Assembly (NCBI RefSeq): GCF_001552655.1
Contig: NZ_BCRP01000023.1
Coordinates: forward strand, 1 to 38,641
Length of the DNA: 38,641 nucleotides
Direction of reading: 5' to 3'
DNA from: Alicyclobacillus kakegawensis NBRC 103104
Lineage (GTDB): Bacteria > Bacillota > Bacilli > Alicyclobacillales > Alicyclobacillaceae
The notes under the pieces are model-generated. The model made no database searches. It had not been told where the DNA came from and saw only the letters and a program-made list of their open reading frames with translations. Positions 1 to 38,641 of this stretch are shown piece after piece (the first letter of the stretch is position 1; every line of letters starts with the position of its first letter). The translations under genes were made by a program, and so were the position numbers.

Positions 1-548
1 GCCTTCCCCCTTCCTCCCGGGGAAAAGCCCCTACTGAAACTTTACACGCTCATCATTTCAGTCCGGGTCAGGTTCCAATAAGTGAGACATCTCACTGTAG
101 GCATTAGGCGATCGTGAATGGAGAGTGGACCCATTGACGCAGGACGTACTTGACCCAAGGCCTGGCCGCATGGGCCCTTGAGCGCAGGTAAGTGCACCTG
201 CAGCCACTCTTCTGCTGCCCACTGCTTGCGCATGGCAATGTCGTGCCCGTGGGAGACACTCTGCGCGGCTGCCACCCAATTCGTACGCTTTTGCTGGGTG
301 ACACCTGTACCGGTACGAAAGTCCTCCTCATTAACTCAAACCGTCATCATGCGACCCAAGGGGTCCACTCCGGATACACTCCACCGTGTTCCATGTCGCA
401 TCATTCGACGGGCCAAAAGGTGAAACACCTGTCCCTCAATAACACCTAGATTCGCGGTGGTCGTGCTCTGTCGCCCATTGTCCATTGCTCACCCGTCATA
501 ACGTTATATCGAATACAGATTATTCACCTCGAAATCATCAACATTTTA
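1..548. other. 5' region without a recognisable gene
   Basis: I see no convincing gene here. The short open frames on both strands lack ribosome binding sites and family motifs, and they overlap one another. The only structure I can point to is a perfect 6-bp inverted repeat (AGTGAG/CTCACT, 81-96) with a 4-base loop. The base composition is more even than in the operon that follows. The stretch may be decayed intergenic DNA or the far end of a neighbouring gene cut by the window. Confidence 0.5.
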
Positions 549-577
549 TTGAGAAGCGAGTAAGCCCCACATATACT
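549..577 (+). promoter_or_regulatory. sigma-A type promoter of the ssu/dsz-like operon
   Basis: A -35 box TTGAGA (549-554) and a -10 box TATACT (572-577) are separated by exactly 17 bases. Transcription would start near 584, leaving a leader of about 58 bases before ssuE. An 18-base near-palindrome at 600-617 lies just after the predicted start, where a repressor would be expected to bind. This is a pattern match and is not experimentally proven. Confidence 0.6.
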
Positions 578-599
578 CAACTTAGCTCATCGGAGTTTA

Positions 600-617
600 T
601 GGAATTCATGAATTGCA
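600..617. promoter_or_regulatory. palindrome in the ssu leader, candidate operator
   Basis: The core AATTCATGAATT (603-614) is a perfect 12-bp palindrome. It extends to 18 bases (TGG...GCA) with one mismatched pair. It sits about 16 bases downstream of the predicted transcription start and 24 bases upstream of the ssuE start codon, a typical roadblock or repressor position. The GntR/UTRA protein at 10996 is the nearest candidate ligand, but nothing in the sequence proves the pairing. Confidence 0.35.
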
Positions 618-641
618 TCGGAGAGATGAGGAGGATGCCGA

Positions 642-1193
642 ATGACCCGTATTGCTCTGGTTTCTGGAAGCCCATCGGAGCCATCCCGACTCGCGGCCGC
701 GCTGAAATGGCTCAGTGAACATTTCGAAGCCCACGGCATTGACACGCAAACCATCCTGGTTCGGGATCTGCCGCCTGAGGACTTGTTGCTTGCCAGAACC
801 CAGAGCGCAACGATTTCCCGAGTGAACCAGATCATTTTGGATGCGGATGCGGTGGTCATCGGAACTCCAATCTATAAGGCGTCGTATACCGGAGTGCTCA
901 AGGCTTACTTAGATTTACTGCCAACCGGGGCGCTGGAGAACAAGCCCGTTCTGCCGGTGGCTGTCGGCGGCACCATCGCCCATTTGTTGGCCTTGGAATA
1001 CGCGCTGAAGCCGGTTTTGTCCGTGCTGGGAGCCACAGCTTTGGAGAAGAGTGTTTTCGGGTTGGACACGCAGTTTATACGCAATGAATCGCCCGGCGGA
1101 TATGATATCGCGCCAGACCTGCAGGAACGGCTGTCCGAGGCTGTGCAAGCTCTCCTAAAGAGATTCGATCCGGTAGCTTTGCGCTTGTCGTGA
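642..1193 (+). CDS. ssuE: NAD(P)H-dependent FMN reductase SsuE
   Basis: A 183-residue flavodoxin-fold reductase that supplies free reduced FMN to flavin-dependent monooxygenases in the cytoplasm. The phosphate-binding loop SGSPSEPSR (8-16) and the [11 protein letters not shown] segment (74-84) are SsuE hallmarks. The [11 protein letters not shown] helix (about 117-126) matches the SsuE helix that carries a tyrosine insertion. The ATG start follows a GAGGAGG-like site at 629-635. It is the first gene of a long + strand operon, and ssuD begins about 65 bases downstream. No other flavin reductase is visible here, so this enzyme probably feeds the four oxygenases of the cluster. That sharing is inference; the family call is strong. 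Confidence 0.93.
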
Positions 1194-1257
1194 GTTCGCG
1201 CCAAGAGCAGCACGGAGGACATTGAGCCAAGCAGGAGCGACGGAGGTGGATGTGTTT

Positions 1258-2424
1258 ATGGAGTTGTTTTGGTTTATCCCCACACACGGCGACGGTCGTT
1301 ATCTGGGAACCCGCCAAGGCGCGCGGGCTGTGAATCACGCGTATTGCCGCCAAATTGCACAGGCTGCAGACGAAGTTGGGTTTTCCGGTGTGTTGTTGCC
1401 GACCGGTAAGTCGTGCGAGGATGCCTGGATTGTGGCGTCTACCATTGCGCCGTTCACCAAGCGCTTGAAGTTTCTCGTGGCGGTTCGCCCAGGGTTGATG
1501 TCACCGACGTTGGCGGCACGTATGGCGGCCACGTTGGATCGGTTTTCCGACGGCAGGCTGCTCATCAATGTGGTGACCGGCGGAGATCCGGTAGAAAACG
1601 CCGGGGACGGCCTGTTTCTGCCACACGACGAGCGGTACGCCCTGACCGACGAGTTCCTGTCGGTATGGAGACGCCTCCTGTCCCAAGAAGGCAAGGTAGA
1701 TTATGCAGGCGAACGTCTGCGCATTGAGGGCGGTGAGGTACTCTATCCACCGGTGCAAAAGCCTTATCCGCCATTGTATTTTGGCGGTTCATCACCTGCG
1801 GCGATGGAAGTTGCAGCCCGGCATGTCGATGTATATCTCACCTGGGGAGAGCCACCTTCCCAAGTGGAAGAAAAAATATCCAAGGTGCGCAAGCTAGCGG
1901 AAGAGCAGGGACGGAAACTGCGGTTCGGCATCCGGCTGCACGTGATTGTTCGGGAAACCGCGGATGCGGCCTGGAAAGCTGCAGATGAACTCATCCAATA
2001 CCTGGATGACGACACGATTGCAGCGGCACAACAAATATTTGCCCGCATGGATTCCGTGGGTCAGCAGCGCATGAGTCAGCTGCATAAAGGAGACAGGTCG
2101 CACCTCGAGATCAGTCCAAACTTGTGGGCGGGCGTAGGATTGGTCAGGGGAGGCGCGGGCACGGCGCTCGTCGGTGATCCGGAAACGGTGGCGGCGCGCA
2201 TCAAGGAGTATCAAGAGCTTGGTATTGAGACCTTCATCCTCTCCGGTTATCCACACCTGGAGGAAGCATACCGGGTGGCCGAACTGTTGTTCCCTCTGCT
2301 CCCCGTTGAGAAAAGCCGCAGCGCGGATGAGCGTTCCTATATCAGTCCGTTTGGCGAAATGATTGCCAATGAGTTGATTCCGGATTCGCGCGATTCCGTC
2401 GCCTCCGGGTCGGCGACCTCATAA
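1258..2424 (+). CDS. ssuD: FMNH2-dependent alkanesulfonate monooxygenase SsuD
   Basis: A bacterial-luciferase-like (LLM) monooxygenase that cleaves C-S bonds of alkanesulfonates, releasing sulfite and an aldehyde, using FMNH2 from SsuE. The likeness to E. coli SsuD runs end to end: [15 protein letters not shown] at the N-terminus, [39 protein letters not shown] (the Arg and His of the active site), [30 protein letters not shown] and the C-terminal FGEMIAN. I chose ATG 1258 because it aligns with the family N-terminus and follows GGAGGTGG (1242-1249) at good spacing, giving 388 residues (E. coli 381). A TTG at 1222 with its own GGAGG would add 12 residues. Sulfonate specificity is a confident family call; the natural substrate is unknown. 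Confidence 0.95.
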
Positions 2425-2493
2425 GGTCCCTGTAATCAGAGAGAACAAGTCTGGGAAATGGTGTAACCGGGCGTCCAACGAGGGGGAGAATGG

Positions 2494-3510
2494 ATGAGAA
2501 TACGGAAAGACGTTGTGCGGACGGCTGCAGTCGTTCTGATGACGGCGCTGGCAACCGCCGCTTGCTCTCCAAGCAACACAGGCAACAGTACCCAGACATC
2601 CGCACAAAATAAGCACCTTCCGAAGGTGATCCGGCTGGATTACGCTTACTACTCTCCTTTGAGCTTGGTGCTGAAGAGCCAGGGCTGGGCAGACCAAACG
2701 TTTGCCAAGGAAGGAATCAAGGTGCAATGGGTTTTGGACCAGGGGAGCAATACAGCGATTCAGTATCTGGACAGCAACAGCATTGATTTCGGAACGACCG
2801 CAGGAGGAGCGGCTGTGGTGGCGGCCGCCAAGGGATCACCGATTGAAGGGGTATACGTGGCCTCCAAGCCGGAATGGACGGCCTTGGTGGTCAATAAAGA
2901 CTCAGACATTCATAGCGTTGCCGACTTAAAGGGGAAGACCGTGGCTGCCACGCTGGGGACGGATCCATACATTTTTCTGGTCCGGGCCCTTAAACAAGCC
3001 GGGCTATCCGTGAATGACGTAAAGATTGTGAATCTCCAACACAACAATGGCGCCGACGCATTGTTGAGGCACCAGGTGGATGCTTGGGCAGGACTGGATC
3101 CCTACATGGCCAAGCTGCAAGTCCAGGACGGAGCGAAATTGATCTATCGCAACCCAAATTATAATTCCTACTGCGTTTTGAACGTGCGGGACAATTTCGC
3201 CAAGACGTATCCTGACGCCGTGCGGCAAGTCTTGGAGTTGTATGAAAGGGCCAGGACATGGACAAAATCCCATCCGCAACAGGCGTTGAAGATCGTGGAA
3301 CAGGACGCCAATCTGCAGCCTTCTGTGGCCAAGGTGGTTATGGACCGGAATGATTTTATAGATCCAGTCCCATCAGAGGCGGAGCGTCAGACCTTGGTGG
3401 AGACGGGACAAGTTCTCCAGCAGTCGAACATCATTCCGAAGAGCGCAGACGTTAAACAGGTGGTTGCCAAGTATCTTCAGCCTCAGTTTGCGCAGCAGGT
3501 CGTCAAGTGA
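2494..3510 (+). CDS. ssuA: aliphatic sulfonate ABC transporter substrate-binding lipoprotein (SsuA-like)
   Basis: A 338-residue solute receptor of the SsuA/TauA/ThiY (NMT1-like) type. It has an N-terminal signal peptide with a lipobox (ATAAC, Cys23) followed by a Ser/Asn/Thr-rich linker, so it is expected to be anchored outside the membrane. The family pattern is clear: a first strand YAYYSPLSLVLKSQG, IDFGTTAGGAAVVAAAKG, VADLKGKTVAATLGT and HQVDAWAGLDPYMAKLQ. The GGGGGAG site at 2482-2488 precedes ATG 2494. It lies between ssuD and the permease gene, which points to a sulfonate or other organosulfur anion as ligand. Related receptors bind nitrate, taurine or thiamine precursors, so substrate assignment relies on context. 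Confidence 0.85.
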   Translation: MRIRKDVVRTAAVVLMTALATAACSPSNTGNSTQTSAQNKHLPKVIRLDYAYYSPLSLVLKSQGWADQTFAKEGIKVQWVLDQGSNTAIQYLDSNSIDFGTTAGGAAVVAAAKGSPIEGVYVASKPEWTALVVNKDSDIHSVADLKGKTVAATLGTDPYIFLVRALKQAGLSVNDVKIVNLQHNNGADALLRHQVDAWAGLDPYMAKLQVQDGAKLIYRNPNYNSYCVLNVRDNFAKTYPDAVRQVLELYERARTWTKSHPQQALKIVEQDANLQPSVAKVVMDRNDFIDPVPSEAERQTLVETGQVLQQSNIIPKSADVKQVVAKYLQPQFAQQVVK

Positions 3511-3547
3511 GGATGAGATGGGAGCTATTGGATGGGGGAGGGCTCGT

Positions 3548-4390
3548 ATGTCGGTTTCACCATCCGCCCGGAGACTGGTGCAGAGAATTCTGGTCGGCAT
3601 TGTGATTCCCGTTGTGGTCGTGGTTCTGTGGCAAGTTCTCTGTCAACACGGTGTGTTCCCGTCCGATCTGCTGCCGGCACCCAGTGCCATTTGCCAGGCA
3701 TTCGTGGCCATGGGCAGCAACGGAACTCTTTGGGCTGATGTGGATGCGACATGTGTCCGGCTCGTCCTAGGGTTTGTGTTTGGTGCTTTGGCGGGGCTTG
3801 TTCTGGGCGCATTGGTCGGTTTTTTCGAAACGCTCGAATGGCTGATTGACCCGATGATCCAATCCGTGCGATCCGTCCCATCGCTTGCATGGGTCCCCTT
3901 GTTCATCCTTTGGATGGGCATTGGTGAGGGCTCAAAGATCACGCTGATTGCCGTAGGTGTCTTTTTTCCCGTGTATTTAGCCACGATGAACGGCATTCGA
4001 TACGTGGACAGGAAACTGCTTGAAGTCGGTCAAGTGTTTCGGTTTCCCCGGTGGAAATTGATTTGGCGCATCACCATTCCCAGCAGTTTGCCGGCTATTT
4101 TCACCGGGCTTCGGGCGGGGTTAGGGCTCGGGTGGATGTTTGTGGTCGCGGCGGAACTGATGGGGGCCAGTCAGGGATTGGGCTACTTATTGGAGACCGG
4201 ACAAAACACGTATGCCCCGGAGTTGATAGTGGGCAGCATCGTTCTCTTTGCCATTCTGGGCAAGGTCTCGGACGGCATTTTGCGTGTTTTGGAGCGAAGG
4301 TTGTTGCACTGGCATGACAGCTTTGGCAACCGCGAGACTGGATGGCCGCAGACACGGGGTTCGCTGGACACGCAAGCACCAGGGCACTAG
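3548..4390 (+). CDS. ssuC: aliphatic sulfonate ABC transporter permease (SsuC)
   Basis: An inner-membrane permease of 280 residues from ATG 3548, which has a GGGGGAGG site 6 bases upstream. An earlier in-frame ATG (3464) would overlap ssuA by about 45 bases and adds a non-conserved N-terminus. Six hydrophobic segments are visible, beginning with VGIVIPVVVVVLWQVL. The cytoplasmic EAA-type loop is EVGQVFRFPRWKLIWRITIP, followed by SSLPAIFTGLRAGLGLGW. The PSLAWVPLFILWMGIGEGSK segment is typical of the SsuC/TauC/NrtB group. It lies between the binding protein and the ATPase and completes an SsuABC importer. Confidence 0.9.
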   Translation: MSVSPSARRLVQRILVGIVIPVVVVVLWQVLCQHGVFPSDLLPAPSAICQAFVAMGSNGTLWADVDATCVRLVLGFVFGALAGLVLGALVGFFETLEWLIDPMIQSVRSVPSLAWVPLFILWMGIGEGSKITLIAVGVFFPVYLATMNGIRYVDRKLLEVGQVFRFPRWKLIWRITIPSSLPAIFTGLRAGLGLGWMFVVAAELMGASQGLGYLLETGQNTYAPELIVGSIVLFAILGKVSDGILRVLERRLLHWHDSFGNRETGWPQTRGSLDTQAPGH

Positions 4391-4401
4391 GGGGATGGTG
4401 C

Positions 4402-5232
4402 ATGCTGGAAATTCGTGAGTTGACCAAAGTATTCAAGAACGGGAAGGTTGCCTTTGAGGACATATCTTTCCGCGTCGGGCCTGGGGACATTGTCGGCATC
4501 CTGGGGCCAAGTGGGTGCGGGAAGAGCACGTTGCTACGTGTCATCGCGGGCTTGGAGCAGGCCGAATCGGGAGTAGTGAGTTTTTACGGCCAGCAGGCGG
4601 GCAGCCAAATCCAAGATGCGGTGGGCGTGATTTTCCAGGAGCCGAGGCTCATGCCATGGTTGACGGTCTTGGACAATGTTTCATTCGGTCTCCAGGCTTC
4701 GAGGAAAACCAGGCATCAAGAAGCTTCGGCAATTTTGGAAAAAGTAGGCTTGCGGGGGTATGAATTGTTTTACCCTCGCCAGTTATCCGGTGGGATGGCG
4801 CAACGCGTTGCGATTGCCAGGGCCTTGGTCGCGTCCCCGGACATTTTGCTGTTGGATGAGCCGTTCAGTGCGTTGGATGCGTTCACGCGGATGCAGCTGC
4901 AAGACCTGTTATTGGAGATTTGGGCAGAGAACCGCTGCACGTTGCTGTTGGTCACCCATGACATTGACGAAGCGCTCTATCTCTGCAACACCATCGTCGT
5001 TATGCAAGGGCAACCGGGGCGTGTGGCGGAGGTGGTCACTCTGCCTGCGGACAGGCTTCACACCCGAGACCTGGAGTCGCTGGCAGACGTGAAGAAATCT
5101 ATCTTCAATATTTTGAAGTTGCAGGGGGCCAGTCTGGCATCCAGGCAGAGTCGAACCGCACCCCAGTCCACAGGTTCGTCTCTGACCGTTTCGGAACCTA
5201 TCCCGTCGAATACAACGTCTGGAGGAATGTAA
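4402..5232 (+). CDS. ssuB: sulfonate ABC transporter ATP-binding protein (SsuB)
   Basis: A 276-residue ABC ATPase that powers SsuC. It has Walker A GPSGCGKST (35-43), a Q-loop at about residue 79 (FQEPRLMPW), signature LSGGMAQR (128-135), Walker B ILLLDEP (148-154), the D-loop SALD and an H-loop histidine in VTHDIDEA. FQEPRLMPW is typical of the NrtD/SsuB/TauB subgroup. ATG 4402 follows GGGGGATGG immediately after the ssuC stop, so translation is probably coupled. The last 40 or so residues are Ser/Thr-rich and not conserved, a common tail in this group. Confidence 0.92.
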   Translation: MLEIRELTKVFKNGKVAFEDISFRVGPGDIVGILGPSGCGKSTLLRVIAGLEQAESGVVSFYGQQAGSQIQDAVGVIFQEPRLMPWLTVLDNVSFGLQASRKTRHQEASAILEKVGLRGYELFYPRQLSGGMAQRVAIARALVASPDILLLDEPFSALDAFTRMQLQDLLLEIWAENRCTLLLVTHDIDEALYLCNTIVVMQGQPGRVAEVVTLPADRLHTRDLESLADVKKSIFNILKLQGASLASRQSRTAPQSTGSSLTVSEPIPSNTTSGGM

Positions 5233-5238
5233 ATCGCC

Positions 5239-6675
5239 ATGGACAGGGGACAGCGCTTTCTGGCCAGTCTGCGCGACGGCCGAAACGTTTGGCTGGACGG
5301 TCAACGGGTGCCGGATGTCACAAAGCATCCGGCTTTCACGGGAACGCTTCGTACCATTTCACGCTTGTTCAATACCTTGGATACCCCAGGTATTCAAGAG
5401 CAGATTGGATTCGTGAGTCCGCGGTCGGGGAGTTATGTTCACAACGCGTTTCTGGTGCCCAAAAGCCAGGAAGATTTGGGCCGCCGCACGGCGGCGTTTG
5501 CACATTGGGCCGAGCAAACCCAAGGTGTAATGAGCCGCTTGTCCGACTATGCCAGGTCGATGGTGACCGGATGGTATGCAGTACGCGAGGCGTTCGCCGC
5601 GGATGATCCGCACTTTGTCGAGAAAATCACCCGGTACTACGAAACGGCCAGAGACGAAGACCGGTTCTTGACCACCGCCCTGCTCGATCCCCAAATCAAT
5701 CGAGCCAAGCGAATCGACGACGAGAATCCCGATGCGGTGTTGCGTATTGTACGGGAGAATTCGGATGGCGTGGTTGTCCGTGGGGCCAAAATGATTGCTA
5801 CGGCCGCGCCTTATACGCACGACTTTTTGATCTTCCCTTTTTACCACGTGGATGCGGCCCATCCTGAATACGCGCATGCCCTCATTGTGCCCGCCAACCT
5901 TCAGGGCCTTCATATTGTCTGCAGGGAGTCATTCGCGTCGGCGGACACGGAACAGCATCCGCTCAGCAGTCGATATGACGAGATGGACGCCGTGCTGATC
6001 TTTGACGACGTCCTGGTACCGTGGGAGCGCGTGTTGCTGAAGAACAACCCAGACGCAGTGTGGCGGCTTAGGCAAAACACTTCGGCGAACGCTCTGGCAT
6101 TCCATCAAACCGTTGTTCGGGCGGTGGCCAAACTCCGGTTTGTGACGGGGGTCGCCTGCGCCGTGGCGGAGGCGATTGGGGTCAACGGATTTCTCCACGT
6201 CCAGGAGAAACTGGGGGAGCTGTTGACCCAGGTTGACACCCTGCAGGCTCTCGTCACGGCTTCTGAAGTGTACTCCTATCTCGATGAATTTGGCAACCAG
6301 ATTCCGGCCATCGGGTATCTGGAAACAGCCCGCAACCTTAACAGTCGATACTATCCGCGTGCAATCGAGATTTTGCAGCAAGTCGGAGCCGGCGGATTCA
6401 TGCAGGTGCCATCACGCGCCTCTGCTTACGAAGGAACGGTGTCTGATCTGATTGACAAGTACTTCGCTGGAGCTACTGTGCCCGCGAGTGCCAAGATCAA
6501 GCTATTTCAACTTGGGTGGGACCTTATCGGCAGTCAGCTGGGTGCTCGGCACCAGCTGTATGAACGGTACTACGCGGGTGATCCGGTACGCATGTATGCC
6601 AATCAGTACCTTCATGCGGACAAGCGGCCATACACCCAGCCGGTGTGGGATCTCATCCGCCAGTCTGAGGCGTGA
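5239..6675 (+). CDS. hpaB: 4-hydroxyphenylacetate 3-hydroxylase-family FADH2 monooxygenase
   Basis: A 478-residue oxygenase of the HpaB/PvcC family, the usual length. Members use free FADH2 or FMNH2 to ortho-hydroxylate phenols such as 4-hydroxyphenylacetate, chlorophenols or coumarate. Visible features are the N-terminal segment before DVTKHPAF, the central ACAD-like beta domain (residues about 150-270, with MIATAAPYTHDFLIFPF and DAVLIFDDVLVPWERVLL) and the helical C-terminus with QVGAGGFMQVPSRA. GGAGGAA lies at 5221-5227, 12 bases before the ATG, and the gene starts 6 bases after ssuB. No HpaC reductase is present, so SsuE is the likely flavin source. A phenolic intermediate of organosulfur breakdown is a reasonable but unproven substrate. 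Confidence 0.85.
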   Translation: MDRGQRFLASLRDGRNVWLDGQRVPDVTKHPAFTGTLRTISRLFNTLDTPGIQEQIGFVSPRSGSYVHNAFLVPKSQEDLGRRTAAFAHWAEQTQGVMSRLSDYARSMVTGWYAVREAFAADDPHFVEKITRYYETARDEDRFLTTALLDPQINRAKRIDDENPDAVLRIVRENSDGVVVRGAKMIATAAPYTHDFLIFPFYHVDAAHPEYAHALIVPANLQGLHIVCRESFASADTEQHPLSSRYDEMDAVLIFDDVLVPWERVLLKNNPDAVWRLRQNTSANALAFHQTVVRAVAKLRFVTGVACAVAEAIGVNGFLHVQEKLGELLTQVDTLQALVTASEVYSYLDEFGNQIPAIGYLETARNLNSRYYPRAIEILQQVGAGGFMQVPSRASAYEGTVSDLIDKYFAGATVPASAKIKLFQLGWDLIGSQLGARHQLYERYYAGDPVRMYANQYLHADKRPYTQPVWDLIRQSEA

Positions 6676-6749
6676 GGGCCGGTCCAGGTCGACGGCTCCG
6701 CAGCAACGACGGTCGACTGGTTCCCGTCCGGCAAGGAGTGAGCACAGGG

Positions 6750-8120
6750 ATGAAGCACGACAGGATCTATCTCAACGCCTTTGTGATGAATTGCGTAAGT
6801 CACCAATCTCCAGGGCTCTGGACGCATCCGTCGGACCAAGGATACCGCTATACGGATATCGATTTCTGGGCCGAATTGGCCCAGACATTGGAGCGCGGTC
6901 GGTTTGACGCCGTGTTTTTGGCGGACGTACTGGGAGTGTATGACGTCTATCAAGGCTCGCGGGATGCAGCAGTTCGGCATGCCGCTCAGGTCCCGCTCAA
7001 TGATCCGATGCTGATTGTGCCGGTCATGGCGCAGGTCACAACCCGTTTAGGTTTTGGTGTCACGGCATCAGTCAGTTATGAGCCTCCTTATCTATTCGCA
7101 CGCCGGATGTCCACGCTGGATCACTTGACCAAGGGGCGAGTGGGCTGGAATATCGTGACTTCCTACTTGGACAGTGCAGCGCGCAACCTGGGCCTCCAGC
7201 GACAGATGGATCACGATGCCCGTTATGACATCGCCGAGGAATACCTTGAGGTTTGCTACAAGCTCTGGGAAGGCAGCTGGGAAGACGATGCTGTCGTGCG
7301 GGATCGCAGGCGGGGGGTCTACGCGGAACCCGATAAGGTGCATGCCATTGGACACCATGGCACCTATTTCACTGTTCCCGGAATCCATCTTTGCGAGCCC
7401 TCTCCCCAGCGCACGCCGGTGTTGTACCAGGCGGGGGTGTCCAGGCGCGGGCGCGCGTTCGCGGCACGCCACGCAGAGTGTGTGTTCATCATTGCACCGA
7501 CCTTGGCCATGGCCAAGACCTATGTGCAGTCTATCCGGGCGGAGGCAGAAAAGATTGGCCGAGACCCGTCGCAAATCCGCGTTTTTTCCATGTTCACACC
7601 CATTGTTGGCCGGACCCAGGCGGAGGCGGAAGAAAAGTACCTGGATTACATCCAACACGCAAGCTACGAGGGGGCGCTCGCCCTGTACGGGGGATGGAGC
7701 GGTCTGGACCTTTCCAAATACGGGCCGTCGGAGCCACTGCAATATGTCCGCAGTGACGCCATTCACTCAGCGGTGGAAGTCTTTACGAAAATGGATCCGG
7801 ACCGTCAGTGGACCGTGGAGGAAATCGCCCGGTTTATCGGAATTGGCGGCCGGGGACCTGTGTTCGTGGGCACTGCCGACCGGATTGCCGACGAGATGAA
7901 AGCCTGGGTGGACGAAGCGGGCGTGGACGGATTCAATGTCGCGTATGCCGTCATACCCGGGACGTTTGTGGATTTTGTCGACATGGTCGTCCCCACGCTC
8001 CAGAGGAGGGGGCTCGTATGGAACGATTATGCGTTCGACACGCTGCGGGGCAACCTGTACGGCGGTCGTCCGTACTTGCCTGACGACCATCCCGGGAGAC
8101 AAGTGCAGGTGAGAAACTAG
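6750..8120 (+). CDS. DszA/NtaA/SnaA-type FMNH2-dependent monooxygenase
   Basis: A 456-residue luciferase-like monooxygenase of the NtaA/SnaA/DszA branch. From memory of Rhodococcus DszA (about 453 residues), the resemblance covers the whole chain: LERGRFDAVFLAD, YEPPYLFARRMSTLDHLTKGRV, WNIVTS, HDARYD, EEYLEVCYKLW, VLYQAGVSRRGRAFAARHAE, FVGTADRIADE and PTLQRRGL. DszA opens dibenzothiophene sulfone; other members attack nitrilotriacetate, EDTA, or S-substituted cysteines. ATG 6750 follows AAGGAG (6734-6739). Upstream in-frame codons overlap hpaB and are not family-like. The presence of a DszC-like gene two genes downstream favours a sulfone-cleaving role. Substrate unknown. Confidence 0.88.
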   Translation: MKHDRIYLNAFVMNCVSHQSPGLWTHPSDQGYRYTDIDFWAELAQTLERGRFDAVFLADVLGVYDVYQGSRDAAVRHAAQVPLNDPMLIVPVMAQVTTRLGFGVTASVSYEPPYLFARRMSTLDHLTKGRVGWNIVTSYLDSAARNLGLQRQMDHDARYDIAEEYLEVCYKLWEGSWEDDAVVRDRRRGVYAEPDKVHAIGHHGTYFTVPGIHLCEPSPQRTPVLYQAGVSRRGRAFAARHAECVFIIAPTLAMAKTYVQSIRAEAEKIGRDPSQIRVFSMFTPIVGRTQAEAEEKYLDYIQHASYEGALALYGGWSGLDLSKYGPSEPLQYVRSDAIHSAVEVFTKMDPDRQWTVEEIARFIGIGGRGPVFVGTADRIADEMKAWVDEAGVDGFNVAYAVIPGTFVDFVDMVVPTLQRRGLVWNDYAFDTLRGNLYGGRPYLPDDHPGRQVQVRN

Positions 8121-8152
8121 CGCTTTTTGGGAGGAGAGGCCAAGCGAAGCGG

Positions 8153-8193
8153 TGCCCCTTTTTACTCCCTTGCTGTCCAAGGGCAACGGGGCA
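8153..8193 (+). other. nested hairpin in the dszA-like/atoE-like intergenic region
   Basis: An outer stem TGCCCC (8153-8158)/GGGGCA (8188-8193) encloses an inner stem CCCTTG (8167-8172)/CAAGGG (8178-8183) with a 5-base loop. No T-run follows, so it is not a standard terminator. It lies about 23 bases upstream of the next ribosome binding site. It may stabilise a processed mRNA end or tune read-through into the transporter gene. Confidence 0.4.
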
Positions 8194-8227
8194 TGCATAA
8201 GGCCGCGGGTGTCCGGAAGGAGGCATA

Positions 8228-9598
8228 ATGGTGCAGTCCAACGTCGTCTTGAAACAACAACCCGTTGTACGAATGAATCCCTTGCAACGCACGACCCAGT
8301 TCTTCGCGGCAGTCATGGAGAGATATCTGCCGGATCCGTTTGTGCTTGTGATGATGCTGACCCTGGTGATGCTCCTTTTAGGCATCACGGTTTCTCATCA
8401 GAGTTTGCCGGCGATGGTACGGGATTGGTCGAACGGTTTTTGGGGGTTTTTGGAGTTTTCCATGCAGGTCGCGTTGGTGGTGGTGACGGGATACGCCTTG
8501 GCAGTATCTCCGCCAGTCGCCAAACTTTTGAACTGGTGTGCCTCCCGTGTCCATAGTCCCCTTGGGGCGATTGTGTGCGCGACCGTGGTCTCGTGCATCG
8601 CTTCCTACATCAATTGGGGATTCGGGTTGATTGCCGGGACTTTGATGGCGCAGCAACTCGCGAAGCGGATTCGTGGTATTCACTATCCGCTGTTGATTGC
8701 GAGCGCCTATTCAGGATGGATTGTGTACGGCCTCGGGGTGTCCGCGACCATTCCTATCACCCTGGCCACGGCTGGCAATCCGTTCGCGGCGTCGATTGGC
8801 GGATTAATCTCCTTGCGGCAAACTGTGTTTCTTCCGGCTGTTGTGGTGGATGCAGTCGTCCTGATGGTCACCCTGCCCATACTCAATATCCTCATTCACC
8901 CGAAGCGTGACGCCGTGTTCGATATCAATCCGTCTTCATGGGAAACGACGGATAGACAGGACAGCGTGCCGGCGGCCAGGACGCCGGCCGAGAAGTTGGA
9001 GAGGATGCGGCTGCTGAATGTCATCATGGTGCTCATGGGAGCCGGCTTCCTGGGCTATCATTTTTCCTCCGGTGGGTCTTTGGACATTGACACATTGAAC
9101 GCTATCTTCCTCTTTTGTGGGTTGTTGTTTCATGGCACTCCGGCAGCCTATGTTCGCGCTGTGTCAGAAGGCGTTCGAAGCATTGGCGGCATTGTGCTCC
9201 AGTTTCCGTTTTACGCCGGCATTATGGGCATGATGAAATCCTCAGGACTGGCGGTCGCCATTTCCAAGTGGATGGTTGATATCTCGACTGTGCACACCCT
9301 GCCTCTGTTTGGACTTTTGAGCTCTTTTCTCATCAATTTCTTTGCTCCTTCTTCAGGGGGGCATTGGGCGATTCAGGGACCATTTATGATTGAAGCAGCC
9401 AAAAGCCTGGGGGCCGATGTGGCGAGAACCAGTATGGCCGTGCAGATGGGCTGCTCATGGAACGACTTAGTGCAACCCTTTTGGCTGATTCCCATCTTAA
9501 CGCTGGCTCGTCTAAGCGTCCGCCAGATTATGGGCTACACCATCGTACCCTTCTTCTGGGTAGGTATCGTCTACGTCGTGACCGTCTTGATTTGGTAG
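8228..9598 (+). CDS. AtoE-family short-chain fatty acid / carboxylate transporter
   Basis: A 456-residue polytopic membrane protein of the AtoE (TIGR00366-type) family, with about 10-12 hydrophobic segments. Characteristic stretches are RYLPDPFVLVMMLTLVM near residue 35, the IASYINWGFGLIAGTLMAQQ loop, SGWIVYGLGVSATIPITLAT, NFFAPSSGGHWAIQGPF and the C-terminal VQMGCSWNDLVQPFWLIPIL. Relatives move acetoacetate, butyrate and similar anions with protons or sodium. GGAAGGAGG at 8216-8224 precedes the ATG. Inside a desulfurization operon it may import a carboxylated organosulfur substrate or export the desulfurized acid. The direction cannot be read from the sequence. Confidence 0.88.
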   Translation: MVQSNVVLKQQPVVRMNPLQRTTQFFAAVMERYLPDPFVLVMMLTLVMLLLGITVSHQSLPAMVRDWSNGFWGFLEFSMQVALVVVTGYALAVSPPVAKLLNWCASRVHSPLGAIVCATVVSCIASYINWGFGLIAGTLMAQQLAKRIRGIHYPLLIASAYSGWIVYGLGVSATIPITLATAGNPFAASIGGLISLRQTVFLPAVVVDAVVLMVTLPILNILIHPKRDAVFDINPSSWETTDRQDSVPAARTPAEKLERMRLLNVIMVLMGAGFLGYHFSSGGSLDIDTLNAIFLFCGLLFHGTPAAYVRAVSEGVRSIGGIVLQFPFYAGIMGMMKSSGLAVAISKWMVDISTVHTLPLFGLLSSFLINFFAPSSGGHWAIQGPFMIEAAKSLGADVARTSMAVQMGCSWNDLVQPFWLIPILTLARLSVRQIMGYTIVPFFWVGIVYVVTVLIW

Positions 9599-9663
9599 CA
9601 CCGGAGTTTGCGCGGAGGGCCCAACTGACCGTAACCGTTTCACTGGAAAAGGAGGGTATTGGC

Positions 9664-10848
9664 ATGCCATCTGAAGCTATCAAGGAAAGCATCGATTATA
9701 TGGAGAAGGCAGCCCGATTGGCAAGACGGTTTCGCGAAGATGCCGTGGAACGCGATAAAGTGGGTGGCACCCCAAAAGAGCAGCGGGACTGGATACGCGA
9801 AAGCGGGTTGTTGAAACTGTTGATTCCCAGGAGTTACGGCGGTTTCGGTCTGCCCTGGTCCGCGGTCCTGCGGGTTGTACGGGAGTTCGCCCGCACCGAC
9901 GCAGCCCTGGCTCATGTGTACGGATACCATTTTCTCAGCCTTTCATCCGTACATCTTGCTGGAACAGAGGAACAACAGCGGTACTACTACACGGAGACAG
10001 CCAAATATAACTATTTTTGGGGGAATTCTGTGAACCCTCTTGACAACCGTACGTTCGGAGAGAGAACGTGCGATGGCGTGATTGTGAACGGAAGGAAGTC
10101 ATTCAGCTCTGGGTCTCCAGACTCGGATATGCTGGTTATTGCATGGAAAGATCAAGAAACCAGGGAATTGCGCAAAGGCATTGTACCAACTGACCGTCCG
10201 GGGGTGATCGTGCATGACGACTGGGATTGCATGGGACAGAGGCAGACAGGCAGCGGGACAGTATCTTTTCACAATCTGAAGCTGCATTCATCCGAGATCC
10301 TGGAACGAGCTTATATGGAGGACAACGCATTTTCCACGTTGACTCCCATTCTTTCCCAGAGCATTCTCGCGTCGGTATTCGTCGGCAGTGCACTGGGCGC
10401 CCTGGAGGAAGCTCGGCAATATACGAAGACGGAGGCACGGGCCTGGTACCGATCAGGGGTTGAAAACGCGTCCGACGAGCCATCGACGCTAAGTCGGTAC
10501 GGACAGATGTGGACAAATTACCAGGCAGCACTCAGCCTCGTCGAGAAAGCGGCTGTGAAGCTGGACGAAACGTGGGAGAAAGGCGTGTCGCTCACGGATG
10601 AGGAGCGAGGGGAATGTGCAGTGCTGGTGGCAGCCGCCAACGTCCAAGCGGGCAACACAGCGCTTGATATCACTTCGCGGATTTTCGAGGTGATGGGCGC
10701 TCGTTCGACAGCTTCCCGTTATGGGTTCGACCGCTTCTGGCGCAATGTGCGCACGCATACATTGCACAACCCTGCAGAGTTCAAGCTGCGGAACGTTGGG
10801 AATTGGTTTGTAAACCGGGAGTGGCCAGAGCCCGGGTATTACTCTTGA
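9664..10848 (+). CDS. DszC/SfnB-like monooxygenase with acyl-CoA dehydrogenase fold
   Basis: A 394-residue protein of the ACAD superfamily that resembles the sulfur-oxidising monooxygenase DszC rather than true dehydrogenases. Matches recalled from DszC are AVERDKVGG, the stretch from GLLKLLIPRSYGG, AHVYGYHF (His89 in the position of DszC His92), NGRKSFSSGSPDSD, GMRQTGSG-like MGQRQTGSG, and the near-identical C-terminal block RYGFDRFWRNVRTHTLHNP. DszC uses FMNH2 to turn dibenzothiophene into its sulfone; SfnB-type relatives act in dimethyl sulfone metabolism. ATG 9664 follows AAAAGGAGGG (9647-9656); longer frames overlap the transporter gene. It is the last gene of the operon. The sulfide substrate is unknown. 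Confidence 0.87.
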   Translation: MPSEAIKESIDYMEKAARLARRFREDAVERDKVGGTPKEQRDWIRESGLLKLLIPRSYGGFGLPWSAVLRVVREFARTDAALAHVYGYHFLSLSSVHLAGTEEQQRYYYTETAKYNYFWGNSVNPLDNRTFGERTCDGVIVNGRKSFSSGSPDSDMLVIAWKDQETRELRKGIVPTDRPGVIVHDDWDCMGQRQTGSGTVSFHNLKLHSSEILERAYMEDNAFSTLTPILSQSILASVFVGSALGALEEARQYTKTEARAWYRSGVENASDEPSTLSRYGQMWTNYQAALSLVEKAAVKLDETWEKGVSLTDEERGECAVLVAAANVQAGNTALDITSRIFEVMGARSTASRYGFDRFWRNVRTHTLHNPAEFKLRNVGNWFVNREWPEPGYYS

Positions 10849-10886
10849 GGTCTACGGGCCAGACACCACCCCCTGAAGGCAGAAAA

Positions 10887-10916
10887 TTGACTTTACCAAG
10901 AGGATTACTTTATAAT
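10887..10916 (+). promoter_or_regulatory. promoter of the GntR/UTRA regulator
   Basis: TTGACT (10887-10892) and a perfect TATAAT (10911-10916) are separated by 18 bases, one of the best sigma-A promoter matches in the window. The predicted start near 10923 leaves a leader of about 70 bases before the GTG start at 10996. The regulator can therefore be expressed independently of the upstream operon. Confidence 0.72.
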
Positions 10917-10995
10917 GTTATCAACTCTTCCCATACATCCTGGGTCCATCTGACTTTCTCAAATATGGAATGGCCACTGCAGAGGGGGCTCGCGT

Positions 10996-11724
10996 GTGAA
11001 GACGGGCGTTCCGCTTTACCAACACCTCAAGGCTGAAATTTTGCGCGACATTCAGGCCGGAAGGTGGCGCCCAGGTGATCAAATTCCCTCGGAAACAGAA
11101 TTGGCGCAGGAAATGGGTGTAAGCCGGATAACGGTCCGCCAGGCCATCGCTGATCTCGTGTCGCTCGGATACCTAGCTAAACGGCAGGGCAAAGGGACGT
11201 TTCTACTGCGACATAAAGAATCTCTGACGGCGTCGAAGCTTCGTGGTTTCGCCGAGGAGCTGCGGGCACGTGGGTGGCAGGTCAAAATGGACGTTAGAGG
11301 GGTACGCATGATGACGACGTATCCCCAGATTGTGGCTGACCATCTGCGCATTCAACAGCCTGCCCAGGTGATTCAGATTCGTCGTATTGCTTGGGTCGAA
11401 AATGAGCCCGTGTTTCGAGAAACCTCCTATTTAATTCCTCCGCCCAAGGCGGCTTTGGACGAGCTCCAACAGCATGTGGACGCGTACAACCATATCTATG
11501 GTTTTTTTGAACAGCATGGTGTGAGGATATCTTTTGGCAGTCAACAGATTTCCGCGACGCGTTCCGTGTACGAAGACATGTTGGAGCTGGGCATCCGCAG
11601 CGACGAGCCGGTTCTCATGATTCGACGTGTAACATCGGATCAGACCGGCACCCCGGTGGAATTTTCCGAAGTGCGCTATGCCTCCAGCAGGTATCAGTTT
11701 GAAGTGAGCCTAGTGCGGGAATGA
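10996..11724 (+). CDS. GntR family transcriptional regulator, HutC/UTRA type
   Basis: A 242-residue regulator with an N-terminal winged helix (residues about 5-70: PLYQHLKAEILRDIQAGRWRPGDQIPSE, then the recognition helix in MGVSRITVRQAIADL) and a C-terminal UTRA ligand-binding domain (about 90-238, with IRRIAWVENEPVFRETSYL and VEFSEVRYASSRYQF). UTRA proteins bind small metabolites and release DNA. The GTG start has GAGGGGG at 10982-10988. Its own promoter lies upstream and a hairpin follows its stop codon. It sits right after the sulfur operon and is the obvious candidate for controlling it, although no operator copy shared by both promoters was found. Confidence 0.88.
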   Translation: MKTGVPLYQHLKAEILRDIQAGRWRPGDQIPSETELAQEMGVSRITVRQAIADLVSLGYLAKRQGKGTFLLRHKESLTASKLRGFAEELRARGWQVKMDVRGVRMMTTYPQIVADHLRIQQPAQVIQIRRIAWVENEPVFRETSYLIPPPKAALDELQQHVDAYNHIYGFFEQHGVRISFGSQQISATRSVYEDMLELGIRSDEPVLMIRRVTSDQTGTPVEFSEVRYASSRYQFEVSLVRE

Positions 11725-11736
11725 TGGTGAAGCAAA

Positions 11737-11776
11737 GCGGGCGTTTCGAGCGGCCATTTGGCCGCTCTCAGCCCGC
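11737..11776. terminator. bidirectional hairpin between gntR and xylR
   Basis: A perfect 8-bp stem GAGCGGCC (11748-11755)/GGCCGCTC (11760-11767) with loop ATTT is enclosed by a second stem GCGGGC (11737-11742)/GCCCGC (11771-11776). It lies between the convergent ends of gntR and xylR, 12 bases past the gntR stop. T-runs are poor on both strands, so termination strength is uncertain. Confidence 0.6.
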
Positions 11777-11801
11777 AAATCTATAGGATATACTCAACCA
11801 C

Positions 11802-12974
11802 TCACGCGGCCGTCTGGGGGCCGGCGAAGTATTCGTGCAGCACCAGGGACGCGGCACCGACGGCGCACGCGTTGCGGCCGAGGGACGAGGTCTGGATGCG
11901 CAACTGCGTATAAGGAACGGTGAAGCACCGGTTCTGCACGGCCTGCTCCAGTGGGCGCAGCAGCCACTCTCCGGCTGCGGACAAACGGTTGCCAATGAGG
12001 ATCAGCGAAGGATTCAGTCCCCCCACCAGGTTGGCCACCCCGATGCCCAGGTACTGACCCACCGTTTGAATGGCCCGCAACGCGTCCGCATCCCCAGCAT
12101 CCAGACGTGCCAGGATGTCTTCACTGCTGCAGGCCAATCCGGTCAATTGACGGTACTTCTGCACGAGCGCGCGCTCCGACGCATACATCTCCAGACAGCC
12201 ATGATTTCCACAGGAGCATTTGAGCCCCTGCGCCTCAATCGTCATGTGTCCGAACTCGCCAGCGATACCTTGGCTGCCGCGTACCAACTCGTTGTTGACG
12301 ATGATGCCCGTGCCGATACCCGTGCCAGCGCTTATGTAGATGAGATCCGACACCTCTTTGCCGACACCAAACAACTTCTCGCCGAGTGCGCCCGTGTTGG
12401 CCTCATTATCCACGTAGACCGGTAGGTTGAGGTAGTTCTCCAGGAGCGCGCTGAGGTGCACGTCGCGCCACGCCAGGTTGGGCGCGTTGAGCACGATGCC
12501 GTGGGAATAGTCCACCAGTCCCGGAACGCCAACGCCCATACCAATGACACCGAGCGACGAAGACGGAAGCTCCGCTTTGAGGTCATCCACCGCGTGCACA
12601 ATGGATTCCACCATCTGTTGGGGGCTCTTGTTGTCCGCCAGGGGAAATTCGCGGACAGCCACAATTTCTCCGGACAGGTCGCTCACGATGATGCGGACAT
12701 AATCCACGCCCAAATCTACTCCGACAACATAGCCAGCTCGGGAGTTGAACAAAAGCAAGACTGGCCGCCGCCCTACACGGGCGCGTCCGTGGCCAATCTC
12801 CAGCACCAGGTCTTCGTGAATCAATTCTTCTACAATGCTCGATACTGTCGCCTTGTTCAGGCCCGTCTGAACGGAAATCTGCGTCCGCGAGATAGGACTG
12901 TGGAAGCGTAGGAGGTTAAGAACAATCGACTTGTTCAACTCCTTGATGAAGGCTTGATCACCTGTTCGTTTCAT
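11802..12974 (-). CDS. xylR: ROK-family xylose repressor XylR
   Basis: A 390-residue ROK repressor. The N-terminal MarR-like helix-turn-helix (residues about 12-60) contains PISRTQISVQTGLNKATVSS, very close to Bacillus XylR. The ROK sugar-kinase-like domain follows, with VGVDLG, GVPGLVD, AGTGIG and the zinc motif CSCGNHGC (253-260) preceded by GEFGHM (239-244). I chose the start whose protein begins MKRTGDQAF, as in XylR proteins; upstream in-frame codons add about 40 residues that look unlike the family. XylR represses xylose genes until xylose binds. XylR-like operators lie upstream of this gene, of the GH3 gene and of xylB, about 22.7 kb away. Confidence 0.9.
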   Translation of the reverse strand: MKRTGDQAFIKELNKSIVLNLLRFHSPISRTQISVQTGLNKATVSSIVEELIHEDLVLEIGHGRARVGRRPVLLLFNSRAGYVVGVDLGVDYVRIIVSDLSGEIVAVREFPLADNKSPQQMVESIVHAVDDLKAELPSSSLGVIGMGVGVPGLVDYSHGIVLNAPNLAWRDVHLSALLENYLNLPVYVDNEANTGALGEKLFGVGKEVSDLIYISAGTGIGTGIIVNNELVRGSQGIAGEFGHMTIEAQGLKCSCGNHGCLEMYASERALVQKYRQLTGLACSSEDILARLDAGDADALRAIQTVGQYLGIGVANLVGGLNPSLILIGNRLSAAGEWLLRPLEQAVQNRCFTVPYTQLRIQTSSLGRNACAVGAASLVLHEYFAGPQTAA

Positions 12975-13099
12975 GCTGCTATCGTCCTCTATCATGAAAT
13001 TCATTCTTACATTAGAAAAAGCAATGCCACAACCAGTTCCAAATCGCCATCCCAACATGCGTTTTGCATATGATCGGCGCCTTTTGTCAGCAAACCACA

Positions 13100-13122
13100 A
13101 ATAGTTTGTTCAGTCAACTATT
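13100..13122. promoter_or_regulatory. predicted XylR operator upstream of xylR
   Basis: An inverted repeat AATAGTT (13100-13106) / AACTATT (13116-13122), with TTTGTT inside, resembles the Bacillus XylR site (TTAGTTTGTTT with an inverted partner). It lies 126 bases upstream of the xylR start and overlaps a TTGACT on the - strand, suggesting autoregulation. It is imperfect in the central part. Confidence 0.55.
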
Positions 13123-13514
13123 GAAATCATCCGGACAGCGCTCCGCTTACGCGCCACATGTGCGCAGGTGCGACGTTCCGCTTTGAAAATCGGTGTCTGG
13201 GAATTCTCTTGTATTTCCTCACCTGTTCACGGATCTCCTGCTTGTCAGACTCGCTCAATTGCCGATGTCCAGTTCGTTCCGGTCTATGTGCTTGACGGAA
13301 TCGATGCGGGTGCTCGCGAACACCTAGTTCATCGTATCGATGATATATACTTACATATACTCACGCACATCGTCCCGAGACAAGCCGGGGACCAGTTTCT
13401 TCCATCCTCGGTTGGAATAGTCCATTATCACCTCAAGGGCTACATCCATTAAGACATAAAAATTCTGCGGGTCTTGAAGGAATCGGGCCAAGTCTCTCGA
13501 ATATAGCAATTAAA

Positions 13515-13539
13515 ATAGTTTGTTGCCTATCTAAACTAA
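13515..13539. promoter_or_regulatory. predicted XylR operator of the GH3 gene
   Basis: TAGTTTGTTG on the left and CTAAACTAA on the right form an interrupted palindrome (TAGTTT 13516-13521, AAACTA 13533-13538) that closely matches the Bacillus XylR consensus. It sits about 130 bases before the GH3 start and immediately follows a TAAAAT -10-like box, a typical position for repression. Confidence 0.65.
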
Positions 13540-13666
13540 TAGAAATCTAGGTTACAACTGGGTCACAAGGTACATTCCATCTGACTTGCTTGTCGGTATA
13601 TGGCCACACAGCCTGCTAGACTGTGAATCCGGTTTCTTGCAGGAATACTGAGGGAGGAATGGTAAC

Positions 13667-16021
13667 ATGACACCTTATCTCGACGCTGCTCGGCCCATCG
13701 ATGAGCGTGTGGACGATCTCCTCGCTCAAATGACCCTTGAGGAAAAAGTCGCCCAGCTCACCTCGTTCTGGGCCTACGAGGTGTTGGACGGTTTGACCTT
13801 TTCCGAGTCGAAGGCTGAGCGCCTGATGCACCACGGCATCGGCCAGGTTACCCGCATCGGCGGCGCCACCAATTTGGGCCCGGTGGAGACTGCGCGGTTG
13901 GCCAATCAGATCCAATCCTATCTTCTCCAGCACACGCGCCTGAAAATCCCGGCCATGGTGCACGAGGAGTCGTGCAGCGGCTACATGGCGCAAGGGGCGA
14001 CTTGTTTCCCGCAGACGATTGGCATCGCGAGCACTTGGGACGTGGACGTGGTGCGCCGGGTGGGCGAGGTGATACGTGCCCAGATGCGGGCGGCGGGCGC
14101 ACATCAGGCGCTGGCGCCGCTCCTGGATGTGACGCGGGATCCGCGCTGGGGCCGGGTGGAAGAGACGTTCGGGGAAGACCCGTACCTCGTCGCGCAGATG
14201 GGGATCGCTTATGTGCGCGGTTTGCAGGGCGATAGCCTGCGCGAGGGTGTTGTTGCCACGGGCAAGCACTTTGTCGGGTACGGGGCTTCGGAAGGCGGGA
14301 TGAACTGGGCGCCCGCGCACATCCCGGAGCGGGAGCTGCGGGAGGTATACCTGCATCCGTTCGAGGCGGTGGTGCGCGAGGCGCGTCTCGCCGCCATCAT
14401 GCCCGGCTACCACGAGCTGGACGGGGTCCCGTGCCACTACTCGCATGAACTGTTGGCGGAAACCCTGCGCGGCCGCTGGGGATTTGACGGGATTGTCGTC
14501 TCCGACTACTTCGCTATCAACCAGCTCTTCGAGTACCACCGGGTGGCCAAAGACAAGGTTCAGGCAGCTGAGTTCGCGGTCAAGGCAGGTGTGGACGTGG
14601 AGTTGCCGAGCCGTGACGTGTACGCCCAGCCGCTGATAGACGCCGTGGCCTCAGGGCGCCTTGAGGCGGCCGAGGTGGACGCGCTGGTGCGCAGGGTCTT
14701 GACCATGAAGATGCGGCTCGGCCTGTTTGAGCACCCGTTTGTGGACGAGGGCCAGGCCATCACCGTGTTTGACAACGCCGAGCAGCGCGGACTGGCGCGC
14801 GAGGCGGCGGAGAAGTCCATTGTGCTGTTGAAGAACGACGGCGTGCTGCCGCTCTCGCGCGAGGTTTCGCGGATTGCCCTGATCGGGCCCAACGCCGACA
14901 GCGTACGCAACATGGTCGGCGACTACGCGTACCCGTGCCACATCGAGTCGCTGCTGGAGATGCGGGATGACGACAACGTGTTCCATACCCCGCTGCCGGA
15001 AAATGTCGATACGGTGGACCAGTTTGTGCGCATGAATAGCATCCTGCAGGCGCTGCGGGCGAAGGTCGGGCCCGAAACCGAGGTCCGCTACGTCAAAGGC
15101 TGCGACGTGCTGGAGACGGGCGCCGACTTTTCCGAGGCCATCGCGGCCGCCAGAGACGCGGAGGTGGCGGTGGTCGTGGTCGGAGACCGCGCGGGTCTGA
15201 CCGCGGGGTGCACGACCGGGGAATCGCGGGATCGGGCGACGCTCGGACTTCTGGGTGACCAGGAACGGTTGGTTCAGGAGGTGGCCGCCACCGGCACGCC
15301 GACAGTCGTGGTCCTGATCAGCGGCCGCCCGCTCGCCATCCCCTGGCTTGCCGAACACATTCCGGCGATTGTCGAGGCGTGGCTCCCGGGCGAGGAGGGG
15401 GCCGAGGCGGTAGTCGATGTCCTGTTTGGCGACGTCAACCCCGCGGGTCGCTTGCCCATCAGCGTGCCCCGCTCGGTCGGACAGGTGCCGGTGTACTACG
15501 GGCACAAGCTCTCCGGCGGGCGTTCGCACTGGACTGGCAACTATGTGGATGAGAGCACCAAACCGCTCTTCCCGTTCGGGCATGGACTCAGCTACACTCG
15601 TTTTGAGTATCGGGACCTTGCCTTCTCGAGCCCGCGGGTGGATGTGCACGGGCAGGTCGAGATTGCCTGCACGGTGCAAAACGTCGGAAATCGCGACGGC
15701 GACGAGGTGGTCCAGCTTTACATTCGCGATCCGCAGGCGGACGTCACCCGTCCGGTGAAGGAGCTGAAAGGTTTCGCCCGCATCCACTTGGCAGCCGGTG
15801 AGTCGGCGCGGGTGACGTTCACCCTGTCCGCCCATCAGTTTGGGTTTTACAACCGAGCCATGGAGTTTGTCGTGGAACCGGGCGAAATCGAGGTGATGGT
15901 GGGCGCCTCCAGTGAAGACATCCGGCTTCAGGGCGTCTTCACGCTGACCGGCGAGACGGCTAGGGTGGAAGACGAAAAGGTGTTCACCACCCGCGTGCAG
16001 GTCCACCCGTCCGTCCATTGA
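13667..16021 (+). CDS. GH3 beta-xylosidase / beta-glucosidase
   Basis: A 784-residue glycoside hydrolase of family 3 without a signal peptide, so it acts in the cytoplasm on imported short oligosaccharides. The TIM-barrel domain (about 1-350) has HEESCSGYMAQGATCFPQ, DVTRDPRWGRVEETFGEDPYL, GKHFVGYG (Lys200-His201) and the nucleophile Asp280 in GIVVSDYFAI. The alpha/beta sandwich follows (ESRD at about 524), then a C-terminal fibronectin-III-like domain (about 660-745) with GDEVVQLYIRD. GGGAGGAATGG precedes ATG 13667. The XylR-like operator favours beta-xylosidase, but GH3 members often cleave both xylosides and glucosides. Confidence 0.9.
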   Translation: MTPYLDAARPIDERVDDLLAQMTLEEKVAQLTSFWAYEVLDGLTFSESKAERLMHHGIGQVTRIGGATNLGPVETARLANQIQSYLLQHTRLKIPAMVHEESCSGYMAQGATCFPQTIGIASTWDVDVVRRVGEVIRAQMRAAGAHQALAPLLDVTRDPRWGRVEETFGEDPYLVAQMGIAYVRGLQGDSLREGVVATGKHFVGYGASEGGMNWAPAHIPERELREVYLHPFEAVVREARLAAIMPGYHELDGVPCHYSHELLAETLRGRWGFDGIVVSDYFAINQLFEYHRVAKDKVQAAEFAVKAGVDVELPSRDVYAQPLIDAVASGRLEAAEVDALVRRVLTMKMRLGLFEHPFVDEGQAITVFDNAEQRGLAREAAEKSIVLLKNDGVLPLSREVSRIALIGPNADSVRNMVGDYAYPCHIESLLEMRDDDNVFHTPLPENVDTVDQFVRMNSILQALRAKVGPETEVRYVKGCDVLETGADFSEAIAAARDAEVAVVVVGDRAGLTAGCTTGESRDRATLGLLGDQERLVQEVAATGTPTVVVLISGRPLAIPWLAEHIPAIVEAWLPGEEGAEAVVDVLFGDVNPAGRLPISVPRSVGQVPVYYGHKLSGGRSHWTGNYVDESTKPLFPFGHGLSYTRFEYRDLAFSSPRVDVHGQVEIACTVQNVGNRDGDEVVQLYIRDPQADVTRPVKELKGFARIHLAAGESARVTFTLSAHQFGFYNRAMEFVVEPGEIEVMVGASSEDIRLQGVFTLTGETARVEDEKVFTTRVQVHPSVH

Positions 16022-16085
16022 ATTCGGTTCATCTTTTGCTGCGGGCTGTGTGTGGGCGCAGCCGGGTTGTCCCATTCTCTCCAGG

Positions 16086-16817
16086 ATGGAGCCCGGCATC
16101 CCCTGCGGGAAGTGTCCCCAGTGTCGGCAGGGTCGTTACAATCTGTGCCCGGACGTGCGGTTTTTTGCCACGCCGCCTGTGGACGGAGCGATGACGGAGC
16201 GGATCAACCACCCGGCTGCGTTCACCCATCCCGCCGACGGCTTGACCCCAGAGGAGGCCAGCCTGGCGGAGCCATTGTCGGTAGGGATTGCCGCGGTGCG
16301 CAAGGCGGCGCTGCATCTAGGGGAGCGGGTGCTCATCCTGGGAGCCGGCCCTGTGGGCCTACTGACCGCCCTTGCGGCCGACGCCGAAGGGGCGGTGGTG
16401 ACATTGTGCGACGTGCAAGTCGACAGGTTGAAGGTCGCGGAGCAGTTCGGGTTCTCGACCTTGGTCTTCGACGCCCAGCGGGATGGTGTGTACGACGCGG
16501 TCATCGACTGCAGCGGCAGTGGTCAGGCGGTAGCCTGGGGGCAGCGAGTGGTGCGGCCCGGCGGGCGCATGGTCTTGGTCGGGATGGGGGCGGCCGGGGC
16601 CGTGCAGCTCGACGGTTTGGACCTGTGCCTGCGCGAGGTGTCGGTGCAGGGCGTGTTCCGCTATGCCAACACGTTCCCGGCGGCGATTGAACTCCTGCGG
16701 CGGCGCCGCGACGTGTTACCGGTCTTCACGGGGCACAAGATTGCGCTGGCGGAGCTGCCTCGTTGTCTGCGCACCGGATCGTACAAGAACCATGTGAAAA
16801 CCCTGGTCATGCTGTGA
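16086..16817 (+). pseudogene. 5'-truncated zinc-dependent polyol (sorbitol/xylitol) dehydrogenase
   Basis: The frame encodes only the C-terminal three quarters of a medium-chain dehydrogenase. It opens directly in the structural-zinc lobe (EPGIPCGKCPQCRQGRYNLC) and continues with DVRFFATPPVDGA, the Rossmann motif GAGPVGLL, VIDCSGSG, and a normal C-terminus. Intact relatives have about 85 further N-terminal residues, with the catalytic-zinc Cys and the His-Glu pair. Only about 64 bases separate it from the GH3 stop, so that part is deleted, not frameshifted. No ribosome binding site precedes any start. It was probably an NAD-linked xylitol or sorbitol dehydrogenase and should now be inactive. 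Confidence 0.85.
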
Positions 16818-16933
16818 CCGACTATAACGAATGCTATCTGGACAAGCGCGAGAAGATCGACCGTCTGCCGCGCTGGCTAAGAGTCCGGCGTCCCGGGCTG
16901 CAGCAGCGTTGCCGGGCGGTCGAGAATTCTCTC

Positions 16934-16962
16934 TTGACTTGAATACAAGTATACAATAGAAT
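16934..16962 (+). promoter_or_regulatory. promoter of the Gfo/Idh-gntR-enolase operon with embedded GntR-like operator
   Basis: TTGACT (16934-16939) and TAGAAT (16957-16962) are separated by 17 bases. Bases 16935-16952 match the known B. subtilis GntR operator (ATACTTGTATACAAGTAT) at 15 of 18 positions as I recall it. The operator fills the -35 and spacer, so a bound repressor would block polymerase. The palindromic core ATACAAGTAT (16943-16952) recurs as ATACTAGTAT before the ABC transporter genes. Confidence 0.7.
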
Positions 16963-17036
16963 CCGGGGTGAAAGGATTCCGTCTCTTTCGGCTTGGGCGA
17001 GAGATGCGAGTTTACATACAGCGAGGAGGCGTTGGC

Positions 17037-18209
17037 ATGGTCAAGGTGGCCGTCATTGGCGCCGGGGCGATTTCTAGCAGACATATCCAGGCATACCTCA
17101 CGTTTCCAGGTAGAGCTGAAATTGTGGCTGTATCGGATGTGTACCCGGAGAAGGCGGAACAGCAAATCGCGCGCTACAACCTGAACGCGCGGGCGGTCAA
17201 AGACTACCGTGAGCTCTTGGGCAATCCGGAGATTCAACTGGTCTCGGTGTGCACGCCGCCGGGAACGCACGCGGAGATCACCTGCGCCTTTCTCCAGGCG
17301 GGAAAGCACGTGTTGGTCGAGAAACCGATGGCCGCGTCTCTGGCGGAGTGCGATCAAATGCTGCGAGCGGCCGAAAGGGCGCAAAAGGTGTTGTCGGTGG
17401 TGGCGCAAAACCGTTTCCGCACGCCGATGATGAAACTCAAGCAAGTCCTGGAGGCCGGGGTGGCCGGCAAGGTGTTGCACGCACAGGTGGATTCGCACTG
17501 GTGGCGGGGGCACAGCTACTATGACCTGTGGTGGCGGGGCACCTGGGCGAGCGAGGGCGGCGGGTGCACCTTGAATCACGCCGTGCACCACATCGACGCC
17601 CTGCAGTGGATGATGGGGATGCCGGCACAGGTGCAGGCGGTGATGGCCAACCTGGCCCACGACAATGCGGAGGTTGAGGATATCTCGCTGGCGCTGCTGC
17701 GGTTTGGCAACGGTGCTCTGGCGCACATCACCAGTTCGGTCGTCCACCACGGCGAGGAGCAGCAGCTCGTGTTCCAGGCGGAAAAGGCGATGGTGGCGAT
17801 GCCATGGCGATTGTACGCCTCTGTCTCGCGTGAAAACGGATTCCCCGAGCGGGCTGTAGATGTCGAACGGGATATCCAGGGCTTCTACGACTTGCTGCCG
17901 GAGCTTTGCTACGAAGGTCACACAGGGCAGATCGACAACGTGTTGACGGCGCTGGAGACCGGGCAGCCTGTGCTCATTGACGGGGTTCAGGGGCGGCGAA
18001 CCCTGGAGCTCATCACCGCCATCTACAAGTCGGCCATCACCGGAGAACCGACAACACTGCCGCTCGCCGCAGATGATGAATTCTATACCCGCGACGGACT
18101 GCTTGCGCGGGCGCCCCACTTCTATGAGAAGACGAGTTCTGTCGTTTCCTTTGCGGACAACGAGATCACGACCAGCGGCACCTACGGGCGCAACGCGCAG
18201 GTCAGGTAG
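17037..18209 (+). CDS. Gfo/Idh/MocA-family NAD(P)-dependent oxidoreductase (first copy)
   Basis: A 390-residue sugar oxidoreductase. The N-terminal Rossmann domain has VAVIGAGAIS (5-13) and the family motif VEKP (94-97) ending in the catalytic lysine region; the C-terminal alpha/beta domain contains GGGCTLNHAVHHIDALQWMMG. Members oxidise or reduce sugars, inositols or sugar acids at a ring carbon. ATG 17037 has GAGGAGG 7 bases upstream; the longer frame begins inside the leader and lacks a site. It is the first gene of the operon driven from 16934, followed 11 bases later by a second copy of the family. Substrate cannot be read from sequence; uronate or xylose-type sugars fit the context. Confidence 0.87.
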   Translation: MVKVAVIGAGAISSRHIQAYLTFPGRAEIVAVSDVYPEKAEQQIARYNLNARAVKDYRELLGNPEIQLVSVCTPPGTHAEITCAFLQAGKHVLVEKPMAASLAECDQMLRAAERAQKVLSVVAQNRFRTPMMKLKQVLEAGVAGKVLHAQVDSHWWRGHSYYDLWWRGTWASEGGGCTLNHAVHHIDALQWMMGMPAQVQAVMANLAHDNAEVEDISLALLRFGNGALAHITSSVVHHGEEQQLVFQAEKAMVAMPWRLYASVSRENGFPERAVDVERDIQGFYDLLPELCYEGHTGQIDNVLTALETGQPVLIDGVQGRRTLELITAIYKSAITGEPTTLPLAADDEFYTRDGLLARAPHFYEKTSSVVSFADNEITTSGTYGRNAQVR

Positions 18210-18220
18210 GAGGCGTCACC

Positions 18221-19297
18221 ATGTCGAAAGCGGACGGGATGAACTACGCCCCGAAGGGGAAACCCAACCCGGTTTGCGAAAAGGGGGACTTTGTGTTTGC
18301 CGCCGTGGGGCTGGATCACGGCCACATCTACGGCATGTGCAACGGGCTCTTGGAGGCTGGTGGAGAGCTTAAGTGGGTGTATGACGAAGACGAGGAAAAA
18401 GTGCAGGCGTTTCAGCGGACGTACCCATCCGCCCGGGCGGCAAGGTCCGTGCAGGAGGTCCTGCAGGATGCGAGCGTACACCTGGTCGCCAGCGCTAAGG
18501 TGCCCGCGGACCGGGCGCCGCTCGGGATCCAGGTGATGCGCCATGGCAAAGACTATTTCACCGACAAGCCGCCGCTGACCACCCTGGACCAGGTCCGGCA
18601 GGTGCGCGAGGCGGTGGCGGAGACGGGGCGCAAGTACGCGGTGTATTACAGCGAGCGGCTGCACGTGGAGAGCGCGGTCTTTGCCGGGCAGCTCATTGCG
18701 GACGGTGCGATTGGCCGCGTGGTGCAGGTCATCGGCATGGGCCCGCACCGAATCGGCCTCGGGGGGCGACCGGATTGGTTCTTCAAGCCCGAGCGCTATG
18801 GCGGTATCCTGTGCGACATCGGCAGTCACCAGATTGAACAAGTCCTCTTTTACACCGGATGCGACGACGCGGTCATCGCGCAAAGCCGGGTGGCCAACTA
18901 CCGGTACAAGGAATTCCCGGAGTTTCAGGACTTCGGAGATTGCGCGTTGAACCTGGGCAACGGGGCCACGGGATACTTCCGCGTCGACTGGTTCACGCCG
19001 GACGGATTGCGCACGTGGGGAGACGGCCGCACGTTCATCCTTGGCACGCACGGGTACATCGAGCTGCGCAAGTACATCGACGTCGGCCGCGACGCTGAGG
19101 GTGACCACGTCTACCTGGTCAACGATGAAGGGGAGCATCACATCCCGGTTTCCGGGCGTGTCGGGTATCCGTTCTTTGGAGAGCTCATTTTGGATTGCTT
19201 GGAGCGAACGGAGAGGGCGATGAGCCAAGAGCATGCCCTGAGGGCGGCGGAGCTGGCGGTGCTCGCCCAGCTGCAAGCCGTCCGCCTGGAGGGCTGA
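18221..19297 (+). CDS. Gfo/Idh/MocA-family oxidoreductase (second copy)
   Basis: A 358-residue member of the same superfamily as its upstream neighbour but only distantly like it. The nucleotide-binding strand reads FAAVGLDHGHIYGM (25-39), so the usual GxGxxG is altered, and the EKP motif is TDKP (114-117). The C-terminal domain has GGILCDIGSHQIEQVLFYTG and ends with ALRAAELAVLAQLQAV. TAGGAGG lies about 8 bases before the ATG. The first 20 residues, before the Rossmann strand, are extra. Two different Gfo/Idh enzymes side by side commonly catalyse sequential oxidation and reduction (ketosugar) steps, but that is inference here. Confidence 0.85.
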   Translation: MSKADGMNYAPKGKPNPVCEKGDFVFAAVGLDHGHIYGMCNGLLEAGGELKWVYDEDEEKVQAFQRTYPSARAARSVQEVLQDASVHLVASAKVPADRAPLGIQVMRHGKDYFTDKPPLTTLDQVRQVREAVAETGRKYAVYYSERLHVESAVFAGQLIADGAIGRVVQVIGMGPHRIGLGGRPDWFFKPERYGGILCDIGSHQIEQVLFYTGCDDAVIAQSRVANYRYKEFPEFQDFGDCALNLGNGATGYFRVDWFTPDGLRTWGDGRTFILGTHGYIELRKYIDVGRDAEGDHVYLVNDEGEHHIPVSGRVGYPFFGELILDCLERTERAMSQEHALRAAELAVLAQLQAVRLEG

Positions 19298-19299
19298 GC

Positions 19300-20004
19300 G
19301 TGGCCAATCCGTTTGGAATGGAGACCGACCGCCGCTCCCTCAGTGAACAGGCGTACGAGGCAATCCGCGAGGCGATTTTGTCGCTCCGATTGGAGCCGGG
19401 CCGCGCGGTGTATGAGAACGAGCTGGCCACCATGCTGAACATGAGTCGGACGCCGGTGCGAGAGGCGGTGCGGACCCTCCTCGTCGAAGAATTGATAGAG
19501 GTGCTGCCGCAGCGCGGGATGAAGGTGGCGCTCATCTCCGAGAAGAAGGTGGAAGAGGCCCGCTTCGTCCGCGAAAGCCTGGAGGTTAGCGCGCTCAGGG
19601 CGGCTATCGCACGCTGGCACACGAACGCCGACTGGGGCATGCGGCTGCGGGACGAGGTGCAAGCGGCTCTGCACGCCCAGCGAAAGTCGGCTCAGACTGG
19701 CGACGTGTTGGGATTTCTGGAGGCAGACGAACGGTTTCACCGACTGCTGATGGCCGCGGCGGACAACCGGACCCTGGTCTCGATTGTCGCCCAGATGCGG
19801 GCCCATCTCAACCGCGTGCGCACCCTGTCGCTGCAAGAGTTGAAGAATGTGCAGACCCTGATTGAAGAACACGAGCAACTCGTGTCCGTGCTTGCAGCCG
19901 GCGACGAGGAGCGAGCGGTCAGTTTGTTGACGCGCCACCTGCGCCGGCTGCAACAGGACGTGGCCGTCGTGCGGAGCCAATACCCTCTGTACTTTCGCGA
20001 CTAG
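19300..20004 (+). CDS. GntR family transcriptional regulator, FadR/FCD type
   Basis: A 234-residue regulator with an N-terminal winged helix ([15 protein letters not shown], then [20 protein letters not shown] at 41-60) and an all-helical FCD ligand-binding domain (about 85-225), including [14 protein letters not shown] and the late histidine-bearing stretches ([16 protein letters not shown]) that usually bind a metal and a carboxylic acid. I chose GTG 19300, 2 bases after the previous stop with GGAGGG upstream; ATG 19318 is an alternative. FCD regulators of this type often sense sugar acids such as gluconate or glucuronate. The ATACWWGTAT palindromes before this operon and before the ABC transporter are its likely operators. 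Confidence 0.87.
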
Positions 20005-20048
20005 AGAAGTTTTCGGGCAGAAGGGACACAGCAAAGAGGTGGATTTGG

Positions 20049-21299
20049 ATGCGTATCTCAGACATCCGCGCGACAACCGTCAGCGTACCATTGGAAGCTC
20101 CGCTGCGCCACAGCAACGGCGCCCATTGGGGCCGGTTTGTGCGGACCGTTGTCCAGGTGGAGACCGACGAGGGGATCATCGGCCTCGGGGAAATGGGTGG
20201 CGGTGGCGAGAGCGCCGAGCAGATGTTTCGGGCCCTCCGTCCGTACCTGATTGGGCATAACCCGTTTTTTCTAGAGGAGCTGCGGTTCAAAATCGCCAAT
20301 CCAACCGCCAGTCTCTACAACAACCGGACGCAGGTCCTGGCGGCCATCGAATTTGCTTGCCTCGACATCATGGGCAAGGCCCTGGGGGTGCCGGTGTACC
20401 AACTGCTCGGGGGAAAACTGCGGGATCGGGTTCCGTTTGCCAGCTACCTGTTCTTCCGGCTGCCCGATGACGCATCGGGAGAGGGGGAGGTACGCACCGT
20501 TGACCAATTGGTTGAGTACGCCCGCGATCTCCGCCAGCGCTGCGGCTTCCGCTCGCACAAGTTGAAAGGCGGCGTGTTTCCGCCCGACTATGAATTGGAG
20601 TGCTACCAGGCCCTGGCGGACGCCTTTCCCGAGGATACTCTCCGGTATGATCCAAACGCAGCGCTGAGTGTCGAGGAGGCGATTCGCTTCGGTAAGGCCA
20701 TCGTCCACCTGAACAACGACTACCTGGAAGACCCCACCTGGGGCTTGAACGGCAATCGCCGCGTACGCGGCATGGTCGGGTTGCCGCTTGCCACCAACAC
20801 GGTGGTCGTCAACTTCGAACAGCTGGCTGAGAACGTCCTCAACCCAGCCGTCGATGTGGTGCTTCTGGACACCACGTTCTGGGGCGGCATTCGCCCTTGT
20901 ATCAAGGCAGCCGGGGTTTGCGAGACGTTTCAGATGTCCATCGGCGTGCACTCGTCGGGGGAATTGGGCATCCAGCTCGCCACCATGTTGCATCTGGGGG
21001 CGGTGCTTCCCAACCTGACGTTCAGCGCTGACGCCCACTATCATCACCTGCGAGACGACATCATCGCCGGCGGCAAGTTTGCGTATGTGGACGGTTGCAT
21101 CGAGGTCCCCGACGGCCCGGGGCTGGGTGTGACGCTGGATCCCGACAAATTCGGCCAGTACGCGGAGGAATATAAACGGCTCGGCGGCTACCCGTATGAT
21201 CGCGATCCCGCTCGTCCCGGCTGGTTTCCGCTGATTCCGAACGACCGGTGGGCCGATCCGAACGAAGAATACGGGCGCATGGCCGTCAAGGAGGGATGA
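20049..21299 (+). CDS. mandelate racemase/enolase-superfamily dehydratase, glucarate dehydratase-like
   Basis: A 416-residue enolase-superfamily protein. After the capping domain (about 1-125) the barrel shows a Lys-x-Lys pair in SHKLKGG (Lys171, Lys173), metal ligands Asp201 (RYDPNAALS), Glu227 (LEDPTWG) and probably Asn250 ([10 protein letters not shown]), and a general base His301 in [14 protein letters not shown]. Asn as third ligand and the ATN block are typical of the glucarate dehydratase group. Members dehydrate acid sugars to 2-keto-3-deoxy acids. A ribosome binding site AAGAGG (20034-20039) precedes ATG 20049. Glucarate, galactarate or a related aldarate/aldonate are possible; the active-site loop sequence differs from classic GlucD, so specificity is open. 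Confidence 0.85.
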
Positions 21300-21301
21300 A
21301 C

Positions 21302-22069
21302 ATGCGGCTGCAACACCGTGTGGCGTTGGTTACAGGCGGCGGACGCGGTATCGGCGCCGCGATTGCCCGACGGATGGCCGATGAAGGAGCGGACGTCTGT
21401 TTGGTCAGCCGCACGTTCAGCGAGCTGGAGGAACAGGCGCGATGGATTGAAGAGAACACAGGGCGCCGCGCCTTGCCGGCGACCGCGGATGTCCGCCGGC
21501 CCGAGGATGTCCGGCAAACGGTGCGGACGGCGTTGGAGGCGTTCGGCAAGATTGACATCCTGGTCAACTGCGCCGGCATCTCGGTGGCTGACGCGTCCGA
21601 GGAACTGTCGTTTGAGCAGTGGAAGGAGTGCCTGGACATCAACTTGGACGGGACGTTCCTTTATTGTCAAGAGGTGGGCCGGCACATGATTGAGCGCGGG
21701 CAGGGAGGCAAGATCATCAACATCACGTCGGTGGTCGCCCACGCCGCCATTCCCGGACGAGCTGCCTACGCGGCCAGCAAGGGCGGGGTCAAGCAGTTGA
21801 CGCAGAACTTGGCCGTCGAATGGGGTAAACATAACATCCAGGTCAACTCTATCACCCCCGGCTACATTTATACCGAGATCTTCCGCCGCTTCGTCGAGCA
21901 GGGAGTGCACCAGCCAGAAAAGCTGGAGGCGCGCATTCCCGCGGGAAGGATGGGGCGGGTGGAAGACATCGCCGGGCCAGCCGTGTTCCTGGCATCTTCA
22001 GACAGTGATTACGTGACCGGCACCACGCTGATTGTCGACGGCGGCGTGCTTGCAAACGGCTACATATAG
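21302..22069 (+). CDS. short-chain dehydrogenase/reductase (SDR)
   Basis: A 255-residue classical SDR of the FabG/gluconate 5-dehydrogenase type. It has the cofactor loop TGGGRGIG (11-18), the structural NCAG (89-92) and the catalytic triad Ser143-Tyr156-Lys160 (SVVAHAAIPGRAAYAASK). Ending YVTGTTLIVDGG is also typical. The start is ATG 21302, with AAGGAGGGA upstream and the previous stop only 2 bases away, so it is co-translated with the dehydratase gene. It likely interconverts a keto and a hydroxy acid or sugar using NAD(P)H. SDR specificity is not readable, and 5-keto-gluconate-like or uronate-derived substrates are guesses from context. Confidence 0.88.
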   Translation: MRLQHRVALVTGGGRGIGAAIARRMADEGADVCLVSRTFSELEEQARWIEENTGRRALPATADVRRPEDVRQTVRTALEAFGKIDILVNCAGISVADASEELSFEQWKECLDINLDGTFLYCQEVGRHMIERGQGGKIINITSVVAHAAIPGRAAYAASKGGVKQLTQNLAVEWGKHNIQVNSITPGYIYTEIFRRFVEQGVHQPEKLEARIPAGRMGRVEDIAGPAVFLASSDSDYVTGTTLIVDGGVLANGYI

Positions 22070-22094
22070 CCGGAGCCTCGGAGGAAAGGAGAAG

Positions 22095-23354
22095 ATGACC
22101 ATGGCGGATGCGGATTTGGCGTCACTGGTAGCGCGTGTGGTCGATGAGACCCCAGCGTTCGATATGCATACCCACCTTTTTGCTCCGGAGATGGGATCCC
22201 TGCTGTTGTGCGGGGCGGACGAAGCCTTAAACTTTCACTATTTGGTGTCCGAATCGTTTCGCGTCCACCATATGCCCTATCACGAGTTTTGGGGGCTTTC
22301 CAAGGCGCAGCGGGCCGAGGTGGTCTGGAATTCGCTGTTTCGCGATACCTCACCCGTCAGCGAGGCCGCGTCCGGCGTCGTCGAGATTGCGCGGGCGATG
22401 GGCTGTGATACCGGCCGACTGACGCTGACCGCTCTGCGCGAGGCGCTGTCTGACGTGCCCACGGCTGAGTATATTTCCCGCATCATGAACCTGGCCAACG
22501 TCACGCACATCGTCATGACGAACGATCCGTTCGATGACCAAGAAACCGCCTTCTGGAGCGAGATGGGGGGGATGGACAAGAGGTTTCTCGCCTCGCTTAG
22601 GCTGGATAAGTTGATGAACCAGTACTCCTCGGTGGTGCCTGTGTTGATTGCCAAAGGTTACGAGGTGGACGAGTCCTTGTCCGGCCGCTCCGTTGTGGAA
22701 CTGAGGCGGTTCCTGGAGGACTGCGCAGACGCCGTGCACCCGCTATACGTGGCGTTCTCCACGGCGGATGACTTTGTCTATCCGGAGCCAGACGGGGTGC
22801 GCGGGCGCATCCTGAAGGAGGTGGTGTTGCCGTTCTGCCGGGAACGGGGACTCCCGCTGTCCTTGATGATGGGCGCCCGGCGACAGGTGAATCCGGCGCT
22901 TCGCGCTGCGGGGGACAGCCTGGCCAATGCGCCTGTACGGCCGTTGGAGTCGCTGTGTGCGGATTACCCGGACAACCGGTTTCTGGTCAGCATGTTGGCG
23001 CGCGAGAACCAGCACGCCCTGGTCGTAGCCGCACGCAAGTTTCACAACCTGATGCCGTTTGGCTGCTGGTGGTTTGTCAATACCGACACCCTGGTGGAGG
23101 AAATTATCCGCATGCGTCTCGAGCTTCTCGGCCCGACTTTCATTGCGCAGCACTCGGACGCCCGGGTGTTGGAGCACCTGATTTACAAGTGGCAGAGGGC
23201 GAGACGCGTGCTCACGCGTGTCTTGGCCGATAAGTACGAGAACCTGCAGTCATCCGGCTGGCTGGTGACCGAAGACGTCATCCGCCGCGATGTCGAGCAG
23301 CTGTTCTCGGGGAACTTCAGGCAATTCGTCGGATTGGCCGAGTCCTCCGGTTGA
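22095..23354 (+). CDS. uronate-isomerase-like amidohydrolase-superfamily protein
   Basis: A protein of about 420 residues (ATG 22095; ATG 22101 also possible) with the amidohydrolase metal motif FDMHTHLF (22-29) at the end of the first barrel strand. Later blocks fit uronate isomerase-like folds: LLCGADEALNFHYLVSESFR, MPYHEFWGLS, LSLMMGARRQVNPALRAAGD, FGCWWFVNTDTLVEEIIRMRLELLG and IAQHSDARVLEHLIYKW. Classic UxaC is about 470 residues and reads HCHL here, so this is a divergent branch. The predicted role is ketose-aldose isomerisation of a uronate such as glucuronate to fructuronate. GGAGGAAAGGAG (22079-22090) precedes it. It closes the operon that begins at 17037. Confidence 0.75.
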   Translation: MTMADADLASLVARVVDETPAFDMHTHLFAPEMGSLLLCGADEALNFHYLVSESFRVHHMPYHEFWGLSKAQRAEVVWNSLFRDTSPVSEAASGVVEIARAMGCDTGRLTLTALREALSDVPTAEYISRIMNLANVTHIVMTNDPFDDQETAFWSEMGGMDKRFLASLRLDKLMNQYSSVVPVLIAKGYEVDESLSGRSVVELRRFLEDCADAVHPLYVAFSTADDFVYPEPDGVRGRILKEVVLPFCRERGLPLSLMMGARRQVNPALRAAGDSLANAPVRPLESLCADYPDNRFLVSMLARENQHALVVAARKFHNLMPFGCWWFVNTDTLVEEIIRMRLELLGPTFIAQHSDARVLEHLIYKWQRARRVLTRVLADKYENLQSSGWLVTEDVIRRDVEQLFSGNFRQFVGLAESSG

Positions 23355-23444
23355 GCACCTGGGAACATCAGCCCAGCGGTTTTGCGGAGTTGGTTCGGGT
23401 GCCGATGAGAGATCTGTGCAGCTCGACGTACAAATGTCTTCTTA

Positions 23445-23456
23445 CATACTAGTATG
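23445..23456. promoter_or_regulatory. 12-bp palindrome at the ABC transporter operon, candidate GntR operator
   Basis: CATACTAGTATG is a perfect palindrome and ends at the GGAGG ribosome binding site of the first permease gene. Its core ATACTAGTAT (23446-23455) differs by one base from the core in the promoter at 16943-16952. The shared motif suggests the FCD regulator at 19300 controls both units. Confidence 0.55.
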
Positions 23457-23471
23457 GAGGTGATGGCTTGC

Positions 23472-24443
23472 ATGAGCGACGTGATGACAGGGCAAGCGAT
23501 TTCCGAACAGCCGGTGCCTAAGACGAAGTCTCGTCCAGTACACGAGTTGTGGCGGCGCGTTTGGAAGGAACGCTGGATATACGCCCTGTTCCTCCCCGGT
23601 TTTGCCTATTTCATCATCTTCAAATATTGGCCGATGTGGGGCGTGATCATGGCGTTTGAAAACTATCAACCGTTTCAGGGGGTGCTAGGCAGCCAGTGGG
23701 TCGGATTGGAAAATTTTCAACGCTTCTTTTCCGATCCGGCCTTTTGGCAACTGTTTCGCAACACGTTCATTCTGGCGGTCTACAACATTGTGTTCTTCTT
23801 TCCGTGCACGATTATTGTGGCTTTGCTCCTGAACGAACTGAGGATTCACTGGTTCAAAAGCTCTGTGCAAACGCTTATTTATATCCCGCACTTCTTTTCC
23901 TGGACCGTCGTAGTCGGCATCACGTACATGCTGTTGACGACGCAAGGAGGCTTGGTCAATGAGTTGCTCAATATGGTGGGATTGCACCAGGTGAACTTTT
24001 TGGAGAGCAGCGCCTGGTTCCGGCCGCTCATCGTGATCCAGGACATTTGGAAGGAAACCGGTTGGGGCACTATCATCTTTCTCGCCGCGTTGGCCGGGGT
24101 GAACGTGGAGTTGTACGAAGCCGCTCGCATTGATGGAGCCAACCGGCTGCAGCAGCTTTGGCATGTGACACTGCCCGCTATCCGCGGCGTCATCATCATC
24201 ATGTTCATACTTCGTCTGGGCAGCTTTCTGGATGTCGGGTTTGAGCAGATATGGCTGATGCTCAACGCCATGAACCGAGACGTGGGCGAGGTCTTCGATA
24301 CCTACGTGTATACTCTCGGCCTGCAGCAGGGGCAATTCAGCTACAGTGCCGCCATCGGGCTGTTCAAGTCGGTCGTGGGTTTGATCTTGGTGCTTGGTGC
24401 CAATAAAGTTGCGAAGTTGTTCGGCGAGGAAGGCATTTATTGA
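23472..24443 (+). CDS. sugar ABC transporter permease, LplB/CUT1 type
   Basis: A 323-residue inner-membrane permease. Six hydrophobic segments are visible, beginning WIYALFLPGFAYFIIFKYWPMWGVIMAFENYQPF, a hallmark start for LplB proteins. The EAA loop is EAARIDGANRLQQLWHVTLPAI. The C-terminal part IGLFKSVVGLILVLGANKVAKLFGEEGIY is the standard family ending. GGAGGTGATGG at 23456-23466 precedes ATG 23472; the earlier start at 23454 overlaps that site. In xylanolytic paenibacilli LplA-LplB-YtcP systems import aldouronic oligosaccharides. It forms a system with the next two genes; the ATPase is not encoded here and is probably a shared MsmX-like protein elsewhere. Confidence 0.92.
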   Translation: MSDVMTGQAISEQPVPKTKSRPVHELWRRVWKERWIYALFLPGFAYFIIFKYWPMWGVIMAFENYQPFQGVLGSQWVGLENFQRFFSDPAFWQLFRNTFILAVYNIVFFFPCTIIVALLLNELRIHWFKSSVQTLIYIPHFFSWTVVVGITYMLLTTQGGLVNELLNMVGLHQVNFLESSAWFRPLIVIQDIWKETGWGTIIFLAALAGVNVELYEAARIDGANRLQQLWHVTLPAIRGVIIIMFILRLGSFLDVGFEQIWLMLNAMNRDVGEVFDTYVYTLGLQQGQFSYSAAIGLFKSVVGLILVLGANKVAKLFGEEGIY

Positions 24444-24456
24444 GGGGGGGAAGTGT

Positions 24457-25311
24457 ATGAATCAACGCACCTTTGCTGGACGAGTGTTCGATACGGTCAA
24501 CGTTGCCGTGCTCACGTTGGTGTCGCTGGCTACATTGCTCCCGTTTGTCTATGTGGTCGTCGCCTCGTTTTCCGCGACGGACGACATTATCCCAAAATCG
24601 TTTACGCTCAGCGCCTACCGATACCTGTTCTCGACTGACACGTTTGTGCGCAGTCTGGGTATATCCATTTACATCACGGTCGTCGGCACGGTGCTCAGTT
24701 TGGTTGCGACGGCGTTATCCGCCTACGCCCTCTCACACCGGAAACTGCCAGGCCGCAGGTTCTTCCTCTTGCTGGTCTTGTTCACCATGCTGTTCAACGG
24801 AGGGATGATTCCCACCTATTTCGTGGTGAAAGACCTGGGAATGATCAACACCCTGTGGTCGCTGATGATTCCAGGGCTCATCAGTAGCTTCTATCTCATT
24901 ATCATGAAAAACTTCTTCCTCGAAATCCCAGAGGACTTGAAAGAAGCGGCGCGGATAGACGGGTGTACCGAATTGGGCGTTCTGTTCCGGGTGGTGTTGC
25001 CGCTCTCGTTGCCCGTGTTGGCCGCGTTTGGGCTGTTCTATGCGGTTGGCATCTGGAACCAATACTTTAATGCCATTCTTTATATCAATGATCAGACCAA
25101 GTGGCCCATACAAGTGTTGCTGCAACAGATCGTGGTGCTAGCCTCAGGCGGCTTCGGCAACGCCTCCGGTTCAGCCGACACGGTCCAGATTTTTGGACAA
25201 GGGGTGCGCATGGCCGTCATTGTCATATCCACCATTCCCATTTTGATAATATATCCTTTCCTGCAAAAACATTTTGCGAAAGGTATGTTATTAGGTTCAG
25301 TCAAAGGCTGA
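24457..25311 (+). CDS. sugar ABC transporter permease, YtcP/CUT1 type
   Basis: A 284-residue second permease of the importer. It starts with a hydrophobic segment (VAVLTLVSLATLLPFVYVVVASF), the family block GTVLSLVATALSAYALSHRKLPGR, and the membrane-associated EAA loop EAARIDGCTELGVLFRVVLP; LFTMLFNGGMIPTYFVVKDLG is a characteristic YtcP stretch. GAGGGGGGAA (24442-24452) precedes ATG 24457. It follows the first permease by 13 bases, so the two form one heterodimeric channel. No ATP-binding gene lies nearby. Confidence 0.92.
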   Translation: MNQRTFAGRVFDTVNVAVLTLVSLATLLPFVYVVVASFSATDDIIPKSFTLSAYRYLFSTDTFVRSLGISIYITVVGTVLSLVATALSAYALSHRKLPGRRFFLLLVLFTMLFNGGMIPTYFVVKDLGMINTLWSLMIPGLISSFYLIIMKNFFLEIPEDLKEAARIDGCTELGVLFRVVLPLSLPVLAAFGLFYAVGIWNQYFNAILYINDQTKWPIQVLLQQIVVLASGGFGNASGSADTVQIFGQGVRMAVIVISTIPILIIYPFLQKHFAKGMLLGSVKG

Positions 25312-25343
25312 GCTGACAGAAGAATAGGGAGGTCGAAGATGGA

Positions 25344-26894
25344 ATGGAAGCAAAGAAGAGGTCGATGATGGCAGGTAGTGCGGTTGCGGCAGGGGCGTTG
25401 TTGTTGACAACTGTTGTAAGCGGTTGCGGGGGCTCTTCCGGCGGAAACACCAGCAACAGCGGGGCCGCTTCGGGCTCCAAATCGCAGGGTCCGGTCACCA
25501 TTTCCATGATCTATGACTTTGCCGGCAAGGAGTTTCCGAAGGCGGGTAACGAGGTCCAAAGGGCCATTGAGAAGTACACCAATACGAAGTTGAATATTCA
25601 GGCGCTTCCCAGCACGACGTACGCTCAGAAGATCCCAGTGATGGTCGCCTCCGGGGATTTACCTGACGTCATCGCCGGCGATCCGCACGCGCAAGGTTCA
25701 TCCTGGCTGCTCAATGCCATTCAGCAGGGCCAATTTTGGGATCTCACTCCGTACATCAAGCAGTACCCGAAGTTGTTCAACATCAATCCGGTCATCCTGA
25801 AGAACGCGGAGGTGAACGGTCACCTGTACGGGCTGCCGCGGGTGCGTCCGTTGGCACGGAACGTCACCTTTGTGCGCGCCGACTGGTTGAAAAATCTCGG
25901 TCTCCAGGTACCGAAAACACTTAATCAATACCTGGATATGCTTAGAAAGTTCACCCACGACGACCCGGACAAGGATGGAAAGAATGACACGTTTGGTGCG
26001 TCGGTGACGACCGCATTTGCGACCACCGTCGACTCGTTCGCCGTCGCCTTCGGAGCGCCGAACAATTGGGAAGTCGTCAACGGGAAGTTCATCAAGGACG
26101 TGGACACTCCGCAGTATCTGCAGGGATTGGAATTTGAGAAGAAAATGTACGACGAGCACTTGGTTAACTCCGATTCGGCAGTCATCCAGCGGCCCCAGTG
26201 GGAAGGGTATTTCTTCGACGGGAAGGCGGGATCCATCGGTAACACGTCGAACACGGGCGACGCGTACCTGGCCAGCCTCAAACAGAATAACCCCAAGGCG
26301 GAGATTACCGCGTTCAGCGCGCTTAAGGCTCCAAATGGAAAGATCCGCGTACCCGCCGGTCCTGGCTACAATGGGGAGCTCATGTTTCCGAAGTCGTCCG
26401 TGAAGACTGAGGCACAACTCAAGCAGATCCTGGACTTCTTTGAAAAACTTGACGAACGCCCGATGGCCAACCTGCTCGCCTATGGAATCGAAGGCAAGGA
26501 TTATACCGTGAAGAACGGCAAGGCAGTCATCAATCCCAACTCCGACTACATGGACACGGTTGGATATCCGTATCGTTACACATTGGGCGTGGTGGATCCA
26601 ACCACCTATGCAATACCGGCCGCCAATCTGAGCGCCATTGACAAACTGACCAACAAGCTTGTCGAAGAGAACGACAAGTATGCTGTTGTGGACCCAACCT
26701 ATACCCTGACCTCGCCCACCTACCAACAGCGCGGCGCGCAGCTCGACAAATTGCTGACCGATGCCAACACGCAGTTCTTGCTCGGCAAGATCACAGTACA
26801 GCAGTGGAAGGCGCAGGTCAAAAAATGGCATGAGGAAGGCGGTGACCAAATCGCCAAGGAGTATGCGGAAGCCTACGCGAAGCAACAGAAGTAG
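25344..26894 (+). CDS. LplA-type extracellular solute-binding lipoprotein
   Basis: A 516-residue family 1 solute-binding protein. It has a short signal peptide with a lipobox VVSGC (Cys at about 28), then a Gly/Ser/Asn linker. Body features typical of LplA proteins are VASGDLPDVIAGD, FWDLTPYIKQYPKLF, NGHLYGLPR and the Ca-binding-like DDPDKDGKNDTFG loop near residue 210. AGGGAGGT (25326-25333) precedes ATG 25344. It captures the sugar for the two upstream permeases, probably an oligosaccharide or oligouronide given its length and neighbours. Only the exact sugar is uncertain. Confidence 0.92.
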   Translation: MEAKKRSMMAGSAVAAGALLLTTVVSGCGGSSGGNTSNSGAASGSKSQGPVTISMIYDFAGKEFPKAGNEVQRAIEKYTNTKLNIQALPSTTYAQKIPVMVASGDLPDVIAGDPHAQGSSWLLNAIQQGQFWDLTPYIKQYPKLFNINPVILKNAEVNGHLYGLPRVRPLARNVTFVRADWLKNLGLQVPKTLNQYLDMLRKFTHDDPDKDGKNDTFGASVTTAFATTVDSFAVAFGAPNNWEVVNGKFIKDVDTPQYLQGLEFEKKMYDEHLVNSDSAVIQRPQWEGYFFDGKAGSIGNTSNTGDAYLASLKQNNPKAEITAFSALKAPNGKIRVPAGPGYNGELMFPKSSVKTEAQLKQILDFFEKLDERPMANLLAYGIEGKDYTVKNGKAVINPNSDYMDTVGYPYRYTLGVVDPTTYAIPAANLSAIDKLTNKLVEENDKYAVVDPTYTLTSPTYQQRGAQLDKLLTDANTQFLLGKITVQQWKAQVKKWHEEGGDQIAKEYAEAYAKQQK

Positions 26895-26930
26895 CCATGA
26901 CCAGACAAAACATTAGTTATTCGTGGGGAC

Positions 26931-26957
26931 AAAGGGCTGCCCATGTGGTAGCCCTTT
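26931..26957 (+). terminator. terminator-like hairpin after the solute-binding protein gene
   Basis: AAAGGGCT (26931-26938) pairs with AGCCCTTT (26950-26957), extended inward by one wobble and two C-G pairs. It is 37 bases past the stop codon of the lipoprotein gene. The following bases (ACCTTTG) make a weak T-run, so efficiency may be moderate. Confidence 0.65.
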
Positions 26958-27070
26958 ACCTTTGACACCTCGTTATTTTCCACATCCATACGGCAGCGGT
27001 TGACGCCATAACCTCTTACTGCTTAGGCAAGTTGGAAAAGTCCGTTGCATCTTCAATTCTGTCTTGCTAA

Positions 27071-27098
27071 TATAATTGTAACTAAGTTGCATCAACTT
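27071..27098 (+). promoter_or_regulatory. ubiX operon -10 box and perfect palindrome, candidate IclR operator
   Basis: TATAAT (27071-27076) is a perfect -10 box. The best -35 (TTGCAT, 27045-27050) is 20 bases away, a poor spacing that suggests activator dependence. Immediately downstream, AAGTTG (27084-27089)-CAT-CAACTT (27093-27098) forms a perfect 15-base inverted repeat at the expected start of transcription. The IclR-family gene at 27824 is the natural candidate to bind it. Confidence 0.5.
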
Positions 27099-27281
27099 GG
27101 TTGCACGTATGACCGTGAAGAACGGTATCGCTCTCGGTGTCACTGTTGATACCGAAGCTACAGGTATCTGTTTCGAGTGCGCATCATCACCGGCATAGTT
27201 CGCGCGGCATGTTGGTGGGGGTCGATGGAAGCGTGGAGACCATAAACGCGCGAAAGCGTGGAAGTGTGTGGGAGCGGTGAT

Positions 27282-27839
27282 ATGCGTATAATCGTGGGAA
27301 TCACTGGTGCCTCCGGGGCCATCCTGGGGATTCGCACCCTTGAAGTTTTGCGAGCTTTACATATTGAGTCGTACTTGATTCTGAGCAAGTGGGCGGAAGC
27401 TACCATTCATCAGGAGACCGACTGGTCTCTGTCCGATGTCAAGCAGCTGGCCACCCATGTATATTCAGCTGCCGACCAGGCTGCGGCCGTGTCGAGCGGC
27501 TCGTTTCCCGTTGACGGGATGATTGTGGTCCCGTGCAGTATGAAAACACTCGCCAGCATACGTATGGGGCTCGCGGACAATCTGATTATGCGGGCCGCCG
27601 ACGTCACCATCAAGGAGTCTCGGAAACTAGTGCTTGTTCCGCGCGAGACGCCTGTTAGTGCCATTCACTTGGAGAACATGCTCCGCTTGGCGGAGATTGG
27701 GGTGTCCATTGTGCCGCCCATGCCGGCATTTTACAATCGACCTACGAGTGTCGATGACATCGTGAATCACATCGTGGCCCGAGCACTCGATCAGTTTGGA
27801 ATAGAGTCCAACCTGATAAAACGGTGGAAAGCGGATTAG
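27282..27839 (+). CDS. ubiX: UbiX-family flavin prenyltransferase
   Basis: A 185-residue flavoprotein that makes prenylated FMN from FMN and dimethylallyl phosphate, the cofactor for UbiD decarboxylases. It has the N-terminal GITGASGA (6-13), SSGSFPVDGMIVVPCSMKTLASI, the LVLVPRETPVS block, and MPAFYNRP near the C-terminus. ATG 27282 matches the usual N-terminus; GGAGCGGTG lies just upstream, while the longer frame adds a non-conserved GTG-start tail. It is the first gene of ubiX-iclR-ubiD-MFS, and the UbiD gene lies only about 1.1 kb away. Confidence 0.93.
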   Translation: MRIIVGITGASGAILGIRTLEVLRALHIESYLILSKWAEATIHQETDWSLSDVKQLATHVYSAADQAAAVSSGSFPVDGMIVVPCSMKTLASIRMGLADNLIMRAADVTIKESRKLVLVPRETPVSAIHLENMLRLAEIGVSIVPPMPAFYNRPTSVDDIVNHIVARALDQFGIESNLIKRWKAD

Positions 27840-28660
27840 GTACGGAGGGTGGCGAGTCTGCAATCTATGGTGACGCGGAACCAAAATCTAACCGGAATGG
27901 GGATGGTCGATTGCTGGCGGTGATTCGCACGATGCAACTGTTGGACGCGCTGGTCCAGGCGCCGGATGGCATGGGCGTGATGGAGCTGGCGAATGCCTTG
28001 AAGATTCACAAGGCGGATGTGTCGAGAATTCTCTCCACGCTCCAAGACATGGGGTATGTCATCCAGGACGAGCGGACAGGCCGATTCACCGTTTCATTCA
28101 AGTTTGTGGCGATGGCGTTGCGGTACAAGGATCACACAGAGTTGGAGGACATCGTGCAGCCAGTGCTCGCGGAGTTGGTCCGTCAGACCGGAGAGAGTGT
28201 GCAGTTTGCGGTGGAGCAAAATCGCGAACTGATTTATGTGGAGCGGATGGATGGTACCAAACCCCTGCGAGTGGCGTCGATGCTCGGATTGAGCGCTCCT
28301 CTGCACGCCACTGCGGCGGGGAAGGTATGGTTGGCCAGTCTGCCCAAAGAGGAAGTTGTGGCGTTGATGAAGGAACGCGGCATGGAGGCCGTGACCGAAC
28401 ATACCATCACGGATCTGAACGCATTGCTACGCGAGCTGGCACAGGTGCGTGAGCAAGGGTATGCCGTATCCCGGGAAGAGGTCAATCCAACCGTGTTTGG
28501 CCTGGCCGTCCCTGTACATGACCGAAAGGGGATGGTGCGGGCCGCCGTGGTGGTAACTCTGCCGATGTATGAGGCAACGGAGGAGAGGATTGATGCAGTG
28601 AAGTCGCGAGCGATGAAAGCGGCCGATATCCTCTCGGAACAGCTCTCGCTCATTTGGTGA
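27824..28660 (+). CDS. IclR family transcriptional regulator
   Basis: A 278-residue regulator. The winged helix (about 30-90) contains ANALKIHKADVSRILSTLQDMGYV; the effector domain (about 105-270) has GESVQFAVEQNRELIYVERM, GLSAPLHATAAGKVWLAS and GYAVSREEVNPTVFGLAVPV, all IclR marks. The assumed GTG at 27824 overlaps the ubiX end by 16 bases and has no visible ribosome binding site; no later ATG or GTG lies well before the DNA-binding domain, so translational coupling is likely. The protein probably senses the acid handled by the UbiD module and may act as repressor or activator. Confidence 0.85.
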   Translation: MESGLGTEGGESAIYGDAEPKSNRNGDGRLLAVIRTMQLLDALVQAPDGMGVMELANALKIHKADVSRILSTLQDMGYVIQDERTGRFTVSFKFVAMALRYKDHTELEDIVQPVLAELVRQTGESVQFAVEQNRELIYVERMDGTKPLRVASMLGLSAPLHATAAGKVWLASLPKEEVVALMKERGMEAVTEHTITDLNALLRELAQVREQGYAVSREEVNPTVFGLAVPVHDRKGMVRAAVVVTLPMYEATEERIDAVKSRAMKAADILSEQLSLIW

Positions 28661-28953
28661 TCCGACGCGCTCCTGGTCCCATTAATTTCCTTATTGGGAT
28701 TGTTCAACCAGAGTGGCTCATGAGCATCCTACGGACGTGTAACCTGACAGGGAGGTGAGAGAGGTGAGGGCGCGGTTGCCGCCGCAGTGATGCACCATCA
28801 CACGTAGGCGATGTGACAGACGCACTTGGGTAATGACCGCCATCCTATAGGGCATCGCCTCAGCGGAGAAGGTTGTGGAGATTTTCGGGGAAGCAAGTGT
28901 CCGCGTAGCCGTCTTTTCCGCCGCGGACCCAGCCCAAGAAGGGACGAGGTTAC
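28661..28953. other. 293-bp spacer between iclR and ubiD
   Basis: The spacer is unusually long for genes of one operon. A hairpin CCCATTAA/TTATTGGG (one mismatch, 28678-28698) follows iclR and could act as a weak terminator. A tiny open frame of about 8 codons with a strong AGGGAGGTGAG site lies near 28764, too short to claim. I see no clear promoter for ubiD. Confidence 0.4.
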
Positions 28954-30405
28954 ATGTCGCACGGAAATCCGTTGGATCTGAGAGCATGGTTGGATGATAT
29001 GCAGGCGCGTGAAGAGCTCCAGGTGGTCCAGGGCGCCAATTGGGAACTGGAACTCGGAGCCATCAGTGAATTGAACGTACGGCGTGACGGCAACAAAGCG
29101 CTGCTGTTCGACGACATCCGGGGTTATCCCCGGGGATTCCGGGTTCTGACGTGCACCACCAGCAGCCCGTTTCGCCTGGCTTCCCTCCTTCGTGCACCGC
29201 TCACTCGTGACCACAACGAACTGGTTCGTTGGCTGCGGGGTAAACCGAAGGAGTGGGAGTCACGAGCCCGCGACTTTGGTTTCGTCTCGGTGAAGGATGG
29301 GCCGGTTTTCGAGCACGTGGACAGAGATGGCGCGGTCGATGTATTGAAGTTCCCGTCTCCTCTTTGGCACGAGGGAGATGGGGGCCGTTACATTGGCACC
29401 GGCTGTGCGGTCGTGACGAAGGACTACGATTCGGACTGGATAAACGTGGGCACGTATCGGGTTATGGTGCACGACTCGACTCACGTGGGTCTGGATATGG
29501 TCTCCGGAAAGCACGGGCATATCCAATTTCAGAAGCATGCGGCGGCGGGCAAGCCATTTCCGGTGTGCATTGTGATTGGTGCCCATCCGCTGTGTTACCT
29601 CATCTCCGGCATCGAGGTGCCGTACGGGATGTGCGAGTTCAACTATATCGGAGCCATTCTGAACGAACCGGTGGAGGTGGTACACGGAGAACTGACGGGA
29701 CTGCCGTTCCCGGCTGCCGCAGAGATCGTCCTCGAGGGGTGGATTTACCCCGGCGACGAACGATTGGAAGGTCCGTTTGGAGAGTTTCATGGGTATTACC
29801 AGGCTGGGGCAAAGTCGGCGCCGGTTGTGACGGTGGAACGCGTGTACTACCGGTCCCATCCTATCATTGTCGGCAGCCCGCCGGCCAAACCGCCCAATGA
29901 CTACTCGTACTCCAAGGCCGTGATGCGCTCGGCCTTGCTGTTTGATGCCCTGGTGGCAGCCGGTGTGCCTGGCGTTGAGTCAGTGTGGGCGCACGAAATC
30001 GGCGGAGCGCGGATGTTCACTGTGGCCAGCATCAAACAGCGGTACGCCGGTCACGCTCGCCAGTGTGGCCATGTCCTCAGCCAGTGCGGGGTCGGGGCGT
30101 ACATGGGACGCTACTCGGTCGTGGTGGATGACGACATCGATCCGTCCAATCTGTCCGAAGTCATGTGGGCAGTCGCTACTCGTACAGACCCGGCCAGAGA
30201 TATCGACATCATTCAAAACGCGATGGGCTCGAAGAACGATCCGATGTCCATCGCATACACGTCCAAGGCGATGTTCAGCTCGCGAGCCATTATCGACGCC
30301 TGCCGCCCATTTGATCACCTGCAGGACTTTCCACCGGTGGCACAGGTCAGTGCTCGCCTGCAAGACGAGGTGAGAGCCAAGTGGCGTGACGTCCTGGCGC
30401 TGTGA
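28954..30405 (+). CDS. UbiD family prenyl-FMN-dependent decarboxylase
   Basis: A 483-residue reversible decarboxylase. N-terminal domain 1-110; the cofactor-binding region contains INVGTYR (163-169), whose Arg169 is the usual active-site arginine, and HIQFQKHAAAGKPFPV. The acid-rich stretch AAEIVLEG (255-262) with GPFGEFHGYY (273-282) carries the family glutamates. A GAAGGGACGAGG site precedes the ATG. UbiD enzymes remove CO2 from unsaturated or aromatic acids, such as hydroxybenzoates or cinnamates. With ubiX, IclR and an organic-acid MFS around it, it is a catabolic and not a ubiquinone enzyme. The substrate is not recognisable. Confidence 0.92.
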   Translation: MSHGNPLDLRAWLDDMQAREELQVVQGANWELELGAISELNVRRDGNKALLFDDIRGYPRGFRVLTCTTSSPFRLASLLRAPLTRDHNELVRWLRGKPKEWESRARDFGFVSVKDGPVFEHVDRDGAVDVLKFPSPLWHEGDGGRYIGTGCAVVTKDYDSDWINVGTYRVMVHDSTHVGLDMVSGKHGHIQFQKHAAAGKPFPVCIVIGAHPLCYLISGIEVPYGMCEFNYIGAILNEPVEVVHGELTGLPFPAAAEIVLEGWIYPGDERLEGPFGEFHGYYQAGAKSAPVVTVERVYYRSHPIIVGSPPAKPPNDYSYSKAVMRSALLFDALVAAGVPGVESVWAHEIGGARMFTVASIKQRYAGHARQCGHVLSQCGVGAYMGRYSVVVDDDIDPSNLSEVMWAVATRTDPARDIDIIQNAMGSKNDPMSIAYTSKAMFSSRAIIDACRPFDHLQDFPPVAQVSARLQDEVRAKWRDVLAL

Positions 30406-30528
30406 GAGGACGTTCTGATGCTGGCGCCACTCTGCCTCATGATGGAGGATTTGACATCCGTGTAATGACGAGTGAAGTCTCGTTCAGCACGGAAAATAAC
30501 CGGGAACCATGGAAGGGACGTGTACGTT

Positions 30529-31821
30529 ATGGAGAGGCCTGAGTCTCGCGGTTCCACTTGGTCTGTGTATGAGTGGGCCGTTGTATTGATGCTTCTCGCG
30601 GCGTTGGTCATCTCGGCTATCGATCGAGTCAACATTTCTATCGTCGGAGCCTATTGGGTTAAGCACCACATCATTACCTCTCAGCAACTGGGTCTGCTAC
30701 AGTCCATCTTCAGTTGGTCGTTGACCCTGTTCCTGTTGGCCGCGGGGCCTATCGCCGATCGCTTTCACCCGCGCCGAGTCCTCCCCATCGGAATGGTCCT
30801 GTGGACAGTGGCAACCTGGCTGTCCGCCATCACTCTAAAGATACCCGTACTGGCGGCATTTCGAGCCTTGCTCGGTATCGGCGAGTCGGCCCTGCTACCC
30901 TCCGCGCCGCGGATTGTCATTGAAAACATTCCAGCGCGCGACCGCAGCAAGGCTATCAGCCTCTATTTCACGGGGAACAAATTGGGCCCGACGCTCGGGC
31001 TTCCCCTCGCAGCCGCCGTCTTAGTATGGCTTGGTTGGCGGCAGGTGTTCTTCGTTACAGGCGCCCTTAGCCTGATATGGGCGATAGTCTGGTTGCTCAT
31101 CTATCGAAAAGACAAGGGAATCCAGCCTTCATCGGACTCGCCTGTGGAAAGGGCAAACGTCTCCTGGGGTCGACTGTTTGCATATCGAAACACGTGGGCG
31201 ATGATCATCGGTCAATTTGGGTATCTGTACGTGCTGTATGTGTTCTTGACCTGGCTGCCGGGAATTCTGGTTTTGCAAGAACATCTGAGCATCGGTCAGA
31301 GTGGCTCCCTCAGTGCGCTGCCCTTTATTGTATCCATCGTCACGACCATTCTCGGTGGATGGTTGGCAGACGCCTGGGTGAACCGTGGCGGGAACCGGAC
31401 CGTGGTACGCAAGACGATCATCGGTGGCGGTCTTGTGCTCAGCACTGTCTGCGTGCTGATTGCCGCTTACAGCACTTCGTCAACGATGACGGTGGTGTTT
31501 TTGGTACTCACCATGGCTGCGATGGGGCTCGTGACCGGGAGCGTGAACTCCCTGCCCATGGACTTGGCTCCGCCCAAGGTGGTCTCCTCGGTCAGCTCGT
31601 TGCAGAACTTCGGTGGCAATATGGGTGCATCGTTCGCACCCCTCCTCACCGGTGCGCTGTACGGCACGTTTCACAGTTTCCGGATCCCACTCATTATCAC
31701 CGGGGCTGTAGCGCTGTTGGGCGCACTCGCCTACGTCATTCTGCTGGGCAGGGTGGAGCGTACGTACGAGGTGGAGGCGTTGGAGAAGCCTGTATCTGGA
31801 GCTGTGGCGCTTGAAGATTGA
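30529..31821 (+). CDS. MFS transporter, ACS-like organic acid family
   Basis: A 430-residue permease with 12 predicted membrane segments. It shows the characteristic N-terminal AIDRVNISI segment, the loop GPIADRFHPRR, RALLGIGESALLPS and GNKLGPTLGLPLAAAV typical of the anion:cation symporter (ACS) group, and the second-half WLADAWVNRGG. ATG 30529 follows GGAAGGGA (30511-30518) with a 10-base gap; a GTG at 30520 is an alternative. It is the last gene of the ubiX-iclR-ubiD operon. Its role is probably uptake of the aromatic or hydroxy-acid substrate of UbiD. Confidence 0.88.
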   Translation: MERPESRGSTWSVYEWAVVLMLLAALVISAIDRVNISIVGAYWVKHHIITSQQLGLLQSIFSWSLTLFLLAAGPIADRFHPRRVLPIGMVLWTVATWLSAITLKIPVLAAFRALLGIGESALLPSAPRIVIENIPARDRSKAISLYFTGNKLGPTLGLPLAAAVLVWLGWRQVFFVTGALSLIWAIVWLLIYRKDKGIQPSSDSPVERANVSWGRLFAYRNTWAMIIGQFGYLYVLYVFLTWLPGILVLQEHLSIGQSGSLSALPFIVSIVTTILGGWLADAWVNRGGNRTVVRKTIIGGGLVLSTVCVLIAAYSTSSTMTVVFLVLTMAAMGLVTGSVNSLPMDLAPPKVVSSVSSLQNFGGNMGASFAPLLTGALYGTFHSFRIPLIITGAVALLGALAYVILLGRVERTYEVEALEKPVSGAVALED

Positions 31822-31985
31822 AATCAGTATCTGAAACCGTACCTGCATTCCTGCTATGAAGACCTGGATTTACATATCAAAGTGATGGGTTCAGGGTGTA
31901 GGTCGGCGGAAGAAAGAACGGATCGGCAAGTTCACTGTCGAGACTGAGTTCTCCGATGGGAAAATCCATATTTTACAGATTGTGA

Positions 31986-32062
31986 ACAGGGCAAACCAGC
32001 GGAAACGTTGGGACGCAAAGCCACGGGTCTACGGACGTATGTCTATGGCGGCCGGGTTGCCA
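31986..32062 (+). ncRNA. cyclic di-GMP-I (GEMM) riboswitch aptamer
   Basis: The conserved GEMM-I elements occur in order: AGGGCAAACC (31988-31997), a hairpin CCAGCG-GAAA-CGTTGG (31996-32011) with a GAAA tetraloop, GGACGCAAAGCC (32011-32022), a second hairpin arm, TATGGCGGCC (32044-32053) and the 3' GGGTTGCC (32054-32061). The first G-rich stretch reads AGGG, keeping the guanosine that selects c-di-GMP, rather than the A found in cGAMP-type variants. An expression platform with a terminator follows. It lies upstream of a chemoreceptor, a common GEMM target. The aptamer call is strong; ligand choice is inferred. Confidence 0.9.
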
Positions 32063-32127
32063 CATCATCCAGACAATCTCAGATGATCGGCCAGGCAACC
32101 GTACGTCTATGCGCAGGTTGCTTTTTT
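32063..32127 (+). terminator. riboswitch expression platform: antiterminator and intrinsic terminator
   Basis: Terminator: GCAACC (32095-32100) pairs with GGTTGC (32116-32121), followed by six T residues (32122-32127). Competing structure: GGTTGCC at the aptamer 3' end (32055-32061) can pair with GGCAACC (32094-32100), and ATCATC (32064-32069) with GATGAT (32082-32087), forming a nested antiterminator. If ligand binding locks the aptamer 3' strand, the terminator should form, so the switch is predicted to be OFF at high c-di-GMP. Confidence 0.8.
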
Positions 32128-32198
32128 GCTGCATCTGACGCTCGGCACTTGGGGACTAGACAATAAAGAAGATCCATGGTGGTAGGGGGATTGCATTC

Positions 32199-33956
32199 AT
32201 GAACAACCTCAGACTGGGCGTCTTCTTCTCGTCGCTGCGTATCAAACTCCTGGCCATGTCGCTGGCTATGCTGATGATTCCAAGCCTGGTGATTGGCCTC
32301 GTAACCTATGAGATCACGAAGAAGCAACTGGAGGCTGCCGGTGAGCAGCAGTTGAAACAGGATGTCCTGCATGTGTTCGCGTTGATTGACGAAGCCAACA
32401 TACAGGTGAAGGCCGGTAGGATGACCTTGGCGGCCGCTCAGGAAATGGTGAAGGAAGAGGTTCTGGGCCCAAAGGATAAGCAGGGGCATCGGCCTATCAA
32501 TCCCAGGTTTAAGATAGGGTCCAACGGATACATCATCGCCATCAATGATCATGCCGTCAGCCTGATGAATCCTCTGGTGGAGGGGCAGGACAACTGGAAC
32601 CAGAAGACCGTCGACGGTGTCATGTCGGGGCGGGAGATGGTTCGGTTGGCTGACAAAGGCGGCGGGTATCTGACGTACATGTGGCCGCTGCCGAATTCCA
32701 AGGGCGTGGCCAAGAAGATTGTCTACGTTCAGAAAGACCCGGATTGGGGTTGGAACGTGGCCGCCGGGTCGTATATGGCGGATTTTGAGGCTCCTGCCAA
32801 CCAGGTGCTGCACATGTTGGTGATTGTCCTGGTGCTGGAAGTCATCCTAGGTGCTCTGGTGAGTGTGTGGCTCGCCGGGCGGATCGCGAAGCCGATTACC
32901 AAAATGGCGCACCAGGTGGAGCGTGTCGCCGCGGGAGACTTGAGTGTGGAGCCTCTGGTCAAGCGCGGCAATGACGAAATTTCTCGTCTGGCGGTTGGTT
33001 TTTCCCGCATGATGAATCACCTGCGTGACCTGATTAAGAACATCAGCGAAACTTCCGAGCAACTGGCGGCATCTGCAGAAGAACTGTCTGCAAGCGCGGA
33101 GGAGAACATGCGGGCGACGGAACAGGTGACACAGACGGCACAGGATGTAGCCGCGGGCGCGGAGCGGCAGGTACACACCGTTGGAGAAGGGGCAAACGCC
33201 GTAAACCACATCGCAGGCGCCATGGAACAGATTGCCCGCAATGCGCAGGAGGCGTCTGCATCGGCTGCGAAGGCGGTCGAAATCTCCAAGTTGGGGAATG
33301 ATTCTATACAGTCTGTGCACGTGCAGATGAATTCCATCCAGGAAATTGTCGATCAGGCGGCTGTCGTCGTCAGAGGTCTCGGTGAGCGGTCGCAGGAGAT
33401 CGGCCGGATTGTTGAAGTCATCACCGACATTGCGGAGCAGACCAACCTGTTGGCGCTGAATGCCGCCATTGAGGCCGCGCGAGCCGGAGAGCATGGGCGG
33501 AGCTTCGCCGTCGTCGCCGGAGAGGTACGCAAGCTGGCGGAGCACTCCAGTCAGTCGGCGCAGCAGATTGCCGATTTGATTTCCAGCATTCAACAGGAGA
33601 GTCAGGCTGCCGTGCAATCGATGGAGGCTAGCACGTCCGAGGTCAACGCCGGACTCCACGCCGTTCACGACGCGGGCGAATCATTTGGGCAAATTGGTGA
33701 ATCGGTCTCGGAAGTGGTACGGCAGTTCGAAGAGGTGTTTACGTCGGTACGGCAATTGACCGATCGGGCGGAGCAGCTGCAGACACTGATGGGTAACGTA
33801 TCCACCGTCACCGACTCGACCTCGGCCGGGATGCAGACGGTGTTCGCGTCCACCGAGGAACAATTGGCGTCGATGGAGGAAATTTCGGCTTCAGCCCAGT
33901 CTTTGAATCGGATGGCGGAGCAATTGCAGACGTTGGTCGGTCAGTTCAAGATGTGA
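32199..33956 (+). CDS. methyl-accepting chemotaxis protein with Cache sensor
   Basis: A 585-residue transmembrane receptor. The first membrane segment is at about 15-37, followed by an extracellular sCache-type domain (about 40-200, with [20 protein letters not shown] and GGGYLTYMW). The second is at about 203-225, then a HAMP domain (about 225-280: [20 protein letters not shown]). The cytoplasmic signalling domain follows, with the hairpin tip [20 protein letters not shown] and [26 protein letters not shown] precedes ATG 32199. It binds a small ligand, often an organic or amino acid, and signals through CheA/CheW. Expression is likely gated by the c-di-GMP riboswitch immediately upstream. 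Confidence 0.95.
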
Positions 33957-33997
33957 CCATGTGATTCGCCCAGGAGACGCCTGGCTAAAGTCATTCG

Positions 33998-34030
33998 GCC
34001 CCGGCAAAGGTCAACCTTTGTTGGGGCGTT
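33998..34030. terminator. long hairpin between the convergent chemoreceptor and DUF624 genes
   Basis: GCCCC (33998-34002), GG, and CAAAGG (34005-34010) pair with CCTTTG (34015-34020), TT, and GGGGC (34023-34027) around a TCAA loop, giving a near-complete 13-bp stem with two G-T wobbles. GTTATT follows on the + strand. It lies 42 bases past the chemoreceptor stop and 73 bases from the end of the opposing DUF624 gene. Confidence 0.65.
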
Positions 34031-34102
34031 ATTGTGCCAGCTTCTGGCGGTTCTGAGGCACAATTCTCCCTGCATCGTTCGTCTCGATATAACAGCCGCC
34101 AG

Positions 34103-34738
34103 TTATGCGCTGTGGCTGTCCGCTGTCTGTTGTTGGGCCGCCCACAGTTGCGAAAACTTCCGCTCCGCAAACCAGTATGTGGTAAAGATGCAGACGCTCA
34201 CGAAGAAGAAAAACAGGAGAAACGTGAAGCGCAAGGACACGAACAGCAGGGCGGCGATGCAGACCAGGTTGAGGAACGTCAGGTGGAACTTGTACAGGCC
34301 CAGTTTGAGGCTGGTGACGAGCAGCCTCCAATGCGTATAGTATCCGTGGACCATGAGCGGAAACAGGCTCAGTACGGCGGCACCGTAGATCACAGTGAGA
34401 ATGCCGAAAAACAGGACGACAATCAGGCTGAACGTGGACTGTATGTGGACCGCGATGCGAAGGTCCACATACAAAATCACGCCAACCGCGGTCATCACCA
34501 ACCCTGTGATGAGACTCTGCTTGAAGTTCTCCCGGTAATATCGATAATAGGTGCGGAGCACAGGCGGATCGTTCCCTTTCAACCACTGCCGGACGATGGC
34601 AAACCCCGCCGCCGTTGCCGGGTAGACTGTGATGATCAGGATGCAATTAACCAGCACCAGTAGATTCAGGAGGAACAGGTTGTAAATCCACTTGCACGCC
34701 CGATAGAGGAATCCGTCCAACTGAAACACGGTTTCCAC
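34103..34738 (-). CDS. YesL family protein (DUF624)
   Basis: A 211-residue integral membrane protein of the YesL/DUF624 family. Five to six hydrophobic segments are visible, starting with WIYNLFLLNLLVLVNCILIITVYPATAA; the family block PATAAGFAIVRQWLKG and a charged loop TYYRYYRENFKQSLITGLV follow. The GTG start has a weak AGGA upstream, and an out-of-frame ATG overlaps it. Family members sit with carbohydrate ABC transporter genes in Bacillus and Paenibacillus, but no biochemical role is known. It lies downstream of the deacetylase gene on the same strand, with 129 bases between them, and may be co-transcribed. Confidence 0.85.
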   Translation of the reverse strand: METVFQLDGFLYRACKWIYNLFLLNLLVLVNCILIITVYPATAAGFAIVRQWLKGNDPPVLRTYYRYYRENFKQSLITGLVMTAVGVILYVDLRIAVHIQSTFSLIVVLFFGILTVIYGAAVLSLFPLMVHGYYTHWRLLVTSLKLGLYKFHLTFLNLVCIAALLFVSLRFTFLLFFFFVSVCIFTTYWFAERKFSQLWAAQQQTADSHSA

Positions 34739-34867
34739 ATCCTATTCGCAATCTTGAACCGCATGAATCCCTTTTCATCCGCGCCTAGCGTCCCCCGTAC
34801 AACTAGTATGCGCGAAAACGGGTTGCCAAGACAACCGGGGGTCTGTTGGATGCCGGTGAAACTGGGC

Positions 34868-35485
34868 TCAATATCGATAGGGTGATGATCCGGTGATATG
34901 TTCAAGGCTTGTGAAGGTGTATCCCATGCCGAGCGCAATCTCGATGATATAGGGCAGGGCCTCCGTGGTGCCCTGAACACGACCCGAGCAGTGTTGCAGG
35001 ATGATGGCTCCAGGCTGCAGCTGCGGGACAACATGGCGCGCAATCTCCGGACCGGGAATTCCTGTCCAATCGCGGGAGTCGATATCCCACAGTACCACCT
35101 CGAAGCCCAGACTGCGAATGTACGAGTCCAGCGCCTCGTTCGTGCTGCCGTAAGGCGGTCGAACAAATCGCGGCGAGACCCCAAGGCATTCCCGGATTAC
35201 CGCGTCGGTGTCCAGGAGTTCAGAGCGAACGTCGTCGGTACTCAGTTTGGCGAGATCCGGGTGGCTCCAGGAGTGGTTGCCGACTGTATGACCGGTGCTC
35301 GCCATCCGGCGCAGGACGTCCGGGTATTTTTCAATCTGTTGCCCCATACAAAAGAATGTCGCCGGGATTCGGTAGTGGTTCAGGGTATCCATAATGAACG
35401 GCGTGTACTCGCCATCAGGGCCGTCGTCAAACGTGAGAGCCAAAACCCGTGTCCCCTGGCCAACGGAATGAGTGTGTACTTCCAT
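34868..35485 (-). CDS. NodB-type polysaccharide deacetylase
   Basis: A 205-residue CE4 (NodB homology) deacetylase, from the ATG that follows GGGAGGAG by 6 bases; an upstream ATG lacks a site. It has the metal and base motifs TFDDGPDG (18-25), HSWSHPD (71-77) and RPPYGS (109-114), then LWDIDSRDW and ILQHCSG. These remove acetyl groups from N-acetylated glycans or from O-acetylated xylan. No signal peptide or membrane anchor is visible with this start, so a cytoplasmic or non-classically exported enzyme is suggested; the longer frame does not add a convincing signal. Xylan deacetylation would fit the neighbours, but peptidoglycan or chitin oligomers are equally possible. Confidence 0.88.
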   Translation of the reverse strand: MEVHTHSVGQGTRVLALTFDDGPDGEYTPFIMDTLNHYRIPATFFCMGQQIEKYPDVLRRMASTGHTVGNHSWSHPDLAKLSTDDVRSELLDTDAVIRECLGVSPRFVRPPYGSTNEALDSYIRSLGFEVVLWDIDSRDWTGIPGPEIARHVVPQLQPGAIILQHCSGRVQGTTEALPYIIEIALGMGYTFTSLEHITGSSPYRY

Positions 35486-35505
35486 CGCGTCTCCTCCCAT
35501 AACGA

Positions 35506-35537
35506 TTTGTCGGTTTCTTATTTTTGTCGGTTTCTTA
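35506..35537. repeat. tandem 15-bp direct repeat upstream of the deacetylase gene
   Basis: TTTGTCGGTTTCTTA occurs at 35506-35520 and again at 35523-35537, a 17-base period. It lies 21 bases upstream of the deacetylase start codon on the - strand, within the divergent region with xylB. The repeat may be a paired regulator site or a slippage duplication; it is not a recognised family motif. Confidence 0.6.
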
Positions 35538-35646
35538 ATTACAACAGATACCACGAAAGACGCCCATGAGCGAGCACCCGTCGCCGCATGAACCGCCTGT
35601 GCGGCAAGCAGGAGACGCAAAGACTAGCTCAATCTGAGATTGTCCA

Positions 35647-35677
35647 TTGATCTTCATTTGGTTATCCAATAAACTAA
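35647..35677 (+). promoter_or_regulatory. xylBA promoter with overlapping XylR-like operator
   Basis: TTGATC (35647-35652) and TAAACT (35670-35675) are 17 bases apart. The operator at 35657-35677 is a 21-base interrupted palindrome ending in AATAAACTAA, whose half matches the XylR half-site TTAGTTT in reverse; two pairs in the outer arms and the central bases mismatch. It overlaps the -10 box. It resembles the sites before xylR and GH3. Confidence 0.6.
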
Positions 35678-35737
35678 TAGGGAATCGAGCAGCAGTGTTT
35701 TGAACGGCGGATTTCCGCGGAAAGTGAGGGAAGGGCT

Positions 35738-37294
35738 GTGAATGAGAAAGCGCCTTCCGCGTTGATAGGAATCGATGTCGGAACGAGCGGAGTCAAGGTG
35801 GTGGCCGTCTCAACGGACGGACGACTCTTGGCCGCGTCCGGCGCGGCATATGAACTCTACGCGCCCAAGTCGGGCTACGCCGAGCAGCACCCAGAGGATT
35901 GGTGGCAGGCCACCATAACGGCGGTGCGCGACCTGACCGCGAAGCTGCAGGCCGCCGAGGGCGGTGTGGACATCCTGGCCATAGGGCTGTCTGGACAAAT
36001 GCACGGGCTCGTCCCGTTGGACAATGACGGAGGGCCAGTCCGCCCGGCCATCATCTGGTGTGACCTGCGCACGGTCGAGCAGGCTGAGTGGATTGAGCGG
36101 GAGTTGGGGCGCGAACAGGTGATTGCCCTGACTGAGAACCCGCCGCTGGCGAATTTTACGGCCACGCGGCTGTTGTGGATGCGCGAGCATGAACCGGAAG
36201 CCTACGCGCGCATCGCGTCGTTCTTATTGCCCAAGGATTACATCGGGTACCGCTTGACCGGTGTGCGGGCCACGGACGTCTGCGACGCGTCGGGTACGCT
36301 TTTGTTTGACGTGGCGCATCGCACCTGGTCAGAGGAGATGTGCCGTGCGCTCGACATCCCCCTGGCGTGGCTGCCGCAGGTGTTTGAGTCCGGGGAGGTC
36401 ACAGGGCGTGTCACGCCGGCGGCGGCCGATTTGCTGGGTATTCCCGCCGGGATCCCGGTCGTCGCCGGCGCTGGCGACCAAGGAGCGGGCGCCGTCGGGC
36501 TCGGCATTGTCAACCCCGGCACCGTTTCGGTGGTTCTCGGCACCTCGGGTGTGGTGCTCACTCCCTCCGCCCGTCCCGTTCGCGATCCGCTCGGGCGCGT
36601 GCACACGTTCTGCCACGCGGTGCCCGGGCAGTGGTTCACGATGGGCGTGACGCAAGCCGCGGGCGGATCGTTGCAGTGGTATCGGCGCCAATTGGCGCAG
36701 CTGGAGGATGCGGCCGCCGCGCTCTCTGGGCAGGACGTGTACGACCTGCTCACCCGCGAGGCGGCGCAAGCGCCGGTGGGCGCGGGAGGCGTGCTGTTCC
36801 TGCCTTACCTGTTGGGCGAACGCACGCCGCATTTGGACGCCGATGCGCGCGGGAGTTGGGTGGGCCTGGATTGGCGCCACGGCCGTCCCGAGATGGTGCG
36901 CGCGGTCCTGGAAGGTGTCGCCTTCAGCCTGCGCGAGTGCTGGTCCTGCCTGGCCGAGAGCGGTCTCGGGGCCGACACCTGGCGGGTTTCCGGCGGCGGC
37001 GCCAAAGGGCGCTTGTGGGTGGAAATCCTCGCCTCTGTCTTGGGGCGGCCGATACAGATTGTCCACGGCATAGAGGGCCCGGCCTTTGGAGCGGCGATTC
37101 TCGCCGCCGTCGGGGCTGGTGTCGTTCAGCCGCAGGGGATTGCCGATTGGATAGAAGTGGCGGATGTGGTAGGGCCTAACCCCGCCTGGCAATCCCTTTA
37201 CGACCGCCAGTACGGTTTATATCAGCAGGCGTATCAAGCCCTCAAGCCGGTTTTTCCGGCGCTGCGGGCGCTGGCCGGAGAGACCCAAGCCTAA
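35738..37294 (+). CDS. xylB: xylulokinase
   Basis: A 518-residue FGGY-family kinase that phosphorylates D-xylulose to xylulose 5-phosphate. It has the phosphate-binding GIDVGTSGVK (11-20), the xylulokinase-specific SGQMHG (85-90), and GAGDQGAGAVG with the likely catalytic Asp247; VSGGGAKG and GPAFGAAILAA complete the second ATP-binding block. The GTG start has GAGGGAAGGG just upstream. It directly precedes xylA. Its control region carries the XylR-like site at 35657. The order xylB-xylA is the reverse of the usual Bacillus xylAB. Confidence 0.92.
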   Translation: MNEKAPSALIGIDVGTSGVKVVAVSTDGRLLAASGAAYELYAPKSGYAEQHPEDWWQATITAVRDLTAKLQAAEGGVDILAIGLSGQMHGLVPLDNDGGPVRPAIIWCDLRTVEQAEWIERELGREQVIALTENPPLANFTATRLLWMREHEPEAYARIASFLLPKDYIGYRLTGVRATDVCDASGTLLFDVAHRTWSEEMCRALDIPLAWLPQVFESGEVTGRVTPAAADLLGIPAGIPVVAGAGDQGAGAVGLGIVNPGTVSVVLGTSGVVLTPSARPVRDPLGRVHTFCHAVPGQWFTMGVTQAAGGSLQWYRRQLAQLEDAAAALSGQDVYDLLTREAAQAPVGAGGVLFLPYLLGERTPHLDADARGSWVGLDWRHGRPEMVRAVLEGVAFSLRECWSCLAESGLGADTWRVSGGGAKGRLWVEILASVLGRPIQIVHGIEGPAFGAAILAAVGAGVVQPQGIADWIEVADVVGPNPAWQSLYDRQYGLYQQAYQALKPVFPALRALAGETQA

Positions 37295-37377
37295 ACCGGT
37301 GCGGGCCGGTCGGCACGGCCGCCCGGGATGCGGCGAGTACCGACATTTCACATCGGATGAAGGAGCTGGATGACCTG

Positions 37378-38535
37378 ATGAGTTCATTTACCCCCCGTCC
37401 TGAAGACCACTTTACGTTTGGGTTGTGGACCACGGGCAATCGCGGGCGCGATCCGTTCGGAGTCGAGGTACGCCCGCAGCTGGACCCGCTCGACAACCTG
37501 GAGCTGATGGCCGAAGTGGGCGCCTACGGCGTCACCCTGCACGACAACGACCTGATTCCGATTGACGCCACGCCGGCCGAGCGCGATCAATTTGTCGCCA
37601 AGTTCAAAGACAAGGCGCAGGCGCTCGGTCTCAAAGTGCCGATGATGACAGTCAACCTGTTCACAGATCCGGTGTTCCGCGACGGGGCGTTCACCTCCAA
37701 CCGTAAGCCGGTGCGGGAATACGCCATTCGTAAGACGCTTGACGCCATCGACGTGGCGCACGAGCTGGGCGCCGAGGTTTTCGTATTGTGGGGCGGCCGC
37801 GAGGGCGTCGAGGTCGACGCCTCGAAGGACGCACGCGACGCGCTCAAGCGGTACCAGGAAGCGGTCAACTTTTTGTGCGAGTACGTGCTGGACAAAAACT
37901 ACGGGCTGAAGTTCGCGCTGGAGGCGAAGCCGAACGAACCGCGGGCCGACTTGTTCCTGCCGACGACCGGAGCGATGCTGGCCTTTATCGCCACGCTGGC
38001 GCACCCCGAGATGGTCGGTGTCAACCCGGAGGTGGCGCACGAGCAGATGGCGGGCTTGGTCTTCCACCACCAGGTGGCCCAGGCGTTGGCGGCGGGCAAG
38101 CTGTTCCACATCGACCTGAACGACCAGAAAATCGGCCGCTTCGACCAGGATCTGCGGTTCGGATCGGAGAATTTGAAAGCGACCTTCTATTTGGTCAAAC
38201 TGCTGGAGGATGCGGGTTATCAAGGGATGCGGCACTTTGACGCGCACGCCTACCGAAGCGAGGACCTGGAAGGCGTGCGGGATTTTGCCCGCGGGTGCAT
38301 CCGCAACTATCTCATTTTGCGCGAGAAGGTGGAACGTTTCCGCCGGGATGAGGAGATTCAGGGATTGCTGCGAGAGATTCAGGCGGAGGACGACGGACAG
38401 CCCATCACGTATTCGGGCGAGGCGCTGCACAGCCTGCGGGAGAAGCCATTCGATCGGGTGGCGTACGGGCAGAAGGGACACAAGTACGAAAAACTCGACC
38501 AGTTGGTGGTTGAACTGTTGCTCGGTGTCCGGTGA
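37378..38535 (+). CDS. xylA: xylose isomerase (short, class I type)
   Basis: A 385-residue isomerase that converts D-xylose to D-xylulose. The start MSSFTPRPEDHFTFGLWT matches Streptomyces-type enzymes, not the longer Bacillus class. Active-site residues are His55 in LHDNDLIP, Glu182 and Lys184 in EAKPNEP (actinobacterial enzymes have EPKPNEP, so Pro is replaced by Ala), then NPEVAHEQMAGL and KLFHIDLNDQKIGRFDQDLRFG. ATG 37378 follows AAGGAG (37360-37365); an in-frame ATG at 37357 adds only 7 residues. It lies 83 bases after xylB, in the same operon. The class is unusual for a Bacillota genome, and horizontal exchange with Actinobacteria or deep paralogy is possible. Confidence 0.95.
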   Translation: MSSFTPRPEDHFTFGLWTTGNRGRDPFGVEVRPQLDPLDNLELMAEVGAYGVTLHDNDLIPIDATPAERDQFVAKFKDKAQALGLKVPMMTVNLFTDPVFRDGAFTSNRKPVREYAIRKTLDAIDVAHELGAEVFVLWGGREGVEVDASKDARDALKRYQEAVNFLCEYVLDKNYGLKFALEAKPNEPRADLFLPTTGAMLAFIATLAHPEMVGVNPEVAHEQMAGLVFHHQVAQALAAGKLFHIDLNDQKIGRFDQDLRFGSENLKATFYLVKLLEDAGYQGMRHFDAHAYRSEDLEGVRDFARGCIRNYLILREKVERFRRDEEIQGLLREIQAEDDGQPITYSGEALHSLREKPFDRVAYGQKGHKYEKLDQLVVELLLGVR

Positions 38536-38603
38536 TCCCCCTGTGCGGGGTGGGTGCCGAGCCCTGCCCGAAATGAGGCAATACTCTCCTATGTCTGGAC
38601 AGC

Positions 38604-38629
38604 GGACGACTGGGGTGCCCCGGTCGTCC
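38604..38629. terminator. perfect 12-bp hairpin near the window end
   Basis: GGACGACTGGGG pairs along its full length with CCCCGGTCGTCC (one T-G wobble) around a 2-base apex. It lies 68 bases after the xylA stop. No T-run follows, so it could equally be a Rho-type or protein-bound structure, or part of a repeat beyond the window. Confidence 0.4.
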
Positions 38630-38641
38630 GCATGCGCATGA

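Follow-up and report, generated by a model that had tools for sequence, protein, structure and literature searches.

The region under study lies in a window of 38,641 bases (the whole stretch of DNA analysed), between a gene for a major-facilitator transporter that ends at 31821 and a plus-strand gene at 32199-33956, whose translation of 585 amino acids carries the Pfam domains sCache_2, HAMP and MCPsignal. This is the Cache chemoreceptor announced in a preliminary description of the same DNA, and AGGGGG stands shortly upstream of its ATG. A consensus promoter scan gave no match, and a sigma-D-like promoter ahead of the leader looked weak by eye and was dropped.

The Rfam covariance model RF01051 (c-di-GMP-I, GEMM-I) matches the plus strand at 31980-32064 over its full length (model positions 1-87 of 87) with 80.4 bits (E 2e-14), above the gathering score of 35. 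It scores above its clan relatives at this place, and the match is the sole one above Rfam gathering scores in the window. We thus predict a c-di-GMP-I riboswitch aptamer at 31980-32064, one expected from its sequence to bind c-di-GMP. The preliminary description had seen all GEMM-I blocks here, which the strong full-length match bears out, and had named the absence of an Rfam-level hit as one result that would overturn its reading; the element is real, its start having been placed at 31986, six nucleotides inside the aptamer, instead of at 31980. The Rfam alignment and the letters place a GAAA tetraloop of the GNRA type at 32002-32005 (+), in the first aptamer hairpin, and a G at 31990 (+), in model column 11. 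We take this column to be equivalent to G20 of Vc2 and G11 of Cd1. That position is reported to govern ligand selectivity, as a selectivity factor rather than a hard filter, in the accessible part of the source (PMC9262584).

Alternative pairings of the leader

Folds and letters define three strands on the plus strand. Strand A (GGTTGCC, 32055-32061) is the aptamer 3' strand, with 32055-32058 paired within the aptamer; strand T (GGCAACC, 32094-32100) is the 5' arm of the terminator; and strand H (GGTTGC, 32116-32121) is its 3' arm, followed by six T residues at 32122-32127. The terminator hairpin (32094-32122) and its T-run thus lie within the 63 nt that follow the aptamer; the preliminary description had already assigned GGCAACC and the six T to a terminator. 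Its claim that GGTTGCC complements GGCAACC proved exact, A and T forming seven of seven Watson-Crick pairs, and the ATCATC (32064-32069) and GATGAT (32082-32087) that it had invoked in support of the antiterminator form an auxiliary hairpin nested inside the latter. Since T can pair with either A or H, and A:T takes four nucleotides (32055-32058) out of the aptamer pairs, aptamer and terminator belong to one fold and the antiterminator to the other. Folds forced on the transcript ending at 32124 agree with this mutual exclusivity, also recognized earlier: aptamer and terminator can coexist, and the antiterminator excludes both. The terminator arm lies downstream of the aptamer 3' strand and is complementary to it, as in Cd1-like OFF switches. 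It starts 33 nt past A and leaves the aptamer intact, so that the terminator, at 32094-32122, falls outside the aptamer and the pilM-like arrangement, with the aptamer 3' strand as a terminator arm, was not found here.

When the letters of the terminator 5' arm were shuffled, a 7/7 Watson-Crick match to A arose in 0.3% of 100,000 trials, and in 3.1% of 100,000 when G-U pairs were allowed. A consensus terminator scan, which allowed loops of up to 8, returned 0 sites. A lenient scan for a hairpin plus T-run gave 24 plus-strand sites in the 38,641 bases, so that, by our arithmetic, any chosen point has a chance of about 4% of lying within 70 nt of such a site. With seven plus-strand occurrences in the window, GGCAACC is not a rare sequence, so that the evidence resides in its place within a terminator arm and in its recurrence in relatives. 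Against shuffled sequences, the terminator alone folds with a z-score of only -1.47 and the antiterminator stretch with one of -2.66.

For transcripts ending between 32101 and 32120, forced folds favour the antiterminator over the aptamer by 2.7-4.3 kcal/mol; at 32124, the forced combination of aptamer and terminator reaches -46.3 kcal/mol, versus -44.0 for the forced antiterminator. In unforced ensembles the probability of A:T is 0.69 at end 32100, the only point at which it dominates, 0.17 at 32105 and at most 0.08 at 32110-32118, because the model gives preference to a pairing in a shifted register, in which T is likewise engaged. In this register, predicted for ends 32105-32118, positions 32044-32048, 32051-32053 and 32055-32059 pair with nucleotides ahead of T and inside it, and the pairs of the aptamer 3' strand are near zero while it prevails. 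By eye, it is weaker in the A. shizuokensis ortholog, where CGGCC has become CGGTC, and we retain it solely as a possible intermediate suggested by the folding model. At 32124 the ligand-free equilibrium ensemble gives the terminator pairing T:H a probability of 0.77. Equilibrium thus already prefers the completed terminator in ligand-free RNA, and antitermination would have to work kinetically. The antiterminator of Cd1 is likewise described, in the available part of its report, as only transiently stable and the switch as kinetic (PMC9262584).

Two further pairings were discarded. The 5' flank AGATTGT (31977-31983) pairs with ACAATCT (32073-32079) in the minimum-energy fold, and was rejected as a needed part because the A. 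shizuokensis leader keeps only five of the seven pairs. A contact between the terminator loop and the distal arm of the aptamer was equalled by 911 of 2000 letter-shuffled loops and was put down to chance.

Recurrence in the host genome and its relatives

The host genome (Alicyclobacillaceae, near Alicyclobacillus shizuokensis) has two c-di-GMP-I matches and four MCPsignal matches, each of the former preceding one of the latter. Domain matches also include GGDEF (three, in two open frames), EAL (three) and flagellin (two). Downstream of the second c-di-GMP-I site (L002, C2:107753-107848) lies an MCP gene whose domains are HAMP, MCPsignal and a sub-threshold dCache_1. The site follows the same strand logic, with A:T at 7/7; the listed ORF start overlaps the aptamer there, so that the true start must be further down.

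The receptor LBD has a match of 96% in A. shizuokensis and one of 66% in A. sendaiensis. In the nearest leader, that of A. shizuokensis (L003/L010), strands A, T and H are unchanged while the surrounding letters differ, and GATGAT has become GGTGAT, a change that preserves the auxiliary pairing through G-U. The A. sendaiensis contig (L011), which covers about 1.2 kb before the receptor match, is without an RF01051 match, so that not every relative of this receptor has the switch.

Across the family, 40 of 41 genomes contain c-di-GMP-I matches, with 0 to 20 per genome. From the 263 matches we examined 116, taken from the higher-scoring end (36 obtained via searches and 80 fetched), leaving out 147. 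A qualifying terminator was found in 62 of these 116 loci (61 with the first settings), and the strand test was applied to 40 distinct ones, after removal of four whose hairpin starts at most 3 nt from the aptamer, 13 without GGNTGC and five duplicates. A pairs with T at 7/7 in 22 of these loci, at 6/7 in 12 and at 5/7 in six. Letter-shuffled arms reached 7/7 in 1.26 +/- 1.09 loci (maximum 7 in 2000 trials), and arms swapped between loci in 17.7 +/- 1.7, with 22 being reached in 58 of 5000 swaps; the observed count is only modestly high relative to swapped arms because A hardly varies. Measured over 54 loci, the pairing energy of cognate arms averages -13.4 kcal/mol, versus -12.4 +/- 0.28 for swapped arms, and the cognate mean was reached in 4 of 20,000 permutations. 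Covariation is seen at two positions: where base 3 of A is C, its partner is G in all five rows with at least 6/7 pairs, and base 7 and its partner occur among 7/7 rows as C-G, T-A (L035) and A-T (L067). The rows are not independent, since L001/L003, L002/L006 and L042/L051 are near relatives.

An MCP-signal match lies downstream in at least 14 of the 116 loci, a lower bound because many downstream stretches end at about 1.3-1.5 kb. Nine of these 14 pair A with T at 6 or 7 of 7, including seven at 7/7; of the remainder, L096 pairs at 5/7 and L036, L065, L081 and L087 stand outside the strand test; for L036 and L087 the scan gave no qualifying terminator. L003/L010, L042, L051 (with one mismatch in A:T), L106 and L002 resemble the locus in having a c-di-GMP-I aptamer, a complementary terminator arm and a downstream sCache or dCache chemoreceptor, whereas their spacer and terminator sequences differ from it. 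The long-armed aptamer of L106 (L106:1286-1400) obtains its best score from the sister family c-di-GMP-I-GGC (RF03167) and not from RF01051.

Direction of the switch

We consider it probable, at roughly 0.85, that the leader is a c-di-GMP-I riboswitch that attenuates transcription and switches the chemoreceptor gene off at high c-di-GMP, a direction which, like ligand binding, folding order and physiological sense, we infer. In the proposed course of events, strand A of a ligand-free nascent RNA would capture T upon its emergence and keep it from the terminator, and the polymerase would continue into the MCP gene. Binding of c-di-GMP would instead hold A in the aptamer and leave T free for H, and transcription would then stop at 32122-32127. 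The preliminary description had also read the switch as OFF while presenting the direction as its own deduction; the strand order on which it relied does match that of a tested OFF switch, and the direction keeps the standing it was given. This tested switch, Cd1 of the flgB operon of Clostridioides difficile, has a terminator made of T and H and an antiterminator involving T and A, as far as the accessible text of the report describes it (PMC9262584). It shares with the locus the aptamer class, both pairings and a transcriptional OFF logic, but controls flagellar genes and was tested in vitro, whereas the locus is a prediction from sequence. In C. difficile, all seven class I switches that function are reported to be OFF, in the part of the source at hand (PMC6366702).

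The opposite polarity, in which c-di-GMP would unfold or prevent the terminator, is known from reports available in part. Bc1 of the Bacillus cereus group, frequently located before MCP genes, acted as an ON switch when joined to a reporter in B. subtilis, and rising c-di-GMP unfolds its terminator T1 (PMC11218506); it resembles the locus in aptamer class, downstream MCP genes and occurrence in Bacilli, but has two terminators 28 bp apart, in contrast to the single terminator and OFF layout found here. The pilM switch of Geobacter metallireducens, a cGAMP-sensing ON switch that uses strands T, A and H for its terminator (PMC9262584), has a highly homologous aptamer and is also transcriptional, yet differs in making A part of the terminator and in the ligand sensed. 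The family itself holds one clear ON layout (L108:101-200), in which a strong terminator uses A itself as its 5' arm (A:H -24.4 kcal/mol). Our simple sort of the 116 loci gave 23 OFF, 18 ambiguous, 20 "ON", 13 with a terminator only and 42 with none, numbers too noisy to serve as a tally; neither the locus under study (L001) nor L003 was flagged in it for an ON-type pairing of A with H. Together with the distance of the terminator arm from A and the compatibility of aptamer and terminator in the single fold of -46.3 kcal/mol, this makes an ON switch unlikely here.

The preference of the model for the terminator at ligand-free equilibrium would also suit a terminator that is constitutive, or a switch that has decayed, c-di-GMP being bound without effect on expression. 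Natural non-responders do exist, among them Bc1 in its native setting (PMC11218506) and non-functional copies in C. difficile (PMC6366702), as stated in the accessible portions of these reports. Such a loss is nevertheless very unlikely given that A, T and H are constant in the A. shizuokensis leader despite differing surroundings, and that the second site of the host genome shares the same logic at 7/7. As for the ligand, GEMM-I relatives in Geobacter are reported, in the text at hand, to bind cGAMP (PMC8835794); the G at 31990, the higher score of RF01051 relative to its clan relatives and the GGDEF and EAL domains of the host genome all speak against cGAMP, which we regard as very unlikely at this locus.

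Receptor repertoire and neighbouring loci

The riboswitch class and the theme of its regulon are already known, and the locus is a further example. According to the available part of one report, c-di-GMP riboswitches precede motility and chemotaxis genes, including a copy before a putative MCP gene in B. anthracis (PMC6366702). For acid- and heat-loving Bacilli, a literature search with one set of terms returned no relevant report, and in this group the locus provides a well-supported and testable case of a chemoreceptor under the control of c-di-GMP. Since its OFF layout stands in contrast to what is reported for Bc1, the polarity of MCP-linked switches can be compared within a single class, and the 0 to 20 matches per genome across 41 genomes make the family a convenient natural collection with both OFF and ON platforms.

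The only c-di-GMP-II match of the host genome (L126, G000:C5:155366-155449, minus strand) precedes WxL and WxLIP genes, a cell-surface theme. With two OFF-layout c-di-GMP-I switches before two of the four MCP-signal genes and a c-di-GMP-II element before WxL genes, c-di-GMP might edit the chemoreceptor set by RNA alone, a plausible idea that we advance tentatively. High c-di-GMP would then remove the output of half of the receptor genes and act separately on the surface-protein genes.

Several observations were made in passing among the examined loci. L104 (G032) carries tandem c-di-GMP-I aptamers on one strand, with cores at offsets 110 and 294, i.e., 184 nt apart. The near-identical leaders of L014 and L016 resemble that of the chemoreceptor locus L106, and the ORF of L016 combines a weak similarity to the N-terminal part of the receptor with sigma-70 region 2 and 4 domains; this may be a receptor remnant beside a sigma factor. 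Finally, 12 of the 116 loci (L005, L037, L052, L061, L073, L083, L086, L088, L090, L099, L100 and L107) have the motif RRRIARDLHDGP in the called gene that follows the aptamer at a distance of 204-440 nt. The two such genes that were scanned (L037 and L061) encode HisKA_3 histidine kinases, and the kinases bearing the motif are presumably DegS-like, which would make c-di-GMP-I aptamers and DegS-like kinases a recurrent pairing.
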